A stretch of 64,000 nt of DNA from Bremerella sp. P1 (GTDB taxonomy: Bacteria > Planctomycetota > Planctomycetia > Pirellulales > Pirellulaceae). This document shows positions 1-64,000 of the stretch, piece after piece. The translations under genes and the position numbers were made by a program. Positions within the stretch are counted from its first letter, which is position 1. Each line of letters starts with the position of its first letter. The DNA lies in contig NZ_CP118164.1 of NCBI RefSeq assembly GCF_028748185.1, positions 4,055,814 through 4,119,813 on the forward strand, in the 5' to 3' direction. The notes under the pieces are model-generated. The model saw nothing but the letters and a program-made list of their open reading frames with translations. It had not been told where the DNA came from and did not search any database.

Positions 1-126
1 ACTACGAAGACGACCGGCCGTTTTTCGATTGGATCGATGATCTTCTGGACCACGGTGCTCTGTCTCGGCCTGACCCTGGGAAACGCCGGAGCAGGCATGC
101 TGTTGATGTGGTACGGCGAGAAGTGA
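1..126 (+). CDS. C-terminal end of a membrane protein (partial)
   Basis: The first frame is open from the window edge to a TGA at 124-126 and encodes 41 residues. About 25 of them form a hydrophobic segment rich in Leu, Gly, Ala and Met, ending in a short polar tail (WYGEK), which fits a last transmembrane helix with a few cytosolic residues. The start lies outside the window. A second frame is open over the same bases but its product is charged and unlike a known protein, so the hydrophobic reading is preferred. Family cannot be named from so little sequence. Confidence 0.5.
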   Translation, partial: TTKTTGRFSIGSMIFWTTVLCLGLTLGNAGAGMLLMWYGEK

Positions 127-296
127 ACGAGCCCGTTAGCTTCTGTCCCATTCGCGGCGACCGCTGTTTCTTAGCCCCCCATTGCAAGTCGTACGAGATT
201 GCAAAAAGAATGGCCATGGCCTCTGGCGTGGGGTAGACTGCCCCCCATGACACAGCAGTACCTCTTCCAAGATTACGTCGAAGCTCTCGTTAGACG

Positions 297-1070
297 ATGA
301 ACAACGATCCCCTTTCCCAAGTCGATCAAGCAAAGCCTAGTCCACCAGCGAAGGAACGGCACAAGCCGCAGCACCTCTTTCCGAATGCGTGGAATTTTTC
401 GTTCAAGACTTTCTTCGTGTTCATGTTTTTCGCAACACTAGCGGCATCGCATGTCTGGACGTCAAAGAAACTTGCCGATGCCGAGAAGCAGTTGCGACGG
501 GTACGCAACGACTATCATCTGCTTAATGTTCAAGATTCCAGTCAGATCTATCTTACGATGCTGGCGAGCAATCCACCCTATTACTTTCAGTGGCGAGTCT
601 CCTTGCCAACGGGACGCGACTACCAGTTTTGTCTTGCTCGGGCCATCGATCACGTCGGGAATGACCAGGCATCAACGTGGAAGGTTCCCCTTCAGCCAGG
701 TACGGGTGTGCTGACCCTGCGGATTCTCGAGAGGGCAAACGATCAGTATCAGGGAGAACTAACCGTTGACTGGGAAGAATTTGGATCTGGATTCGCGCCA
801 ACACGCAGGGTGGTGACCCAAAACTTCAAACAAGACCGAGGCATCCTGTCCCAGGGGTATTGGAAATTCATCAAACGTGTTACTTCGGAGTCAGAAGACG
901 AGGCCGGGAAGCAATATCGCATTATCAACATTGATCGGATAGCGAGAGAATACCAGGGACCTTATTCTCCGACCAAAGAAGCGAACCTCGTTTCAATGGG
1001 GTTCTCCGGGGGTACTTATGAAGCCGACAGCATGTCTGCCTGGATTGAACCAGTAACCGATGAAAAGTGA
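297..1070 (+). CDS. Membrane-anchored hypothetical protein, tandem paralogue 1
   Basis: Encodes 257 residues and begins a run of four tandem paralogues. About 35 polar residues are followed by one transmembrane helix near 40-58, then a short probably coiled linker. A periplasmic-type domain follows, with the shared signature of an aromatic-rich strand, WRVSLPTG and a Tyr. The protein ends in the WIEPV motif also found in paralogue 2. Topology suggests an N-in, C-out protein held in the cytoplasmic membrane. The stop overlaps the start of the next gene by 11 bases, so translation is probably coupled. I do not recognise a named family, and no enzymatic motif is visible. Confidence 0.8.
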   Translation: MNNDPLSQVDQAKPSPPAKERHKPQHLFPNAWNFSFKTFFVFMFFATLAASHVWTSKKLADAEKQLRRVRNDYHLLNVQDSSQIYLTMLASNPPYYFQWRVSLPTGRDYQFCLARAIDHVGNDQASTWKVPLQPGTGVLTLRILERANDQYQGELTVDWEEFGSGFAPTRRVVTQNFKQDRGILSQGYWKFIKRVTSESEDEAGKQYRIINIDRIAREYQGPYSPTKEANLVSMGFSGGTYEADSMSAWIEPVTDEK

Positions 1071-1950
1071 GTCGCGAGCGTTGAATGTTACAACCAGTGA
1101 ATCAGGTGACACCATTTCCGCAGCCGAACACCAAAGCGACGCCCGCCCCAGTCGCATGCGTTTCTCGCTCACAACGATGATTGTCACAATCTCGCTCTCT
1201 TGCCTGGTGATGGGCAATATCATCAGTGCAGGCAAATGGTATTACGAAACACGAGCCTTGAAACGCGAACTGGCCATTGCTGAGCGGACAACCGGATACT
1301 TGGTTGTTGATGATCCGACGAAGATTCAGGTCACGAACGTGGGAACTGCGGTCAAAGGACTTTGGCATTTTCGGTTCTATTTGCCCGAGGGACGCAGCTA
1401 TCGGCTCTGTCACCGTGTCGGTGAAATTCCGCGAGATGGACGCCCTAAAAGAGACGCTCGGATCTTTGTCGAGGAATTGGGGCCAGGCTATGTTAATGTG
1501 TCGTTTTGGCTCGAACGTCAGGGACAAACTGAGTGGAGGGTTTATCGGAGGGGATCTTGGGGGCGTGGCGGTTTCTCCACCATGCTAGACACAACATCGA
1601 ACCATTTCACGACACTGGAATGGTTCGATGCTCACCGGATTAGCTTCACTAGTAATGTCTATTACTTTCACCAACAGCAGGATGGAAAGGAAGGCGATGT
1701 TCGCTATTTCCTCGTCGAAAATCAGGGCGTGCACGACACGAGTATGTTAGGTCATAGGAGTTGCGACCCGGACCAGTCGCTCGATCTCATCAAGATACGT
1801 GCGACGGAAATCCCAGCCCCCGTAAGCGAAGCAATCAATACGTATCCTTTCAGGACCGATCCGAAGCCACTCGAAGAAAATAACGAGATACCGGAAATCA
1901 GCGACGGCATTCAGCTATGGATCGAACCAGTGTCCCATGGAAACCAATGA
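1060..1950 (+). CDS. Membrane-anchored hypothetical protein, tandem paralogue 2
   Basis: Encodes 296 residues with the same plan as its neighbours. A polar head is followed by a transmembrane segment near 30-50 introduced by MRFSLTTMIVTI, then a linker and a domain carrying the family signature FYLPEGRSYRLC near residues 108-119 and closing with LWIEPV. The conserved Phe-Ser-Leu-Thr lead-in to the membrane helix recurs in paralogues 3 and 4 (FSILTILLVT, FSLLSMILLV), evidence of gene duplication. The start ATG lies inside the end of paralogue 1 and the stop inside the start of paralogue 3. Function unknown. Confidence 0.8.
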   Translation: MKSESRALNVTTSESGDTISAAEHQSDARPSRMRFSLTTMIVTISLSCLVMGNIISAGKWYYETRALKRELAIAERTTGYLVVDDPTKIQVTNVGTAVKGLWHFRFYLPEGRSYRLCHRVGEIPRDGRPKRDARIFVEELGPGYVNVSFWLERQGQTEWRVYRRGSWGRGGFSTMLDTTSNHFTTLEWFDAHRISFTSNVYYFHQQQDGKEGDVRYFLVENQGVHDTSMLGHRSCDPDQSLDLIKIRATEIPAPVSEAINTYPFRTDPKPLEENNEIPEISDGIQLWIEPVSHGNQ

Positions 1951-2815
1951 GCCACCTACGGAACACGTCGAAACGCAGCCGACCGGCTGCCGTTTCCGTT
2001 TTTCAATTCTCACCATCCTCCTCGTCACAACGGTCGTTGGCCTCTCGCTCGCATACTTCCGATCGCGGAGCGACTTGTTGGACGCTCAGGCCGAGCTAAC
2101 GGATGTTCGTCAGACGTACGAGTTGATCGATGTCGAAGATAACCAGAAGATCTACGTTCGCATGATGAAGGTGCCTGCGAGTAATATGTGGCAGTGGCGC
2201 GTCTTTCTGCCGGAAGGGAGCCGTTATCGTATCAAGTTCGACTACAACAGCATCCCGCCGAAAACGCCCAAACCGGCGACCCGTTCCAACTTGACCCTTT
2301 CGCCGGGGACTTATGTGATTACGCAGATGTTTATCTTTGAACCAGCCTCGAACGCTTCGAAGTGGAAATTCAACCTGGCCGCGACCGGGCCTTACGCCGA
2401 CGTGCGGGCCAGCGGTCGTGTGCCGCGTGAAGAACTCAGTTGGCTGGAGGCCGAAATGCTGCCCAGTGGTGACTTTGTCCTTCCGTCGACCGAAGAGAGC
2501 AAGCCGGGGAAAAAGGTCCGGTTTAATGTCATTCCGAGTGTGGAACTCGCGTTGCCGATGTCTGCCTACGACCAAACCTCGCACGACGCGGATCAAGAGG
2601 TCGATCTGATGCGCTGGGAGGTCGACGAGCCACGCAACCCAGTCGGCCAAGAGCCAAGCGACTACTTGCCGCTAGAAGTCTTTAGGTTGTGGATCGAGCG
2701 CGAGCCGCCGCCGAAGGTTTCGCAGGGGCTTATTCCTTGTCCGCTGATTCGCCAGAAGGCCTTGGCAAATGGTTTTCAAGTGCGAGTTGGTTCCCCTGAG
2801 GATATTGTTCCATGA
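1937..2815 (+). CDS. Membrane-anchored hypothetical protein, tandem paralogue 3
   Basis: Encodes 292 residues. The membrane helix lies near 22-42, and the signature WQWRVFLPEGSRYRI falls around residues 86-100. FRLWIE, the counterpart of the end motif in paralogues 1 and 2, comes near residue 253, so this copy carries an extra tail of about 35 residues. Its ATG overlaps the end of paralogue 2 by 14 bases, and its TGA overlaps the next ATG as ATGA. The tight packing implies one transcript and similar amounts of the four proteins. No catalytic motif was seen; a sensory or structural envelope role is only a guess. Confidence 0.8.
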   Translation: METNEPPTEHVETQPTGCRFRFSILTILLVTTVVGLSLAYFRSRSDLLDAQAELTDVRQTYELIDVEDNQKIYVRMMKVPASNMWQWRVFLPEGSRYRIKFDYNSIPPKTPKPATRSNLTLSPGTYVITQMFIFEPASNASKWKFNLAATGPYADVRASGRVPREELSWLEAEMLPSGDFVLPSTEESKPGKKVRFNVIPSVELALPMSAYDQTSHDADQEVDLMRWEVDEPRNPVGQEPSDYLPLEVFRLWIEREPPPKVSQGLIPCPLIRQKALANGFQVRVGSPEDIVP

Positions 2816-3585
2816 ACACGCCCGAGAAGCATGACGTCCATGTGTCTGATACACCCAAGCGGCGCTCGTGGGGGATTCGCTTTTCATTACTCTCGATGAT
2901 CCTTCTGGTCACGGTCGTGGCCCTCTCGATTTCTCACTGGCAGATGTTCGAGCAACTTTCGCAGATGAAAGTGCGGAACGAGCAGCTCTCGCAGGCGCTG
3001 GGGATTCCTCCGATCACTGACTCGACGAAGGTTACCGCGATTGGTGTTCCGGTGATGACGCAAGAATCTTGGGAGTGGCACGTCTTTCTTCCCGACGGCA
3101 AGGAGTACGACCTGTACGTGGCGTTCACGCATGTTCCCGGCGAGGGCCTGCCGGAAAATCCGATCCATGTCGAATCGCTTACCAACGGCGAAGTTCGCAT
3201 CAACCTTTCGATTGACCCGCAAGAGCATTTGCCACCAACGGTAACGGTACGCGGACGCTACGTTGTGCCAGCTCAGGACGTGCAAACCATGCTGTACCAT
3301 GGCCTGTCGCGGCGCGAGGCCTCGTGGCTTGCGCACTATGGCGGCGAGTATCGTGAGGTTGCTCGAGGCGAAGGCGATAAGTGGTATCGCACGTCAAGTC
3401 AGGGCCTGATCGACGACCCTGAGTTCGTGGCGACGACCTTCGACCCGGACCAACCAATCGTGCTGCGTCGCACGCGGGTGTTCCCGATCGAAAACCCTAG
3501 CGACGACGAGCAGCCCAAGACGTGTGCCGGGATGATGGTCTGGCTGGTTCCCAAGGCGGCCGAAGACGAAGTCGTCGATCCTTAG
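2812..3585 (+). CDS. Membrane-anchored hypothetical protein, tandem paralogue 4
   Basis: Encodes 257 residues: a cytosolic head of about 20, a transmembrane helix near 24-44, a short coiled-coil-like linker (QLSQMKVRNEQLSQAL), then the shared domain with WEWHVFLPDGKEYDLY near 85-100. It ends with MMVWLVPKA, equivalent to the WIEPV end of paralogues 1 and 2. It starts in an ATGA overlap with paralogue 3. Its TAG shares bases with the stop of the convergent efflux gene at 3582, so no room is left for a separate terminator. Function unknown. Confidence 0.8.
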   Translation: MNTPEKHDVHVSDTPKRRSWGIRFSLLSMILLVTVVALSISHWQMFEQLSQMKVRNEQLSQALGIPPITDSTKVTAIGVPVMTQESWEWHVFLPDGKEYDLYVAFTHVPGEGLPENPIHVESLTNGEVRINLSIDPQEHLPPTVTVRGRYVVPAQDVQTMLYHGLSRREASWLAHYGGEYREVARGEGDKWYRTSSQGLIDDPEFVATTFDPDQPIVLRRTRVFPIENPSDDEQPKTCAGMMVWLVPKAAEDEVVDP

Positions 3586-4808
3586 GCACTCTCTTCGCCC
3601 AGGCAAAGCTCTTCTGCAGGCTCCGGTTTCGGGAATGCCCAGTTTGCGGTGATGCCTGCGGCGATACTGGCAAGTGCGATCGTAACGGCCATGGGGATCG
3701 CCGTGCCATTGGCTGTCAGCCCAATCACCAGGGCCGCGATCGTGCCGAAGCCAAACTGACAGGCACCCATCAATGCGGCGGCCGTACCGGAAATCTTCCC
3801 ATGGGCCTCCAACGCCATCACACCACACAGCGGCAGGATGAACCCGATCGAAGTGATAATGACAAACAGCAGAATCGAAAGCAGCACAACGTTCATCTCG
3901 CCAGCCAGCTCCAAAGATAGGAACGTCACGGCGGCCAGCACATAGGTCGCTAGCGCCGAGCGAATGATGGTCTCGGCACTGAAGCGACCCAGTAGCCGCG
4001 GACCACTCTGCGCACCGATCATCAGCCCGACAGCGTTCGACGCGAAAATGAAACTAAAAACCGTGGGCGAGATTCCGTGGATGTTGATGAACGCGAACGA
4101 CGACCCGGTCAGGTAGGCGTAGATACCTGCCTGGGCAAACGCCATGGTGGCCACGTACGGTATGTACTGTCGACTGAAGAGCAGCGTGCCATAATTCCGT
4201 AGCGCGGCGATCGGATGGCTGGAAGTCCGTTGCTCCGGCAAGCGGGTTTCCGGCATCAGCGTCAACACCAGCATAATACAACCCACTCCAAACAAAGCGA
4301 GAAGGACAAAGATCCATCGCCACGATGCGAACATCAAAATAGCCGAACCCAACAGAGGCCCGAGGATCGGCGCTAAGCCAAGCACCAGCATCATCATGCC
4401 CACGAGTTTGGCGGCGGTTGGTCCCGTGTAAAGATCGCGAACTACAGCCATGCCAATCGCGCGGCCGATCGAAGCACCAAGCCCTTGGATGAACCGTAAT
4501 ACGAGAAGTTGTTCGCCGTTTTGAACAAACGCACAACCAAGCGATGCGGCAATGAATAGTAACATTCCTGCGATGATCATCGGCTTGCGACCGACACGAT
4601 CGGAGACTGGTCCCAGGAACAACTGCCCCGTCATCAGCCCGGCCAAAAAGGTCATCAGGCTGAACTGGACGATGCCTTCGCTGACGCCAAGCTCTGAGGT
4701 GATCTGCGGCATGCCTGGCAGGTATAAGTCGATCGCCAAGGGGCCGACAGCCCCCAGGATTCCCAAAATGGGAGCAATCAGCCAGGGATGAATTTGCCGC
4801 GAGGTCAT
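3582..4808 (-). CDS. Bcr/CflA-type MFS drug efflux transporter
   Basis: A 408-residue, twelve-helix major facilitator protein that would export drugs or other small molecules by proton antiport across the cytoplasmic membrane. The N-terminus resembles the Bcr/CflA group (LAIDLYLPGMPQI near 24-36). The MFS loop motif GPVSDRVGRKP sits at 66-76, and RFIQGLGAS with a following Arg-Asp pair matches the motif of drug:H+ antiporters. ATG at 4808 has AGGAAG about ten bases upstream. It is divergent from the TetR gene across a short palindrome-containing spacer, the usual layout of a locally repressed pump. Substrate cannot be told from sequence. Confidence 0.9.
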   Translation of the reverse strand: MTSRQIHPWLIAPILGILGAVGPLAIDLYLPGMPQITSELGVSEGIVQFSLMTFLAGLMTGQLFLGPVSDRVGRKPMIIAGMLLFIAASLGCAFVQNGEQLLVLRFIQGLGASIGRAIGMAVVRDLYTGPTAAKLVGMMMLVLGLAPILGPLLGSAILMFASWRWIFVLLALFGVGCIMLVLTLMPETRLPEQRTSSHPIAALRNYGTLLFSRQYIPYVATMAFAQAGIYAYLTGSSFAFINIHGISPTVFSFIFASNAVGLMIGAQSGPRLLGRFSAETIIRSALATYVLAAVTFLSLELAGEMNVVLLSILLFVIITSIGFILPLCGVMALEAHGKISGTAAALMGACQFGFGTIAALVIGLTANGTAIPMAVTIALASIAAGITANWAFPKPEPAEELCLGEESA

Positions 4809-4866
4809 AGTGCTTCCTGCGATTTAGTGTCAGTGCGTTTGTTTTTTTACTTGAATTTGAATATTG

Positions 4867-4882
4867 GAAACGATATCGTTTC
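4867..4882. promoter_or_regulatory. Putative TetR operator (16-base perfect palindrome)
   Basis: GAAACGATATCGTTTC is a perfect 16-base palindrome in the spacer between the divergent efflux and tetR genes, within AT-rich flanks that could hold both promoters. TetR-family dimers bind such palindromes, so this is the likely site for self- and pump repression. Binding by the neighbour is inferred from position only. Confidence 0.6.
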
Positions 4883-4925
4883 TTAAATGGAACCATATTC
4901 GTCTTCCTCCTATGAGTCAACGGTT

Positions 4926-5561
4926 ATGACGAAACCCACATCCCACGAACCTGAGAAGGCCAAACCGGGCCGTCCACCGGTTTACACCGAAAAAGAACGC
5001 TGTCAGCGACTGTTAACGGCAGCAGAACAGGTGTTCACCACGACGGGGTATGGTGCGGCGACGATGGAAGAAATCGCCAAATCGGCTGGGATGTCCAAGA
5101 AGACACTCTATGCGCTGTACCCGGACAAGGAACATTTGTTCGCCGCGATGGTAGGCGGATTGTGGGACTCTCCCTGGGAAAACGACCAATCGCAGGTCAT
5201 TGATGCAGGGGCCGAGCTTCGTCGTCGCTTGCATGCGATGGTGCAGTTCATCATGACGGCGCGGCAAGTCCGCCTGACGCGGCTGTTGATCTCGGAAGCC
5301 GAACGCACGCCGAAACTGGCCCGCGACTTTCACGATCGCGTGATCTCCAAAGCCCGCCGCTACCTGGCCGAAGCGGTCGAACGTGCCCGCGACGAAGGTG
5401 TCGGCCCGCAGATCGACGACGTTGATCAAATGACCGCAACGCTCCTGGGTGCCGCGCTGGCCCGTAATCATCTGGGGGCACTGTTCGGTCGAAAACCAAA
5501 GGCTACCAAGAAACAGCTGGAAGACCAGGTCGACACGGCGCTGCGGCTTTTGGGGTACTAA
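4926..5561 (+). CDS. TetR-family transcriptional regulator
   Basis: A 211-residue regulator. After a polar tail of about 20 residues comes the TetR DNA-binding domain: a first helix with TAAEQVFTTTGY, then the helix-turn-helix MEEIAKSAGMSKKTLYALYPDK, typical in length and spacing. The C-terminal helical part would bind an inducer and dimerise. The open frame also allows an ATG at 4887, but that start would leave only four bases to the palindrome at 4867-4882, so the ATG at 4926 is preferred; neither has a good ribosome-binding site. It probably represses itself and the divergent pump. Confidence 0.85.
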   Translation: MTKPTSHEPEKAKPGRPPVYTEKERCQRLLTAAEQVFTTTGYGAATMEEIAKSAGMSKKTLYALYPDKEHLFAAMVGGLWDSPWENDQSQVIDAGAELRRRLHAMVQFIMTARQVRLTRLLISEAERTPKLARDFHDRVISKARRYLAEAVERARDEGVGPQIDDVDQMTATLLGAALARNHLGALFGRKPKATKKQLEDQVDTALRLLGY

Positions 5562-5638
5562 TGCTCGTGACGCTGACGCTTCTGGATGAAACGAATGTGA
5601 AACGAGTCGGTATTTTCACAGGTTCCTAAGCAACACTT

Positions 5639-6043
5639 CTAAGTGATGAGCCGCGCTAGGATCGAACAAAGTAGCAACACTTGGCAGGGGGTGCCAACCA
5701 TTGTCGGTACCAAATTCGGCGTCCATGTATAAGTCTTTGCAAGGGTTCGGTACTGTTCGTCAGAAATCAGTCCGATCGCGTGTTTAAGAGCTATGCTCTC
5801 CGCATGCCACCGATCGCATTCTAGGCTTTCAAATGACTTGGGTAGGTTCGACATAAAGTAAATCATGAACCAAGTGCTCAGTGCAAATTCGCTCGGAGCA
5901 AACACTTTCCACCAAAGGTTTCCTATCGCCGTCAACGTGAGGGCGATGATTGCCATGTTCAGCAATGCTCTTAGAAACCGATTTGTCGTTGACTGGTTTC
6001 GCACGATTGAATGTAGCCTATCGACACAACAAGATTGACACAT
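5639..6043 (-). CDS. Small membrane hypothetical protein
   Basis: Encodes 134 residues from the ATG at 6043. The open frame extends to 6142, but that part runs through the ilvB terminator hairpin, so the inner start is preferred. Two hydrophobic segments are visible: one near 26-50 (ALLNMAIIALTLTAIGNLWW and onward) and a weaker one at the C-terminus (VLLLCSILARLI). Between them lies a soluble helical stretch rich in charged and aromatic residues. Early cysteines (MCQSCC) may be a metal or lipid site or chance. Family not recognised. Confidence 0.5.
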   Translation of the reverse strand: MCQSCCVDRLHSIVRNQSTTNRFLRALLNMAIIALTLTAIGNLWWKVFAPSEFALSTWFMIYFMSNLPKSFESLECDRWHAESIALKHAIGLISDEQYRTLAKTYTWTPNLVPTMVGTPCQVLLLCSILARLIT

Positions 6044-6085
6044 AGATATCTTCGATAGAGCTTGAGGAATCTTGATCAGTAGGCA

Positions 6086-6116
6086 CAAAAACAGGGAGCC
6101 ATTTCTAGCTCCCTGT
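6086..6116 (-). terminator. Intrinsic terminator of ilvB
   Basis: Read on the minus strand, a perfect 9-base-pair stem (arms 6108-6116 and 6091-6099, loop of eight) is followed by five T. It lies about 30 bases after the ilvB stop. Confidence 0.85.
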
Positions 6117-6145
6117 CTTGGTTGTTTTGATGTGCCGAACAAGTC

Positions 6146-7915
6146 TTACGACTTGATCATTTCCTTCACGGTCATGCCGCTTGGGATCATTGGCAGGACG
6201 TGTTCTTGGTAAGGAACTTGAACGTCCAGGACGTAGGGGCCGTCGTAGGCGATCATCTCTTCCAAGGCAGGAAGCAAGTCGGCCTTGGCGCGGATCGTTG
6301 CACCACCACAGCCGTAGCCCTTGGCGATCTGGACGAAGTTCGGGTAAGTCTCTTTCGGGTAGATGTCTTCACCCTTGCCGTACCATTCTTCGTGGTGAAT
6401 CGGGCCCAGGTAGGTGTGGGCTCGGTTACCGGCCATGAAGCGGTCTTCCCACTGGACCACCATGCCCAGGTGCTGATTGTTAAGGAGCAGCACCTTCACT
6501 GGCAGGTTTTCGCAATAGCAGGTTGCCAGTTCCTGGATGTTCATCTGGAAACTGCCGTCCCCTTCGATGTCGATACACAGGGCATCTGGGTTGGCTGCCT
6601 GAGCACCCATGGCAGCTGGCAGGCCGAAGCCCATGGTGCCCAGACCGCTGCTGGACATCCAGGTGCGTGGCTTCTTGAACTGGTAGAACTGAGCCGCCCA
6701 CATCTGGTGCTGGCCGACGCCGACCGAGATGATCGTTTCGCGGTCTTGCGTGATGCGCGAAAGCTCGGCGATAGCGTGCTGCTGCAAGATTCCGTCGAAG
6801 TCCTTGTTGTAGGTCAACGGATCTTTCTTCTTCATGTCCTGGCAGTGGGCCACCCAGTCGGAGATATCCTCAGGGGCTTCGACCACTTCGTTCAGCATCT
6901 TGAGTGCTGGCTTCAGATCGCTAACGATCGGAATGTGGGCGATCTTGTTTTTGTTGAGTTCGCCTGGGTCGATGTCGATGTGGACGATCTTGGCGTCCTT
7001 GGCAAACTCAGCAAGCTTGCCGGTCACGCGGTCGTCGAAGCGAACGCCCAAGCCGATCAACAGGTCGCACTCGCTCACGGCCAGGTTGGCGTAAACGGTA
7101 CCGTGCATGCCGAGCATGTCGAGCGACAGCGGATCGGAGTTCGGGAGCACGCCCAAACCCATCACGGTCATCGTGGTGGGAATGCCCGTCTTCTTGACCA
7201 ACTCACGCAGCTCCTCGGAAGCTTCCGAGGTGATGATACCACCACCAGCGTAGATGATCGGACGCTTGGCGCGCTTGATCGCGGCAGCGACCTGGCGGAT
7301 TTGTTCAGGCTTGGCCAGACGCGACGTGACGTTGTAGCCAGGCAGATCCATTTCGCAGTCCCAGTCAGGCACCGTTTGTTCGAGCTGGACGTCTTTCGGA
7401 ATATCGATCAGCACGGGGCCAGGTCGGCCGGTCGTGGCGATGTGGAAGGCTTCCTTCATGATCCGACACAGGTCTTTGATGTCGGTCACCAGATAGTGAT
7501 GCTTGGTGATACCGCGACAAACTTCGACAATCGGCGTTTCCTGGAACGCATCGCTACCGATCACGGCACGCGGAACCTGGGCACTGATGGCGATCAGCGG
7601 AATGCTGTCGAGCTTGGCATCGGCAATGGCCGTAACGAGGTTGGTTGCGCCGGGACCACTGGTCGCCATGGCAGCACCAACCTTACCAGTCGAACGAGCC
7701 AAACCTTGAGCTGCGAAACAGCCGCCCTGTTCGTGACGAGGAAGGATCGTGCGGATCTTGTCTTTGTAACGCGTCAGGGCCTGATGCAACGGCATGCTGC
7801 AACCGCCGGGATAAGCGAAGAGTACTTCTACGCCATGTCGTACCAGCGATTCGATCATAATGTCGGCGCCTAGCATGACTTGGTTTTGCGTAGATTTTTC
7901 AGTCGAAGTACTCAC
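6146..7915 (-). CDS. ilvB: Acetolactate synthase, large (catalytic) subunit
   Basis: A 589-residue thiamine-diphosphate enzyme that condenses two pyruvate to acetolactate (or pyruvate with 2-oxobutyrate), the first common step of valine, leucine and isoleucine synthesis. Visible are the catalytic Glu in RHEQGG, the central FAD/substrate domain, and the ThDP-Mg motif starting GDGSF and ending in the NNQ/LGMV stretch. Length matches the family. The longest frame starts at 8044, but GTG at 7915 has CGGAG a few bases upstream and gives the usual N-terminus, so it is chosen. No regulatory subunit (ilvN) is adjacent. The gene ends with its own terminator. Confidence 0.93.
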
Positions 7916-8318
7916 AGATTTTCTCCGGTGATTGAAACAGATTCCCTTTGGACCCAATCCTGGTGCTAACCGAGCACGCGCGATTTGGATTGCCTGAATC
8001 CCTTTACCAAAGGCCCTATGCCCATAGAAGGAGTCAGGGGACATTAGTCCAAACTATAAGGATAGGCAACTATGGCACAAGGTTCAACCGAATGAGCCCG
8101 TTTTCAGGTGCGGAAAACCACTAAAACAGGGTATTTGCAGGGTCTCGGTTGGCAGAATTCACGGCCGTTTGCGCAGATATTTACGAATGGGCCAAGTAGG
8201 GCTTTTGAGATCCATGCCCACGAATGCATGACGCGTAGCTTGAATTGCGTCGAAAGTTTCAGGCCGACCAGGGCACCCTGGCTCAATCTGAGGCAGGATG
8301 CCAACTTCGCGTTGAAGG
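7916..8318. other. Gene-free spacer with possible ilvB promoter and leader
   Basis: No convincing gene. On the minus strand a sigma-70-like pair, TTGTGC (8075-8080) and TATAGT (8053-8058) 16 bases apart, would start a leader of roughly 130 bases before the ilvB GTG. The leader is open in frame with ilvB from an ATG at 8044, but that ATG has no ribosome-binding site. I saw no run of branched-chain amino-acid codons that would mark attenuation. Confidence 0.35.
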
Positions 8319-9185
8319 TCAGTCTGCCATTCGATACCGCAGGATGCACCACAACGCTGCTAGCCCATCTTTCCAGCTAATCTTATTGCTGGCCGACCAG
8401 TCCTGAGCGTTGTACGTCACGGGTCGTTCGGTGAAGCGATAGTTTCGCTTGGCCAGTTTGGCGGTGATTTCCGGTTCGATGCCAAAGCGATTCTCCTGCA
8501 AGTTGACCTGCTGAATGACTTTACGAGGAAAGGCTTTCAGAGCGGTCTGCATGTCGGTCAGGTGCAGTCCGGTCAAGCAGTTGGAAATGCAGGTCAGCGT
8601 TTGATTGCCTAGCTGACGAATCCAAGAGGTTTCCTTCGAGGTGCCGTTGTGCGCGAGGAATCGAGATCCGTAAGCGACGTCCGCTTCGCCTGTGACGATG
8701 GGACGAATCACCTGCACGAGATCTTGGGGATTGTATTCCATGTCGGCATCTTGGATGACGACCACATCGCCAGTCACTTCTGGCAAGGCCGTACGAATCG
8801 CTGCACCTTTGCCTTGGTTATTGGGATGATAGAAGATCTTCAGATCGCAAAAGTGAGCCAAGCGGGCCAGCACGCTGCGTGTTCCGTCCGTACTGCCGTC
8901 GTCGACAATGGCAATTTCGGTGCGAAATGGCAACTGCATCAGCCGCTGGATCACGGTCGCGATCGTATTTTCTTCGTTGAAAACGGGCACGATCACCGAC
9001 AGGCGGAAATCATGCGGTAGTGGATAGTCGACGCCGGTCGTGTCGTGGCCATCCGACAGAACTTCTTCCGTCAGTTCCTCGGCATCAGCCAGTCGAAATT
9101 CGAACGGGGCCAGATCGAGCGGATGGTCGTCGATCGGTTCCCAGGTAGATGCTCCGCAGTTTGGTGTTAGTAAGCTGGTGCTCAT
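8319..9185 (-). CDS. Glycosyltransferase family 2 (polyprenyl-phosphate type)
   Basis: A 288-residue cytosolic or membrane-associated transferase that would move a sugar from a nucleotide donor, probably to a polyprenyl phosphate as in DPM1/DPG synthase relatives. After a 60-residue acidic head comes the GT-A fold: LSVIVPVFNEENTI near 62-75, VDDGSTDGT at 94-102, and the metal-binding DADME at 146-150. There is no C-terminal membrane helix. Its ATG overlaps the end of the upstream polytopic membrane protein as ATGA, so the two are co-translated and may act in one pathway of glycan assembly. Substrate unknown. Confidence 0.85.
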   Translation of the reverse strand: MSTSLLTPNCGASTWEPIDDHPLDLAPFEFRLADAEELTEEVLSDGHDTTGVDYPLPHDFRLSVIVPVFNEENTIATVIQRLMQLPFRTEIAIVDDGSTDGTRSVLARLAHFCDLKIFYHPNNQGKGAAIRTALPEVTGDVVVIQDADMEYNPQDLVQVIRPIVTGEADVAYGSRFLAHNGTSKETSWIRQLGNQTLTCISNCLTGLHLTDMQTALKAFPRKVIQQVNLQENRFGIEPEITAKLAKRNYRFTERPVTYNAQDWSASNKISWKDGLAALWCILRYRMAD

Positions 9186-10948
9186 GGTTGCCCTCGTGTG
9201 GTGGTCGTGCCGTTGGCACGGGCCAGTTGCGATGATGGGAGGTTGTTGCCGTCGTGCGGAGGTATCGCAGGCCAGGCAACGTAGCCAATTTGTTCAGCGT
9301 CAGAAATCCTGCGCTGTTGTGGGGCGAGGTACTCAGGAGATTGGGGTTCATCGAACAAGTCGCTACGTCCCCAGATTTGTGCGAGTGAATCCTGGTAAAG
9401 GAGCGTCCAACCGTTGACGTCTTCCATGACGTGTTCGGAATGAGGTTGGCCGCGATCTAAGAGAACCAACTTCGGGTATCCTTCGATCAGGGCCGCCTTG
9501 GGATCGATCGGGCCTGCAAGTTTGCGATTTCGCATACCCGAGGCGTCACCCAAAATGAAATCGAAGTGACGGTCGACAACTGCCTGTGGATAGCAAGTGC
9601 GGAATCGTCCATCGAACTGAACACTCGAATCTCCTTCACCACAACGAGCGGCAATGAAGTACTGCGCCCAGTTGTAAGAGACGATTGTTTTTCCGTGCAG
9701 ATTGTGCTCGTCGAGGTACTCGATGGCCGACACGGGATAGGTATCGCGGTAAACAGGCATCACACTCAGGCGATGAAACATTGGCACTGCGAATAAGATT
9801 CCACCGATGATCACGACACCCCAGGCAATGGCCGGGTGCGGGCCTCGCTCGGTTCCGTCTGATCTTTGAGTGATACGCTCCCAGGCACTGACCACATGAG
9901 GCGTCACCCAGAACCCGCACAGCATGGCTAGAAACGGCGCGTGTCGCTGGTGCATGATCGCCTGAGCGGCGACTAGGGTCAGGATAACCAGTTGTGTGAA
10001 GTCGAGTGGCTTGCGGGAAGATGCCAACGACAAAACGATAACGCCTAACATCGCGACGAACGCGATGCTGAACATGTCAAGCGAATACAGCGGGTGCCAT
10101 TCGGTGATTTCGGGCCGAGGCTCACGTAGGGATTCCAGCAGCCATTGATGAAGCCCGAAGCTGTATGGGTTGATGAGCGTCGCCAGCAGAACGACGACGA
10201 TCATAAGCGTAAGTCGGCGTAGCATTCCGGCGGCCTGCCACTTGCGCATCGTGGCCGCTTCGATCATTCGGCACGCCAGAAAGACGCACAGGACACCCAC
10301 GCCAGCCATAAAGCCACCATGGGTATTGGTCCAAAGGAAGCACAGAGGCACGGCTAGCCACATTAGCTTCACCCAGCGGTGATTCCAGCTGAAAGCGTCG
10401 GCTGATTCGCCTCGGCGAAATGAGGTCAGCCAGGGTAGGTTCCAATGTCCCTGCCAGCCGGTAAAAGCGAATTCGATCAGTAGCAGTAGTAGGGCAAAGA
10501 ACCCGAAGCTGAACAGTTGCGGGCGAACATTCCAATGGTTGGTCAAGTTGACTGCGATCAGCAGGGAAACGACGACGACCGGAAGTGCATGCCTAGCAAA
10601 GTTCTCGGTCTTCCAGAAGGGAACCAGGCAAATGGCCAAACCGAGTAGCGTCTTAAGGACGAGTAGCCCCGCCGGTCCGATCGTGTCGACGCCGATTGCC
10701 AGGGCCAGTTCGCTTAGGTTTTCGTGATTGATCCAGCGGTAACCGTTGGCGGTGTAGCTGTATGTGGTCGTGCGGGCCAGACCTTCCCGCAGGGCGTCTC
10801 TTCCGTATTGAACGTGACCCCACAAATCGGGATCGGCGCCGTTGGGGCTGACCGCAATCGCGGCGGCCAACATGGTGGCGGCAACAATAGCCCAGGCCGA
10901 CCAGGAACGTGGCGCAGAGGTGTTCGGAATGGAAGAGGATTCTTGCAC
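9182..10948 (-). CDS. Polytopic membrane protein, possible lipid-linked-sugar glycosyltransferase
   Basis: Encodes 588 residues with about ten hydrophobic helices and a soluble C-terminal part of roughly 170 residues. The first loop contains PDLWGHVQYGRDAL and an acidic pair, reminiscent of the first periplasmic loop of GT-C-type transferases. The C-terminal part contains VSYNWAQYFIAA and RFRTCY. Start is GTG at 10948; no longer option exists. It overlaps the GT2 gene by four bases, and the pairing with a DPM1-like enzyme fits a transferase that uses the polyprenyl-phosphate sugar. That role is inference; the membrane topology is what can be seen. Confidence 0.7.
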   Translation of the reverse strand: MQESSSIPNTSAPRSWSAWAIVAATMLAAAIAVSPNGADPDLWGHVQYGRDALREGLARTTTYSYTANGYRWINHENLSELALAIGVDTIGPAGLLVLKTLLGLAICLVPFWKTENFARHALPVVVVSLLIAVNLTNHWNVRPQLFSFGFFALLLLLIEFAFTGWQGHWNLPWLTSFRRGESADAFSWNHRWVKLMWLAVPLCFLWTNTHGGFMAGVGVLCVFLACRMIEAATMRKWQAAGMLRRLTLMIVVVLLATLINPYSFGLHQWLLESLREPRPEITEWHPLYSLDMFSIAFVAMLGVIVLSLASSRKPLDFTQLVILTLVAAQAIMHQRHAPFLAMLCGFWVTPHVVSAWERITQRSDGTERGPHPAIAWGVVIIGGILFAVPMFHRLSVMPVYRDTYPVSAIEYLDEHNLHGKTIVSYNWAQYFIAARCGEGDSSVQFDGRFRTCYPQAVVDRHFDFILGDASGMRNRKLAGPIDPKAALIEGYPKLVLLDRGQPHSEHVMEDVNGWTLLYQDSLAQIWGRSDLFDEPQSPEYLAPQQRRISDAEQIGYVAWPAIPPHDGNNLPSSQLARANGTTTTRGQP

Positions 10949-11120
10949 GATATCGGAGACCTAATGGTTCGCAGGGAAAAGCCCCATTGGTCAACCATAG
11001 GTCGCAAAAGAAGCAAGCCTGCCGATCGAGCAAGTCAGAATGGTGGAACCCGTTGCTGATTCCAAGTAGCGGGAGGCGGTGTAGTCGTTACAACCGCGCC
11101 AAAGCGATCCGAGCTAAGCG

Positions 11121-12962
11121 TTAGACGATTTGCTCTTTATCCTTAGTGGGTCGAATAACGATCCGGGCCACCTTTAAGCTGGTGGGCTCATAGAGAAGTC
11201 GGCGGACCAGGTTTCGGAAGAGCGTATCGAGACAGACCTCAGCTGTGAATCGACTGATACCAGTACCGATCAAGGGAAACGCGATCGACTCGATCCCAAG
11301 CGTCGTGGCGTTGTACATGCAGTTCGAGACGATTTCGGAGATCAAGTCGCGGCTGGGGGTAACGCCGGTGACTTCGCTACGTGTGACCGAGTGAAACACA
11401 TACAGCGCCGGTAGTTCGCTGCCTGGGGTGACAACTACGCGTCCAGGCGGAACACGGTTAATGCCCAGACGCCGGATGTCGAACTCGATCAGTGGGCCGC
11501 CTGCGTCGCTGACCGCTTTGGCCAATCCTAGGTCGAGAGACAAGCAACAATCGGTTGAGCTCACGATGGCATCGACATGTTGCTTGGTGACATCTCCACA
11601 CACGATTTCCAGACGGCGGCCGTTGGGCAGATAGTATGGATCGGGACGCATGAACTTTTCAGGTTCATGGATATAGTCGCTCTTTTGATCCTCGAACATT
11701 GCTCGGAACGATTGAAGGATCTTGCTGTCGCTGAACTGCCACGGCGAGATGCTCTCGGAAGGGTCCCGCAGTTGCATAAGAATTTCGTCGAACGACTGAA
11801 AGCGATCACGAGGACTCTTTGCCAGGCAGCGTTCGATGATGTCGTTGACGCGTTCTGATATGTTCGGGTTGTGGGTCTTAGGTGGAACGATCGGTTCCAT
11901 CTTGTGTTTGAACAAGATGCTGAAGGCCGTCTCGCCGACAAACGGTGGCTGCCCCGTCACGGCGTGGTAGAACGTTCCACCGAATGCGTAAATATCGCTT
12001 CGCACGTCGACATTGCGAGGGTCTTCTGCTTGCTCAGGCGCCATGTAAAGAGGCGTTCCCATCATGTTTCCCGAGATAGAAAAGTCGGTCGATGAGATAC
12101 CGCTGCGAGCCAATCCAAAGTCGGCTACCAGTGCGTAACCATCGCGGTCGATCAAGATGTTCGAGGGCTTTACGTCACGATGGGTGACACCGAGCCTGGC
12201 GGCCGCGTTCATTCCTTCGCAAACCTGCTGCATCCATTGGACGATCTTCTCTTCTGGGATTGGCTCGGAACTCTCCTTGATGATGCGTTTGAGATCGATA
12301 CCTTCGACCCACTCCATCACGATCAACGGCGAGCCTTTGGGGAGAACGGAGAAATCGTAGACAGATACGACGTGTGGCGAACGGATGCGGGCTAACAGTT
12401 TTGCTTCGCGGATGAAGCGATCGGTTGACGCTTCGGGACGCATCAACTTGATTGCGGCCAAGCGATCGAGCGTGCGGTGGCGAGCACGATAAACGGTTCC
12501 CATACCACCCTGGGCAATGAGTTCGAGGAACTGATACTCGCCTGCTTGTAGCCCGATGACTTCGTTGGGATGAGCCTGGCAGTCTTGCAAGGCGTCCCAT
12601 AAGTGTTGGGTATGGGGATCGCCGTGAGAGGCTGTTTGATCGAGCGCAAAATTTGTCTGAGTGTCCTTCGCGTCTGATCCGCGAGTTTCCCCTAACTGTT
12701 CCAAGAGACGTTCGAAGGCATTTTCGATGAGGGGCTGAAATTCAGGAAAGCGACCGCTGTAATAAGCTTTGCCTGCTTCGAGCCCTCGCTTCTGGCGTTC
12801 GCAGACATCCAGCATGACCAGCTGACGAAAGAGATCGAATCGCTCGTCCGGGGAAACGCGGGATATAAAACTCCCGAGGTCCGGCGGAGAGTCCGCGGCC
12901 CAAAGCTCGACGAATTCTTGATACAAAGGGAACCAGACTCCCCTCGTGGTATCGTCTTTCAT
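11121..12962 (-). CDS. Ser/Thr protein kinase with C-terminal macro-like domain
   Basis: A 613-residue soluble fusion. Residues 1-140 are helical and polar, like the leader of many planctomycete kinases. The Hanks-type kinase spans about 143-400: glycine loop AQGGMGTVY at 150-158, Lys172, HRDVKPSN at 261-268, DFG at 281-283 and APE at 308-310, so it should be active. Residues 450-605 follow the pattern of a macro (ADP-ribose-binding) domain: a GDVTKQHVDAIVSS start, an AFPLIGTGISRF strand-loop and a C-terminal helix. The usual NAAN motif reads SSTD, so binding is uncertain. No transmembrane helix, unlike most Pkn kinases. Substrate unknown. Confidence 0.88.
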   Translation of the reverse strand: MKDDTTRGVWFPLYQEFVELWAADSPPDLGSFISRVSPDERFDLFRQLVMLDVCERQKRGLEAGKAYYSGRFPEFQPLIENAFERLLEQLGETRGSDAKDTQTNFALDQTASHGDPHTQHLWDALQDCQAHPNEVIGLQAGEYQFLELIAQGGMGTVYRARHRTLDRLAAIKLMRPEASTDRFIREAKLLARIRSPHVVSVYDFSVLPKGSPLIVMEWVEGIDLKRIIKESSEPIPEEKIVQWMQQVCEGMNAAARLGVTHRDVKPSNILIDRDGYALVADFGLARSGISSTDFSISGNMMGTPLYMAPEQAEDPRNVDVRSDIYAFGGTFYHAVTGQPPFVGETAFSILFKHKMEPIVPPKTHNPNISERVNDIIERCLAKSPRDRFQSFDEILMQLRDPSESISPWQFSDSKILQSFRAMFEDQKSDYIHEPEKFMRPDPYYLPNGRRLEIVCGDVTKQHVDAIVSSTDCCLSLDLGLAKAVSDAGGPLIEFDIRRLGINRVPPGRVVVTPGSELPALYVFHSVTRSEVTGVTPSRDLISEIVSNCMYNATTLGIESIAFPLIGTGISRFTAEVCLDTLFRNLVRRLLYEPTSLKVARIVIRPTKDKEQIV

Positions 12963-13102
12963 AGTGGATCAGCGACAAGGCGACGTCGCATGCTGTTAGC
13001 TCAAAAGCGGGGGTATCTTATCAGCAGACACCAATTAGTGAGGAAAATCAACGAATAGTTTCGGCTTTCGTCGATCAAATTTGGAAAACAGGTCGTTTTG
13101 TC

Positions 13103-13774
13103 ATGCCTTCAATAAACACCGATAATTTGGATGTCAATTCAGGACATCAGGTTTACACGCCGAAGCTGCTGCGCTGGTACGACTTGATTGTGCACGGGGT
13201 ATCGAATCGTTGGTTTTGGAGTTGTCCAACGCAGCTGTTAGAAGCCTGGTTCGACGACCACGCGACGAATAACCATCTCGATATTGGAGTGGGGACCGGT
13301 TTCTTCCTTGATCGCTGCTCGGTGTTTTCACCCGATGCACGCATTGGCCTGTTAGATGCGAATCCCAACTGCTTGGCGGCGGCCGCCAAGCGAATAGAGC
13401 GTTACCATCCGGAAACGATTCAGGCGAATCTTGCTGAGCCGTTTGAGCAGCTAACCGAGCCCTTTACGTCGGTCTCGCTCATGTATGTGCTGCACTGCTT
13501 GCCAGGTGATCAAGCGTTCCGCAAGCGAGTCATCGAGCATGCCAGTGCTGTCTTAACGAAGGATGGAAAACTCTTCGGTGCGACGCTGTTAGGCAAGCCA
13601 AGTCCGACTTCTTGGTTGGGGCGACAGGTGATGGCCTCGTACAACCGCAAAGGAATCTTTGGCAACGAGCAAGACACGCTGGAATCGCTAAAGGAGGTTC
13701 TCGAGACCAGTCTGGTGGATATCGAGATCCAGCAGGTTGGCTCAGTAGCTTTGTTTGTAGGCCGCAACAGCTAA
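13103..13774 (+). CDS. SAM-dependent class I methyltransferase
   Basis: A 223-residue cytosolic enzyme with a Rossmann-type methyltransferase fold. Motif I is HLDIGVGTGFFL near 52-63, followed by an acidic strand end (GLLDAN) that would hold the ribose of S-adenosylmethionine, and motif IV around SLMYVLHCLPG. Length and order match the Methyltransf_12/25 type group. The start ATG at 13103 has an AGG ten bases upstream. It is a lone gene, convergent and overlapping by four bases with the membrane protein at 13771. The acceptor molecule cannot be predicted. Confidence 0.85.
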   Translation: MPSINTDNLDVNSGHQVYTPKLLRWYDLIVHGVSNRWFWSCPTQLLEAWFDDHATNNHLDIGVGTGFFLDRCSVFSPDARIGLLDANPNCLAAAAKRIERYHPETIQANLAEPFEQLTEPFTSVSLMYVLHCLPGDQAFRKRVIEHASAVLTKDGKLFGATLLGKPSPTSWLGRQVMASYNRKGIFGNEQDTLESLKEVLETSLVDIEIQQVGSVALFVGRNS

Positions 13775-15051
13775 GGGGCATCCAGAAAGGCGTCACGCGG
13801 CTTCGTATTCAGCCAGAACCGGCGATCGGCTTCCATCGCGATCTTATCTCCTGCGAAGGTGTCGGCTTCGCGATCGTCCTGAAGTCGTCCCGATGGTGAT
13901 TCAAGGACAAGCCGCACCGAATTTGCCGTATCGGTCTTGTTGACGAAAGCACGTGCCACGGCAAACGTGAAGCGTTGGCCAGGATAGATCGGGGCACCAG
14001 TTGTCTCTAGAGACCACTTCTCGAGTCGGACGGGAACGAATAAGTCATCCGACGAGTCGGTGTCAACGTACGCCCGCATGGGCTCCGGCAAGCGATCGGC
14101 CGCATGCCGCGAAATGAAGAGATGTGTTCGTCCGACGTGCGAAGCATACAGCCCCCAGGCAGGCCAAGGATCGCCGAGTCCAATCAATTCCAACGTGGGA
14201 AAGAGGAGCACACAGCCGCAAATGATTTGTGCGGTGAGTAGCCTTCGCTTGACCTCTCGAGTTGGTCCGATCTCTTCGGTTGGATCGGGAAAACCAAATA
14301 GAAGAATCGCTTGCAGGAAGAAGAATACATTCCAAGTCAGCACGCCCCAGCTGTGAGAAAGCCCGAGGGGGCCAAGTACCACAATCAGGCCGATATGCAT
14401 CAGGCAGGCCGCGACCACCCCGATTTTTCTCGTTCGTCGTATGAGTAGTAGCACGAACGCGAGCAGCTCAAACAGGGGGAACCCCAGTGCCAGCCATTTC
14501 CAAGTTGCCAGTTGATCTGGCGACAGGGAAGTGCCAATGATCGAGCTAAAGGTCACCAGGAAGTCGGAGCCCAGTTCGTTGACGAAAGATGGGTTTAGCT
14601 TGGATAACGCCGAGTAGAAATAGATGCTCAGCGAAATCCACATCGTCAACCGCCGGGCACTTCGCGGTGGGGCGAGGCCAAAGATCATACCCAATACGGC
14701 AAACTGGTAGGCCCAAGGTTGGAAGCGATGTTGATTCAGGAAGAAGCAGAGAATCAGGACTATGGAACTGGCGATCCAAAGCCATGAAGCCTTCGATGAT
14801 TGAGGCCCAAGTATCTGGACGGTGACCAATATTGCGATGAGCGATGCCAATAGGATGAGGTCTGCCAGACCAGGGATGGCGCACAAATCACTGACGATGG
14901 GAACGGCTGGGAATACGGTCTGGTCGATCCAGAGAGGGTAGGTCACGCCGACTAGGATGAGCAGAAAGAGGGCAACCAGCCGCTGGTAAAGTAAGAAGGC
15001 TCGATCCGTAGCGGATCGAGCCTCGTTAGTTTCTGTGGGGGTCGTGCTCAC
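13771..15051 (-). CDS. Polytopic membrane protein (HTTM/DoxX-like), last gene of ABC operon
   Basis: Encodes 426 residues with about eight helices in the first 300 and a soluble tail of about 120. Segments such as SIYFYSALSKLNPSFVNELG and LGFPLFELLAFVLLLIRRTR resemble the protein at 54402-55874 and, more loosely, HTTM/DoxX-like proteins (a small helix with an invariant Lys-Leu pair and a helix with Pro and Glu). Start is GTG at 15051, only 12 bases after the stop of the preceding gene, so it is probably co-transcribed with the ABC genes. Function unknown. Confidence 0.75.
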   Translation of the reverse strand: MSTTPTETNEARSATDRAFLLYQRLVALFLLILVGVTYPLWIDQTVFPAVPIVSDLCAIPGLADLILLASLIAILVTVQILGPQSSKASWLWIASSIVLILCFFLNQHRFQPWAYQFAVLGMIFGLAPPRSARRLTMWISLSIYFYSALSKLNPSFVNELGSDFLVTFSSIIGTSLSPDQLATWKWLALGFPLFELLAFVLLLIRRTRKIGVVAACLMHIGLIVVLGPLGLSHSWGVLTWNVFFFLQAILLFGFPDPTEEIGPTREVKRRLLTAQIICGCVLLFPTLELIGLGDPWPAWGLYASHVGRTHLFISRHAADRLPEPMRAYVDTDSSDDLFVPVRLEKWSLETTGAPIYPGQRFTFAVARAFVNKTDTANSVRLVLESPSGRLQDDREADTFAGDKIAMEADRRFWLNTKPRDAFLDAP

Positions 15052-15063
15052 GTGGGATAAGCC

Positions 15064-16968
15064 TTACGAATCGGCAGCGGTCGTTTCTTCGGACGGCGAA
15101 GCTTCTTCGTTGGACTCGGTAGGTTCATCCGCAGGCTTAGCATCCGTTGCTTCCGGATCTGCTGATTCTTCGGCAGGCTTCTCCGTGGTCGCTTCTGGAG
15201 AAGCTTCTTCCTTCGCCGGGGCTTCCATCGGCTTATCTTCCGATTCCATTGGTTGCTTATCGGCATCCATTGGCTTGGATTCGGAGTCATCCGCTTCGGT
15301 GTCGGCCTTTTCGTCCGAATCCTTTGCCGAAGCTGGGGCATCATCTGGGCTCCAGACGGGCTCGATGAATACGTCCGAATTGGCACGAAGGATATCGATC
15401 AGCGGGAAGTTCGGCGAAATGTCCTGGTCAAACTGATTCAACAGGGCACGGTATTCCTTGATGGAATCTGACAGGACGTCGGCCGAAGCGTCGTCACGCA
15501 GGACTGGATAGTCTTCGTAGATCGCAATCCACTTGTCCCATGCCTGTTCGTAGAGTTCCCGAGCCTTGACCAGGTTGGCATCCTTATACGCCTCATGGGC
15601 TTCGTAAACCAGACGACGAGCTTCCACCGTGCGGTCAGTGCTTTCCGAGAGAGCTCGCGTTTGCCAGTAGTTAAACGCGACGATGTCCTTTTGGCGATCG
15701 ATCACCCCTTTCAGGAACTCCATCTCACCCAGACGGTTTGCTTCGCGAGATGCCTCCAAGGCAGCTTGAGCCAGCTCATTGCCTTCTGCGGAGTCAGCTT
15801 GATCTTTCTTCAAAGCGTTGGCTTTGTCTTGCATATGCTTCACGATCTCAAGCCGCGAAACATTCAAAGAGTTCTGGACCGATTTGATCTCTTGGATCTG
15901 TTCTTCGGTACGATCTTCCTCAGGCGTATCGAGCGCCTTTTGCGTTGACTCTGGAAGCTTGGCGATTTTCTCGTTCTTCACTTCGGAGGAGTACTCACCG
16001 TATGCTTCGTTGAACTTTTTATCCGCTTCGCTGATTTCCTTCGCCAAACGATCCGAGTCATTCAACTTGATCGGAATACCGTAAGTCGAAGGAAGCTCGT
16101 GGTCGCCATAGACTTTCCACTCTTCGTGGGCCTGAGCCCAGGCAGCCTGGGCCTTTTCGGAGATGTGCCCTTCCTTTTCGATGGCTTCGCCGAAGTTCAT
16201 CAGACGCTTGGCCGGATACTGGTAGAAAATCGTCGGTGACATGGCACCGATGCTTCCCAGGCCATTGTCCACGACTTCGGTCGCCCACTTGTCCCACAGA
16301 CGCGCGACCAGCCAGTGATCAGGCTTGCCTTCCTGGACACCTTCGGCGTCTTGGGTCACCGAGTAAGCGGTGCCTTCAAGGTGCTTTTGGATTTCGTCGT
16401 GGAAGAGATCGTCTTCGGGGAACAGCTCGCGGTACTGGACCTTCTCGTCCGCGTTGCCGAACTTGTTGCCGAAGAAGTGGGCGATCGAGTTCATCATGCG
16501 GGGTTCGTTGTAGTTGTACTCGGTCCCGTCCATGTGGTAGTTGATGCCGCGTTTGACCCACAGGTAACGGTGTTCGTAGTTGTCGAACTCGCGCGAAACG
16601 TTGTACGAGAGATTCCAGGCCTGGAACTCCCAAACCTTCAGAAGGTGTGGGTTCAAGTACGAGATGGTCTTGGCGGTAGCCTCCATCAGGGTGTACTGCT
16701 CGGTCTTCTGGTATTCGTTCAGGTTGCTCCAGAGAAACGTAATCGCCACACCGTCGAGACCTAACAGCGAGAGACGCATAGCTTCACTGGCCGGGTCGAC
16801 CTTACCAAGCTGGGCGTCCGAAATATGGTAGTCACGACGCATCTGGGCGAGCATCCCGCCTGGTTGATCGGATGTCGCCGGACGGCTGATCAGCGAGACC
16901 GCGATCAAAATCACGATCATGCAAACGCCGTAGATAACTTTATGCTGAAAAGATTTGTTCTTGTTCAT
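15064..16968 (-). CDS. Membrane-anchored periplasmic-type protein with acidic tail
   Basis: Encodes 634 residues. A signal-anchor helix at about 10-28 is followed by a long helical, TPR-like domain rich in Trp, Tyr and Glu, with coiled-coil stretches around 300-400. The last 110 residues are low-complexity and very acidic, built from Glu, Ala, Asp, Pro, Ser and Lys. The ATG overlaps the end of the permease gene as ATGA, so it should be made with the exporter and may be its periplasmic partner. The tail may bind cations or keep the protein soluble. No named family recognised. Confidence 0.78.
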   Translation of the reverse strand: MNKNKSFQHKVIYGVCMIVILIAVSLISRPATSDQPGGMLAQMRRDYHISDAQLGKVDPASEAMRLSLLGLDGVAITFLWSNLNEYQKTEQYTLMEATAKTISYLNPHLLKVWEFQAWNLSYNVSREFDNYEHRYLWVKRGINYHMDGTEYNYNEPRMMNSIAHFFGNKFGNADEKVQYRELFPEDDLFHDEIQKHLEGTAYSVTQDAEGVQEGKPDHWLVARLWDKWATEVVDNGLGSIGAMSPTIFYQYPAKRLMNFGEAIEKEGHISEKAQAAWAQAHEEWKVYGDHELPSTYGIPIKLNDSDRLAKEISEADKKFNEAYGEYSSEVKNEKIAKLPESTQKALDTPEEDRTEEQIQEIKSVQNSLNVSRLEIVKHMQDKANALKKDQADSAEGNELAQAALEASREANRLGEMEFLKGVIDRQKDIVAFNYWQTRALSESTDRTVEARRLVYEAHEAYKDANLVKARELYEQAWDKWIAIYEDYPVLRDDASADVLSDSIKEYRALLNQFDQDISPNFPLIDILRANSDVFIEPVWSPDDAPASAKDSDEKADTEADDSESKPMDADKQPMESEDKPMEAPAKEEASPEATTEKPAEESADPEATDAKPADEPTESNEEASPSEETTAADS

Positions 16969-18833
16969 GCCGCGATTTCTTTCGATTTCAGAAAGAAGTA
17001 ACCGACCGCCACCAGGGCGATCAGGAAGCCGAGAACCGTGACGAGTTGTTCCGTGACGACGGCGAATGGAATGTTATATCCGTCGACAACGAAACCTTGC
17101 GTATCGAACATGCCGTAGTCAGGCAGCATGTTGACAAAGGCGTAAATCATGAAGGCGAAGACCATGTCGATCCCTTTGACGACGTCTACCCAGAAGTAGT
17201 CGCCGAGTTCGGTCATGATGTTCTTCTGTGTGAATAGTCGCACCATGGCTTCCGCCGGACCACCCCCGTACCAACCGGTTTTCTCGCCGAAGATCACGTT
17301 TCGGGCCAAGCCCTTCACCTCTCCGGCGATACTGCCATAGCCGAGTGCCAGGAACGAAGCCAGTAGGGCCACAGGACCATTCAGGAAGGTGCTGAACACC
17401 AAGCCAAACGTAATGACCAGGATCACCTGGAACCAAATGCCTAAGTAGCATTTGACGTAGTTCATCGTGAAATTGCGGTTGGCTTCCAGGATGTAAACCG
17501 TGTTTTGAGCGACGCCAAAGTACTGACCCGGTTCGACGCACTGAATCCACAGTTCCAGTCGGCCTCCATCCTCGGTAGCCAGGTCTTCCAGCAAGTCGAG
17601 TTCAGGCTTTTCGGAATCGGCCTTGAAGTTCGAGAGCGTGCGAGGAATGTAGTGAAGGTCGGACACTTCCTTGGCCGTGAAGGGAATCGCGATGCTGCGA
17701 GCACCCGTCTCTGGGTTCTTCAGGTAATAGTTGCCGCGGATACCTTCGGTGATGATCCCTTTGTAGGTTCGGAAAACGCTCAGGTTGAATTCGACGGGAA
17801 GCATCTGCTTCGTTTCGTCACCCTCGGTGACTTCGGTGAGCATACCTTCGTTGACGTCTTCAAAGCTAAAGATCGCGGCACCGAAAGTACCACCTTCGAT
17901 GTAGCTGAAGTATTCCCATTCTTTACCGACGTTGATGCCGCGCGGGGCTGCATTCTTACCGGAACGATCGAGGAAGCGGACCGTGCCGATGTGTCGCACA
18001 CGGGCCTGGAACATGTCGGTTGGACCATGCACCACATATTTCTCGTCGCCGCTGGCTCCTTCATTGGTACTGATTGCGTGACGGTGTTCGTGGGTGCGGT
18101 CTGTTTCTCCGTTGCCGTCAGGATAGACGGTGATGGCGTGCTTGTGACCTGCCGCTTCGGTTGTCTCGCCGATCAGCGTACCGTTCTCGCCAGCGACCAG
18201 TTCGTCAGCGTTGATGTAATGCGTGTGGTTGAAGCCCTGCAGCAGGAAGATGTAGGAAACCAGTGCCATTGCAAACAGCACGATCGTTCCCACACCGACG
18301 AAACCGAACAGACGTCCCAGGAACAATTCGCTCGGTAGAACAGGCTTAGTATAGATGGTGTATATCGTGCGGCGTTTGATATCGTCAGGCAGACTGAAAA
18401 CGCTCAATGCGATCACCAGCAGCAGGACCAGCCACTTGGGAAAGGTCAGCACGAAGGTGAGATAAAGACGCACCGGTTGCTCGGCACTTGGGTTGATATA
18501 CCAACCGGCGAACAAGAGCACGACCATAAACAGGGCGAATACCAGCAGGGCTTTCTTTCGGATCGCTTCCTGAAATGCGAGCCAGGTCATGGCCCACACA
18601 CGGCGAGGCGAAATCGAAAGCAGTTCGGGAACCGATTTGACGGCCGTCCCGAACACAGCATAGAAGGCCTCGAACGGTCCATTGCGGAACACCGACACGA
18701 TAAACCCGAACACCAGACCGCAGACGATCAGGATTACCAGGGCAATCAAGAAGGTGAGGAGCCCGCCAAGTTGCTGCCCCGGGATGGGAAGGAGCCACTC
18801 GCTCAGCGGCTGGATAGTATCTTCAATCCCCAT
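16965..18833 (-). CDS. ABC-2-type transporter permease
   Basis: A 622-residue permease with two groups of membrane helices. Near the N-terminus are a helix pair and the segment FQEAIRKKALLVFALFMVVL, typical of the ABC-2 / NosY-like permease start. A second group of about four helices forms the C-terminus. Between them is a large extracytoplasmic domain of some 270 residues, including a His-rich patch (EAAGHKHAIT, THEHRHAIS) that might bind metal. It follows the ATPase gene by 63 bases and overlaps the next gene. Together they would form an exporter of unknown cargo. Confidence 0.82.
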   Translation of the reverse strand: MGIEDTIQPLSEWLLPIPGQQLGGLLTFLIALVILIVCGLVFGFIVSVFRNGPFEAFYAVFGTAVKSVPELLSISPRRVWAMTWLAFQEAIRKKALLVFALFMVVLLFAGWYINPSAEQPVRLYLTFVLTFPKWLVLLLVIALSVFSLPDDIKRRTIYTIYTKPVLPSELFLGRLFGFVGVGTIVLFAMALVSYIFLLQGFNHTHYINADELVAGENGTLIGETTEAAGHKHAITVYPDGNGETDRTHEHRHAISTNEGASGDEKYVVHGPTDMFQARVRHIGTVRFLDRSGKNAAPRGINVGKEWEYFSYIEGGTFGAAIFSFEDVNEGMLTEVTEGDETKQMLPVEFNLSVFRTYKGIITEGIRGNYYLKNPETGARSIAIPFTAKEVSDLHYIPRTLSNFKADSEKPELDLLEDLATEDGGRLELWIQCVEPGQYFGVAQNTVYILEANRNFTMNYVKCYLGIWFQVILVITFGLVFSTFLNGPVALLASFLALGYGSIAGEVKGLARNVIFGEKTGWYGGGPAEAMVRLFTQKNIMTELGDYFWVDVVKGIDMVFAFMIYAFVNMLPDYGMFDTQGFVVDGYNIPFAVVTEQLVTVLGFLIALVAVGYFFLKSKEIAA

Positions 18834-18896
18834 GGTGACTTTTTCTTAATCGATGATTCGCGTGGAAGGTTGGGCCTAGGTGCGTAGGCGACGGGA

Positions 18897-19826
18897 CTAA
18901 GAACGGTCCGAACCGGCGCGGCGACCAGGTCGGGCTTCACTCTCACGGACGATATTCAGGAAGAGTTCTTCCAGCGTGGTGGTTGGGTTCTCGACCGAGA
19001 TGTTCTCGGCATGTTCCCGTTCGAGGATCGCTCGAATCTCGGCCTTGGCTTCCTCGCTAACGCCCTTGGCTCGAATCTGGGTTTCGTCACTCACCTTCAG
19101 CAGTGCATCCACGCGACCGAGTTCTTTGAGTTCACCCTGGTGTAAGATAGCGATTCGGTCGGCAACGTCCTGGAGGTCGGCCAGTTGGTGGCTTGTCACC
19201 AGGACCGTCTTACCCTCTTCCTTCAATTTCAGGATGAGGTCCTTCATCTCGCGAATACCGATTGGGTCTAAGCCGGTAGTCGGTTCGTCCAGGAAGATCA
19301 GTTCGGGATCGTTGATCAAAGCCTGGGCCAGACCGATGCGGCGAGTCATACCCTTAGAGTATTCCTTCAGCTGGCGACGTTCGGCCCACTTCAGACCCAC
19401 CATCTCGATCAGGTCGTTGACCCGCTTCTGGCGGACATCGGCTGGCATGTTGAACAGCTGGCCGTAGAAGTTGAGTGTTTCGCGGGCATCAAGGAACCGA
19501 TAGAGGTAGGACTCTTCCGGGAGATAACCGATGCGTTCCTTGGTGGCGATGCTGGTCGGATCTTGTCCGAAGACCAGGGCCTGACCGCTGGTCGGAAAGA
19601 GTAGACCCAGCAAAAGCTTCATGGTCGTCGACTTGCCGGAACCATTCGGGCCTAGCAGGCCGAAGATTTCGCCACGACGCACTTCCAGGTCGAGTGCTTT
19701 CAGAGCTCGGACTTTTTGACGCCCCCAGAAGTCGCGGTAAATCTTGGTCAGATTACGCGTTTCGATAATGACTTCGTTGTCGGACGAGGAATTTGACGCT
19801 TGCGGTTGAGTTTCTACCGATGCCAT
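18897..19826 (-). CDS. ABC transporter ATP-binding protein
   Basis: A 309-residue ATPase of the exporter subunit type. The motifs are complete: Walker [10 protein letters not shown] near 59-67, Q-loop region [10 protein letters not shown], signature YSKGMTRRI, Walker [13 protein letters not shown] and the switch His in TSHQ. A C-terminal domain of about 80 residues follows (RVDALLKV onward), as in ABC-2 systems such as drug or Gld-type exporters. It heads the operon and drives the permease at 16965-18833. ATG at 19826 is the only reasonable start. Confidence 0.93.
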
Positions 19827-20322
19827 GGAACCTGTTTCAAGCCACGGTGGTGCTTAATAGTGAGGAAGAAAAGATTAGCAGTGAATGATGGCGAGCCGTC
19901 GTGCCCTAAAAAAGTGGGCGGATTGACCCGATATCCCCTGTTTACGCAGTTCAGCCAGCTTGGTTCGGCTAGCGGTGCCTGCTTTTCTCTTTCCTTCTAC
20001 CTAAGGGAGAACAAAAGAGGGAAAAGTCCGACTATAAATCCGCTGCACCAAAGTGACAAGGAACCAAGCTTGCCTGGGATGCGGACTTCATAGGATCTTC
20101 CTTACTTAATGTCCCATTTCTACCGCTTATAGGGGACTGTTCGACGTTTAGGTCATGCTCTTCACCAGTAGGGGGTAAGGGGAATAGTTGAAGATTAATT
20201 AGGAAGGTATCCCCCGTTGGGTCTGTTAAATGGACTGAGACTTTGTATCATGAAGGCCTGCTTTGTTGGCCTATCGAGTTTTCAGGCTCTCCATGATCCC
20301 ATATAGAGAAGGCGCCCGCCGG
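19827..20322. other. Gene-free spacer
   Basis: Between the divergent ABC operon and the first DUF1559 gene. It should contain promoters for both sides. No reading frame here has coding character and I saw no strong hairpin or recognisable RNA. Confidence 0.4.
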
Positions 20323-21333
20323 ATGAAGAGAAAAGGTTTTACCCTTGTTGAGTTGTTGGTGGTGATTGCCATCATTGGCATTCTGATTGCCCTCCTTTTG
20401 CCTGCTGTCCAGCAAGCCCGCGAAGCCGCGCGGCGGATGCAGTGCACCAACCAGTTGAAGCAGTGGATCCTCGCCACGCACAACTATCACGATACGTTCA
20501 CCAAGTTTCCTACTAGTTTTCAGGGTGCTGGAGAAAACCAGTGGTCGGCTCAGGCTCGCTTGCTTCCCTTTCTGGAGCAAAAGGCCATCGAAACCGAGAT
20601 TGACTACAGCGTTGACTACCACGAGTACCACTATGGTGGAACACACGAAACGCTGATCAACGGTATTCCGCTGCCGGCATTGCGAATTGATGCGTTGCTT
20701 TGCCCTTCAGAAGTAAATGACAAACAGCGGGTCGATGGTTCGGGTCGGCCCGAGAACTACCCTTTGAACTACGCGATCAATATGGGCGTTTGGTACGTCT
20801 ATAATGGTTCCAGTGGGGGTGAAGGGGCTTTTGTGCCTGGCAAGTATTTGCGAATGGCCGACATGACCGACGGAACCAGCAACACCATGGCTTTTTCTGA
20901 GGTGAAAGCCTATACGCACTACGACCGGGACAACGAACCGTACGGCAGTTCCGAGATCAATTCGTTCCCAGACGTGGCTGGCTACATTGAATCGAACGTT
21001 ACCACTTCGACTCGTAATTCGGGGCATACCGAGTGGGTCGATGGCAAGGCACATCAAACGGGTTTCACCGCGTTTTTCCCACCCAACACCGACTTCAACA
21101 TCGGTGCAGGTCGCCCGACCCCGGCAGACTTCACCAACAACCGAGAGCATCGAGCGACTAGTGGTTCGCCTACTCTGGCAGCCGTGACGGCTCGTAGTTT
21201 CCACCCTGGCGTCGTGAACGTGGCGTTCATGGACGGCTCGGTATCTCGGGTCACCGATACCGTGAACCTAAGCGTCTACCGTGCTGCGGCGACGCGCAAT
21301 GGTGGCGAAGTGCTGAATCGCAACGATTTATAA
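20323..21333 (+). CDS. DUF1559 pseudopilin-like protein
   Basis: A 336-residue planctomycete-type DUF1559 (SBP_bac_10-like) protein. Its N-terminus is a type IV prepilin signal, [18 protein letters not shown], with cleavage expected between Gly and Phe by a prepilin peptidase, followed by the conserved [12 protein letters not shown] helix. The C-terminus carries [18 protein letters not shown], the H-x9-DG motif of the family. The open frame extends to a TTG at 20263, but ATG at 20323 gives the normal four-residue leader and has GAGAAGG upstream. Such proteins are probably surface or fibre components; precise role unknown. Confidence 0.93.
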
Positions 21334-21374
21334 GTCAGTTGTATTGAGACCGATTCTGAGCCTAAGAATCAAAA

Positions 21375-21411
21375 ACGCCATCTCGGGAACATCTCGAGGT
21401 GGCGTTTTTTT
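21375..21411 (+). terminator. Intrinsic terminator of first DUF1559 gene
   Basis: Ten-base-pair stem CGCCATCTCG / CGAGGTGGCG with one G-U pair and a nine-base loop, followed by seven T, about 40 bases past the stop codon. Confidence 0.9.
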
Positions 21412-21571
21412 AATGCCGGCGTCTACCTCTTCAGGTAAAATAACGTCGAAAAACATGACAAAATCCCTCGGTTTATGATGTTTAGGTGGGTATCATTCAG
21501 ATACCTAGCGCGGGGGAAGTATCTATTTTCCTCCCTACTCCCTGCCTGAGCTTTTCCAAGGGTCGTCTCGA

Positions 21572-22585
21572 ATGAAACATCGTCACGGTTTCACGCTTGT
21601 CGAATTGTTGGTGGTGATTGCCATTATTGGCGTTTTGGTTGGATTGCTCATGCCAGCGGTGCAACAGGCCCGCGAATCGGCTCGACGGATGCAGTGCACG
21701 AATAATCTCAAACAGCTTTCGTTGGCGTCTCATACCTACCACGACACATATGATTCTTTCCCACCTTCCTGGGACGGTGGCGGCCAATGGTCTGGTCTCG
21801 CCCGACTTTTGCCGTTCATTGAACAAGGTCCGCTGGAAGCCGCCATCGATTGGGGCACCTCTTACACGGCCTATCAGTCCAACGGGGCGAATGCGAATAT
21901 TTTGAATGTGGGCGTACCACTGCCGGCGATTGAACTCGATATGTTCAAGTGCCCATCGGAAGTGAATCTGCGGGCCGTGGATGTCACGGGCGATGGTGTA
22001 CCGGATCATTTCCCGTCGAACTATGCCCTGTCGATTGGCACGTTCCTGGTGTACGACGGTTCTCAATCTGGTGATGGGGCTTTTGGGGCCAATCGCTTTA
22101 CCCGCATCGCGGAATTTGCCGACGGTACCAGCAATACCATGGCACTCTCGGAAGTGAACTCGTTTACGAAGTTCCATTCCGCTTCGGTATATGACAACAG
22201 CACGGGCATTCCTTCGCTGTCAACTGTTGCCGGCGAGATCAACGGCAATGTGACAAGCAGCACGCCCCCAGCCGGGCATACCCAATGGGTCAGTGGTAAC
22301 GTTCAACAAACGGGCTACACCGCTTTCTTTACGCCCAACACGATCTTCAATATCGATGGACGTTTGCAGCCGGCTGACTTCGTGAATAACACCGAAGGGG
22401 CAGGGGACGTCGACCAGAACCCCTGCATGGCGGCAGTAACAGCCCGCAGTTTTCACCCCGGCGTGGTCAATGTGGCCTTTGTCGATGGAAGCGTCAGCAA
22501 GGTTACCGAAACGGTTGATCTGAACGTCTACCGTACGATTGCTACACGCTTTGGGGGTGAGGTCTCACTGCGTAACAAGCTGTAA
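21572..22585 (+). CDS. DUF1559 pseudopilin-like protein, second copy
   Basis: A 337-residue paralogue of the preceding gene. The prepilin signal reads [20 protein letters not shown], then [21 protein letters not shown]; the C-terminus has [18 protein letters not shown]. The two proteins align along their length, including the cysteine in RMQCTN and the one in the CPSEVN block. They are separated by a terminator, so they are probably transcribed independently. Planctomycete genomes commonly carry many such genes, often in pairs. Likely exported and processed; function not established here. Confidence 0.93.
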   Translation: MKHRHGFTLVELLVVIAIIGVLVGLLMPAVQQARESARRMQCTNNLKQLSLASHTYHDTYDSFPPSWDGGGQWSGLARLLPFIEQGPLEAAIDWGTSYTAYQSNGANANILNVGVPLPAIELDMFKCPSEVNLRAVDVTGDGVPDHFPSNYALSIGTFLVYDGSQSGDGAFGANRFTRIAEFADGTSNTMALSEVNSFTKFHSASVYDNSTGIPSLSTVAGEINGNVTSSTPPAGHTQWVSGNVQQTGYTAFFTPNTIFNIDGRLQPADFVNNTEGAGDVDQNPCMAAVTARSFHPGVVNVAFVDGSVSKVTETVDLNVYRTIATRFGGEVSLRNKL

Positions 22586-22752
22586 CCTTCTCCCGATGCC
22601 TGGTGGAAGTAGGAACTTCAAAAGTCCGTTTGTACATATTGCAAACGTTACAAATTGGATCGCTACTCTTGCTAGCAGAAGTTTGCCAAGAGATTCTGTA
22701 ACTCTATGCCATTGAGTGAGTTGTGACATTCGCAGTGAAATAGTTTGTCGAA

Positions 22753-22770
22753 TTGGCACGCTCAATGCAT
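22753..22770 (+). promoter_or_regulatory. Putative sigma-54 promoter
   Basis: TTGGCACGCTCAATGCAT has the -24/-12 pattern of RpoN promoters, with GG at 22755-22756 and GC at 22767-22768 exactly ten bases apart. Transcription would start near 22780. No coding region follows before the terminator at 22894, which suggests an RNA product. Confidence 0.5.
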
Positions 22771-22779
22771 TAGTGGAAG

Positions 22780-22930
22780 ACAAGCTCGTACGAAATGTTC
22801 CCCCGAACGTCATCGTGCAACCTCCAACTTTTCGTTTCGTCTGTCCAACGAAACGAACCCCCGTTTGAAGCAACAACGTCCGTCTCCTGACTCAGGCCGG
22901 TTCACCCCGCAGTGAACCGGCCTTTTTTTG
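22780..22930 (+). ncRNA. Candidate small RNA
   Basis: A roughly 150-base transcript is implied by the sigma-54-like promoter just upstream and the strong terminator at its end. Inside it is a perfect 10-base-pair hairpin (arms 22831-22840 and 22848-22857), with single-stranded C-rich and AC-rich stretches on both sides, as in many trans-acting RNAs. No open frame of coding character is present on this strand. Alternatively this is the long 3' end of the DUF1559 transcript. Confidence 0.45.
22894..22929 (+). terminator. Strong intrinsic terminator
   Basis: Perfect 12-base-pair stem AGGCCGGTTCAC / GTGAACCGGCCT with a five-base loop, followed by seven T. It lies 300 bases after the DUF1559 stop and 140 before folC. 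Confidence 0.93.
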
Positions 22931-23066
22931 TTCTTGATTTCCGCATTCAGTTTTCCGTTTTCAGGATGGGAACAGTCGATGCCGGTGAGGGCGTAGCGCT
23001 TTTTCGTTAAGATAGTGGTCGTCTCTGCTTCCACTGTCCGCTTACGTTACCGAGAAAGTCACCTCG

Positions 23067-24500
23067 TTGGACGCCAGTCAATCTGATTCCGATTCGCCTC
23101 AGTATCAGGAAGCCCTGGACTGGTTGTTCCAGCGGATCAATTACGAGCGAACCACCGACATTCCTTACCGTTCGCGGAACTTCAAGCTCGATCGGATGCA
23201 CGACTTCATGCATCAGTTGGGCGATCCACAAAGCCGGCTGAAAGTCATTCATGTCGCCGGTACTAAGGGAAAGGGTTCCACCTCGGCGTTTCTTTCCAAC
23301 ATTCTTTGGCAAGCAGGCTATCACGTCGGGCGTTTCACCTCGCCCCACTTAGAGCGACTGGAAGAACGCTATTGGCTGGATGGCGGCAACTGTACCGCCG
23401 AAGATATTGTCGAGTTGGTCGACGCGATGCGTCCGGTGGTTGCCCGCATGGATGAGAACGCAAGTGCCGAAGATCGTTTGACCTTCTTCGAGATCACCAC
23501 GGCCATGGGCTTTCTCCTGTTCGCTAAGCGAGGCGTGGACTTTGCCGTGATCGAAGTGGGGCTCGGTGGCAGGCTCGATTCGACCAATGTGTGCCAACCC
23601 CATTTATGCATCATCACTAGCATCAGCCGCGATCACACCGCACTTCTGGGAGACACGTTGGCGGAAATCGCCGGAGAGAAAACTGGGATCATCAAGCCTG
23701 ATGTTCCGGTCATCAGCGGTGTGATGGCTCGTGAGGCTCAAGAGGTAATCGCCACGGTTGCCTCGCAGAATCATTCGGCACTTGATCAGCTTGGCGACCA
23801 GTTCACGAGCGTTCCTCTGCCGAACTCTTGGAAGGAAGCAGAATCCGCGGGTCTCTTTGAGCAGGCATTTGAATTTCAGTGGCAAGCGAATTCCAAGCAG
23901 CAATTAGTGATCCGTGTTAAAGGGGACCACCAGGTCGCCAACGCAGGTCTTGCCGTTGCGGCAGTCGAGAAGCTACGCGAGTTGGGGCATGATATCTCGT
24001 CGGAAGCTCTTCAGTCCGGCTTAAAGACCACTCAGCTACCAGCCCGAATCGAGTGTTTGTCCGAGCGGCCAATCGTGATCGTTGATGCCGCCCACAACGA
24101 TGCTTCTGCTGCGGCATTGGTCGACGTACTGCAAAAGCACTTTCCCGATCGTCGGTGTCACCTGGTGTTCGCATCCAGTGGCGATAAGGATCACGCCGCC
24201 GTCCTCTCGCAACTGCTGGGTGTCTTTCAGCAGGCTTGGTTCACCAAGTATGGCTTCAGTAGCCGGGCAACGAGCCCGCAGCAGCTTTTGAAGGTGCTCG
24301 ACTCGATTGAGTACGATCGCACGTTGCCGATTCACACAGCGGAGGAAGCCAAGGTCGCATTCCATGAAGCCTTGGCAGCCATGGAGAAGGAAGACGTTCT
24401 TGTCGTCACGGGCTCCTTCTTCATCGCCGCAGAGTTCAAGCGATTCTGGCGCGAGGTCGGCGCGAATACTCAAACTGCCACTTCTCCGGCAACGCGATAG
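23067..24500 (+). CDS. folC: Bifunctional folylpolyglutamate / dihydrofolate synthase
   Basis: A 477-residue Mur-ligase-type enzyme that joins glutamate to dihydropteroate and to reduced folates, using ATP in the cytosol. The P-loop reads VAGTKGKGST near 60-69; FTSPHL, the acidic EVGLGGRLDSTN loop and the ISRDH segment match the family, and the C-terminal ligase domain begins around residue 310. No ATG fits upstream of the conserved N-terminal helix (ALDWLFQRINYE), so the TTG at 23067 is used, with low certainty. The stop abuts the stop of the convergent cyclase gene at 24501. Confidence 0.92.
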   Translation: MDASQSDSDSPQYQEALDWLFQRINYERTTDIPYRSRNFKLDRMHDFMHQLGDPQSRLKVIHVAGTKGKGSTSAFLSNILWQAGYHVGRFTSPHLERLEERYWLDGGNCTAEDIVELVDAMRPVVARMDENASAEDRLTFFEITTAMGFLLFAKRGVDFAVIEVGLGGRLDSTNVCQPHLCIITSISRDHTALLGDTLAEIAGEKTGIIKPDVPVISGVMAREAQEVIATVASQNHSALDQLGDQFTSVPLPNSWKEAESAGLFEQAFEFQWQANSKQQLVIRVKGDHQVANAGLAVAAVEKLRELGHDISSEALQSGLKTTQLPARIECLSERPIVIVDAAHNDASAAALVDVLQKHFPDRRCHLVFASSGDKDHAAVLSQLLGVFQQAWFTKYGFSSRATSPQQLLKVLDSIEYDRTLPIHTAEEAKVAFHEALAAMEKEDVLVVTGSFFIAAEFKRFWREVGANTQTATSPATR

Positions 24501-26243
24501 CTACTTGGTGTGCCGTTCGATCGTGCCGTTCCACGGATCGGGGCAGCGGTTTTGGTGGCCCTGCATGAATTTCAGCAGTAGGTTTCTGGGACCAAACTGG
24601 GCCGGAAGCGATTCGAGGATCGAGATGGCTTGAGGCCAATGGCCTTCCTCGAATTGGATCAACGCTTGCGAGAATTCCGGCAGCCAGGCGAGTTCGCCGG
24701 AATTGATCGTGAATATCTGCGTCGCGTGCCGCAGCCCCGACAAGCGAAAACTTCCCAGGCGCAAGAACGTATTGGGAGGCATCGAAGGGTGACTCTGCAA
24801 CTGCGTGGCGGCCTCTTCATCTAGTAGTAGCGGAATGCCGAGCGGTTTGGTCATTCCCTCAATTCTTGACGCCAGGTTCACCGGAGGGCCAAACGCGGTC
24901 ACTTTTACCTGGTCGCGGCTGCCGATCATGCCGGCGACGGCCTGTCCCGCGGCGATACCAATGCCGGCTTTGGCAGGCGTATCGCCGCATAGAAACTCGG
25001 TTCCTGCCAGGGCTTGAACAATTTCCCACGCCGCCTGAATGCACCCCAGGGGGTTTTCGGATGCCGGAACAGGCCATCCCCAAAATCCCATGACCGCATC
25101 GCCATGAAAGTCACCGATAACTCCCTGCTGGGCAAGGATCGCCGAGGTGATGATGGAAAGTGTTTCACTCGTTTGATGCAAGTGCGGGATCAGGCGGTCG
25201 ATGTTGTCTTCGGTCGCCGCTGAGAATCCCCTCAGGTCACAAAACAAAACCATCAAACCGGCTTCGCGAGGGGCCAGATAACTTTCGATATCGGTCGTTA
25301 CGTGGTCGAGCAAGCCTGGTGTAAAGAACTGGTTCAGCTGCGACTGGCGGCGTTCTAATGCCATGTTCCTAGAAATATTGGCGAAAGTTGAACCGACCAG
25401 TTCCGCGAACTTGATATCATCCTGCAGGATCTCGACTTCGGTTAGATTCCCCTCGAGGCGTGCTCGCTTGCCCGAAATGTACAACGCAGCCACTTGATGT
25501 AGCTTGATCTCCAGCGGTATGCACATCGCCCAATCGTGCCCGGCAATTTGTGTGAAGTCGGCGTCGGCAGGATCGGGTTCGTTGGGCCAGACATGCAAGA
25601 CGCACATCTGAGAACTGGTGGCGTTCTCGATCAGGCTCTGGCTAGAGCCGCCCGGCGTCGATACGCCATCGCGGCTATCCCAGGCAATCGGTGAGAACGT
25701 ATGGGACTCACCGTCTTGGGATTGCTCCAGCAGCTGAACATCAGTCGCATGGGGTATCCCATGCAAAAGCTGCTGAAGTGTAATCGTGATGAGTTGCTCG
25801 TGGTCGGTCGACGCCGTCATCTTTGAGACCAACTCAGTCAGCAGTTCGATCCGCCCTGGCGTCTTTCGGAAGGAGGTTCGGCGGATCTCTTCGGGGCGAA
25901 TCGTGACTTCTGTTCGGGGGCTGCGATGCGGCAGCGGCATCGTCGGCTCGGAGTCTTCCAAGAGGAACTCCGTATGCCCGATGACGAAGTGTTGACCTGG
26001 ATCGAGCATAAACGAGATTCGCGGGCGCGAGTCGAAGAAGATGGGGTTGGCCGCTCCTTCGAATTTGCGGATTTCAAGCTGCACGCCATTCCAATTGAGC
26101 TGAGCATGCTTGGAGGAGATCTGCTTGTCCCATTCGACAGGGAATTTCGGTGTCGCACGCCCCAGAATAAATGGCTGGTTCGGAACCAATCGTCGACGCC
26201 ACCGCTGAGAGGATAGCGTGTCTCGGGCGAACAATTCAGCCAT
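24501..26243 (-). CDS. Adenylate cyclase with FHA and GAF-like domains
   Basis: A 580-residue signalling enzyme. An FHA domain occupies about 10-105 (ILGRATPKFPVEWDKQIS then SKHAQLN), which would read phosphothreonine. A GAF-like region follows at about 140-300, then a class III nucleotide cyclase at about 330-500. Both metal-binding Asp are present (VLFCDLRGFS and FHGDAVMGFWG), as are the Asn and Arg of PPVNLASRIEG, so it should be active. No membrane helix. Thirteen bases separate it from the upstream kinase gene, suggesting the kinase phosphorylates a target read by the FHA domain. AMP versus GMP specificity is not certain. Confidence 0.88.
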   Translation of the reverse strand: MAELFARDTLSSQRWRRRLVPNQPFILGRATPKFPVEWDKQISSKHAQLNWNGVQLEIRKFEGAANPIFFDSRPRISFMLDPGQHFVIGHTEFLLEDSEPTMPLPHRSPRTEVTIRPEEIRRTSFRKTPGRIELLTELVSKMTASTDHEQLITITLQQLLHGIPHATDVQLLEQSQDGESHTFSPIAWDSRDGVSTPGGSSQSLIENATSSQMCVLHVWPNEPDPADADFTQIAGHDWAMCIPLEIKLHQVAALYISGKRARLEGNLTEVEILQDDIKFAELVGSTFANISRNMALERRQSQLNQFFTPGLLDHVTTDIESYLAPREAGLMVLFCDLRGFSAATEDNIDRLIPHLHQTSETLSIITSAILAQQGVIGDFHGDAVMGFWGWPVPASENPLGCIQAAWEIVQALAGTEFLCGDTPAKAGIGIAAGQAVAGMIGSRDQVKVTAFGPPVNLASRIEGMTKPLGIPLLLDEEAATQLQSHPSMPPNTFLRLGSFRLSGLRHATQIFTINSGELAWLPEFSQALIQFEEGHWPQAISILESLPAQFGPRNLLLKFMQGHQNRCPDPWNGTIERHTK

Positions 26244-26256
26244 TCTGGCCCCTGAC

Positions 26257-28497
26257 TTATGATTTGGTACCCGTCTTGGCCGGCGCGATAATGGTCGTCA
26301 GCTCGTGTGGCGGAATGAGACTGCTCGTATCGCCGGTTGCCATGGCTCCCACTTTTACACGACGAAGAGCCCTCACCACAAAATACCATAGTGTCAGAAC
26401 GACGAGAATAATCAGGCTGGCAGCAAGTATTGCCTGACGGGAAAGTTGATCGCCCAATTCATAGATCGGTTTGACCGCGAATCGGTGGTCTTCCTGCACC
26501 ACCACGACCAAGCCTGTGGAACCAGGGGTGTCTGTAATCTGGTGATCTCGATGAGGCAACGACACTCGCTTGGCGGCAAAGATCCAGTTCTTGTCGTATT
26601 CCTTGCCCAATTCGTCGCGTCCGATCGGGTCTTGCCCCACGACTGGGAGTCCGGTCTCGAACTTGCCAAGCTTGACGCGGTACTGCTCCTCTTCCGAGAA
26701 GCGGATCGGAACAATTTCGCTATTCTGAATCAGCTTGTCGTACAGAGGATGCTGAAGGATGACGCCTTGCGTGGGTGCATCACGTCCGTCGACCAGCACG
26801 GCAAACTGGTGTTCGGCAGGTTCCAGGCTGGTGAACTTACCGACATCAATCGACATGGCCACAATTCCCACGAGCTTGCCATCGCTGTGCAGGGGAGTCG
26901 ACATGGCAACCTTCCATGTGCCCGAGGCCGTACTCAGAAACACGGCAGAAAGGTGCGTCTCATGGATTGGTTCAGGCGTAGGGTCGGTCGGCGAGAGATC
27001 GGCACTGCCGCCATGGAAATAAGTTCGATAGCCGAAATAACCCCCGATCGGCGACACCGATGGTTCGGCGTCAAAAGACGAAGCGACGTGAAAGCCTTGG
27101 GCATCGACGACAAACCAGCTGGCCGTATTTCTCTGCGAAGGCAACTCAAACTGGGCGCGAATGCGATCTTGAAGCGCCTGACGATTGGGATGATTCTGGA
27201 AGTCGATACGCTCAGGCGTCTGGTTCGTACCGGTCGCCCGTTCCTCATGAAGCTCGTCGAGCAGCTTACTCAGTTCAGGGTCGTTGATGGTATTCAGGTA
27301 TAGGTCTTGGAATTCTGGGTCGGCGGCCAGATCTTCCACCTGCTTGAATCGTTCTTCGATCGCATTGGAAACGTTGGTGGCAGCCAACTCGGCGGCGAAT
27401 CGATTGCTTTCATACGTTTTGGCAATCATCGCGTTTTCGCTGGTACGCATTACTGCTTTGTAATTCTGCCAACCGAAGAACATGCCAATAGTCAGCAAGA
27501 TCGCCGGTCCCAAGATCCCCAGCATGATCAACGGGCGACGGTAACGATTGCGTTCGCGTTCATTCAGGGCATCGAAAATCTCCTGAACGTTGCGAAAGCG
27601 TTCGCGTGGATTGACCGCGACCGCTCGATCGATGATATGGATCAGCTCTCGGTCGATCCCTCGTATCTTTTTATGGGCATCCGGCGGCGGCGAAATCGCG
27701 ATCACCTTGCGATATTTCTCCAAGCGATCACGTAGCCCGGATGTCGAATCAATTTCTCCGACACTGGAAGAAGAGCGAAACGGAGGCTCGCCCACCAGCA
27801 TCGTATAGAGAAGTGCCCCCAGGGCGTAGACATCCCAGCGGACGTCTGGCGAAGCCTCGATGTCGGCTTGCTCTGGGGCCATGAAGAACAAAGTCCCCAA
27901 TGCTGGCCGCTGGTCATTGGAAAGCCGCGATTGGCCGAAATCGGCGATGCGAGCCTTTCCATCCTGATCCAGTAGGATATTAGCCGGCTTCAGATCACAA
28001 TGGAAAATACCTTTCCCGTGAGCATGCAACAGGCCAATGACGACGTCCTTGAATTTTTGAATCGCGTCCTCAATGTCCATGGCTCCCCCACGGCGCAGGA
28101 GATCTTCCAGCGAGCCATTGGGAAGGTATTCCATGACATAATAGGGAGGTTCCGCGTTCCAACCCACTTCCAGCAGCTGAACGACGTATCGATCGGCGGA
28201 AAGGAAGACGAGTTTTTCGACTTCCGACGCAATCAAGCTTTCGTCCAAAGCCCCACGATGGTGGTAGATTTTGATCGCGACCCGGCGTCCCGTATTTTGG
28301 TCCGTGGCGACCCAGACTTCGCCATAGGCTCCTCGCCCCAGCAACGAATCCATGTCGTAGCCAGGTATATCGCAAGGGGGGCGTCCCTTCGGGCGACTCA
28401 AATGTTTCGCCGCACTTAGCTGCCCCGGAGTTTGTTTTTGCGTTTCGTCCAGGCTCATAAGATCGCAAGAGTTCGAAGATTGGGTCGATCGCCACAT
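26257..28497 (-). CDS. Receptor-like Ser/Thr protein kinase with extracellular Cache-like sensor
   Basis: About 746 residues. The N-terminal kinase has the glycine loop LLGRGAYGEVWVA, a Lys in VAIKIY, DFG and APEQAD. The catalytic loop reads HCDLKPAN, so the usual Arg of HRD is Cys and activation-loop control should differ. A transmembrane helix follows (LIMLGILGPAILLTIGMFFG), then about 330 extracytoplasmic residues resembling a double Cache sensor (WFVVDAQGFHVASS, FGYRTYFHGG), a second helix and a short cytosolic tail. Ligand unknown. The longest frame starts at a TTG (28524); ATG at 28497 or 28458 is more likely. Operon with the cyclase. Confidence 0.87.
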   Translation of the reverse strand: MWRSTQSSNSCDLMSLDETQKQTPGQLSAAKHLSRPKGRPPCDIPGYDMDSLLGRGAYGEVWVATDQNTGRRVAIKIYHHRGALDESLIASEVEKLVFLSADRYVVQLLEVGWNAEPPYYVMEYLPNGSLEDLLRRGGAMDIEDAIQKFKDVVIGLLHAHGKGIFHCDLKPANILLDQDGKARIADFGQSRLSNDQRPALGTLFFMAPEQADIEASPDVRWDVYALGALLYTMLVGEPPFRSSSSVGEIDSTSGLRDRLEKYRKVIAISPPPDAHKKIRGIDRELIHIIDRAVAVNPRERFRNVQEIFDALNERERNRYRRPLIMLGILGPAILLTIGMFFGWQNYKAVMRTSENAMIAKTYESNRFAAELAATNVSNAIEERFKQVEDLAADPEFQDLYLNTINDPELSKLLDELHEERATGTNQTPERIDFQNHPNRQALQDRIRAQFELPSQRNTASWFVVDAQGFHVASSFDAEPSVSPIGGYFGYRTYFHGGSADLSPTDPTPEPIHETHLSAVFLSTASGTWKVAMSTPLHSDGKLVGIVAMSIDVGKFTSLEPAEHQFAVLVDGRDAPTQGVILQHPLYDKLIQNSEIVPIRFSEEEQYRVKLGKFETGLPVVGQDPIGRDELGKEYDKNWIFAAKRVSLPHRDHQITDTPGSTGLVVVVQEDHRFAVKPIYELGDQLSRQAILAASLIILVVLTLWYFVVRALRRVKVGAMATGDTSSLIPPHELTTIIAPAKTGTKS

Positions 28498-28620
28498 TTT
28501 ACGGCCAATTTGCTTGAGTACCAATCACTACCTAACCGCCCTTGCCGCCAGACACTAAAAAATGCCTTGATAGGGTTATCTGCCGCAGGCAAAAAAAGTT
28601 GACAACGAAAGGAAAGTTTG

Positions 28621-29847
28621 ATGTTCTGTCCCCCTCGTCGCCTGCGATCGCTTGTGTGGCTGCTGGTTGCCTTGGCCAGTGGTCCCAGTCTCGCCTTCGC
28701 CCAAACTGGTGAAGACGATCCACCGTTGGACGGTGAGGATGGACGACAACTCGCCATTGGCGAGTTCCGACCTGAGGCCACGCTCCGGGTCCGCCAAACC
28801 AATCTGACCGGGGCCAAGTTCCCCGTTGTCGACGACCACACCCACTTTCGCTATCGCCTGAAACACTCTCCTGAACAGCTAGACGATTTCGTCGACGTGA
28901 TGGATCGCAACAATATCGCGTTATGCGTGAGTCTCGACGGGAAGCTGGGGGACGACTTTGACAGCCATGCCAAATACCTGTGGACCAAGTATCCCGACCG
29001 GTTCCTGATCTATGCGAATATTGACTGGCAAGGGGAAGGTGACCCCGAGAAGCCTGAGACCTGGGCGTGTCAGCGGCCAGAGTTTGGGCGACGGATGGCC
29101 TTGGAACTGGCCGAGGTCAAAAAGAAAGGGGCGAGCGGGCTCAAGCTCTTCAAGCAGTTTGGGCTGGGGTACAAAGACGCCGACGGCTCACTCCTGAAGA
29201 TCGATGATCCTCGCTGGGACCCTATCTGGAAGGCCTGTGGCGAACTCGGCCTACCGGTGATCATTCATACGGCCGATCCGGTGGCCTTCTTTGAGCCGAT
29301 CGACAAAACGAATGAGCGCTGGGAAGAGTTGTCCCGCCATCCTGACTGGAGCTTCTATGGCGACGAGTTTCCCTCGCGAGAAGAACTTCTGACGGCGCGC
29401 AATCGAGTGATTGAGCGTCATCCCGAGACAATCTTCATCGGCGCGCACATGGCGAATAACTCGGAAGACTTGGCCGTTGTTTCGGAGTGGCTTGACAGGT
29501 ACCCGAATCTATACGTCGAGCCTGCGTCACGTATTTCCGAGTTGGGACGCCAGCCGTACACTTCCCGCGATTTCATTCTGAAATACCAGGACCGGATTCT
29601 TTTCGGAACAGATGGTCCCTGGCCGGAAGAACGGTTGCATTACTACTGGCGTTATTTCGAGACCTTCGACGAGTACTTCCCCTATTCCGAGAAAGTTCCG
29701 CCACCACAAGGGCTGTGGTACATCTACGGGATTGGTTTGCCGGATGATGTTTTGAAGAAGATCTACCACGAGAACGCCGCGAAAGTGATTCCTGGTGTGG
29801 AAGGGAAACTGAAGAAATACCTCGCGAAACAGCACACTACCAAGTAG
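28621..29847 (+). CDS. Secreted amidohydrolase-like protein
   Basis: A 408-residue protein with a clear signal peptide (RSLVWLLVALASGPSLAFA). The mature part resembles the amidohydrolase_2 TIM-barrel family: VVDDHTHFRY for the first metal pair, a Lys in GASGLKLFKQFG, His in PVIIHTADP, HPETIFIGAHM, and the late Asp in ILFGTDGPWP. These match metal-dependent hydrolases or decarboxylases acting on ring or amide compounds. ATG at 28621 has GGAAAG a few bases upstream; the TTG one codon earlier is not needed. It is divergent from the kinase operon. Substrate unknown. Confidence 0.85.
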   Translation: MFCPPRRLRSLVWLLVALASGPSLAFAQTGEDDPPLDGEDGRQLAIGEFRPEATLRVRQTNLTGAKFPVVDDHTHFRYRLKHSPEQLDDFVDVMDRNNIALCVSLDGKLGDDFDSHAKYLWTKYPDRFLIYANIDWQGEGDPEKPETWACQRPEFGRRMALELAEVKKKGASGLKLFKQFGLGYKDADGSLLKIDDPRWDPIWKACGELGLPVIIHTADPVAFFEPIDKTNERWEELSRHPDWSFYGDEFPSREELLTARNRVIERHPETIFIGAHMANNSEDLAVVSEWLDRYPNLYVEPASRISELGRQPYTSRDFILKYQDRILFGTDGPWPEERLHYYWRYFETFDEYFPYSEKVPPPQGLWYIYGIGLPDDVLKKIYHENAAKVIPGVEGKLKKYLAKQHTTK

Positions 29848-30024
29848 CGAACTGCGAACGGAATGCGCATCCATTCGTAGTACTAAAAAGGAACCAGGCC
29901 CACTCATTCGTGGCAAATCGAGGTTTGTCCTTCGTTGCCACTGCGATACATTGGGCTCACCCAGGCTGTCGCCTCAATGCCAGCATCGCTAGCGGCCGGC
30001 CACGTTCACGGAGGAGAATTCAAA

Positions 30025-31137
30025 ATGACCAGGCATACATCCGTCGCTCTCGCGGCACTCACCCTTTCGTTGCTCATGGTGCATAGTGCCCTTGCTCAGC
30101 AAGGACGCGAAGACCTGATCGTACGTCAGTCGACCGGCGTCTTGAACGAGATCATGGCGATCCCTGCCAGTGGGATTCCCCAATCGATGCTCGCCAAAGC
30201 TGAAGGGGTCGTCATCATTCCCAACATGATCAAAGGAGGTTTCGTCGTCGGCGTGCGTCATGGACGTGGCGTCGTATTGATCCGCGATGAAAACCGTGCC
30301 TGGCAGCCGCCACAGTTTGTCACCATGACCGGCGGAAGCGTAGGCTGGCAGGCTGGGATTCAGGCAACCGACGTGGTGCTGGTCTTCATGACTCGCAACA
30401 GCGTGCAAGGGTTGCTTACCGGTCAATTCACCATTGGTGTCGACGCAGCCGCCTCTGCAGGCCCTGTGGGAAGAAATGCTTCGGCAGGAACCGACTTGAC
30501 GCTCAAAAGCGAGATCTACTCGTACAGCCGCAGTCGTGGACTATTCGTAGGAGCTTCGGTCGATGGAAGCTCGCTGCAGATCGATCCAGCCGCCAATCGA
30601 AACTACTATGCCAGCACAGGGCTCACGCCTACCGGTCAACCGGCAACCAATACGCCCGTGTTGCCCGCTTCGGCTGCTGAACTGCTGACTACATTGACTA
30701 AGTATTCCGACAACGCTGTGGTCGAGCCGCAGCAGATTGGGGCCTATGAAACACCTACGCCAGCGGTCGAACTGAATCCGGCCATGCCGCCGGCAAACAG
30801 CATCAGTGTCGATCAACTTCGGATGGAGTTAGCAGCGGCATCGAATCGCCTGGGAAGCATGCTCGACGACCAGTGGAAGGCCTATCTAGGTCTCCCCAAG
30901 CAGATCTACGAACAAGGACCACACCCCAATCCTCAGGTCCTTCAGGCTTGCATCGCCCGTTACGATCAAGTTGCCGGCAATGCCAACTACGCCCAGCTGA
31001 CGCAGCGACCTGACTTTCAACATGTCCATGGGCTGTTGATTACCTACACCGACGCCCTTTCGGCCATGGCCGCGGAAAGTGGGGCGATCAACCTGCCTCC
31101 ACCGCCAATGGCGGCGCCGGGTCAGCCGCAGCCGTAA
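30025..31137 (+). CDS. Secreted SYLF-domain (Ysc84/DUF500) protein
   Basis: A 370-residue protein with a signal peptide ending near SALAQQ. Residues 40-220 form a SYLF domain, a lipid-binding module also called Ysc84 or DUF500: MLAKAEGVVIIPNMIKGGF, VGVRHGRGVVLIR, VGWQAGIQATDVVLVFM and YSRSRGLFVGASVDG are the family blocks. The remaining part is helical with Ala/Pro-rich ends. ATG at 30025 follows GGAGGAGA at an ideal distance; the longer frame from 29935 has no such site. It ends with a strong terminator. Probably peripheral to the outer or inner membrane. Confidence 0.9.
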   Translation: MTRHTSVALAALTLSLLMVHSALAQQGREDLIVRQSTGVLNEIMAIPASGIPQSMLAKAEGVVIIPNMIKGGFVVGVRHGRGVVLIRDENRAWQPPQFVTMTGGSVGWQAGIQATDVVLVFMTRNSVQGLLTGQFTIGVDAAASAGPVGRNASAGTDLTLKSEIYSYSRSRGLFVGASVDGSSLQIDPAANRNYYASTGLTPTGQPATNTPVLPASAAELLTTLTKYSDNAVVEPQQIGAYETPTPAVELNPAMPPANSISVDQLRMELAAASNRLGSMLDDQWKAYLGLPKQIYEQGPHPNPQVLQACIARYDQVAGNANYAQLTQRPDFQHVHGLLITYTDALSAMAAESGAINLPPPPMAAPGQPQP

Positions 31138-31163
31138 CAGGCGTTTGCAAGAGCTCATTTGAG

Positions 31164-31196
31164 AAGGAGGTTCGTACGGCGAACCTCCTTTTTTTG
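31164..31196 (+). terminator. Intrinsic terminator of SYLF gene
   Basis: Perfect 11-base-pair stem (31164-31174 with 31180-31190), five-base loop, followed by a run of T to 31195. Confidence 0.92.
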
Positions 31197-31264
31197 TGCA
31201 GTTTTCGCCCCTTCAGTCGGCAAAAAGGGATCTGCTACGACGGCAAGCAGCAGGTCGTCAGGAA

Positions 31265-31690
31265 CTAACTTCGCTCGCCTTGGATAGTCAGCACAAGCCG
31301 GCGACCGCTGGCTCGGTTGCGGTGTTCGCAGAGATAAATCCCTTGCCAGGTGCCCAGGTTGAGGTGCCCGTTGGTGATGGGAATGCTGAGGCTGCTGCCG
31401 ATCATGGCCGCCTTGATATGTGCCGGCATGTCGTCTGGTCCCTCAAGCGTATGGACGTAGGGGAAATCCTCGTGGACGATCTTCGAGAAGGCCATCTCCA
31501 GATCGACTCGGACGTCGGGGTCGGCATTCTCGTTGATGCCCAGGCTAGCAGACGTGTGTTGAATGAAGATATTCAGCAAACCGACCGAGATTTCTCGCAA
31601 TTCGGGCAGCTGATCGAGGACTTCACGCGTTACCAGGTGGAACCCACGAGAGCGGGCTCGGAGGGTGATTTCTTTTTGGATCCAGGTCAT
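31265..31690 (-). CDS. yjbQ: YjbQ/UPF0047 family protein
   Basis: A 141-residue cytosolic protein, the normal length of the family. Diagnostic blocks are IFIQHTSASLGINENADPDV with its His and Asn-Glu-Asn, then GPDDMPAHIKAAMIG and LGTWQGIYLCEHR. Members show weak thiamine-phosphate synthase activity, and the physiological role is unsettled. The open frame extends upstream to 31807, but ATG at 31690 gives the usual N-terminus. It faces the terminator of the SYLF gene. Confidence 0.92.
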   Translation of the reverse strand: MTWIQKEITLRARSRGFHLVTREVLDQLPELREISVGLLNIFIQHTSASLGINENADPDVRVDLEMAFSKIVHEDFPYVHTLEGPDDMPAHIKAAMIGSSLSIPITNGHLNLGTWQGIYLCEHRNRASGRRLVLTIQGERS

Positions 31691-31991
31691 TTTGGCCCCC
31701 CAAGTGGACCGTCGGGCGAGGAAATTTTCAGAGCAAGGAAAAAACTTTTGGCAAGGCCCCTTGCCGGGCAATCGTAACAGCTTCACGGATCGGCTCAGTT
31801 TCGGCAACCCGTGCGGCGAACCACCAATGCAGGTTAAGTCTCCATTAAAGAGAAGCTAAGGCTATTTTGCCTGCTAGTTTTAGAAGGTTTTTGCCTTTTT
31901 GCAATTCAAACATATCCTTTAGATCGGAACGTATTGAATCGTTTAACCCTAATAGGAAAACCTGCCTTGCGGCAACGCGCAGAAAATTCTA

Positions 31992-32019
31992 TTGACACGA
32001 CAAGCGATCAATAAATAAT
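31992..32019 (+). promoter_or_regulatory. Putative sigma-70-type promoter
   Basis: TTGACA (31992-31997), a 16-base spacer and AATAAT (32014-32019) form a near-consensus promoter in an AT-rich stretch. It points at the 74-residue gene at 32385 and would give a 5' leader of about 360 bases, which contains the structured segment at 32256-32331. The rest of the 31691-32384 spacer holds no gene that I can see. Confidence 0.5.
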
Positions 32020-32255
32020 CGTGTGCTTGATCAGACCTGGGGAGGATCCTTAGGGAAGATCAACGACCAAATCTCAAGACACTACGACCCACAAAGAATT
32101 TGTTGATTTTTAATGGTCGAAGTGGAGGTCGTCAGCATCACAAGCCGAGAACTGTTTGGGTCTGGAGCCCGATAGTTCACTGCCTCATAGCCTTTTATTT
32201 ATGAAGCAGCACTGGCAGCATGCTGTCTCACGAGCGAACGGATATTGCTCTTAAT

Positions 32256-32331
32256 ACCCGCAAGGGTCAGCCGGCAGATATTTCTGCCTGGTTCGGCCTT
32301 GATTGATATGAACCATCCGGCTGTGTAAGCC
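32256..32331 (+). ncRNA. Structured leader RNA element, possible riboswitch-like
   Basis: Four helices can be drawn in 76 bases: a stem with a GCAA tetraloop (32256-32267); a closing helix 32268-32272 with 32319-32323; and within it two adjacent hairpins, 32273-32278 with 32283-32288 and 32289-32294 with 32310-32315. The last three make a three-way junction. The 3' strand of the closing helix can pair instead with 32328-32331, a switch-like alternative. It lies in the leader of the 74-residue gene. I cannot match it to a known class. Confidence 0.4.
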
Positions 32332-32384
32332 GTACCCGAATCACGCCAAGTGCGCCCCTGTTTTGAAAGTAGGTATTAACGAAG

Positions 32385-32609
32385 ATGCAGAAGATCAAGA
32401 ACGTTTTCGATGCCATCCTGAAGTTCGGCCACGATGAAGACTTCGTCCCGGATGCTGGTGATGAGTTTATCCCGACCGATGCTCCTGCTGGCTCTGAAGC
32501 TAAGATTGAAGTGCTTCGCCGACGCGTCGAGCAAGGTCTGCCGCTGTGGCACGACGAAGACCGTTGCGATTACTCCGGTCTGACGGGTGCCATCCGTCCT
32601 CGCGAGTAA
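32385..32609 (+). CDS. Small conserved-looking hypothetical protein
   Basis: A 74-residue acidic protein with no signal peptide or membrane helix. It begins with a short amphipathic helix (IKNVFDAILKFG). Other features are a central helix EAKIEVLRRRVEQG and the terminal segment LWHDEDRCDYSGLTGAIRPRE with a single Cys. It has its own promoter candidate, an unusually long leader and a strong terminator, so it is very likely a real, separately regulated gene. Family and function not recognised. Confidence 0.75.
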   Translation: MQKIKNVFDAILKFGHDEDFVPDAGDEFIPTDAPAGSEAKIEVLRRRVEQGLPLWHDEDRCDYSGLTGAIRPRE

Positions 32610-32642
32610 AACTGGCGAGAACGTATCGGATGATACAAGATG

Positions 32643-32674
32643 AATGAGGGGTGGTATATACCCCTCATTTTTTT
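32643..32674 (+). terminator. Intrinsic terminator of 74-residue gene
   Basis: Perfect 10-base-pair stem (32643-32652 with 32660-32669), seven-base loop, followed by a T run ending at 32674. Confidence 0.9.
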
Positions 32675-32709
32675 ATGCGCTGTGGTTAATTCTCAGAGCT
32701 CGCACGTCT

Positions 32710-32815
32710 CGTAGGATGGCTACCAGCGTTATGGCGGACGGCCATCTATTCGTCCGCCTGACGCACCAAACTGGGAAGATGGCATTCGCTCTTGTTAGGC
32801 TGTAGCCACCCTACG
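32710..32815. repeat. REP/MITE-like inverted-repeat element
   Basis: The ends CGTAGGATGGCTAC (32710-32723) and GTAGCCACCCTACG (32802-32815) are inverted copies with one mismatch. Inside is a second inverted repeat, GGCGGAC / GTCCGCC. Such GTAGG-TGG-bounded elements of about 100 bases are common as dispersed repeats in bacteria. It fills the spacer between the terminator at 32674 and csrA. Only one copy is in the window, so its repeat status is inferred. Confidence 0.45.
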
Positions 32816-32928
32816 TGTTCTGCAATCATGCCCGTCGCCGGCATGATATGAGCGTTTCCACTAAGCTGCTTAGCGACTTGGCTTGCCTCGCCTGCGTCCA
32901 AGCCGCTAACGCTTACATGGAATTCGCT

Positions 32929-33174
32929 CTAGGCCGCGATCCGCATCGGTTTCGCAACCGGCTGGTTAACTTCCTGCGTGAATACCAGCGTGATGCGTTC
33001 TTCTTCCTCGGCCTCAATCTGATCGTGGAGTTCCAGTTCGTCGCGCAGAATCAGCATGTTCGAAGGCGCTTGAATCCCCAGGCGAACCTTGTCAGCACCG
33101 ACTTTCACTACGGTGATCAAGATCTCTTCGCCGAGTCGAAGCTTCTCACCTTCCTTGCGGGAAAGCACTAGCAT
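32929..33174 (-). CDS. csrA: Carbon storage regulator CsrA
   Basis: An 81-residue RNA-binding regulator that controls translation and stability of target mRNAs by binding GGA-containing sites. The start MLVLSRKEGEKLRLGEEI and the following VRLGIQAPSN segment are the family core; the C-terminal 20 residues beyond the usual helix are extra. The ribosome-binding region carries GGAGGT close to the ATG, itself a possible CsrA site and so a possible point of autoregulation. Flagellar genes, a frequent neighbour, are not present in the window. Confidence 0.95.
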   Translation of the reverse strand: MLVLSRKEGEKLRLGEEILITVVKVGADKVRLGIQAPSNMLILRDELELHDQIEAEEEERITLVFTQEVNQPVAKPMRIAA

Positions 33175-33270
33175 ATGAATAAACCTCCATGTTTATGCGT
33201 TGGTAAGATGAAATTTGGATCCAGCAATCATGTGACGTTCGGCCAATCCATTGACCGAGGCTTCTGATAT

Positions 33271-33564
33271 TTAGGCAGCCACCTGTAAGGCGGAAGCACT
33301 CGACAGTTGAGTTCGCAGGAACCGCTCGCCACTGGCTCCATAGAACAAAATTGTGTTGGTATCAGTCTCCCAGATTGCCGTGCATTTGACGCTACGTGGG
33401 CCGTGCAAGCAAAAGTAGATCCCGCAAGGATCTTGGGCTCGCACGATGACACGCTCGGTCATGGGGAATACGCCCGGCTCAAGTTGTTCTTTGTCACATA
33501 GAATCTGGTAAATGTACTGCCGAAGGTGTTCCAGCTGCGTGAAACACGGGGATTCAGCGGCCAT
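33271..33564 (-). CDS. Small hypothetical protein
   Basis: Encodes 97 residues from the ATG at 33564 (the frame is open to a TTG at 33603). It begins with a helical segment (FTQLEHLRQYIYQILCDKEQL), followed by alternating strands containing VIVRAQDPCGIYFCLHGPRSVK and AIWETDTNTILFYGASG. The pattern suggests a small alpha/beta protein with a beta-sheet; three Cys are present. It lies just upstream of csrA on the same strand with about 100 bases between. Not recognised; might be linked to csrA control. Confidence 0.65.
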   Translation of the reverse strand: MAAESPCFTQLEHLRQYIYQILCDKEQLEPGVFPMTERVIVRAQDPCGIYFCLHGPRSVKCTAIWETDTNTILFYGASGERFLRTQLSSASALQVAA

Positions 33565-33736
33565 AGGTTGGGGATGCTCCGTATCTATCCGGCCAGTTCT
33601 CAATCGCCATCGAGAGTAGGCTGGTTGGGTAACTTGGGTTATGTGTTTGCAAAGTTAGGTATCGGCAGTGTGCGCGTCAAAGTTTGACATAGATAGACTA
33701 GGAAGTATGGGAAATTTGTTTGTTGTGCGCGAACAA

Positions 33737-33767
33737 AAAGCCCAGGCAACAGAATTGCCTGGGCTTT
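33737..33767 (-). terminator. Intrinsic terminator of PmoA-like gene
   Basis: Perfect 13-base-pair stem (33737-33749 with 33755-33767) with a five-base loop. On the minus strand it is followed by five T. It lies 45 bases past the stop of the gene at 33812. Confidence 0.9.
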
Positions 33768-33811
33768 GATCTAATTCCGCAGAATTCGAGAGATTTACGT
33801 GCTTTCGCGCC

Positions 33812-34750
33812 TTACTTCTTGACCTTTTCGTAGCGAGCAAAAGCAGCATCGATATCAGCGTCTTCGGTCGTCCCTTCATGCAGCAGCACGCGGTAGCGAA
33901 GGTTCATCGTCTTGCCAGGCTCGATCGTGTGGTCGCCTGACTTCACGTTCTTGCCAACAAAGTCATGGATGCCGAATGGGTTGGCCGCAAACAGACCGTA
34001 CGTGCGGACATGCCAGTGCGTTGGATAGCCATAGCTCGACGGGTGATTCATGATGGTGATACCGACCGTCTTGTCCTTCACAGGGCCGTAGTAATCAACC
34101 CAGGCCGACTTCTTGCCCCACGCATCTTTGTCCTTCTGGCCGCTGTCGTTGACGATCGTACCGCCCTTCTTGGCGTCGACTTTCATCGTCCCAGGTACGC
34201 GAATACCGAACGCGCCTTCTTTCGTATCGCCGAAGGTGACCGGCTCATCGCCAGCGGTAACCGTGACGTCAAAGTCGAAGTACTGACGTCCTTCGTCATG
34301 GCCGAACGTGATGGTGCGACGATCGCGGCACAGCACTTTGCCTTGCGGCGTTTCCCAGCGATTAAGTGACACGATCTGGGCTGTCTCGCCGTCGGTGACC
34401 TTTTCGAACTTCTCGTGGATGATCTGACCGCCGACGCCTTCCTTCTCCAGCCAGAAGTCGGTGCCGTTGACGTTGCCGTGGGTAAACCAGACGCTGCGAT
34501 GATGCGGGTGATCGTCCCGTTCGCTCTCGCCGACCGATTCGATCGGGTAGCGACGCGTCATCGGCAGACCGTCAGGGCCCAGAAGCGGGTAAAGAATCGG
34601 CTTCGCGCCGCTTTTGATCAGATAGCGAGTCAGCAGCTTGCCGTCGTAATGAACGGTCAGACCGTCGTCCTCTTGGACGATTTCATACGTTTCAGCCAAA
34701 CAGGCAGACGAAAAGCTAACCAGCAGCAGAATGCTAAACAGGCGGATCAT
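33812..34750 (-). CDS. Secreted PmoA-like (DUF6807) protein
   Basis: A 312-residue protein with a signal peptide (RLFSILLLVSFSSACLAE); the Cys near the cleavage site could make it a lipoprotein. The mature part matches the planctomycete PmoA/DUF6807 family: DDHPHHRSVWFTHGNVNG, DFWLEKEG, a long beta-rich middle, and PSSYGYPTHWHVRTYGLFAANPFG. Despite the name, nothing indicates methane oxidation; the family often sits near sugar-degradation genes. AAGGA lies one base before the ATG at 34759 and ten before 34750, so the start is uncertain by three codons. Confidence 0.85.
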   Translation of the reverse strand: MIRLFSILLLVSFSSACLAETYEIVQEDDGLTVHYDGKLLTRYLIKSGAKPILYPLLGPDGLPMTRRYPIESVGESERDDHPHHRSVWFTHGNVNGTDFWLEKEGVGGQIIHEKFEKVTDGETAQIVSLNRWETPQGKVLCRDRRTITFGHDEGRQYFDFDVTVTAGDEPVTFGDTKEGAFGIRVPGTMKVDAKKGGTIVNDSGQKDKDAWGKKSAWVDYYGPVKDKTVGITIMNHPSSYGYPTHWHVRTYGLFAANPFGIHDFVGKNVKSGDHTIEPGKTMNLRYRVLLHEGTTEDADIDAAFARYEKVKK

Positions 34751-34851
34751 GCGCGGCATATCCTTCGAAATCAGGTGGGATGGGGGAACAGTCAAACTTT
34801 AGAGAACTGTTCTCATCTTACCTGAGAGATATTCCGCAATCCAGCAACCAC

Positions 34852-35622
34852 CTACTTTTGAGCGGTGACGAACGCTGGTTTTACGTATTCATCGAAGGAA
34901 ACGGCCTTGGCATTGGCCAGATCAGCCTCAATCGACTGAATCAGCTGTGCGTCCTCTTCCTGCAGCTCCCAGCGATATTCATGGGTGCTGCGAAGGGAGA
35001 TGCTCTTGGTGGGGTCGGCATGACGGATCGTCTTGCGGACTTCAGCCGGCACGGCCCCTTTGGCGCGGATCTGGTTGTTCAGCTCGATGCGAGCCTGAGG
35101 CAAGTCGCTGCCGGCACAGATGAAATTCAACTGCGAAGACCAATCGCAGAAACGCGAGTAGGCATCGACGGTTGGCTGATCACGAATTGGCGTCAGGTCG
35201 GCCTCGTAGGTCAGGGGATCGCCGGCAAGTTTCAGGACCTGGTTTTGCTGGTTGTAGTTGGCTTCGAACTTAGGATCTCGGAGGAACGTCCACAGCGGGC
35301 CCTCTGGGAAATTCGCATGCGACTTGAAATAGGCCGAGTGCTGCAGCACGTTTTGGGTAGTCAGCGTCAGCTTGACCTGCCGCTGCGGATCCAACAGCGT
35401 GATTTGGCCCGAGTCGTAATCGATGATCGTTGCCTGACGCGGCGGCGTCGTGACGACATCGTAGACCTTCGTTCCGTGAAAGACGGTCTGATACGTGACC
35501 GCCGGAATCCGGGCATTACCACGGAAGATCTGCGTAGTCACTTGAAAGTCCGCCGCGGCACTCACGCACACGAAAGAAGCCCAGACGGTCAGGACAGCGG
35601 TCGAAAGTGATGCAGTTTTCAC
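34852..35622 (-). CDS. Secreted hypothetical protein
   Basis: Encodes 256 residues with a signal peptide from GTG at 35622 (KTASLSTAVLTVWASFVCVSAAA). The mature protein is beta-rich at first, with VYDVVTTPPRQATIIDYDSGQ and ITLLDPQRQVKLTL, resembling LolA-like or outer-membrane lipoprotein-sorting folds, then helical. An in-frame TTG at 35655 would add eleven residues before the signal. It follows the PmoA gene on the same strand but with 100 bases between. Function not recognised; the LolA resemblance is by pattern only. Confidence 0.7.
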   Translation of the reverse strand: MKTASLSTAVLTVWASFVCVSAAADFQVTTQIFRGNARIPAVTYQTVFHGTKVYDVVTTPPRQATIIDYDSGQITLLDPQRQVKLTLTTQNVLQHSAYFKSHANFPEGPLWTFLRDPKFEANYNQQNQVLKLAGDPLTYEADLTPIRDQPTVDAYSRFCDWSSQLNFICAGSDLPQARIELNNQIRAKGAVPAEVRKTIRHADPTKSISLRSTHEYRWELQEEDAQLIQSIEADLANAKAVSFDEYVKPAFVTAQK

Positions 35623-35719
35623 GGGTTCGATCAACTCGGCGAAAGAGTCATACAAGGTGGAAAGTTCCGATTGCCCGGAACCTTACCTAAACCATTGGCC
35701 TGAGGTCCAGATGAATCGC

Positions 35720-36742
35720 TTACAGCGTGCTAGCAAGCTTTCGGCTTTCGCGGTCGGCCCAATAGATGGGCTCCGGCGAACGATGCTCGGCCATGCATCG
35801 TTCAAGGATCGTCTGCATCGACTTGTCATCGACGCCAAAGCCGCGTGAAACATAGATCGGATGCTTGGTCTTGGTATGCGGCATGGTCGCGTAACCAAGG
35901 ATCTCATCCAGTTCATCTTTCGATGCGATGATTGGTTCCCACTTGCCCACGCGCAGCTCGGGGGCTCGGATGACTCCGCAGATCAGCTTCTTGGCCACGC
36001 CAATTGTTGGAATACCTGTGAGGCCGCCCAGCATGGTCGCGATCCCCATCCGGCGCGGATGAAGTCGACCGTTGCCATCGACCAGCAGAACGTCAGGAAG
36101 CGTGCCGGTCGCCTGCATTTGGGCCAGTAGATTCAAGTGCAACCTGATTTCACGAAACGCGAGATACCCGGTGATGTAAGGGAATTTCGCTTCGCCGATG
36201 TAGGTTTTCGTGCCGAGCGAACTCTGCCCGTTCGACTTGGTAAGGTGACAGGCCGAAACAGCTTGCTCCTTTCCATAGGAAACATCAATCCCACCGATGA
36301 CTTCGACATCGGAGAGACGAAACGCTGGCTCTTCGGGGCATGCAAAGTCACGCTGCCAGGCTTTCAACTTGGCAAGTGAGGGGACAATCGGCGGCAGCTG
36401 CGTGCGATACGTTTCCAACAGGATTGAACCGTTGGCAACGAAGACCTCTTCCGCGCTAAGAAGCCGAGCTTTCGTTTCGCTGCTGCCGCTGTAGTGCAGT
36501 CCGATCTCCCCGGTCGATCGCACGACGCGGTGCGAGAGATCTGCCACGTTGCAATTTGGATCAAGCAGATAAGTGGCTACCCAGCGGCTGGCAACCGAGT
36601 CGCCGAGTGATTTCGCCAGATCGCCGTAGGTCGCCACACTTCCAGGCGGGATCGCTCGCACCAATTGATCGACCTGGTCCATCAGGTTGGGGATACCAGC
36701 GGCAAACGCGTCCGCAATTTGGTGAAGATCAGGAGGGTCCAT
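35720..36742 (-). CDS. Alkyltransferase-like / endonuclease V fusion (DNA repair)
   Basis: A 340-residue fusion. Residues 1-115 are a MGMT-type DNA-binding domain (PPGSVATYGDLAKSLG) where the reactive PCHR site reads LSHR near 69-72, so Cys is Ser and it cannot take up alkyl groups; it should act as an alkyltransferase-like lesion sensor. Residues 120-340 are endonuclease V, which nicks near deoxyinosine. The catalytic acids are in place: Asp153 (GGIDVSY), Glu198 (YLAFREIR) and Asp222 (LLVDGNGRLHPRR). ATG at 36742 starts 19 bases after the VanZ stop; the longer frame overlaps VanZ. Substrate of the fusion is inferred. Confidence 0.9.
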   Translation of the reverse strand: MDPPDLHQIADAFAAGIPNLMDQVDQLVRAIPPGSVATYGDLAKSLGDSVASRWVATYLLDPNCNVADLSHRVVRSTGEIGLHYSGSSETKARLLSAEEVFVANGSILLETYRTQLPPIVPSLAKLKAWQRDFACPEEPAFRLSDVEVIGGIDVSYGKEQAVSACHLTKSNGQSSLGTKTYIGEAKFPYITGYLAFREIRLHLNLLAQMQATGTLPDVLLVDGNGRLHPRRMGIATMLGGLTGIPTIGVAKKLICGVIRAPELRVGKWEPIIASKDELDEILGYATMPHTKTKHPIYVSRGFGVDDKSMQTILERCMAEHRSPEPIYWADRESRKLASTL

Positions 36743-36761
36743 CCGGGGCAGACTTGGGGTT

Positions 36762-37169
36762 TCAGGGGGACTCGCTAGCAGAAAGTTCCTGCGTTTGCCG
36801 GACGCCGCGAGCAATGCTGTATAAGGAAATACCCAAGACCGCCCCAAACGTGTCGGCTACTAGGTCCAGAGGGTCCGCCGTACGGCCGACGACGAACATT
36901 TGGGTCAATTCGTCGAAGATGCCTACACCCACCAAGGCCACGGCGACGGTCGCTGCCAGCAGTAGTGTCCAGCGATAGTTCCATGCCGTCGCGGCGATCA
37001 TCGCCGTAATGGCCAGAACTGCGTAGATTGCCGCATGCACGACCTTGTCGAAGTGCGGAAACAAAGGTTCCTGCCCTGGCTGCATGGGCCAGTGCGTCGC
37101 CGTGAAAGCAAGCACCCACAGTCCAATCAGGACGATGGTGGCGATCAGAGGCACTTTTCGCAGCGACAT
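36762..37169 (-). CDS. VanZ-like membrane protein
   Basis: A 135-residue protein with four hydrophobic helices. The VanZ-type signature is the polar start of the second helix, FDKVVHAAIYAVLA, and DELTQMFVVGRTADPLDLVADTFGAVLG, where the Asp-Glu and Arg residues are typical. VanZ-like proteins are of unknown biochemical role, with one member linked to teicoplanin resistance. It precedes the repair fusion by only 19 bases on the same strand, so they are likely co-transcribed, without an obvious functional link. Confidence 0.88.
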   Translation of the reverse strand: MSLRKVPLIATIVLIGLWVLAFTATHWPMQPGQEPLFPHFDKVVHAAIYAVLAITAMIAATAWNYRWTLLLAATVAVALVGVGIFDELTQMFVVGRTADPLDLVADTFGAVLGISLYSIARGVRQTQELSASESP

Positions 37170-37338
37170 GGAATGCTTCCCTGGCAGATAAAAACTAGCA
37201 GTCTTCAGACTAATCGACGTTCCAGGGGCTCACAACCACGTTGTGCCTTGCGAGAATCGCACCGAATTAGGTATCGTTTGTAGCGATTATAGGTTCTAGG
37301 CAATTTTCCTGATCACGAGTACAACCCCCAATCAACGC

Positions 37339-38295
37339 ATGGCCATTCTGATCACCGGCGGAGCCGGTTTCATTGGTAGTCACCTCACGCAGATCCTCTT
37401 GAAGCAATCGGACGAGAAGCTCGTCACGATCGATAACTTCAACGACTACTACGATCCAGCGCTAAAGCGGGAAAATGTGAAGCCAGTCGCCGACGAGCCC
37501 CGGGTAACGCTCATCGAAGGGGACTTCTGCGATTCCGATGCCATGAAGCGGCTATTCGACGAGCACGATATCGACCAGGTCGTCCACTTGGGCGCCATGG
37601 CCGGCGTGCGGATCAGCGTGCAGAAGCCGGAGATGTATCAGCAAGCCAACGTGGCCGGGACCTTAAGCCTATTGGAAGCGGCCCGGCATCATCCGGTGAA
37701 GCGGTTCCTGTTGGCCTCGTCTTCAACCGTCTACGGCAAAGGAGCTGGCGTTCCCTTCCGAGAAGATGCCCCACTCAGCATCCCGTCGAGTCCCTACGGT
37801 GCTACCAAGCGAGCCGCCGAGCTGTTGTGTTTGACCTACCACCAACTGCATGGGGTTCCCACGGCATGCCTTCGCCCGTTTAGCGTCTATGGACCGCGGC
37901 TACGCCCCGACCTGGCCCTGACCATCTTTGCCAAGGCAGTCCACGAAGGGACCCCGATTCCCTTGTTCGGCGATGGCAGCATCCGCCGCGACTTCACCCA
38001 TGTCAGTGATATCTGCCAAGGCTTCATTTCGGCACTCACGGCCGAAGGGGTTGTCGGGCAAGAGATCAACCTCGGGCACAGCGACCCGATCGAAATGCGA
38101 CGACTGATCGAACTTCTGGAAAAGTCGTTCGGCAAGAAGGCGATCATCGATTACCAGCCAGAGCGGCCAGAAGACCTACCGATCACGTACGCCAACCTCG
38201 AAAAGGCGGAAAAACTGCTTGGCTATGGCCCGAAAGTACTAATCGAAGACGGTATCCAGGAATACGTCGATTGGTTCCGTAGCTGGCACGGCTAA
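37339..38295 (+). CDS. NAD-dependent nucleotide-sugar epimerase
   Basis: A 318-residue extended SDR enzyme, most like UDP-glucuronate/UDP-glucose 4-epimerases that supply sugars for glycan synthesis. The NAD motif ITGGAGFIGSHL is at 4-15, followed by TIDNFNDYYDP, which is close to UDP-glucuronate epimerases. The active site is complete: Ser/Thr in ASSSTVYG and the YxxxK pair in SPYGATKRAAE. RPFSVYGPRLRPDLAL and GDGSIRRDFTHVSD bind the substrate nucleotide. ATG at 37339 lies directly before the Rossmann motif. A single gene. Confidence 0.92.
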   Translation: MAILITGGAGFIGSHLTQILLKQSDEKLVTIDNFNDYYDPALKRENVKPVADEPRVTLIEGDFCDSDAMKRLFDEHDIDQVVHLGAMAGVRISVQKPEMYQQANVAGTLSLLEAARHHPVKRFLLASSSTVYGKGAGVPFREDAPLSIPSSPYGATKRAAELLCLTYHQLHGVPTACLRPFSVYGPRLRPDLALTIFAKAVHEGTPIPLFGDGSIRRDFTHVSDICQGFISALTAEGVVGQEINLGHSDPIEMRRLIELLEKSFGKKAIIDYQPERPEDLPITYANLEKAEKLLGYGPKVLIEDGIQEYVDWFRSWHG

Positions 38296-38396
38296 TGGAA
38301 TCGGTCGGGGCGGCTTGGTACGCTGGTAGAGTCCGCCGAGTAGGCCAGATAACGCCTGCCCAGCACCCTCCGTACTCGCCTACTAAGATTGCCGCC

Positions 38397-39038
38397 ATGC
38401 GTACCGCTACCACGATCTTCAGTCTTGCTCTTGTTATGTTCGCTTCGGTCTGTATCTCGGCTGAGGAAGCCAAAGAGAAGCCTAAGGGCAAATCTCTGTT
38501 CGACGGAAAGAGCCTCGACCATTTCGAGGTGCCTCAGTTTGGCGGCGAAGGTAGCGTCGAAGTCAACGATGGCGTGATCAAGCTAGGGCAAGGCGTCATG
38601 CTGACCGGCATCACGTACAAGAAGGATGACTTCCCCAAGACGAACTACGAGCTGAGCTGGGAAGCCCGGCGTACGATGGGCATCGACTTCTTCGCCGCTG
38701 CCACGTTCCCCGTGAAAGACAGCCACTGCAGCTTCATCCCCGGCGGCTGGGGCGGAGCGGTCGTCGGCCTGAGCAACATTGACGGCGAAGACGCCTCGGA
38801 AAACGAAACCACTACGTACATCGCCTTTAAAGACGACCAGTGGTATCAGTTCAAGGTCCGCGTGACCGACAAAAAGATCGAAGCCTGGATCGACGACAAG
38901 AAGGTGATCGATGCCAACATCGAAGGCAAGAAGATCACCACCCGCAACGAAGTCGATCTATCGCACCCGATGGGCCTGGCCGCCTGGCAGAGCGCGGCAG
39001 AGATCCGCAAGATCGAGCTGCGGCTTCTCGATAAATAG
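38397..39038 (+). CDS. Secreted DUF1080 (3-keto-disaccharide hydrolase-like) protein
   Basis: A 213-residue protein with a signal peptide (TTIFSLALVMFASVCISA). The mature part shows the DUF1080 pattern, a concanavalin-like beta sandwich: SLFDGKSLDHFEVP at the start, NYELSWEARRTMGIDFFAAATFP in the middle and WQSAAEIRKIELRLLD at the end. Family members in planctomycetes and Bacteroidetes act on plant or algal glycans, and some hydrolyse 3-keto-glycosides. The open frame reaches 38295, overlapping the epimerase end, but ATG at 38397 gives the signal peptide. Confidence 0.88.
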   Translation: MRTATTIFSLALVMFASVCISAEEAKEKPKGKSLFDGKSLDHFEVPQFGGEGSVEVNDGVIKLGQGVMLTGITYKKDDFPKTNYELSWEARRTMGIDFFAAATFPVKDSHCSFIPGGWGGAVVGLSNIDGEDASENETTTYIAFKDDQWYQFKVRVTDKKIEAWIDDKKVIDANIEGKKITTRNEVDLSHPMGLAAWQSAAEIRKIELRLLDK

Positions 39039-39050
39039 CCTAAGCCGACG

Positions 39051-39428
39051 TCACAACGACGACTCACTCACGATCCGCTTAGGATTGAGTACGGCCTGAA
39101 TAAACTCTTCCGGCGGCCGATAGTTGTGCACGCTGACGTAGTGATAAACCATCGTCGGTGCCGAGTAGACTTGCCCGTTCTGATCTTCGACGCGAATCTG
39201 CCCATTACCCGGGAACTGATCACCAGGCTCGCAAAACTGGCATAGGTGAAAGCCGCGATGCAATAGGATCGGAGATTCGCAAAGCTTCTTCAAAGCATCC
39301 AGGAATGGAACCGGAGTCTCCCCAGTAAGGAAGGGATGTGACTTACCCAGCCAACCGACGTTTAGCACGCCTGATCTCCGCGGGAATTTTGTGTAGGTGT
39401 GTTCGGTTAGGTCTGGGAAGTAAGTCAT
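39051..39428 (-). CDS. Hypothetical protein, DUF7919-like
   Basis: Encodes 125 residues with no signal peptide. The beginning MTYFPDLTEHTYTKFP, the middle NVGWLGKSHPFLTGE and GFHLCQFCEPGDQFPGNGQ with a CxxC pair match my memory of DUF7919 family proteins; this assignment is by pattern only. The C-terminus contains APTMVYHYVSVHNYRPPEEF. It starts 17 bases after the stop of the comM remnant, so in the uninterrupted chromosome it was the next gene of the comM transcript. Biochemical role unknown. Confidence 0.75.
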   Translation of the reverse strand: MTYFPDLTEHTYTKFPRRSGVLNVGWLGKSHPFLTGETPVPFLDALKKLCESPILLHRGFHLCQFCEPGDQFPGNGQIRVEDQNGQVYSAPTMVYHYVSVHNYRPPEEFIQAVLNPKRIVSESSL

Positions 39429-39445
39429 GTTGATTTCCTCGAATG

Positions 39446-40795
39446 CTACCCTACCAGACTCCTATCTAACATCCGATAGTTAATCGCCTCGCAAACATGG
39501 TCGGCTGAAATCGTCGTAGCCGATTCAAGATCGGCGATCGTTCTCGCCAGGCGTAAGATCTTATCGTAGGCCCGGGCGCTCAGGCCGAAGTTGCTGATGC
39601 TTTGTTTCATCAGGGCGGCGGCATCTTCTTCGACGTGGCAGAACTTGCGGACTTCGCGGCTGCTCATTTGGGCGTTATAGCGGGTACGGCTGCCGACGAA
39701 GCGGCGGGTTTGGATCTTGCGGGCCGCGATGACCATCTCCTTCAGTTCCGCGCTACTGGTTCCTTCCGTCTCGCTAGCTAGTTCCTGGTACGGAACCGCA
39801 GGGACTTCGATCTGAATGTCGATTCGGTCGAGCAAAGGGCCGGAGATCTTGCCGACATATTTCTCGACCTGCGGAACCGAACATCGGCAATCGCGGCGGG
39901 GGTCGTTGCGGAAGCCGCACGGGCACGGGTTCATCGCCGCGACCAGCATGAAGTCTGCGGGGAAGGTTACGCTGCGCAAGGCTCGACTGATGGTGACCTG
40001 CCGATCTTCCAACGGCTGCCGCATCAGTTCCAGCGTGCGGCGGTTGAACTCGGGTAGTTCATCGAGAAAAAGAATTCCATTGTGCGAAAGACTAATCTCA
40101 CCCGGAGCCGGGTTGCTGCCACCACCCACGAGGCCGGCCTCCGAGATCGTATGGTGCGGCGAACGAAACGGGCGAGTCGCCAGCAGCGGCTGATTGGTCG
40201 CCAGGCGGCCGGTCGCGCTGTAGATGCGGGTTGTCTCGACCGATTCTCCTGGGGTGAGTTCCGGCAGGATCGTCCGTACCCGCTTGGCGAGCATTGTCTT
40301 GCCGGAACCTGGCGGACCGACAAGAAGCAGATTATGCATTCCGGCCGAAGCGATGGTGGCTGCGCGTTTGGCGAGTTCCTGTCCGCGAACATCGGCAAAA
40401 TCGACTTCGTAGGTCGAGTGCTCTTCCAAGAGGGCTTGGATCTGGGGTGGGACCGGTTCGATATCGAGCTGACCGGAAAGGAAGCCGACCGCTTCGCTCA
40501 GGCTGGCGACCGGGATGACCTCGATTCCTTCGACCACGGCCGCTTCCCGGGCATTCTCTGCCGGCACGATGATGCCACGCAGCTTTTGCTTTTCCGTTTC
40601 CATCGCCTTGGAAAGAATCCCGCGGATCGGACGCGTATTGCCGTCGAGGGCCAGTTCACCGACGATCGCGTACTCGCTCAATCGATCGCTTTCGAGTTGG
40701 CCGCTGCCCAGCAGGATGCCCAGCGTGATTGGCAAATCGAATGAGGCAGCGTTTTTCGGGAGTTCGGCCGGGGCATGATCCCGTAACTGTAGCAT
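39446..40795 (-). pseudogene. comM: comM/yifB, C-terminal part, cut off by island
   Basis: Residues after the junction form most of a YifB/ComM protein, a hexameric AAA+ helicase-like ATPase that aids branch migration in natural transformation. Present are the rest of the ChlI-like domain (KNAASFDLPITLGILL), Walker A LLVGPPGSGKTMLA, Walker B ILFLDELPEF, the zinc-like CPCGF and CRCSV cysteines, and the Mg-chelatase C domain. Chromosomal sequence ends at 40774; the frame continues into island DNA, with an accidental ATG at 40795. About 70 N-terminal residues are missing and lie at 54014-54228. A truncated product could be made, but is probably not functional. Confidence 0.92.
40767..40774. other. 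Left attachment core (attL)
   Basis: Eight-base core GCCGGGGC. Left of it is comM (coding strand minus), right of it is element DNA. Identical to the core at 54014-54021 and in the same reading phase for comM and for the integrase. Confidence 0.85.
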
Positions 40796-40941
40796 TGCGC
40801 CGCGAGTTCGGACCGGTCGAGATCGGGGAGGTACTAGGGCAACCATGGAAGGATTCTATCAAAAAGGCCCACAACGCAGCACAGGAGAGCTATAGACGGA
40901 GGCGAGAGGCCGCCAAATCCATAAAATCGAACTCCCACTAA
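40767..40941 (+). pseudogene. Displaced 3' end of the serine integrase gene
   Basis: From the core onward the + strand is open in the phase used by the integrase, giving 55 residues after the core (HDPVTVALRREFGPVE, a middle with WKDSIKKAHNAAQESYRRRR, and KSNSH at the end) before TAA at 40939-40941. In the integrated state this piece is separated from its start by 13 kb; in the circular element it would be the C-terminus of the integrase. It is basic and helical, suited to DNA contact. In the present state it lacks a plausible start and is probably silent. Confidence 0.75.
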
Positions 40942-40951
40942 TCAACTACGT

Positions 40952-40976
40952 CATATCGGTCGAAACGACCGATATG
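40952..40976. promoter_or_regulatory. Palindrome over the start codon of GIY-YIG gene 1
   Basis: CATATCGGTCG and CGACCGATATG (11 bases each, spacer AAA) form a perfect inverted repeat whose right arm ends in the ATG at 40974. As RNA it would bury the start codon and the place of the ribosome-binding site; as DNA it is a plausible repressor site. Either way it could delay expression of the nuclease. No good ribosome-binding sequence is visible outside it. Confidence 0.55.
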
Positions 40977-41765
40977 AGCCTGACAGAATTACAAATTGTT
41001 CTAAATCAGTTGAAGGTCACACTCGCGGATTCGGACGGAATTCTTAGCGACGTGAGGCGCCTTACCGATCGCCGCAAGAACAACCTCCAGCGTCAACTTG
41101 ATGACTTTGCAGCTAAGCTTCGGCAATTGTCCGATAGGATTGACCCGACATTGCCCCCGGCTATGGTCTATGACTTGAAGAATCCAGCGATTACCGGGAT
41201 GTTGATTGGTCGCGCCCTAGGAGAATCGGAGCCACAACCGATAGCCGATGTGCATCGGTTCTATGGTTCGGGGGTCTACGCTATCTACTACACTGGCAAG
41301 TTCGCGGCGTATCAACCAATCAAGGGCACGACATGCCCAATTTATGTGGGCAAGGCGAGACCCGATCGCGACGAAGCGGTCACCCCTAAAGAGCAAGGGC
41401 CTGCGGTCTGGGACCGACTAGCTAAGCACGCAAGCAATCTTCGGAAAGCTAAGCATGTCAGGATTCAGGATTTCCACTGCCGGTATATGGTCATCCAATC
41501 AGGGCTACAAGACGCAACCGAAGAATACCTGATCAAACACTTTCGCCCGATATGGAATCTGGTTGTTACAGGGTTTGGAAAACACGGAGATCGGGAGCGA
41601 GGCGAACTCTCGAAGTGGGACGTGTTACATTCAGGCCGACCGTGGGCAACTGGGCAGACGTCGCGTAAGAGGAAAACACCGGCTTCCATAAAGGTAGAAA
41701 TCAGCAAGCATTTCCAATCAATCGCTATGGAACCTTCCCGGTCCTCGCTGCTCAATCCGGAGTAA
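40974..41765 (+). CDS. Eco29kI-type GIY-YIG restriction endonuclease 1 (divergent, longer)
   Basis: Encodes 263 residues. The first 60 are a charged helical segment that may be a coiled coil; the rest aligns with Eco29kI-family nucleases and with the neighbour at 41774. GIY-YIG elements: GVYAIYY at 100-106, CPIYVGKA at 121-128, RLAKHA at 148-153, a Glu in TEEYLI and the Asn in PIWNLVVTGFG. The tail WDVLHSGRPWA is shared by the family, but the HDPG loop is altered to HGDR, so target or activity may differ. It is convergent with nuclease 2, eight bases apart, and has no methyltransferase of its own. Confidence 0.82.
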   Translation: MSLTELQIVLNQLKVTLADSDGILSDVRRLTDRRKNNLQRQLDDFAAKLRQLSDRIDPTLPPAMVYDLKNPAITGMLIGRALGESEPQPIADVHRFYGSGVYAIYYTGKFAAYQPIKGTTCPIYVGKARPDRDEAVTPKEQGPAVWDRLAKHASNLRKAKHVRIQDFHCRYMVIQSGLQDATEEYLIKHFRPIWNLVVTGFGKHGDRERGELSKWDVLHSGRPWATGQTSRKRKTPASIKVEISKHFQSIAMEPSRSSLLNPE

Positions 41766-41773
41766 ATGGAAAC

Positions 41774-42385
41774 CTAGAAAGTCGCGATAATTGCGGTTTC
41801 GATGTCCTCCAGTATGCTATCCGAAGTCCTAGCGTTTTCTGCGCAACGCATTGCCCACTCTCTGCCTGGATGAACAACATCCCATGGGGAACGCTGCTGG
41901 TTATAGCGCCCCCTGCCCGGATCATGGTTGCCGTATCCGTCTAATGTTGTGTTCCATACCGGGGAGAACATCTGGATCAACAGAGCCTCACCAAGTGGAA
42001 TCCAGATATCATCAACAACTAGATAGCGGCAGAAAAAATCGGACCGGTCTATGTTCCCTGCCTGTTCTACCGATTGCCCATGTTCATTCAAACGCCCAAA
42101 CAACGCCCGCCCTGGTGAGACATTCAGACCGAATCCTCCACGCCTAGCGCCCGCTGGTATTGCTTTACCGACATAGATTGGCCACTCGAAACGGTTCTCC
42201 CGATTCCTTTCCGAAATCTTTCGATATGCTGGGAAGTCACCGGTGTAGTAGATTGCGTAAACACCAGCCCCAAGAAAAGCCTCTGGTGGCGGCAGTGGCT
42301 CCACGGGTCGCCTTAAGATGGCGTTAGCTACGCTTTCGCCTAGATGAACCTTGTCCAGTGGGTTGTATGGCGTTTCTTCCCTCAC
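41774..42385 (-). CDS. Eco29kI-type GIY-YIG restriction endonuclease 2
   Basis: A 203-residue type II restriction enzyme close to the Eco29kI pattern: AGVYAIYYTG at 40-49, WPIYVGKAIPAG at 68-79, RLNEHGQS, DFFCRYLVVDDIWIPLGEALLI, PVWNTTLDGYGNHDPGRGR and SPWDVVHPGREWA. All catalytic positions (Tyr pair, Arg, His, Glu, Asn) appear intact. GTG at 42385 has AAGG just upstream and overlaps the methyltransferase end by 62 bases, so the nuclease is translated after the protecting enzyme. Eco29kI itself cuts CCGCGG; the site here is not known. Confidence 0.9.
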   Translation of the reverse strand: MREETPYNPLDKVHLGESVANAILRRPVEPLPPPEAFLGAGVYAIYYTGDFPAYRKISERNRENRFEWPIYVGKAIPAGARRGGFGLNVSPGRALFGRLNEHGQSVEQAGNIDRSDFFCRYLVVDDIWIPLGEALLIQMFSPVWNTTLDGYGNHDPGRGRYNQQRSPWDVVHPGREWAMRCAENARTSDSILEDIETAIIATF

Positions 42386-43535
42386 GCCTTCGCTCCGTCG
42401 CTAAGCTTTCCCGGATGTTCGTTGCTATTTTCGCGGCAATGGATACCGGGACGGCGTTTCCGAGTTGCCGCATGGTTTCGGTCCAAGAGCCCGCGAAAAT
42501 GAAGTTATCGGGAAAGGTCTGCAATCGCGCGCTTTCCCTCACCGTGAAGTATCGGACATCCCCGCTAGGGTAGGCCAGCATATTTTCACCACCCGGGACA
42601 CCGTGGTCACCTGCCTTGAGTGTCTTGGCTGGGACATCTAGCGGGCTGCCGGTATGCCCCTTGTAGGTTCTTGCCCCGGGATTGTGGACATGGTTGGGGA
42701 TTTTGTTGCGGCCCTTTGTTGGGTCTGGCAAATCAGAGATTGCATCTCGGACCGTCAACCACGATTCCAAGCCGTCACCGGCTTCGAGTTGTTCAAGACG
42801 GCGATCGGTAATCGTCGGCATGGGGGGCCGCTTCCGTTTGGTGATCTTATGGCGGTCCCAGTATTCCCCCGTAATCCATTGGCTGCGCAGCAAAGCAGCG
42901 TGGGAATGCGTTGGTTGTGGGAATGCCCATCGCGCGGCGATGTCACTACGAAAAGCAACAATGAAAACCCGTTCGCGCTTTTGGGGTACGCCGAAATCAG
43001 CGGCGTTGATTCGGTTCCAGACAACTTGATAGTGGAGCCCGGATTTATTGCGGCCCCTTGTGTGATGGCGTTCCAACCTTTCGTGGTGTTTCTGCCATTC
43101 CTCGTTAGCTTTGATCGTGAGTTCAGGATAGGTGAGTTGTAGAATCACGTACTCAAAGAACGAATTGAAAGCCGGACGTAACAAGCCTTTGACGTTTTCA
43201 ATGAGCACCGCGCGCGGCATTGTCTCGCGTACGGCACGGACAGCTTCGGGGAAAAGGTTGCGGTGGTCGCTATGGCCCCGATGCTTTCCACCGATTGAAA
43301 ACGGTTGGCATGGCGGTCCACCGGCGACAAGGTCAACGCCTTCATAGGGCTTGAAATCGAACTCTCGGACATCGCCTTGGTAGATTGGCCAATCGACAAC
43401 TCCGCGCCGGTTATTCTCGCGGATTGTATCGCATGAATTGCGGTCGTATTCGACAACGGCAGCATGATCGAAACCGGCGGCCTTGGTTCCAAGAGCAAGT
43501 CCGCCACCACCCGCGAAAAGTTCAATAGCTTTCAT
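42324..43535 (-). CDS. DNA (cytosine-5) methyltransferase of type II R-M system
   Basis: A 403-residue enzyme that methylates C5 of cytosine and protects host DNA. Motif I FAGGGGLALG is at 7-16, motif IV GGPPCQPFS with catalytic Cys76, motif VI ENVKG at 113-117, motif VIII QKRERVFIVA, a target-recognition region of about 110 residues, and motif X RQLGNAVPV. ATG at 43535 with GGAAG upstream is preferred to the longer frame from 43598, which overlaps the Vsr gene. Order vsr, methyltransferase, nuclease with overlaps is a single operon. Confidence 0.95.
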   Translation of the reverse strand: MKAIELFAGGGGLALGTKAAGFDHAAVVEYDRNSCDTIRENNRRGVVDWPIYQGDVREFDFKPYEGVDLVAGGPPCQPFSIGGKHRGHSDHRNLFPEAVRAVRETMPRAVLIENVKGLLRPAFNSFFEYVILQLTYPELTIKANEEWQKHHERLERHHTRGRNKSGLHYQVVWNRINAADFGVPQKRERVFIVAFRSDIAARWAFPQPTHSHAALLRSQWITGEYWDRHKITKRKRPPMPTITDRRLEQLEAGDGLESWLTVRDAISDLPDPTKGRNKIPNHVHNPGARTYKGHTGSPLDVPAKTLKAGDHGVPGGENMLAYPSGDVRYFTVRESARLQTFPDNFIFAGSWTETMRQLGNAVPVSIAAKIATNIRESLATERRREGRNAIQPTGQGSSRRKRS

Positions 43536-43945
43536 TCGCCGTCTTCCATGAAGGAACGTACCACTTCCGTGAGGCGTTCCACATCCTTGGTTTGGCACTC
43601 CCAGATAACGAGCACCTTCCAGCCAAGTTTACGCAATTCCCTTTGATTCCGGGTGTCCCGGCGGGCATTGCTTTCCAATTTCGGTTCCCAAAAATCAAGC
43701 TTCGACTTTGGTAATCGGCAATTCGGACACCCTCTGTGACGATGCCAAAAACAGCCATGAACAAAGATGACACGGCGACGGGAGGCAAAGACGAGATCGG
43801 GGTTACCGGGAAGCTTTCTTACGTGAAGTCGATAGCGATATCCCATGCCATGGATAAGCTTGCGGACTCGAAGTTCTGGCTTCGTGTCCTTCGACCGGAC
43901 CCGGCTCATGCGTTCGCTGCGCTGGGAGGGTGTAAGCGTGTCCAT
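43532..43945 (-). CDS. vsr: Very short patch repair endonuclease Vsr
   Basis: A 137-residue nuclease that nicks 5' of the T in T:G mismatches made by deamination of 5-methylcytosine, so it repairs mutations caused by the adjacent methyltransferase. Family blocks are TPSQRSERMSRVRSKDTKPE, YRYRLHVRKLPGNPDLVF with the catalytic Asp, IFVHGCFWHRHRGCPNC (zinc-binding Cys/His) and WKVLVIWECQ. The stop overlaps the methyltransferase ATG as ATGA, so it is translated first. Presence of vsr implies m5C in a defined site. Confidence 0.95.
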   Translation of the reverse strand: MDTLTPSQRSERMSRVRSKDTKPELRVRKLIHGMGYRYRLHVRKLPGNPDLVFASRRRVIFVHGCFWHRHRGCPNCRLPKSKLDFWEPKLESNARRDTRNQRELRKLGWKVLVIWECQTKDVERLTEVVRSFMEDGE

Positions 43946-44048
43946 GTTACCGATATTCTGGCAAGCTATTGTCAGCCGTCAATAACCCGGCTGAGAAAAC
44001 AGGTTAGAGCGACGGAAGGCGAAGTTGAACGCCTAAATGTGAGCCCGC

Positions 44049-44819
44049 CTATCTGCTACTGCGATGGGCAATTGTGGCGTTATGGTAACTTACGAACTGT
44101 GGACCGATTTCGTGCAAAGGGTGTCGACGCAATGTTTCGATATCCAAGTGAATTGCTCCGAAATCGCAAAGGGCGTGATGATTTGGGCAAACTACAAGGA
44201 TATTTCCTTCAACATCCGGGCCATCGTGAGGGCTGCCGAGAGGTTGCAGGTGATGGGCTTCCGAGTAGAACGTCCCGTCCGATAGCTTCAAAGCCTCGCC
44301 ACATATCTGGCACCGGTTGCCGTGAAGTTCCTTGATTCGTTTCGCCAGGGCCGTATCACGTATGATTCTGGATATCGTGGTCTCTGTTCGGTCTGCTGGT
44401 ACGGGTTCGATGTCGACTGCGATCAGGAAACGCTCTTCCACTCTCCATGTGATTTTCACCGGTGAAGAATCTTCCGAGTTCTTCGCGATGACGGTTCCCC
44501 AGAACGTGAACGCCCCTCGCTCGACGCTTCGGGTGAATAGGAAGATTTTCCCAGTCGGGTTGAGCATCCATTGGATTTGAGGCTGCCTGAGCTTGGTTCC
44601 GGTCTTCGCAAACCAGACGAAATCATCTCCCTCCCAGTGATTGTCGTAGTCGTGATCCGTGCGCCCTTTCACACCGACATTGCAGAAAATGTAGAGGTTG
44701 TTCTCATACCGGTTGTAGCCCGTTTCCCAGTTCCCACGTTGCAGGTGAGTGGGGACGTCGAGCAAGCGATAGACGTCGGCGCGGGTGTATTCTGTCCCGG
44801 GAATGAAAGGGTGAGACAT
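44049..44819 (-). CDS. HNH endonuclease with DUF3427-like N-terminal domain
   Basis: Encodes 256 residues. The N-terminal 140 (YTRADVYRLLDV, GNWETGYNRYENN, GRTDHDYDNHWEG, PQIQWML) resemble the DUF3427 type domain found in restriction-linked helicases and nucleases, probably a DNA or base-modification sensor. The C-terminal HNH fold has CQICG, the His-His of SEAHHLQPLG and a CPNHHALCDFG zinc and metal motif, so it should cleave DNA. It precedes vsr by 103 bases on the same strand. It may be a modification-dependent enzyme or a second nuclease of the system; the target is unknown. Confidence 0.82.
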   Translation of the reverse strand: MSHPFIPGTEYTRADVYRLLDVPTHLQRGNWETGYNRYENNLYIFCNVGVKGRTDHDYDNHWEGDDFVWFAKTGTKLRQPQIQWMLNPTGKIFLFTRSVERGAFTFWGTVIAKNSEDSSPVKITWRVEERFLIAVDIEPVPADRTETTISRIIRDTALAKRIKELHGNRCQICGEALKLSDGTFYSEAHHLQPLGSPHDGPDVEGNILVVCPNHHALCDFGAIHLDIETLRRHPLHEIGPQFVSYHNATIAHRSSR

Positions 44820-44921
44820 CAGATGAATCTCCAGTATTGGAATTCCTTCAGAAGGCGGGGGTGGTAACTAGCCGCAGAGGGGTTAGAATCGCGGAAAACT
44901 CTAACACATTCAAGGTGGGCT

Positions 44922-45104
44922 ATGACACCGGAAGAGATTCAGCGTCGATGGGATGAGATCGACAAAGAGCTAGAAGGCATCGCCAAGGGCCGTGTCGTTG
45001 ATGGCGACCCGGCGACGCGAGAAGGCGAACTTCTGGAAGAGTTGGACCGTCTCGAATACGAGGCCGGACTAACCGAGTTTCCGGGGCTTGCGGAACACCA
45101 TTGA
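44922..45104 (+). CDS. Small acidic hypothetical protein
   Basis: A 60-residue, strongly charged helical protein (IQRRWDEIDKELEGIA, REGELLEELDRLEYEAGL). ATG at 44922 is preceded by AAGGTGG at a normal distance, which supports translation. No membrane segment, Cys or known motif. It is divergent from the HNH gene and convergent with the small operon ending at 45147. An antitoxin-like or regulatory role would fit size and charge, but nothing shows it. Confidence 0.6.
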   Translation: MTPEEIQRRWDEIDKELEGIAKGRVVDGDPATREGELLEELDRLEYEAGLTEFPGLAEHH

Positions 45105-45146
45105 GCCAACTTACTCGACGCCTAAGATTTATCTCCCTCCTTGCAA

Positions 45147-45602
45147 CTACGATCGCTTCCACTTGTCATGGAGATCGATCGTATTGGTATAAATCGAATT
45201 CACTCCGAATTCTTCGGGGAATGAATTGATCACCGTATTGATGTACGGACGATATTCAACCTTCCACTCACGATCATCAAGGTGCTTCTTGATGATGCAA
45301 TAGGCCAAGCGATCCACGGTGTTGAGCCAGTTTTCCAAATAGCATTGACGCAAATCCTCAAGAATTTCGATCGCGGCAGGATCGGGATTATTATGGCACT
45401 CTGTCCGAATCCGATTGTTGATTTCGTCCAGTTTCTCTTTGCTGTTGCACATGTCACGTTCAAGCTGGATCACGTTCGCCAATCCAGCGAACGCGACCGA
45501 CTTGTTGAGTTTTCGCAATTGGAAGAATGCGACGAGCACTGCTGCGAGCGTACCGAATCCGCAGACCGCAGAGGAAATCGCTGATACCCATTCTGGAGTC
45601 AT
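45147..45602 (-). CDS. Small membrane protein, last gene of microprotein operon
   Basis: Encodes 151 residues. One transmembrane helix lies at about 5-28 (WVSAISSAVCGFGTLAAVLVAFFQLRKL), followed by a cytosolic helical domain with LANVIQLERDMCNSKEKLDEI and VDRLAYCIIKKHLDDREW, similar in plan to DUF4760-like proteins. Such single-helix proteins are often membrane effectors in defence systems, but no catalytic motif is visible. Its ATG overlaps the end of microprotein 3 as ATGA, so it is coupled to the three small genes. Role unknown. Confidence 0.72.
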   Translation of the reverse strand: MTPEWVSAISSAVCGFGTLAAVLVAFFQLRKLNKSVAFAGLANVIQLERDMCNSKEKLDEINNRIRTECHNNPDPAAIEILEDLRQCYLENWLNTVDRLAYCIIKKHLDDREWKVEYRPYINTVINSFPEEFGVNSIYTNTIDLHDKWKRS

Positions 45603-45754
45603 TTGTTTTCCTGCTTCTTCTTCATTTCAGTGATGGCTTCCTGTGCTTTACGATCATTTTCGGAAGTGCCCTTACCGCCCTGCGAACCCTGTACGTGTTG
45701 CGGACGCAAGTCCATTTCCTTGAAACGAACATCATCATTTTTCCGATCGGACAT
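45599..45754 (-). CDS. Microprotein 3 of tandem paralogous set
   Basis: A 51-residue, very charged protein. Its second half, QGSQGGKGTSENDRKAQEAI followed by TEMKKK, matches microprotein 1 in spacing and identity (Q-x-S-Q-G, G-T-x-x-N, K-A-x-E-A-I-x-x-M-K). AAGGAG lies six bases before this ATG; another ATG is one codon upstream at 45757. It overlaps the end of microprotein 2 by 20 bases and the membrane gene by four. No hydrophobic segment. Not recognised as a known family. Confidence 0.65.
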   Translation of the reverse strand: MSDRKNDDVRFKEMDLRPQHVQGSQGGKGTSENDRKAQEAITEMKKKQENK

Positions 45755-45878
45755 CATTTGCTCCTTCTTGTTTAATTGCTTGAATCGCCTTGTCGGCCAT
45801 TTGAGCATTCTTTGCCGAACTGGCACTGGCCTGTGAATTATTGGTAATGCCACTATTGGATTTTTGGTCGTCACTCAT
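45735..45878 (-). CDS. Microprotein 2 of tandem paralogous set
   Basis: A 47-residue polar protein, the most diverged of the set. It is rich in Ser and Asn in the first half. It ends in KNAQMADKAIQAIKQEG and a short tail, matching the N-x-Q-x-A-D-x-A-I-x-x-(M/I)-K core of microprotein 1. The ATG shares one base with the stop of microprotein 1 (TAATG), with AAGG upstream. Longer frames start well inside the preceding gene and are not needed. Confidence 0.62.
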   Translation of the reverse strand: MSDDQKSNSGITNNSQASASSAKNAQMADKAIQAIKQEGANDVRSEK

Positions 45879-46003
45879 TATTTCTTGCCTTCCTTCATCC
45901 GACGAATGGCTTCGTCGGCCTTTTGTTCGTTCTTGACGGTTCCCCGGACCCCCTGCGATTCCTGAATGGATCGCTTGTCGGAGGGTTTCTGCTGTTCGTT
46001 CAT
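45878..46003 (-). CDS. Microprotein 1 of tandem paralogous set
   Basis: A 41-residue protein, too short for many gene finders. After a polar start it reads IQESQGVRGTVKNEQKADEA then IRRMKEGKK, nearly the same pattern as microprotein 3. The shared motif, close spacing and one-base overlap with the next start strongly suggest it is translated. It heads the operon, downstream of the terminator hairpin at 46055-46083. The ribosome-binding site is weak (GTGGTG). Function unknown. Confidence 0.6.
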   Translation of the reverse strand: MNEQQKPSDKRSIQESQGVRGTVKNEQKADEAIRRMKEGKK

Positions 46004-46054
46004 ATGGCACCACGCAGGATTAGAACTTTGACGTAAACTTGAAATCACAGGAAA

Positions 46055-46083
46055 AGCCCACGGCGCGAATCGCGCCGTGGGCT
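46055..46083 (-). terminator. Terminator hairpin between Cas2-like gene and microprotein operon
   Basis: Perfect 13-base-pair stem (46055-46067 with 46071-46083) with an AAT loop. On the minus strand it is followed by TTTT. It isolates the microprotein operon from the upstream gene. Confidence 0.85.
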
Positions 46084-46092
46084 ATTAACAGA

Positions 46093-46365
46093 CTACGACA
46101 GCGCGTCCTTTAGCCAATCCGAGGCGTTCTTATTGAAGCCGATCCAAGCCGCCTCTCCAGAGAGATGGGCGACAAGCAACTTGTCGTTGCCGTCCAGATA
46201 GGGCGCCAGATTGTCGCGAATTTGACTAGCGGACAACGAAGTCGTGACGATCCATGTGGAGTCCAGGTGATGCCACCAGTTCCCCACCTTCTTGATCGCC
46301 TCGTACAAATCGGCATAGTTCTGACCTGGCCGATTCAGGTCGTACGAAATCATGTATGGTTTCAT
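46093..46365 (-). CDS. SinR-like/Cas2-fold protein
   Basis: A 90-residue protein of the type named SinR family, with a Cas2/VapD-like ferredoxin fold: MISYDLNRPGQNYADLYEAI, then WWHHLDSTWIVTT and a last strand LLVAHLSGEAAWIGF. The Asp in YDLN corresponds to the one used by metal-dependent Cas2. ATG at 46365 follows GGAGGT by seven bases; longer frames lack this. There is no cas1 and no array nearby, so this is a solitary relative, perhaps an mRNA interferase or an orphan regulator. Inside the defence half of the element. Confidence 0.8.
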   Translation of the reverse strand: MKPYMISYDLNRPGQNYADLYEAIKKVGNWWHHLDSTWIVTTSLSASQIRDNLAPYLDGNDKLLVAHLSGEAAWIGFNKNASDWLKDALS

Positions 46366-46420
46366 CGAAGAAACCTCCATGCCCCCTAGGAAACAGGTTG
46401 ACATGAAGGCGATGGCGGAG

Positions 46421-46454
46421 TACCTGTATGCATAGGGGGAAAGCCTTACAGGTA
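46421..46454. promoter_or_regulatory. Inverted repeat upstream of Cas2-like gene
   Basis: TACCTGTA (46421-46428) and TACAGGTA (46447-46454) are perfect inverted copies with an 18-base spacer, about 60 bases before the SinR-like start. Could be a regulator site covering the promoter. Confidence 0.35.
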
Positions 46455-46470
46455 CCCACCCCGCCCAACG

Positions 46471-46517
46471 AAAGCCGCCTCCGATAAGCCTCAGAAACTT
46501 GTCTCGGAGGCGGCTTT
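46471..46517 (-). terminator. Hairpin after the 125-residue gene
   Basis: Perfect 14-base-pair stem (46471-46484 with 46504-46517) with a 19-base loop, just past the stop of the gene at 46524. The T tract on the minus strand is only three bases, so termination may be partial. Confidence 0.55.
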
Positions 46518-46523
46518 GTGCGT

Positions 46524-46901
46524 TTAATCGGACACACTGTCCTTTGTTATTTCTTTGGCTAGTTCAAAAATCAGTAAACCGGTGTCGCTGTCTTTCTGTA
46601 GCTCGAACCGGTGGGACTCCTTGTAGTCGATCTCAAACCGGTCACAAAAATTCTTCGCGCGGATATACGTGTTCGTTGGGCTGCGTTTGATATCAATTGC
46701 GCCCTCGCTGTTCTCGTTTGTTAATTCGATACCTACCACGCGTTCTACCGGATCAAAATAGAGAATCGCCTTCTCATAGCTGTTGATATCGAAGCGGTTG
46801 ATCGCACCGGCATTGAAACCAAGCTGGCCCGTTTGGCGGACCGTGATCCTCGCCACGAAGGACGTGTCGGTATCGGTGAATTTTTGAAAGTTAAAGGCCA
46901 C
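46524..46901 (-). CDS. Hypothetical protein, beta-rich
   Basis: Encodes 125 residues from GTG at 46901, which has AAGGA five bases upstream; the frame is open to 46958. Alternating strands dominate: FVARITVRQTGQLGFNAGAI, KAILYFDPVERVVGIELTNE, and a C-terminal KDSDTGLLIFELAKEI. The pattern suggests a compact beta protein, with no membrane segment or nuclease motif. It stands alone with its own hairpin. Not recognised; could belong to the defence cargo. Confidence 0.6.
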   Translation of the reverse strand: MAFNFQKFTDTDTSFVARITVRQTGQLGFNAGAINRFDINSYEKAILYFDPVERVVGIELTNENSEGAIDIKRSPTNTYIRAKNFCDRFEIDYKESHRFELQKDSDTGLLIFELAKEITKDSVSD

Positions 46902-47591
46902 GGGTTTCCTTTCTGATTGCTTCGATTGGAGCATATTTTCCGAATGCGCCAACAGCAAAAATCGTCTTCAAGAGAAAAAACTTTCAAATTCTCATCGCGA
47001 TCCTCACTCGCTTCTTTGTTTGCTATATCGACGTTGTTTGGTTCTAAATCTCATCGCGAACAACATTCCCGAATTGAATTCCTGAGCTGAACTCCAATGA
47101 GGATATTGTTGTTCAAACATCTTTTTTCTGTGTCGAGATATTGCTTCTCCTGCATGGACCCAAATTCTTCATGGCTTGAATTTATATTTTGCCGCATGTT
47201 CAAAGTTGTTCTCTTTTGTTCAGCATTTCATCGCACAGTGTTTCTAATTACGTAATTAAAATGTCACAGTAATTATTAGGGTAATTTCCAAGGTAATTTC
47301 AAAAACGTGACTCGTGCTAGAAATCCAATCGACTGGATTCCTACGGCATTACAAAGTTTAGAATGACCAATGATTTCAATAAGCTGTGCGAAATGAAGTC
47401 AGCGTCGCCCCTCTGTAGACTGGATCGCTAGTGGGTGATGGCGACGCGGTACCGCCCATTTTCACTGGTGCGCAGTTCGTCGAAAGGGCTGGACTAGCGG
47501 CCCATGGGAGGGGGTGTGGTCAATCATCAAATTTGACCCACCCCCTACGATCGACACAACACAACCTCACGACGAGCGTCTGGAGATCGTG
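46902..47591. other. AT-rich gene-free region
   Basis: No coding frame. Base composition is clearly richer in A and T than the flanks between about 46970 and 47350, a sign of different origin. It contains the GTAATT repeats (47252-47298) and, at 47505-47546, a long imperfect hairpin with arms built on AGGGGGTG and CACCCCCT. It may hold an origin, a transfer site or promoters; nothing decisive was seen. Confidence 0.4.
47252..47298. repeat. Four short direct repeats (GTAATT)
   Basis: GTAATT occurs at 47252, 47269, 47281 and 47293, with steps of 17, 12 and 12 bases, inside the most AT-rich part of the element. Regular spacing of about one helical turn is typical of protein-binding iterons, but the unit is short and may be chance in such sequence. 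Confidence 0.35.
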
Positions 47592-48230
47592 TCAGGCTCT
47601 CGCAAGGACGCGAGCCACGGCCGTGGGACTCCACGCCTTCCCCCGTGTCGTTAGGTGGCCTGCCTGCGTCAGGTGATCGGCGATGGCCTGAAGGGAATCA
47701 CCGGCGGCTCGCATGGCCTGCATGGTTGCGAGGATGCCGCTATAAGCCTTGGCGGCCTTAGCTCGCATAGCGTCGGCCCCGGCGCGTCTCGCGGCTTCCG
47801 TGAGGTTGTCAGGGTTCCCCAGGCGAACGCCTCGCGCCTTGGCTGCCGCTAGGGCGTCCTTGGTGCGTTGCGAGATACGCGCGGCCTCATCTTCGGCCAC
47901 GGCCGCCATGATATGGACCGTCAGCCTGTTGGCGTTGGGCATGTCGCACGCCACGAACTCTACACCGGCCTCCATGAGGTTCGCCACGAAAGCCACGTTG
48001 CGGGCTAGGCGGTCTAGCTTTGCGATGACGAGGACTGCCCCCGTCCTGCGACACTCTGCGATTGCTGCCGCGAGTTGTGGACGATCCGACTTCTTTCCCG
48101 ATTCCACTTCGATGAACTCAGCAGCAGGCGAATAAGAGGCCACGGCCGCGCGTTGGGCCTCCAGACCTAAGCCGGATTGGCCTTGGCGTTGGGTGCTGAC
48201 TCGAAGGTAGGCGACGTGTGGCTTGCTCAT
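47592..48230 (-). CDS. Serine recombinase (resolvase/invertase type)
   Basis: A 212-residue small serine recombinase. The catalytic domain has [15 protein letters not shown] with Ser12 as nucleophile, [12 protein letters not shown] with the conserved Arg, and [22 protein letters not shown] of the long E helix. The C-terminus ends in a helix-turn-helix ([18 protein letters not shown]). Such proteins resolve dimers or invert DNA; this one lies far from the ends of the element, so it is not the integrase. No inverted repeat pair marking an invertible segment was found around it. Confidence 0.88.
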
Positions 48231-49203
48231 GATGTCGGTTCCGGGCGGTTAAACTTCTCTCACCTACCCAATTTTACATTGCTTGAACGTCCGTTGAAGG
48301 AATGTAAAACGCATTTTGCCCAACTTCACCGGCCGGTGGTGACGATTGGATGAGCTATGCCGGTAGACGCGGTTGTCCGGGTTTCGCCGGTCGCGATGCC
48401 AGACGCGGCCGGTATGATTTCACCGGTTGAAGAGATTGTGACGACTTTTGCAAAGTGAACAGACGTATACTATACATTAACCGCGCGAGACGCGGTGCAG
48501 TATCACGCGTGGTCGCGTCGTCAGCGGCTCACCTGCCAGAAACAGTAACCATTTCACCCCGATTGTTACCCTTTTGTGAGCGGTTTCGTGAGATGTCGGG
48601 CGACGCGTGCAATATTCGCAAGTATTGGCACTGTATGTACTTCGGCAATTTACCTGTTTCCTGATTCCTTATTTTAGTTACTGAGTTAGTTAGTTATTTA
48701 TCTCTTGAGAATCATATAAGGGGAAAGTGTTTTAATACTCCTATAAGAGAATAGAAGCGAGAAAACGGTAATCGGCTAATTGGGTAACTGTTGTTTTGCA
48801 ACTTATTGTATGGCAGTGGGTTACGAATATTATCCTTTTGAATTGACTCGGAAAATGGGTAATCTCGGGCAACTAGAGAGTCGACTGAAATGGCAATAGC
48901 CTCTGAGAGGCCCGGAGGCGACGTCTCGCGGCATTTGGCAGCAAGTGGCGTGGTTCATCGTTCTTGCGGCTCGCACGCAGAGGGCGGGCTGCTAGCAGCC
49001 TTAAAATTGATACTGGCCACCGGCAGCACATCTCAGGAATAGGTGCGTTAGTCTTGACGCGTTGATAAGGAATATTTGTAGAAGTTTGGTGCAAGTCCTG
49101 AATTTAGAGGGCCTTTTGGGAGATACTAAGGGGGTAAGGCAATCTTTTCTGGCCGACACTCTGAACCACCGTCACGGTTCCCCATTCTGAAAGGCAAGAC
49201 ACC
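48231..49203. other. Large gene-free region of the element
   Basis: About 970 bases without a convincing gene. The first third is GC-rich, with repeated CCGG-type words; from about 48660 to 48850 it is AT-rich with TTAGTTAGTTA. A perfect short palindrome, GTATACTATAC, sits near 48466. A 69-codon frame from a GTG at 48455 exists but has no ribosome-binding site or family match. It might hold an origin or transfer region. Confidence 0.4.
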
Positions 49204-49479
49204 GTGACGATTCAAGAATTTCTCCACACCAACTACCACACTGACCCACGTGGCCGCGTCAAACTCAAGGACGCCTACCACGGGTATCTCACATCTCTCG
49301 ACGAGCGCCGACGAGTGGTCTGGCCTCGTTGGCGTTTCGTTGAGGTTGTTTCTGCACTTGGCTTCCCAATCGGGAAAAATGCCGATGGCGTTGCCTATGT
49401 CGCTGGCATCTCGCCAGAACCACCGAAAACCTGGACCGTCGATGACGACGGCCGAATGCGACTAGCTACCGCAAAGTGA
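49204..49479 (+). CDS. Hypothetical protein, element-borne
   Basis: Encodes 91 residues from GTG at 49204 with AAGG upstream. The sequence TIQEFLHTNYHTDPRGRVKL and the following RRVVWPRWRFVEVVSALGF and GKNADGVAYVAGIS look like a winged-helix fold and recall the small DNA-binding domain at the end of phage primases (a remote resemblance). It stands before a group of strong hairpins that would end its transcript. Not part of the overlapping operon that follows. Confidence 0.6.
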   Translation: MTIQEFLHTNYHTDPRGRVKLKDAYHGYLTSLDERRRVVWPRWRFVEVVSALGFPIGKNADGVAYVAGISPEPPKTWTVDDDGRMRLATAK

Positions 49480-49495
49480 CGGGCGGTGGCAGCCT

Positions 49496-49671
49496 TCCGG
49501 CGGCAGGTATCCTACCTGCCTGCCGCCGGACTCGAACACCCATCGGCCGGGTCTGGGCCGATGGACGGCGACCGTAAGCAATCAACGGTCGCTTCTTCTA
49601 TTTTCCGGGCGGTTTGAAAGTGCCGTCCGTAGAACCCGGTTGCCAGTCACCACGAATACGTGGTGACTGGC
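49496..49671 (+). terminator. Array of four strong hairpins
   Basis: In 176 bases there are four perfect stems: 49496-49506 with 49520-49530 (11 bp), 49540-49548 with 49556-49564 (9 bp), 49568-49575 with 49585-49592 (8 bp) and 49642-49654 with 49659-49671 (13 bp). The last two are followed by TTCTT-type tails, as terminators often are. Far more structure than one terminator needs; it may also be a structured RNA or a recombination site. Confidence 0.6.
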
Positions 49672-49696
49672 TTCTTTCAACTTAGGAAACCCCGCT

Positions 49697-49933
49697 ATGA
49701 ATCCCTATGCACACACTCGAAAAACACTATTCGCCGACCCCCACAGTGCCCACGGCGAAAACGCTTGGCTGCTGGCCATTTTGAATATGGGCGAGCAACT
49801 CGACGTGACCACGAATGGAAATCCATTCGTTGCCGTTTGCGATGACCTGGAGTCGCGCGGCATCTCGCCGAACGCCCTGGCGCGAGTCCGTCAGATGCTC
49901 AACACCCAGTCTCAACGACGCGAGGCGCGCTAA
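49697..49933 (+). CDS. Hypothetical protein, first gene of element operon
   Basis: A 78-residue helical protein (NAWLLAILNMGEQLDVTT, DLESRGISPNALARVRQMLN). AGGAAA precedes the ATG at 49697. Its stop overlaps the next start by one base (TAATG), so the genes are coupled. No motif recognised; the size and the DNA-binding-like Arg-rich end would fit a small regulator. Confidence 0.62.
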   Translation: MNPYAHTRKTLFADPHSAHGENAWLLAILNMGEQLDVTTNGNPFVAVCDDLESRGISPNALARVRQMLNTQSQRREAR

Positions 49934-50565
49934 TGCTACCCGATCACTACTTCGTATATGACGACGCTGGCAATCGAGTTCGTCTCAAATCCTTCGATGA
50001 GCGGGCAGCCGACCGGCAGCGCGCCGCCAATACAAAATCCCAAGTAGCCCGCGAGGCGGCCGAACTGGCGCCCCGAGAGCAAACTCCCTGGCAATCGTCT
50101 TTCGCGGATCATGCCGCCAAGACGCTAGAGTCAGCGCGAACCCCTGGCGAGATTGCAGCAGCAAAACGCCGCCTAGCAATTGCTAAGAAGGTCTCCAAGG
50201 AACAGCAAGCCGAAGCGGCCGAACAATCTCGACTTGATGCACTCGGCAATCATCCCGAAGTGAAAACGGCGCGAGAGTGCGCGGCGTCTCTGTCGCTCGC
50301 TTCCTACCCGCATGCAAGCGAGCAAGATATCGCCTATGCCCGCGCTGTCGCAAGATCGAACGATCTATCACCGGACGTACTCGCTACTGAGTTTTGGGGC
50401 ATCATCGACCGACTAGCCGAAGCCGAACTCAACGCCGCGAGAGGCAAAGCAGCCAAGCAAGCCGAAGAGCGTGAAAAGGCGAACCTAGACCACTCGCGGA
50501 CGATGGTTTCCATTTCCGAGCGTGAGGCCGAACGCGAGAAAATTAAGGAACGCCTCAGTGAGTGA
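49933..50565 (+). CDS. Hypothetical coiled-coil protein
   Basis: Encodes 210 residues, rich in Ala, Glu, Lys and Arg. Long helices are expected at 20-105 and 150-210, with heptad-like patterns (KRRLAIAKKVSKEQQAEAAE; KAAKQAEEREKANLDHSR). The first 20 residues form a strand-like head (HYFVYDDAGNRVRLKSF). No membrane or nuclease motif. Probably a scaffold or DNA-associated protein of the element. It overlaps the next gene by eight bases, and the preceding one by one. Confidence 0.65.
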   Translation: MLPDHYFVYDDAGNRVRLKSFDERAADRQRAANTKSQVAREAAELAPREQTPWQSSFADHAAKTLESARTPGEIAAAKRRLAIAKKVSKEQQAEAAEQSRLDALGNHPEVKTARECAASLSLASYPHASEQDIAYARAVARSNDLSPDVLATEFWGIIDRLAEAELNAARGKAAKQAEEREKANLDHSRTMVSISEREAEREKIKERLSE

Positions 50566-51355
50566 CCTATCCCACGAAACCAAAGTGCGCTGGTTGCATG
50601 ATCCGGCGCGCCGTTGGGCTTGGGTGCGCTGCCTCACGGTTGATGCCGAAATGGGAATCACGGCAACTAGTATGCACGGTTCGCAAATTGTGGCTTATTC
50701 CATCTCGCGAGCACACGAAATCAACGGCGTCTACACTCCTGCGAGAGTCTCGCGGATTCTCTATCGAAACGTCATGCGGCCACGTCCGGAAGGCTGCACG
50801 GTTGATGACATCCCCGAAGATGCTGTTTTCCCTCGTCTGGACCTTCACTGTCCGGCGTTGCATCCGAGTCGATACCCGAAGCGTATCCCCGGTGATGACG
50901 TCTGTCAGCAGTCCGCCTACTATCACGACACCTTCCAGAAATTCTGGCAGATGTCCGACATAATCGACGCCGAACCAGTCCCACAACGTCGCGAGCATGC
51001 CCACGACATCCTGCACCACGTCGCGGAACAAGAGACGGAAGTTGTCTGGCTTCTCCCTGATTTCCGCTATGCAACTTGGTTGCATGAAACCACGTCCGGT
51101 ACGCACGGCGAATTCACGCCCGATTCCTTCCCCCGTCGCCTACTCGTTGCCTTCAGTCGAACCGACTACGGGCGTTGTCGAGTTTGGACAATTCCAAAAG
51201 GTATGACGGGATTAGAAGAACCTGTCCCGTCTCCTGGTTGGTGGCCAGTGAACCCTCTATCCATCTGCGCCGGTTGTCGGTCCGAGTCACCACGCAAGCG
51301 ATGGCACCCAATCGACCGAAGCGTCAGAAAGAAACTAACTGGTTTGATTCAATGA
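50558..51355 (+). CDS. Hypothetical protein, element-borne
   Basis: Encodes 265 residues from GTG at 50558, preceded by AAGGA eight bases away; an earlier GTG at 50522 would deepen the overlap. It is rich in Arg, Pro, Trp and His, with VRWLHDPARRWAWVRCL at the start, REHAHDILHHVAEQE in the middle and CAGCRSE near the end, where two Cys spaced as CxxC could bind zinc. The fold and role are not recognised. The stop overlaps the next ATG as ATGA. Confidence 0.62.
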   Translation: MSDLSHETKVRWLHDPARRWAWVRCLTVDAEMGITATSMHGSQIVAYSISRAHEINGVYTPARVSRILYRNVMRPRPEGCTVDDIPEDAVFPRLDLHCPALHPSRYPKRIPGDDVCQQSAYYHDTFQKFWQMSDIIDAEPVPQRREHAHDILHHVAEQETEVVWLLPDFRYATWLHETTSGTHGEFTPDSFPRRLLVAFSRTDYGRCRVWTIPKGMTGLEEPVPSPGWWPVNPLSICAGCRSESPRKRWHPIDRSVRKKLTGLIQ

Positions 51356-51501
51356 ACCTTGAATATCTCAAAGCCCAAGCCGAAGCGGCCTTTCAGCGGT
51401 ATCTAGCTGAGACCGATAGCCGAAAGAAGAAAGTCTTCCTCCAGGCTTGGCAGAATGACAAGCTTCTCGCCGAACTCGCTGAGCGACGGCAACAAAAGTA
51501 G
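51352..51501 (+). CDS. Small helical hypothetical protein, last gene of operon
   Basis: A 49-residue protein (NLEYLKAQAEAAFQRYLAE, then KVFLQAWQNDKLLAELAERR) predicted to be one or two amphipathic helices. It starts in an ATGA overlap with the previous gene and ends just before a strong terminator, which supports its reality. Too short to place in a family. Confidence 0.6.
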   Translation: MNLEYLKAQAEAAFQRYLAETDSRKKKVFLQAWQNDKLLAELAERRQQK

Positions 51502-51509
51502 GCGGGGTC

Positions 51510-51547
51510 AGGCCCCGGGGTTTGTTCATTTTTCCCCGGGGCCTTTT
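51510..51547 (+). terminator. Intrinsic terminator of element operon
   Basis: Perfect 11-base-pair GC-rich stem (51510-51520 with 51534-51544), 13-base loop, then a T-rich tail. Eight bases after the stop at 51501. Confidence 0.9.
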
Positions 51548-51723
51548 TCTTGGGTTCGCACGAAACGAAAGGCCACGGCAAACAGCCAAGTTTCAAAGGG
51601 CATGTCAGTGGGCTTCTCGTGATTTGCCACGTATCGCCAAACGGCCGCTAACACGGGTTCGACGTTGGAAGTCTTGCGGGCAATGGCTGTTGTTAATAGG
51701 GCGTTGTAGCTGCTGTTCATCAT
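51526..51723 (-). CDS. Small hypothetical protein
   Basis: Encodes 65 residues from ATG at 51723, with AGGAA six bases upstream. It is helical (NALLTTAIARKTSNVEPVLAAVW, MPFETWLFAVAFRFVRTQ). Its 3' end runs through the loop and one arm of the terminator of the opposite operon, which is odd but possible. Reasonable ribosome-binding site, no family match. The next 400 bases up to the integrase hold only repeats and terminators. Confidence 0.45.
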   Translation of the reverse strand: MMNSSYNALLTTAIARKTSNVEPVLAAVWRYVANHEKPTDMPFETWLFAVAFRFVRTQEKGPGEK

Positions 51724-51831
51724 GGCGAGTTCCTCAGTAGTTGGCGGCGATTGACTACTGAAAGCATGCACCGGGAACCACTTGCGTCAACGGAAAAGAT
51801 TGCCCTGAAAGGCTTTGCGTCTTGCTAGATT

Positions 51832-51894
51832 CTAGCTAGATGCAATCAGGGAGAAGCAACCGACGCTGGGAAATCCTGCCTCTCATCTAGCTAG
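51832..51894. repeat. Inverted repeat upstream of integrase
   Basis: CTAGCTAGATG (51832-51842) and CATCTAGCTAG (51884-51894) are perfect 11-base inverted copies with a 41-base spacer. They lie in the 400-base gene-free stretch before the integrase and could bind a regulator or an excision factor. Confidence 0.45.
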
Positions 51895-51975
51895 TTTCTT
51901 GACGATCTAGGATCGAAAAATTTTTGGGTTTCCATTTCGCCGTGACCGTCGTAGTAGTGGCCTAGGAACGGCGTT

Positions 51976-52049
51976 GCCCCGGCCCTGTTACTCCAGGGGG
52001 CCGGGGCTTCTTATTCAAGGCAAGGCCACCGGGGGACCGGTGGCCTTTT
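51976..52049 (+). terminator. Two tandem terminator hairpins before the integrase
   Basis: First hairpin: 10 base pairs, 51976-51985 with 51998-52007, tail TTCTTATT. Second: 11 base pairs, 52022-52032 with 52037-52047, tail TTTATTTT. They would stop transcription arriving from the left and insulate the integrase. The first stem happens to contain the attachment octamer in both orientations. Confidence 0.75.
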
Positions 52050-52130
52050 ATTTTGCGACTACTGAATTGCTAGCGCGATCGAATCAAAGTAGGCTTGATC
52101 GGACGAGACTACCCAAACAAGGAACGCCCC

Positions 52131-54029
52131 ATGAGATTAGCAGCCTACGTCCGAGTCAGTTCTGACAAGCAGGATGTCACTCGCCAACGTGACAACATAA
52201 CAGCCTGGACAGCCCGCAATGGGGCCGCGCCTATCTGGTATGAGGACAGCGACGGGAAGAACCCCCGGCATCGGTCAGACAAACGGCAGAACTTCCAGGC
52301 CCTACTCACGGCAGTGAAGGCGGGGAGGTTCGATAGAATCATTGTGGACTCACAAGATAGATTCGGTACGAAGGACGCCTTCGAGTGGGGCAAACTGATT
52401 TCCATCTTGCGAGATCACGAATGCGAGTTGATCGACTCGCAGGGCAGGCTATTGTCCGGGGACGATGACGGTTCCGTCCTGACGGGCGTTGTGGGCGCTC
52501 TGACAAGCAAACGCGAGCAACGCGAGAAGGCGCACCGGAATATCTCCGGCAAGGTTACCTATGCCCGCAAGGGTGAGTATCAAGGCGGCTACGCGCCATA
52601 CGGGACGGACGTAGTTTGCTTCGGCCCTGACGGGAAAGAGAAGTGGCGGACGGTCTATGTCGGTCACCTGGACCGGTTGAAGGTTTATCCGGGCGGTAAG
52701 TCGGAACGATTCACTGGGAAGAACGTCACCCCGGTTAAGGACACCACCGACACGCTACGTCTGCGACCTTCCAAGGAGAAGGACCGGTTGAAGATTGTCC
52801 GGCAGGTTTTCAAATGGTACTCTACAGAAGACATCTCACCCCGTGGAATTGCCGACCGTCTCAACGGTCTCCAGGTTTCGCCGATCTTCGGAGAGGCATG
52901 GTATAAGCACACGATACGGGCGATGCTCTCGAACCCCATCTATATCGGGCTTCCGACCTGGAACAAGCGAAGCAACGCCGCATTCGTAGAGTATGTCGAC
53001 GGGCGTCTCCAGGAAATAAACGGGAAGGCTAGGACCAAGCGCCGCGATTGCGCCGATTACGTCCAGCCCGAAGCGCCGGAATTTGCGCCGATTGTCCCCG
53101 TTGAAACTTTCAACAAGTGCCAGAACAAACTCAAGGCCGCGAGCAAAGCAGCCAACAGGGGGCACCGGTCGCCCAAACTTGCGGAACTCTGGTTGAGGCC
53201 GTTTCTCTATTGCGGCCATTGTGGCGAGGTCATGCACGCCGCCGGTGGAGGTGGTTCAACTCGGATGAAACCTAACTACTTTTGCAGCACCTACAACAAA
53301 TACGGCCCCAAGAATCCCAAGGGCTGCCACTGTCACCGGGTGCGCCATGAGGTTCTAGAAGAATTCGTTTTGCGATACCTGAAGGAAACCGCGCCCAAGG
53401 TGGCGCAGTTGATCCAGGCGAGCGACACGGGCGACGTAGAGGGCGTCCGGTCGATCCTGGTAAACGGGCGGTTCCTGGAGCAGGAATTCGCGGACGTCGC
53501 CTGCGATGTCATCGCCTACGTTGAAGAGTTCGCCACGTCCAAGGAACGTAAGCGAATTGGGGAGGGATTCGATGTGGTTTTCGGTTTGGCCTTCGAGCGA
53601 ATCCGGCCCAAGCTCGAAAAGTTGATTGCTGAGAAGGAAACCGAACTAGATGGCATGCTAGACGACTACCGGACGTTGCCGGATTCATTGAAGGTTCGCG
53701 CCGTCGCAAAGATGGAACCACTGGAAGCCGAGATCGGCGAACTACGGCAACGGCTGGTTGATCTTCGGAAGCCTTTCCAGGGCATCCGTGAGGAACTCGA
53801 AACCCGCAAGACGGCCCTTGAGGCGGCAGAGAAGGAAATCGAACGGGAGGCCGCCGGACGCCGCAAGGGTGAAGCCTTGCGGGGTGTTGTGGATAGGATC
53901 GTCTGCCACTTCCAGCATGGGGAACGGAAGGTGAACAACGGCCGAAGTCGTTTAACTAGGCTCGAAATAGTCCCGATTTCCGGGGATTCTATAAGCTTCA
54001 TGGGCGGGGCCTCGCCGGGGCGAGGTTGA
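52131..54029 (+). CDS. Large serine integrase of the element
   Basis: A 632-residue site-specific recombinase. The catalytic domain begins AAYVRVSSDKQ with Ser10 as nucleophile, followed by RIIVDSQDRFGTKD. A recombinase domain follows at about 220-320 (RGIADRLNGL, SNPIYIGLP), then a zinc ribbon (YCGHCGEVM with later CHCHRV) and a long coiled coil. ATG at 52131 follows AAGGA by seven bases. The frame crosses the right attachment core and stops 8 bases past it, in comM DNA, so the last two residues (Arg-Gly) are host-encoded. In the circular element the protein would be 685 residues. Confidence 0.93.
   Translation: MRLAAYVRVSSDKQDVTRQRDNITAWTARNGAAPIWYEDSDGKNPRHRSDKRQNFQALLTAVKAGRFDRIIVDSQDRFGTKDAFEWGKLISILRDHECELIDSQGRLLSGDDDGSVLTGVVGALTSKREQREKAHRNISGKVTYARKGEYQGGYAPYGTDVVCFGPDGKEKWRTVYVGHLDRLKVYPGGKSERFTGKNVTPVKDTTDTLRLRPSKEKDRLKIVRQVFKWYSTEDISPRGIADRLNGLQVSPIFGEAWYKHTIRAMLSNPIYIGLPTWNKRSNAAFVEYVDGRLQEINGKARTKRRDCADYVQPEAPEFAPIVPVETFNKCQNKLKAASKAANRGHRSPKLAELWLRPFLYCGHCGEVMHAAGGGGSTRMKPNYFCSTYNKYGPKNPKGCHCHRVRHEVLEEFVLRYLKETAPKVAQLIQASDTGDVEGVRSILVNGRFLEQEFADVACDVIAYVEEFATSKERKRIGEGFDVVFGLAFERIRPKLEKLIAEKETELDGMLDDYRTLPDSLKVRAVAKMEPLEAEIGELRQRLVDLRKPFQGIREELETRKTALEAAEKEIEREAAGRRKGEALRGVVDRIVCHFQHGERKVNNGRSRLTRLEIVPISGDSISFMGGASPGRG
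54014..54021. other. Right attachment core (attR)
   Basis: GCCGGGGC, identical to the octamer at 40767-40774. Left of it is the integrase gene, right of it the N-terminal part of comM on the minus strand. Crossover somewhere in this octamer explains both junctions. Confidence 0.85.
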
Positions 54030-54228
54030 TCACCACGCGGTCCCGTGGGCAGAAGAAGCCACTGTTGACGATGGCCCGCTCGATGCGGTGAACGCTTTCC
54101 TTCACCGCCGCTTCCGGTAGGCCGACCAGGACGGTCTTGGGCAATGCCGTGGGGGAAACGTCGACTTCGACCTCCACAGGAATCGCATCGATGCCGGCCA
54201 TGGAGTAGGTACGTAGTTGAGCCAGCAT
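54014..54228 (-). pseudogene. comM: comM/yifB, N-terminal fragment
   Basis: About 71 codons of comM: MLAQLRTYSMAGIDAIPVEV, then VLVGLPEAAVKESVHRIE and VVINLAPA, the conserved start of the ChlI-like domain of YifB proteins. After the core the frame enters integrase DNA (on the opposite strand) and ends within a few codons (RPRP, stop at 53998). It keeps the natural start and presumably the natural promoter of comM, which would now transcribe antisense into the integrase end. The fragment alone cannot be an ATPase. Confidence 0.9.
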
Positions 54229-54401
54229 GCCAAATTCCTCGTCGCCTTCATCATGTGGACTGTCTAGGGGTGTGCCCCATTGTGTGGCATGGCGACCCCC
54301 TCGATCAAGTGATTGGGTCGGAATTCTCGATCTCCCTGGAATTGGCCGATTGTGTGCTATGGTTAAGGGTTATATCGAATATCCAACCAGCACTCGGAAG
54401 C

Positions 54402-55874
54402 ATGGAAACGGCTACAAAGTCAGAAAACACCGACGCCTTGCAGGGGGCTCAGCCATTGGTGCTGGGGCTGCCTCCGGTGCGGTATCGTTTGCTGGTCGTG
54501 GCGGTGATAGCTCAGACTGCCACCATTCTGATTACGTGGCCGCTGTGGCAGGTGCGTGATATGCCAGTCCATATGCCGCTGATCGATCTTCCGCAGATAC
54601 CATTCGGCTGGTGGATGCTGGCCACGCTGGTATTGGTTCTGGTCCGTCCCCAAATGGGCCTCGCAGTGCACGCAGCTTCGCTGCTCGTTGCGTTCGTGTT
54701 CGATCAGTACCGCACGCAGCCTCAGTTCATTGCCAATACCGTTTTGATGCTGGCCACCGTCGAGAATGTGGGTGTTGTGATCGTGCGTTGGTTTCTCGCT
54801 TCGCTATGGCTCTGGGCAGGCACGCATAAGCTTTTGTCGCCGGACTGGTTCTCGTTCGGGTCGTGGTACATGGTGAAGTCGCTACACGTGAACCCGGAAG
54901 ACTTCCAGATGCTGTTTGCCTACGGGGTTTCGCTGGGAGAGATCGCGGTGGGCCTGCTGGCCATATTTCGACCACGCTGGGCGGCGATACCCTGCGTGAT
55001 GATGCATGTGGGGATCGTCATCTTTCTGTCTCCGCTCTTTTACAGTCATAACGAAAGCGTCATGCCATGGAACCTGGCCACGGCGGTCATCGGTAGTTGG
55101 GTGATGTGGAATGCTCCGAGCATTCGTCCGCAGTTTCGCTGGGAGTGGGTCGTGGCGGTGCTGCTGTTGGTCTATCCGGCCGGGTTTTACTTGGGCTTGG
55201 TCGATCATGGAATCGCCAGCGTGCTTTACTCAAATCATTTGCCGGAAGGGATGATCACGACCAAGGAGGATGCCACGAAGATTACCGGCTGGGGAGACCT
55301 TCACGTGCCGTTTCCCAATGAGCGGCGACTGCTCACGCTTTACTTTCAGCGTTCATCGCAGCCTGGGGATAAGCTGCACCTGTCGGAGCCTCGGCCATGG
55401 CTGGGGGACAAGTACTATGTCCTGAACAACGAAGGGGGACTGGTCGAACAAACACGCGAGCAGTTTGTGCAAGGGAGCGATGACGAAGTGTTCGGCATGG
55501 AGGTCGAGAGCCGACGGATTCGTTTCCTGTTAGCTCGTGCTGGCGTGAAAATGCTCCGCCGAGACGAGCAGACAACGATTTACGCCGTGGAGATTCCCCC
55601 GGAGCGATATCGACCTGAACTACTGGAAATGTTGGCAGGTCTTCCGAATCTCGAGCAGATCAACCTGGCCGGCTGCGAAGTGACCGACGACGACCTGATG
55701 CGTTTGCCCCTGCTGCCGAAGCTGGTGGGCATCGGACTTGCCAATACGCCTGTGACGAATGATGCCATCGAGACACTTCTGAAACAGCCGCAGATGATGG
55801 TCATCGAGTATCAACAATCGAACATGACACTCGATGCGATTCTCGAGTTCGAGAAACAGCGGCCGGTTGATTAA
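54402..55874 (+). CDS. Polytopic membrane protein with C-terminal leucine-rich-repeat-like part
   Basis: Encodes 490 residues from ATG at 54402, with CGGAAG just upstream; the frame is open to 54144 but overlaps comM. About eight helices occupy the first 310 residues, with VRWFLASLWLWAGTHKLLSP and MMHVGIVIFLSPLFYSHNES typical of HTTM/DoxX-like proteins and similar to the gene at 13771. The soluble C-terminal part ends in LRR-like units (LPNLEQINLAGCEVTDDDL; LPKLVGIGLANTPVTNDAI). It overlaps the stop of the convergent DUF1501 gene by four bases. Function unknown. Confidence 0.8.
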   Translation: METATKSENTDALQGAQPLVLGLPPVRYRLLVVAVIAQTATILITWPLWQVRDMPVHMPLIDLPQIPFGWWMLATLVLVLVRPQMGLAVHAASLLVAFVFDQYRTQPQFIANTVLMLATVENVGVVIVRWFLASLWLWAGTHKLLSPDWFSFGSWYMVKSLHVNPEDFQMLFAYGVSLGEIAVGLLAIFRPRWAAIPCVMMHVGIVIFLSPLFYSHNESVMPWNLATAVIGSWVMWNAPSIRPQFRWEWVVAVLLLVYPAGFYLGLVDHGIASVLYSNHLPEGMITTKEDATKITGWGDLHVPFPNERRLLTLYFQRSSQPGDKLHLSEPRPWLGDKYYVLNNEGGLVEQTREQFVQGSDDEVFGMEVESRRIRFLLARAGVKMLRRDEQTTIYAVEIPPERYRPELLEMLAGLPNLEQINLAGCEVTDDDLMRLPLLPKLVGIGLANTPVTNDAIETLLKQPQMMVIEYQQSNMTLDAILEFEKQRPVD

Positions 55875-57187
55875 GCGTCGGCCACGATTTCAGAGATGGG
55901 AGTTCCCTGGCAGATTGCCATCGGGCGTCCGATGGGAGTCTGGTAGTCCTTGTCGATATCGATCCCCAAGGCATTGTGGATCGTGGCGTGGATATCCTCG
56001 ACACGAACCGCGTGCTTGGTCTCAGGCGTGATCTTTTCCCCCTCGGGATCGGTTTCGCCGAGGAAGACCCCTTTGCGGATGCCGCCGCCTGCCAAGGCCA
56101 CGCTAAAGCCGTGCGGCCAGTGATCGCGACCAGCGGCTGGGTTGATCTTAGGGGTTCGCCCAAACTCGCCGCCACACAGGACGATCGTATCATCCAGGCG
56201 ATCGCGGTCCTTCAGGTGCTTGATGGTCGCGCTGAGTGCGGCATCGAGGTCGCCGGCGCGGGCCGATTGCAGTTCGTGATTGTTGGCATGCGTGTCCCAG
56301 CCGTTAAGTGTTACCTGAACGCAGCGTACGCCCGTTTCAATCAACTGTGTCGCGCACAGACAGCCGCGGCCGAACGGAGTGTTACCGAACTGCTCTTTGA
56401 TTTCCTCCGGCACGCCGTCAATATTGAACGCACCAATCTGGTCCGATGTCATCATTGTGGTAGCACGATCGACGGTCTCGCGATGCAGAGTCTTGTTCTT
56501 CTCCAGATCGAAACGACGTCCTTTGGCAAAGCTTGATTCGAGTATGTCCAGGTCGCTCAGTCGGGCTTCGAAGCGATCTTCCGGGACACGCTTCGGCAGG
56601 TCTGGCAGCGGGCCAGTTGGATCGTACATCTTGAATGCATCGTACTGATTTCCCAGAAAACCACCTCGCGAAGCGAACGCCGAAGGGAAGATCGACACGT
56701 GCCGAGGGATCTCGACCCCTTGGGCTGAAAGCTCGTGGCAGAGAATGGCTCCGATCGATGGATGAATAAGCGTGGGGTCAGGCCGATAGCCGGTCTGCAT
56801 GTTGTAGGTGGCTCGCTCGTGATCGCCTTCTTTACTGGTCACGCACCGCAGCAACGCCATCTCGTGCATCACTTCGGCAGTGTGCGGCATTGTGTCGGCG
56901 ATCTTCAGGCCTTTGACCGACGTGTCGATCGCTTTGGTATCGCCACCGATCATCTTGCCGGGATGTGGGTCCCAGGTTTCCAGTTGGCTGGGACCACCTT
57001 GCATCCACAGGACGATGACCGACTTAGGGCGTCCTTTATTGGACTTCTCTTCCGACGAGGCTGCCAGCAACTGGGAAAGTGGCGTCAGCCAAGCCAGACC
57101 GGCACCGGCTCCGAGCAGCGTGCGGCGATTGAAATGCGCACGTGTGCCGCAACCTTCGGGACCAAGGAGATGTTGAAAGCGTTTCAT
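55871..57187 (-). CDS. DUF1501 protein (exported, Tat-type)
   Basis: A 438-residue planctomycete DUF1501 protein, related to the alkaline-phosphatase/sulfatase-like fold. The N-terminus has NRRTLLGAGAGLAWL, a twin-arginine-type signal. Family blocks are VIVLWMQGGPSQLETWDPHPG, AEVMHEMALLRCVTS, TGYRPDPT and VLCGGEFGRTPKIN, and HWPHGFSVALAGGGIRKG near the end. It lies just after the DUF1549/DUF1553 gene, a pairing seen across planctomycetes. Substrate not known. Confidence 0.93.
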   Translation of the reverse strand: MKRFQHLLGPEGCGTRAHFNRRTLLGAGAGLAWLTPLSQLLAASSEEKSNKGRPKSVIVLWMQGGPSQLETWDPHPGKMIGGDTKAIDTSVKGLKIADTMPHTAEVMHEMALLRCVTSKEGDHERATYNMQTGYRPDPTLIHPSIGAILCHELSAQGVEIPRHVSIFPSAFASRGGFLGNQYDAFKMYDPTGPLPDLPKRVPEDRFEARLSDLDILESSFAKGRRFDLEKNKTLHRETVDRATTMMTSDQIGAFNIDGVPEEIKEQFGNTPFGRGCLCATQLIETGVRCVQVTLNGWDTHANNHELQSARAGDLDAALSATIKHLKDRDRLDDTIVLCGGEFGRTPKINPAAGRDHWPHGFSVALAGGGIRKGVFLGETDPEGEKITPETKHAVRVEDIHATIHNALGIDIDKDYQTPIGRPMAICQGTPISEIVADA

Positions 57188-57195
57188 GGCGTTTC

Positions 57196-58830
57196 CTAGT
57201 GATTCCAGGCGAACTCGGTGCAGTTCATCAAAGCCCAGTAGATGTCTTCATAGTCTTGGGTGCGGTTCGATTTCACTTCGTCGTTTTCCAGCTTGCTGAC
57301 AAAGTGCTCCAACTCTTGGGGAGTTGGACGTCGCGTCAGTACGCACAGGAAAGCCGTTTCCACACCGGTCTCGTTGTCGGGAGACAGCTGCGAAATGCGA
57401 GTGGCGGCGTTGCGGACAAAATTGTTGCGAGTCCGCTCAGTGACCAGATTGCCGTTCATCATGAGTAGACGCTGCGGGATCGTTCCACCGTCCATGCTGA
57501 ACTCGTCTTCGCCAGCATCCCCGTACCGTTTGAGGAATTCGTTCGTTTCGCCAAAGGTAACCAATCGCGTAAGAACGTGGCTCTCGGCATTGAGTGTGCT
57601 CAAGGAGGAAGCCTGGTTGATACTGCCGATGACCTGCTCAGGTCGTAGTCGCGTCACTGGGTACGAAGCCCAGGTACGTTCGTGCTCGGCGGTAATTTCA
57701 TGCTCGGCACGGCTATCACGCTGGAAAGCCTCGGTCGACGCGATCAGGCGAATTAATCGCTTCAGGTCAAAGTTGTGTTGAATGAAGTCGTCGACCAGCG
57801 GATCGAGCCCGGCGGGGTAGTTTCCTTGCTCGAAGCTTCCCTTGAGCGGGATGTTGTCGACCGGCTCGACGAGTGGTCGACCGGTCATCACTGCCCAGAC
57901 ACGGTTCACGATCGCCCGGGCAAACGGTTTGTTCTCAGGATGTGTGACCCAGCCTGCCAGGCGATCACGTAGCGTTCCGCCCGATTCGTCGAGCAGATGC
58001 TGATTGAACGGCACCTGGGCCGGAACGGTCGTTTCTTCCTCGGCATGCAGATACTTGTACTCGTACGGTTTCCCTTTCCTGTCCATGATGCCGACAAACG
58101 AGTTCTGGGCTTCACTGAAGAATGATGCTAACTCGTGGAAGTCGGTTTGCTTCAGATCGCCACCGAGGTTGTCGTCGTGGCACTGCACGCAGTCGATGCG
58201 GGTCGCCAGAAAAGCACGGGTCACGCGACCGGCCAACATCGCGACATCCGGTTCCTTGGTGCCATCTTGATCGACGGTCGCGGTAATAAAGTTGACCGCG
58301 GGGTGATCGGTCCAGAGGCCTGATTCGGCAATCAGGTCCTGCGTCAATTCGTTATAGGGGCGATTGGCCATCAGCTGATCGCTGAGCCAGGTGACAAAAC
58401 GCCGCTTGCGGAAGATCAGGAAGGGGCCATTCTCGGTGCCGACATAGGCTCGCGAAAGGCGTTCGGCCATGTAGTCGCCATAGCGGCGATCTTCCAGCAG
58501 ATGGTTGACCCACCATGCCAGGCGGTCTTCTGCCGGGCGATTCTCGAGTAGGCGGATTTCTTCCAGCGAAGGAATCGAGCCCGTCAGACCCAGCGAGATA
58601 CGCCGGGCGATCGTAAGATCGTCGGCCTTCGGCGCTGGCTCAAGCTCTTGGGATTGCCAGGTTTCCCGAAACTGAGCATCGACCGCCTCTTTCGCCGTCT
58701 GGAAGTCATCCGAGACAACGACAACCGGTTCGTCGAGTGCTTCGACCTTAGGCGGCGCTAGCAGCCAGTTGGCCAGAGAGGCCAAGACGACGGTGGCCAG
58801 GGCGATAAAGGCAATATTCTTGAGCCACAT
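57196..58830 (-). CDS. DUF1549/DUF1553 protein
   Basis: A 544-residue exported protein with a signal anchor (NIAFIALATVVLASLANWLL). The DUF1549 part spans about 50-260 (DDLTIARRISLGLTGSIPSLEE; FLATRIDCVQCHDDNLGGD, where CVQCH is a heme-binding-like CxxCH) and the DUF1553 part about 290-540 (NRVWAVMTGRPLVEPVD; RLIASTEAFQRDS; LNCTEFAWNH-type end). The usual N-terminal cytochrome domain (PSCyt1) is absent. Eight bases precede the DUF1501 gene, so they form an operon. Confidence 0.92.
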   Translation of the reverse strand: MWLKNIAFIALATVVLASLANWLLAPPKVEALDEPVVVVSDDFQTAKEAVDAQFRETWQSQELEPAPKADDLTIARRISLGLTGSIPSLEEIRLLENRPAEDRLAWWVNHLLEDRRYGDYMAERLSRAYVGTENGPFLIFRKRRFVTWLSDQLMANRPYNELTQDLIAESGLWTDHPAVNFITATVDQDGTKEPDVAMLAGRVTRAFLATRIDCVQCHDDNLGGDLKQTDFHELASFFSEAQNSFVGIMDRKGKPYEYKYLHAEEETTVPAQVPFNQHLLDESGGTLRDRLAGWVTHPENKPFARAIVNRVWAVMTGRPLVEPVDNIPLKGSFEQGNYPAGLDPLVDDFIQHNFDLKRLIRLIASTEAFQRDSRAEHEITAEHERTWASYPVTRLRPEQVIGSINQASSLSTLNAESHVLTRLVTFGETNEFLKRYGDAGEDEFSMDGGTIPQRLLMMNGNLVTERTRNNFVRNAATRISQLSPDNETGVETAFLCVLTRRPTPQELEHFVSKLENDEVKSNRTQDYEDIYWALMNCTEFAWNH

Positions 58831-59035
58831 AGGGAGACTCGCTCTGAGACTCTCGAGATTAGAAAAGAAACGGCTTAGTACCTATTCTTACCGGGTCTGG
58901 GCAATATTTGTTTCCTGTTGTCGAGAAATCTTTCTGTTTTCACAGAAATCTCAAAACCAAGACGGCATCGCGTTAGGTAGAACAGACATAAGGAATTACG
59001 CTGATTCCCGTCTCATCGATTCCTGGATCTCCCCG

Positions 59036-60274
59036 ATGTCTGTGGTCAATTCAACTTGGCATGACGAAGAGCTTGTTCCTACCGAGGAACTGGTTGCCCC
59101 GGTTGTCGATTCGCGCGATGAGCCTGCCAGCGAAATCCCGGCCGAGGCCGCCCAGCCGCCGCAGAAAAACATCGTCTGGCGCATTGGCTATGGGCTGATG
59201 AGTGCCTGGGAGTGGTGCTTTGGCGTCGTTTCGATGATCGTGATTCTCGCCTTTCTCGCGACCGTGCCCATTTTGAACCTGATGAGCCTGGGTTATCTGC
59301 TGGAAGTAAGCGGACGAATTGCCCGGACCGGCAAGTTCACACAAGGGTTTGTCGGTATTCGCAAAGCGGCCCGTATCGGGAGCATCGTCGCTGGTGCCTG
59401 GTTAATGTTTCTGCCGCTGCGGCTTTTATCGGATGCCTGGCAAAGCGCTTGGCTGATTGATCCGCAGAGCGCTCAAACACGAAATCTGTGGGTGATTACG
59501 ATGGTCGCGACGGTCGCCGTCAGCCTGCATGTCGCTTGGGCATGCTACCGCGGTGGGCGGCTGCGACACTTTCTTTGGCCAGCTCCGATCAGGTTCTTCA
59601 AAACGATCTTTCACGGCGGCATGTATTCCCAGGCTCGGGAAGGAACGCTTGCTTTTATCAAAGAACTTCATCTCTGGCACTATTTCTCGATGGGTGCCCG
59701 GGGATTCGTGGGCACCCTGATCTGGCTGTTGGTGCCGGTGCTGTGGATGATCGGTGCTCGCCAGATCAACGAGCCTGGACCTGCATTCCTGGTGAGCTTG
59801 CCAGGCATGATCCTTTTTGCATTTGTGCTGCTTTACTTGCCATTTCTGCAAGCTCGTTTCGCGGCCGAGAACCGCTTCAAGGCATTGTTTGAAGTGCGTG
59901 CCATTCGCCAGTTGTTCCGTCAGGCACCGCTGGCATGGTGGTTGGCCTTGTTTATTACCTTGCTGTTTGCGCTGCCGCTGTACTTGCTGAAGATTGAAAT
60001 GATCGATCGCGAGATTGCCTGGCTGCCGAGCTTGTTCTTTGTGATTTTCATTTTCCCGGCGCGGATGCTTTCAGGCTGGGCGGTTGCCGTGGCTCAGAAA
60101 CGCGAGAAGCCGGCCCACTTCGTCTGGCGCTGGATGAGTCGTCTGGCGGCGATCCCGGTGGTGGTGTCGTACATCTTCTTTATGTACTTGTTTCTGTACA
60201 TCTCGTGGCGCGGGGCGGATAGCCTTTTAGAGCAGCATGCGTTTCTGGTTCCTGTACCATTCTTAGGGGCTTAG
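59036..60274 (+). CDS. Polytopic membrane protein, DUF4013-like
   Basis: Encodes 412 residues. About 50 acidic residues precede the first helix (EWCFGVVSMIVILAFLATVPIL), and six to seven more helices follow. The family-like marker is ILNLMSLGYLLEVSGRIART, a pattern I associate with DUF4013 proteins of planctomycetes. The frame opens at 58769 but the region before 59036 overlaps the divergent gene and lacks coding character. The soluble parts are basic. Function unknown. Confidence 0.78.
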   Translation: MSVVNSTWHDEELVPTEELVAPVVDSRDEPASEIPAEAAQPPQKNIVWRIGYGLMSAWEWCFGVVSMIVILAFLATVPILNLMSLGYLLEVSGRIARTGKFTQGFVGIRKAARIGSIVAGAWLMFLPLRLLSDAWQSAWLIDPQSAQTRNLWVITMVATVAVSLHVAWACYRGGRLRHFLWPAPIRFFKTIFHGGMYSQAREGTLAFIKELHLWHYFSMGARGFVGTLIWLLVPVLWMIGARQINEPGPAFLVSLPGMILFAFVLLYLPFLQARFAAENRFKALFEVRAIRQLFRQAPLAWWLALFITLLFALPLYLLKIEMIDREIAWLPSLFFVIFIFPARMLSGWAVAVAQKREKPAHFVWRWMSRLAAIPVVVSYIFFMYLFLYISWRGADSLLEQHAFLVPVPFLGA

Positions 60275-60374
60275 CTTTTCCCCTCTAGGATGTTGGCACT
60301 AGGACCGTCCCCGGCAAAGGGGTACGATAGAACCATCGGTTTATCTCTCTCCCGCTCTTAGGTTGAAGTGTTCC

Positions 60375-61691
60375 ATGCCGCGTGGAAACCTGATCGTGAT
60401 TTGCGTCGCCTTTGTGGTGGCGATGATTTGTTACCAGTCAGCGGCGCAATCTCGTTATGCGTTGATGTTTCAGCAGGGGATGCGGACGATCTCGGACTTC
60501 TATGTGCGTCCGGTTGAGAACGAGGATCTTTTCAACGCCGCCATGGAAGGGCTAACCGCCCCTTTAGATCAGAACTCGGTCTATATCGCGCCGCCACGCT
60601 ATTCCAACTTTCGCCGCGAGCTTGGTCAGGAATTTGGTGGGATCGGCGTGCATGTCGATTTCGATGAAGAAACCCGCGAGATGGTGATCATTACGCCGCT
60701 TGCGGGTGCTCCTGCCTACGAGGCCGGAATTCAGGCCGGAGATATCGTCCTGGCGATTGATGGTGTCGACTTAAACGGCGAAGATTTTGACAAGTCACTG
60801 GAACGTCTGCACGGGGAGACCGGCACCCCGGTCACACTGACCGTGCGGCATATTGGCCAGGAAGACCCCGTCGATATCACGATGACCCGGGCCAACATCA
60901 TGGTCGAGTCAGTCATGGGGGATACACATGGAGAAGGGGGGAAGTGGGATTTCCATCTCGCAAGCAACCCCAAGATTGGCTACATCCGTGTCGACTCGTT
61001 TGGCGATCGAACGGCCGAAGACTTCGAGTTTGCCCTGGAGCAAATTGACGAAGAAGCGGAAGGTTTGATCATCGATATGCGGGGCAACGCCGGTGGCTAC
61101 CTGACGGCGGCCATCCAGATGGTCGACATGTTCATCGATCAAGGGGACATCGTCACGACACGTACGCGGAACAATCGCATTCGCGACGTCTACGAGGCTT
61201 CGTCCGGTGGAACGATCGTCCCCAGTGATCTCCCGGTTGTGGTGATGGTGAATCGGTTCAGTGCCAGCGCCAGCGAGATTTTCGCAGCCGCGCTGCAGGA
61301 TCACGGGCGAGCAACGGTCGTCGGAGAACGTTCGTTTGGCAAAGGAACGGTGCAAAGTATTTTCCCGCTCGATGGAGATCGTCGCGCTATGAAGATCACG
61401 ACGGCCACCTACTGGCGACCCAACGGAAGCAATATTCATCGTTTTCCCGATTCCAAGGAAGAAGACGATTGGGGCGTAACTCCTGACGAGGGGGGGGAAA
61501 TGGAGCTGGACGACGAGACGTTGACGAAAGTCATCAAGGCGAGGCGTTTACACGACGTCGACCGGACCAACTTCTCGAATCCGGACGAGGCCAACGAGCG
61601 AGAAATTTCGGATGAAGAGAAGGAGCTTCTCGACTTTGAAGATCCTCAGTTGCAACTGGCCATTGAATTGATCGAAGAAGCGAAAAAGTAA
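60375..61691 (+). CDS. S41 family C-terminal processing peptidase
   Basis: A 438-residue exported protease with a signal or anchor helix (LIVICVAFVVAMICYQSA). A PDZ domain lies at about 100-185 (GIGVHVDFDEE, AGIQAGDIVLAIDGV) and the tail-specific protease core at about 200-370: GLIIDMRGNAGGYL, catalytic Ser in RFSASASEIFAAAL and Lys in GERSFGKGTVQS. It would cut C-terminal tails of exported proteins. TTG at 60363 opens the frame, but ATG at 60375 is preferred. The C-terminal 70 residues are acidic. Confidence 0.92.
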   Translation: MPRGNLIVICVAFVVAMICYQSAAQSRYALMFQQGMRTISDFYVRPVENEDLFNAAMEGLTAPLDQNSVYIAPPRYSNFRRELGQEFGGIGVHVDFDEETREMVIITPLAGAPAYEAGIQAGDIVLAIDGVDLNGEDFDKSLERLHGETGTPVTLTVRHIGQEDPVDITMTRANIMVESVMGDTHGEGGKWDFHLASNPKIGYIRVDSFGDRTAEDFEFALEQIDEEAEGLIIDMRGNAGGYLTAAIQMVDMFIDQGDIVTTRTRNNRIRDVYEASSGGTIVPSDLPVVVMVNRFSASASEIFAAALQDHGRATVVGERSFGKGTVQSIFPLDGDRRAMKITTATYWRPNGSNIHRFPDSKEEDDWGVTPDEGGEMELDDETLTKVIKARRLHDVDRTNFSNPDEANEREISDEEKELLDFEDPQLQLAIELIEEAKK

Positions 61692-61922
61692 GCCTTTGGT
61701 ACGTTTTGCAAAAGCGATTTGCAATTTCTTCCATCGACCTGAGCGGCTGCTCCGAAGGCACAAACAGGGCAGTTTGTGCCGGCACCTAGCGAACATCCAG
61801 AAACACGCATATCAGCGACTTGAGACTTTTTCGGATGTCTTTTCGGGAATTTGGCACTACGGTTGCTAAATAGAGCGACTAGTCTCCCCCTGGTCTCCTC
61901 CGGTTAGTTGAAAGACGCATCG

Positions 61923-62105
61923 ATGGTTTGCAACGTCAACCACTTTCAGTGGCCCCAATCCAATTCTAACGACCCCATGGATTTGGATGCTTTCTCGCGG
62001 CCGCTGCCTCCGAATCCACACCCAGACACACCCTACGTAGTCGTTCTGCTCAAGATGCTGAGCGTGGCCGATGAAGTCTCCGATGGAGACGAGTTCGAGC
62101 TCTAG
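61923..62105 (+). CDS. Small hypothetical protein
   Basis: Encodes 60 residues from the ATG at 61923 (a TTG lies 15 bases earlier). Pro- and Asp-rich (DAFSRPLPPNPHPDTPYVVV then a helical acidic tail). The stop lies six bases from the stop of the convergent deacetylase-like gene. Ribosome-binding site is weak. Possibly real but without a family; the evidence is limited to position and composition. Confidence 0.42.
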   Translation: MVCNVNHFQWPQSNSNDPMDLDAFSRPLPPNPHPDTPYVVVLLKMLSVADEVSDGDEFEL

Positions 62106-62111
62106 AAAACA

Positions 62112-63065
62112 CTAAGAAGCATTCTCCACCGATGCCTTGGCCAGTTCACGAAGATGCACTTCAATCGAGTCGGCCAGGCGTGGCGGGTTATATCCACCTT
62201 CCAGCATGCTGACGATGCGTCCCTCGCACCATGTGTTGGCGATTTGCTGGACAATATTGGTCAGCGTGGCGAAGTCTTCGGTTTCGAGGCCCAAGTCACC
62301 GACCGGATCGTCCTTGTGCGCATCGAAGCCGGCGCTGATCATCACCAGGTCTGGTTGAATACGCTCGGCAAACTCTTGCAATTGATACTCAAAGGTAGTG
62401 AGCGTAGCCATGCGATCGGTTCCGTACGGGACCGGTAGGTTCCAGGTCGTACCTTTTCCCGGGCCTTCTCCCACGGCATCTCGATCACCAGAGCCTGGGT
62501 AGAACGGATAGCGATGCATGGAAAAGAACGCCACGTTCTCGTCACGCCAAAAGATGTCTTGGGTTCCATTCCCGTGATGAACGTCCCAGTCGACGATCAA
62601 GACCTTGGGGACGTCCAGCTCTTTGACCGCCAAGGCGGCCGCGATGGCGATGTTGTTCATCAGGCAGAAGCCCATCGCCTTGTCGGTTGTGGCGTGGTGC
62701 CCCGGCGGTCGGATCATGCAAAACGCGTTGGAAGCATCCCCCTGAACCACCTTCCGCGTCGCATCAATTGCGGCACCGGCAGCGAGTAGCGCTACCTTGT
62801 AAGAGTCGTGTGAAACGACCGTATCGGCATCAAGTTCTCCCCCTCCGTTTTCGGCCAGTTCGCGGGTTCGGGCGATCATATCGCGGTCGTGAACCATCAA
62901 AACCTGTTCGAGCGTGGCTGCCTCAAACGTAGGAAGGGTCCATTTTTCCCAGATTTTTTTGTCGCGAAGCTGCGTCGTGCACGTCGTCAGGCGCAACGGA
63001 CATTCCGGATGTTTGCCCGTTTGGTGCTGAAGACAACGATCGTGGTAATAAAGCAGGCTGGTCAT
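62112..63065 (-). CDS. Histone deacetylase-like (AcuC/AphA) amidohydrolase
   Basis: A 317-residue zinc-dependent deacylase, of the class II histone-deacetylase / acetylpolyamine amidohydrolase group. RPPGHH is at 119-124 with the catalytic His pair, the metal ligands are in DWDVHHGNGTQ at 159-169, and SAGFDAHKDDP at 244-254 supplies the other Asp. GYNPPRL near the end carries the common Gly-Gly-Tyr. Acts on an acetylated amine or lysine; target not evident. ATG at 63065 is the family start; the frame opens at 63113. Confidence 0.92.
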   Translation of the reverse strand: MTSLLYYHDRCLQHQTGKHPECPLRLTTCTTQLRDKKIWEKWTLPTFEAATLEQVLMVHDRDMIARTRELAENGGGELDADTVVSHDSYKVALLAAGAAIDATRKVVQGDASNAFCMIRPPGHHATTDKAMGFCLMNNIAIAAALAVKELDVPKVLIVDWDVHHGNGTQDIFWRDENVAFFSMHRYPFYPGSGDRDAVGEGPGKGTTWNLPVPYGTDRMATLTTFEYQLQEFAERIQPDLVMISAGFDAHKDDPVGDLGLETEDFATLTNIVQQIANTWCEGRIVSMLEGGYNPPRLADSIEVHLRELAKASVENAS

Positions 63066-63277
63066 CGCCGAGGTTGGCTCTTTTGGGGGGATAGTGCGAA
63101 TTCGTTGACACAAAATCGGGCGAGCAACTATTCTTAACCTAACCGATGTCAGAGGGTATGATTAGATTACTCGTCGATTGGGGAAAAGTACTCCCTTAGA
63201 TCCCTCGCTCATCTCATCGAAGCTCTATCTCAGTTTGTCTGAGGTGGGAAGACTCTTACTCATAGGAACATCGTGGC

Positions 63278-64000
63278 ATGAAACGAGTTGCTGTCTCGAC
63301 CCTGGTACTCGCCATCATGGCCTGCTGTGCGCAGACCAGCTGGGCTCAGTACAACGAGATTCCGGTTACCGCCACCGACATCGATCCCGATTCGCGTGAT
63401 ACGCAAACTCGCATCCGTTTCGGTCAGGCTCAAGCTGCCGTTCGCGAATACCTCAGCGGTAAGACGATGGACGAGCAAGGCCGGGCACTCATTCGCAAAT
63501 TCTTCCGCGATGCCTACCTCAAGAGTTGGACTCGCAAAGAGAATTGGACGCAGGCTGGTGCGAAGCGCCAAGAGTTCTTGCGTGCCTATTACGGCCCACT
63601 CTACTCCGAGCCAACTTCTCGAGCCATGGTGAACGAGATCATGGTCGAGTTTATGCGCGAATACATCAAGCCGAATTATCATCCTGTGCTTCGATACAAC
63701 GCAATTTTGCTGCTGGGCGACCTCCGCGCACGGGAAATGGATAACATTAACCAGACACCTGAGGTTCCTTACGCTCCGGCGACCGCTATTCTGCTTTCCG
63801 CGTTGGAAGATCCGAATCAAAGCGACGCCGTGAAGGTGGGTGCCTGGATTGGTTTGATGGAGCAGTGCCAGCTTTATGGGGTGAACCTCGGAGCAATGGC
63901 CGGTGCTGAGAAGACCAAGGTGATGGACCTGGTCGTCAAAACATTGACCGAGAAGGCACCGCCGGAAGGTCGCGGAGCCGATGCCCATACCTGGATGCGA
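63278..64000 (+). CDS. Secreted hypothetical protein with HEAT-like helices (partial)
   Basis: The open frame runs from ATG at 63278 past the window end (241 codons seen). A signal peptide (VAVSTLVLAIMACCAQTSWAQ) is followed by helical segments such as QAQAAVREYLSG, FFRDAYLKSWTRKENWTQ, and RYNAILLLGDLRAREMDN, with a repeat-like second block (DAVKVGAWIGLMEQC). The pattern is like HEAT or armadillo repeats of planctomycete secreted proteins. AGGA lies upstream of the ATG. The rest of the gene is beyond the window; function unknown. Confidence 0.78.
   Translation, partial: MKRVAVSTLVLAIMACCAQTSWAQYNEIPVTATDIDPDSRDTQTRIRFGQAQAAVREYLSGKTMDEQGRALIRKFFRDAYLKSWTRKENWTQAGAKRQEFLRAYYGPLYSEPTSRAMVNEIMVEFMREYIKPNYHPVLRYNAILLLGDLRAREMDNINQTPEVPYAPATAILLSALEDPNQSDAVKVGAWIGLMEQCQLYGVNLGAMAGAEKTKVMDLVVKTLTEKAPPEGRGADAHTWMR

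Follow-up and report, generated by a model that had tools for sequence, protein, structure and literature searches.

In Mx8, a phage of Myxococcus, attP lies within int and integration gives the gene a new 3′ end, and passages of the published work describe the product of the integrated gene as active with changed specificity (PMC6070905). Mx8 Int is of the tyrosine type according to Pfam, with Phage_int_M scoring 27.9 bits against a cut-off of 27 and Phage_integrase remaining below its cut-off. The archaeal suicidal integrases of SSV, pTN3 and pT26-2 likewise carry their recombination target within the integrase gene, which is broken by integration; the portions of a 2021 review that concern them describe tyrosine recombinases whose split parts are held to be inactive, and term self-disrupting recombinases exclusively archaeal (PMC8371274). 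By contrast, the sections of two reports that deal with the location of attP place it outside the integrase gene, downstream in SV1 (PMC4068962) and upstream in phiJoe (PMC5311408).

We analysed a stretch of 64,000 nucleotides from Bremerella sp. P1, hereafter the window, which carries an integrated element with a large serine integrase gene. As in Mx8, attP lies inside the integrase coding sequence and the 3′ end is replaced upon integration, whereas the Mx8 enzyme is of the tyrosine type and that of the window is of the serine type. By analogy, Mx8 is the closest precedent, nearer than the mycobacteriophage repressors with which the initial annotation had compared the locus. Unlike the archaeal suicidal integrases, the window integrase is predicted to lose a C-terminal extension only, leaving its canonical domains intact. 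Its domain order, and an attP inverted repeat around a short core, resemble those of SPbeta YokA, phiC31, SV1 and phiJoe, and the protein matches SPbeta integrase structures in profile comparisons; unlike in SV1 and phiJoe, however, the attP is inside the integrase gene. In mycobacteriophage BPs the gene altered by integration is reportedly a repressor, while in the window it is the integrase itself. The comparison was nevertheless a fair one, as integration-dependent immunity in BPs reportedly involves an attachment site in a phage gene and a product shortened by integration (PMC4557955). The passages of PMC10083194 and PMC12884075 on the chosen terms do not mention an attP within a serine integrase frame, and no serine case of an internal attP was recognised among literature titles and the opening lines of abstracts, a scope that most subscription papers fall outside.

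The element (40775–54013, 13.2 kb) lies between two copies of the octamer GCCGGGGC (40767–40774 and 54014–54021, + strand) and splits a comM/yifB-like host gene on the minus strand, codons 1 to about 71 being at 54014–54228 and the 3′ part, from about codon 71, at 39446–40774. With the element removed and the host flanks joined, a single comM-like frame reads through ...INLAPAELPK.... In the integrated copy, the integrase starts at an ATG at 52131 and has 632 residues (Int-S, 52131–54029, + strand). Its frame crosses the right-hand octamer and ends in ...ASPGRG before a TGA at 54027–54029, its last codons and stop being supplied by the antisense strand of the comM 5′ part. When the ends of the element are joined at the octamer in silico, the same frame gains 55 codons to give an integrase of 685 residues (Int-L), whose tail (GHDPVTVALRREFGPVEIGEVLGQPWKDSIKKAHNAAQESYRRRREAAKSIKSNSH, 40771–40941, + strand) ends with a stop at 40939–40941. 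The initial annotation had placed attP inside the 3′ coding end of the gene; its coordinates (54014–54021, 40767–40774 and 40941) hold, and both protein lengths were reproduced by this joining.

Int-L is a reconstruction from sequence. None of 114 integrase open reading frames at the retrieved loci, a set with many duplicates, is a contiguous natural form of it, which is the expected result if all sampled copies were integrated, and the circle junction of the window element was not found in viral contigs. The window genome contains a single full integrase copy, and the sole further match is a distant frame of 201 codons. Pfam recognizes Resolvase (residues 4–149), Recombinase (219–335) and Zn_ribbon_recom (355–418) domains, all wholly upstream of the core and hence complete in Int-S. 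Because Int-S retains every canonical serine integrase domain, the change upon integration is best viewed as the probable loss of a state-dependent C-terminal extension rather than as inactivation.

Several features of the surrounding DNA are recorded here in their own right. At 39446–40846 the 3′ comM part is open into the element up to an ATG antisense to the tail, a frame of 466 amino acids that might yield a truncated ComM-like product with a different N-terminus; this open extension is not common to all relatives, since G810 has a stop near the junction. Adjoining the tail at 40974–43945 are two Eco29kI-type endonuclease genes and genes for a C-5 cytosine methylase and a Vsr endonuclease. 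Inspection by eye places cytosine methylase- or Vsr-like genes downstream of the tail in G558 and G461 as well, and a DNA-methylase-like frame after the tail in G810. A small serine resolvase-type gene within the element (47592–48230) has a role that is perhaps dimer resolution. In G502, a second, distant large serine integrase gene (L071:1578–3689) runs in the same direction and overlaps the tail end by 8 bases.

Relatives of the integrase were identified by whole-genome searches in 9 of 392 genomes of the phylum (E≤1e-20) and 28 of 397 of the class (E≤1e-25), and by profile in 13 of 396 genomes of the order (E≤1e-60), 9 of 241 of the window’s own family and 6 of 95 in the family of G402 (both at E≤1e-80). 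These genome samples overlap, and the window’s genome is counted among the phylum, class, order and own-family matches. Profile scans of contigs yielded six genome loci and three viral loci. Of two single-protein contig scans, one gave no relative and the other two matches of 14–16 residues; tblastn against phages and plasmids gave distant integrases only (19 and 5 records).

We then used the host gene to place the elements. comM was searched in 29, 5 and 3 carrier genomes, and in part of these it was split near codon 71 (site A, as in the window) or near codon 354 (site B), with the integrase 3′ end abutting the comM 5′ half. Both element ends were placed by comM codons, which makes the reading frame over the junction independent of any guess about the core. 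The site B integrases had no relative in a scan of viral contigs, and a search of phages, made with the G773 tail only, gave no match. Site B (L081/L082 in G741, L083/L084 in G461 and L132/L133 in G773) is used by distantly related serine integrases, and judging from these split genes comM seems to be an integration hotspot offering two sites or more in this class.

Twelve elements could be mapped at both ends, and in every one the integrase frame is open to the core and continues, in a single phase, as an in-frame tail of 30–113 residues, although the elements are related and do not represent 12 independent events. Counted from the core codon, the tails of the nine site A elements have 56 (G000, the window), 70 (G502), 46 (G558), 80 (G560), 72 (G402), 65 (G810), 30 (G1000), 51 (G1134) and 52 (G1023) residues, and those of the three site B elements have 36 (G741), 113 (G461) and 111 (G773). 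In the integrated state the host supplies a stop 3 residues from the core codon at site A (9/9), and after 41, 9 and 9 residues in G741, G461 and G773, respectively. The phase is also preserved in G807, which has both comM halves and a decayed integrase and was checked by hand, and the tails of the lone left ends in G529 and G539 are in phase.

Kept outside the 12 were, besides G807, the elements of G401 (no crossing), G539 (right end at one comM site and left end at the other), G1022 (right end only), G529 (left end only), G238 (comM halves with ∼18 codons missing between them), G730 and G557 (overlapping comM pieces, probably contig breaks), G581 (left end not found), G602, G576, G703, G492, G438, G426, G987, G413 and more distant relatives. 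In G539 (Limnoglobus roseus PX52, L096; L079 and L080), comM carries a site A right end together with a site B left end that has a tail of type III (see below), and the middle of comM gives one weak match only, as though it had been lost when two elements recombined.

The initial annotation regarded homologues that end without a tail as evidence against its reading. G401 is a partial instance: at the same comM site, its related integrase is at the opposite end of the element and terminates by itself some 70 bp short of the core, which indicates that neither tail nor crossing is required for this comM target. A third lineage agrees with the crossing elements. Integrases that are about 91% identical in DNA lie at one end of a small element found at three loci unrelated to each other (L154 in G1125, L155 in G724 and L156 in G600). 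When the ends of each copy are joined by eye at a shared CAC, a core placed by shared letters only, the integrase frame continues into a strongly basic tail of about 69 residues; the integrase body in G1125 is broken by stops. This element may be a transposon-like relative whose targeting is relaxed.

In 9/9 site A elements, rejoining the ends gives an attP in the form of an inverted repeat whose centre falls between the two core G bases. Its arms match at 10–15 of 18 positions, a value that at most 0.9% of 2200 nearby positions equal; the weakest repeats are those of the window (10 of 18) and G502. When left and right ends are compared across the 12 elements, the two GG positions alone are identical in all. 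The exchanged core at site A is thus most likely the dinucleotide GG (54017–54018 in the right-hand octamer and 40770–40771 in the left-hand copy), and since the repeat is centred on it, the octamer would be mostly shared context around a two-base core. GG was rejected as the core at site B, where this centre is not special (14–15% of positions equal it) and the repeat points elsewhere: the best of 50 centres is CA, three bases from GG, in 3/3 elements. Moving the site B core to CA leaves the phase of the frame unaffected.

The tails themselves can be sorted into types. Type I comprises the tails of the window, G1134, G1023 and G810, with a motif like GQPWxxSxxKA...RRR that G810 has in part only; the window tail is homologous to those of G1134 and G1023 and more weakly to that of G810. 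In the order, 12 of 396 genomes, G671, G708, G807 and G987 among them, matched a profile built from the body end plus the type I tail, and the type I tail profile also matches G529. Type II tails (G502, G402 and G560) are resolvase-like helix-turn-helix sequences, that of G502 being above the Pfam cut-offs for HTH_7 and HTH_38 and those of G402 and G560 below. The type II profile also matches open reading frames of about 200–230 residues, one of which (L002) is the 201-codon resolvase-like frame of the window genome. Type III tails (G461 and G773) have Pfam helix-turn-helix matches below cut-off only, with one PHROG helix-turn-helix match at 1e-4 for G461, while G558, G1000 and G741 have short tails with only weak similarity to the rest.

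Tail types follow the integrase tree. The four type I integrases share a clade with G558, G1000 and G1022 (98/98), and the three type II integrases belong to a separate group with G539, G581 and G426 (91/95), from which we conclude that tails travel with their integrases; a single group of all site A integrases is poorly supported (29/18). For the window tail, which the initial annotation called basic and helical, the first property stands (net charge +4) and the second finds no support: an amphipathic-helix moment at the tail start is not significant in 13 of 14 tails, with only G741 below 0.05, and for this reason a shared tail helix is not claimed. Domain matching of the Pfam/PHROG type recognizes no DNA-binding fold in the window tail. 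Type I tail stretches also occur away from comM, at L165 (G671), L167 (G708) and L168 (G987).

Taken at the level of the DNA, the existence of two integrase forms, as proposed in the initial annotation, is very likely real: circle and integrated copy specify different C-termini, the 12 two-end-mapped elements are alike in this respect, and their tails are conserved. We consider it probable that this is a serine integrase with attP in its own 3′ coding end and a state-specific tail, Int-L being the form of the circle and Int-S the form made after integration. Comparison of the elements shows the frame and the constancy of its phase, the conservation of the tails, where attP is centred and that the host supplies the stop; the steps that follow are the mechanism that we propose. 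The circular element would encode Int-L (685 amino acids), a complete canonical enzyme with a C-terminal tail that is basic in the window and helix-turn-helix in some relatives, and Int-L would establish integration from the circle. On integration, host DNA would take the place of the tail codons, with the frame being stopped 3 residues from the core codon by comM antisense sequence, and the integrated element would be limited to Int-S (632 amino acids), which is short but domain-complete and, having every recognised canonical domain, likely active. The tail would then be a module of the free circle, most likely adding DNA or synapse contacts that favour attP x attB recombination or establishment. 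Its loss would leave Int-S as the form available for excision, probably still with a directionality factor.

Serine integrases generally use a separate directionality factor. A bolder version of the proposal, which we offer only tentatively, is that in a clade of bacterial serine integrases the tail is a detachable C-terminal DNA-binding module present in the circle alone, such that Int-L integrates and Int-S excises, possibly with little or no need for such a factor. If true, the product of recombination would rewrite the enzyme that made it, and each reaction would end the production of its own enzyme.

The tail might instead act mainly on expression, with Int-L repressing or activating the int promoter or neighbouring genes and integration lifting this control, recombination itself being little affected. 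Tails that resemble helix-turn-helix domains (above the Pfam cut-offs in G502 and below them in G402, G461 and G773) would suit such a role, as would the short distance in the circle configuration between the tail and the next gene in some elements, which is 32 bases in the window and an 8-base overlap in G502. However, the tail forms part of a recombinase, tail types track the integrase phylogeny, and the window tail is without a recognised DNA-binding fold. We regard this explanation as unlikely.

A neutral origin, in which an ancestral stop was lost, the frame ran on through attP, and the conserved sequence is merely an attP arm, is disfavoured and seems to us quite improbable. Open-frame length by itself is weak evidence against it: random starts within the element reach the tail length at frequencies of 0.03–0.38 per element (25% for the window tail), the product of 1.2e-8 applying to related and not independent elements, and an off-phase frame is longer than the tail in 4 of 12 (G558, G810, G1134 and G741). 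The similarity of the tails is more telling. After removal of the first nine residues, which correspond to the attP arm, the integrase frame shows similarity at p<0.05 in 22 of 66 tail pairs (500 shuffles), compared with 4/66 and 7/66 in the other forward frames and 9/66 in antisense (200 shuffles for these controls, antisense untrimmed). The highest z scores are 25.2 (G461–G773), 15.5 (G502–G402), 12.5 (G000–G1023), 11.3 (G810–G1134) and 11.0 (G000–G1134). Moreover, in seven pairs chosen for similarity (298 codons), the fraction of differing sites is 0.43 at codon position 1, 0.39 at position 2 and 0.62 at position 3, the third being the most divergent, and tail pN/pS in the same chosen pairs is 0.24–0.75. 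The conserved tails also include a helix-turn-helix. Because the tails of relatives are homologous in the same phase, the crossing is more than chance.

That the tail is a separate small protein, made from the integrated left end and adjoining attL by chance, is very improbable: G671 and G819 do have tail-like stretches with no integrase in the roughly 40 kb on their element side, but the G819 match is interrupted by a stop, ATG, GTG and TTG are absent from the first 40 codons in 3 of 12 tails, no start is common to them, and the phase relative to the integrase is constant. Such stretches may be relics of decayed elements or orphan tails.

We therefore return to the reading of a state-specific tail on an integrase with attP in its own 3′ coding end. 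The tails are conserved even though they are unattached to an integrase when the element is integrated, suggesting that circles probably re-form often enough for selection to act, and the fact that relatives behave alike suggests that the circular and integrated states have different forms of the enzyme. The internal-attP design known from the tyrosine-type Mx8 integrase would thereby be extended to bacterial serine integrases. How these enzymes choose direction is a central question and the basis of DNA-insertion tools, and the elements described here would offer natural pairs of enzymes, identical except at the C-terminus, one for each DNA state. With attP, attB, attL and attR reconstructed, the question of direction can be assayed directly. 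Integrases that were taken from integrated copies may be without their native C-terminus.
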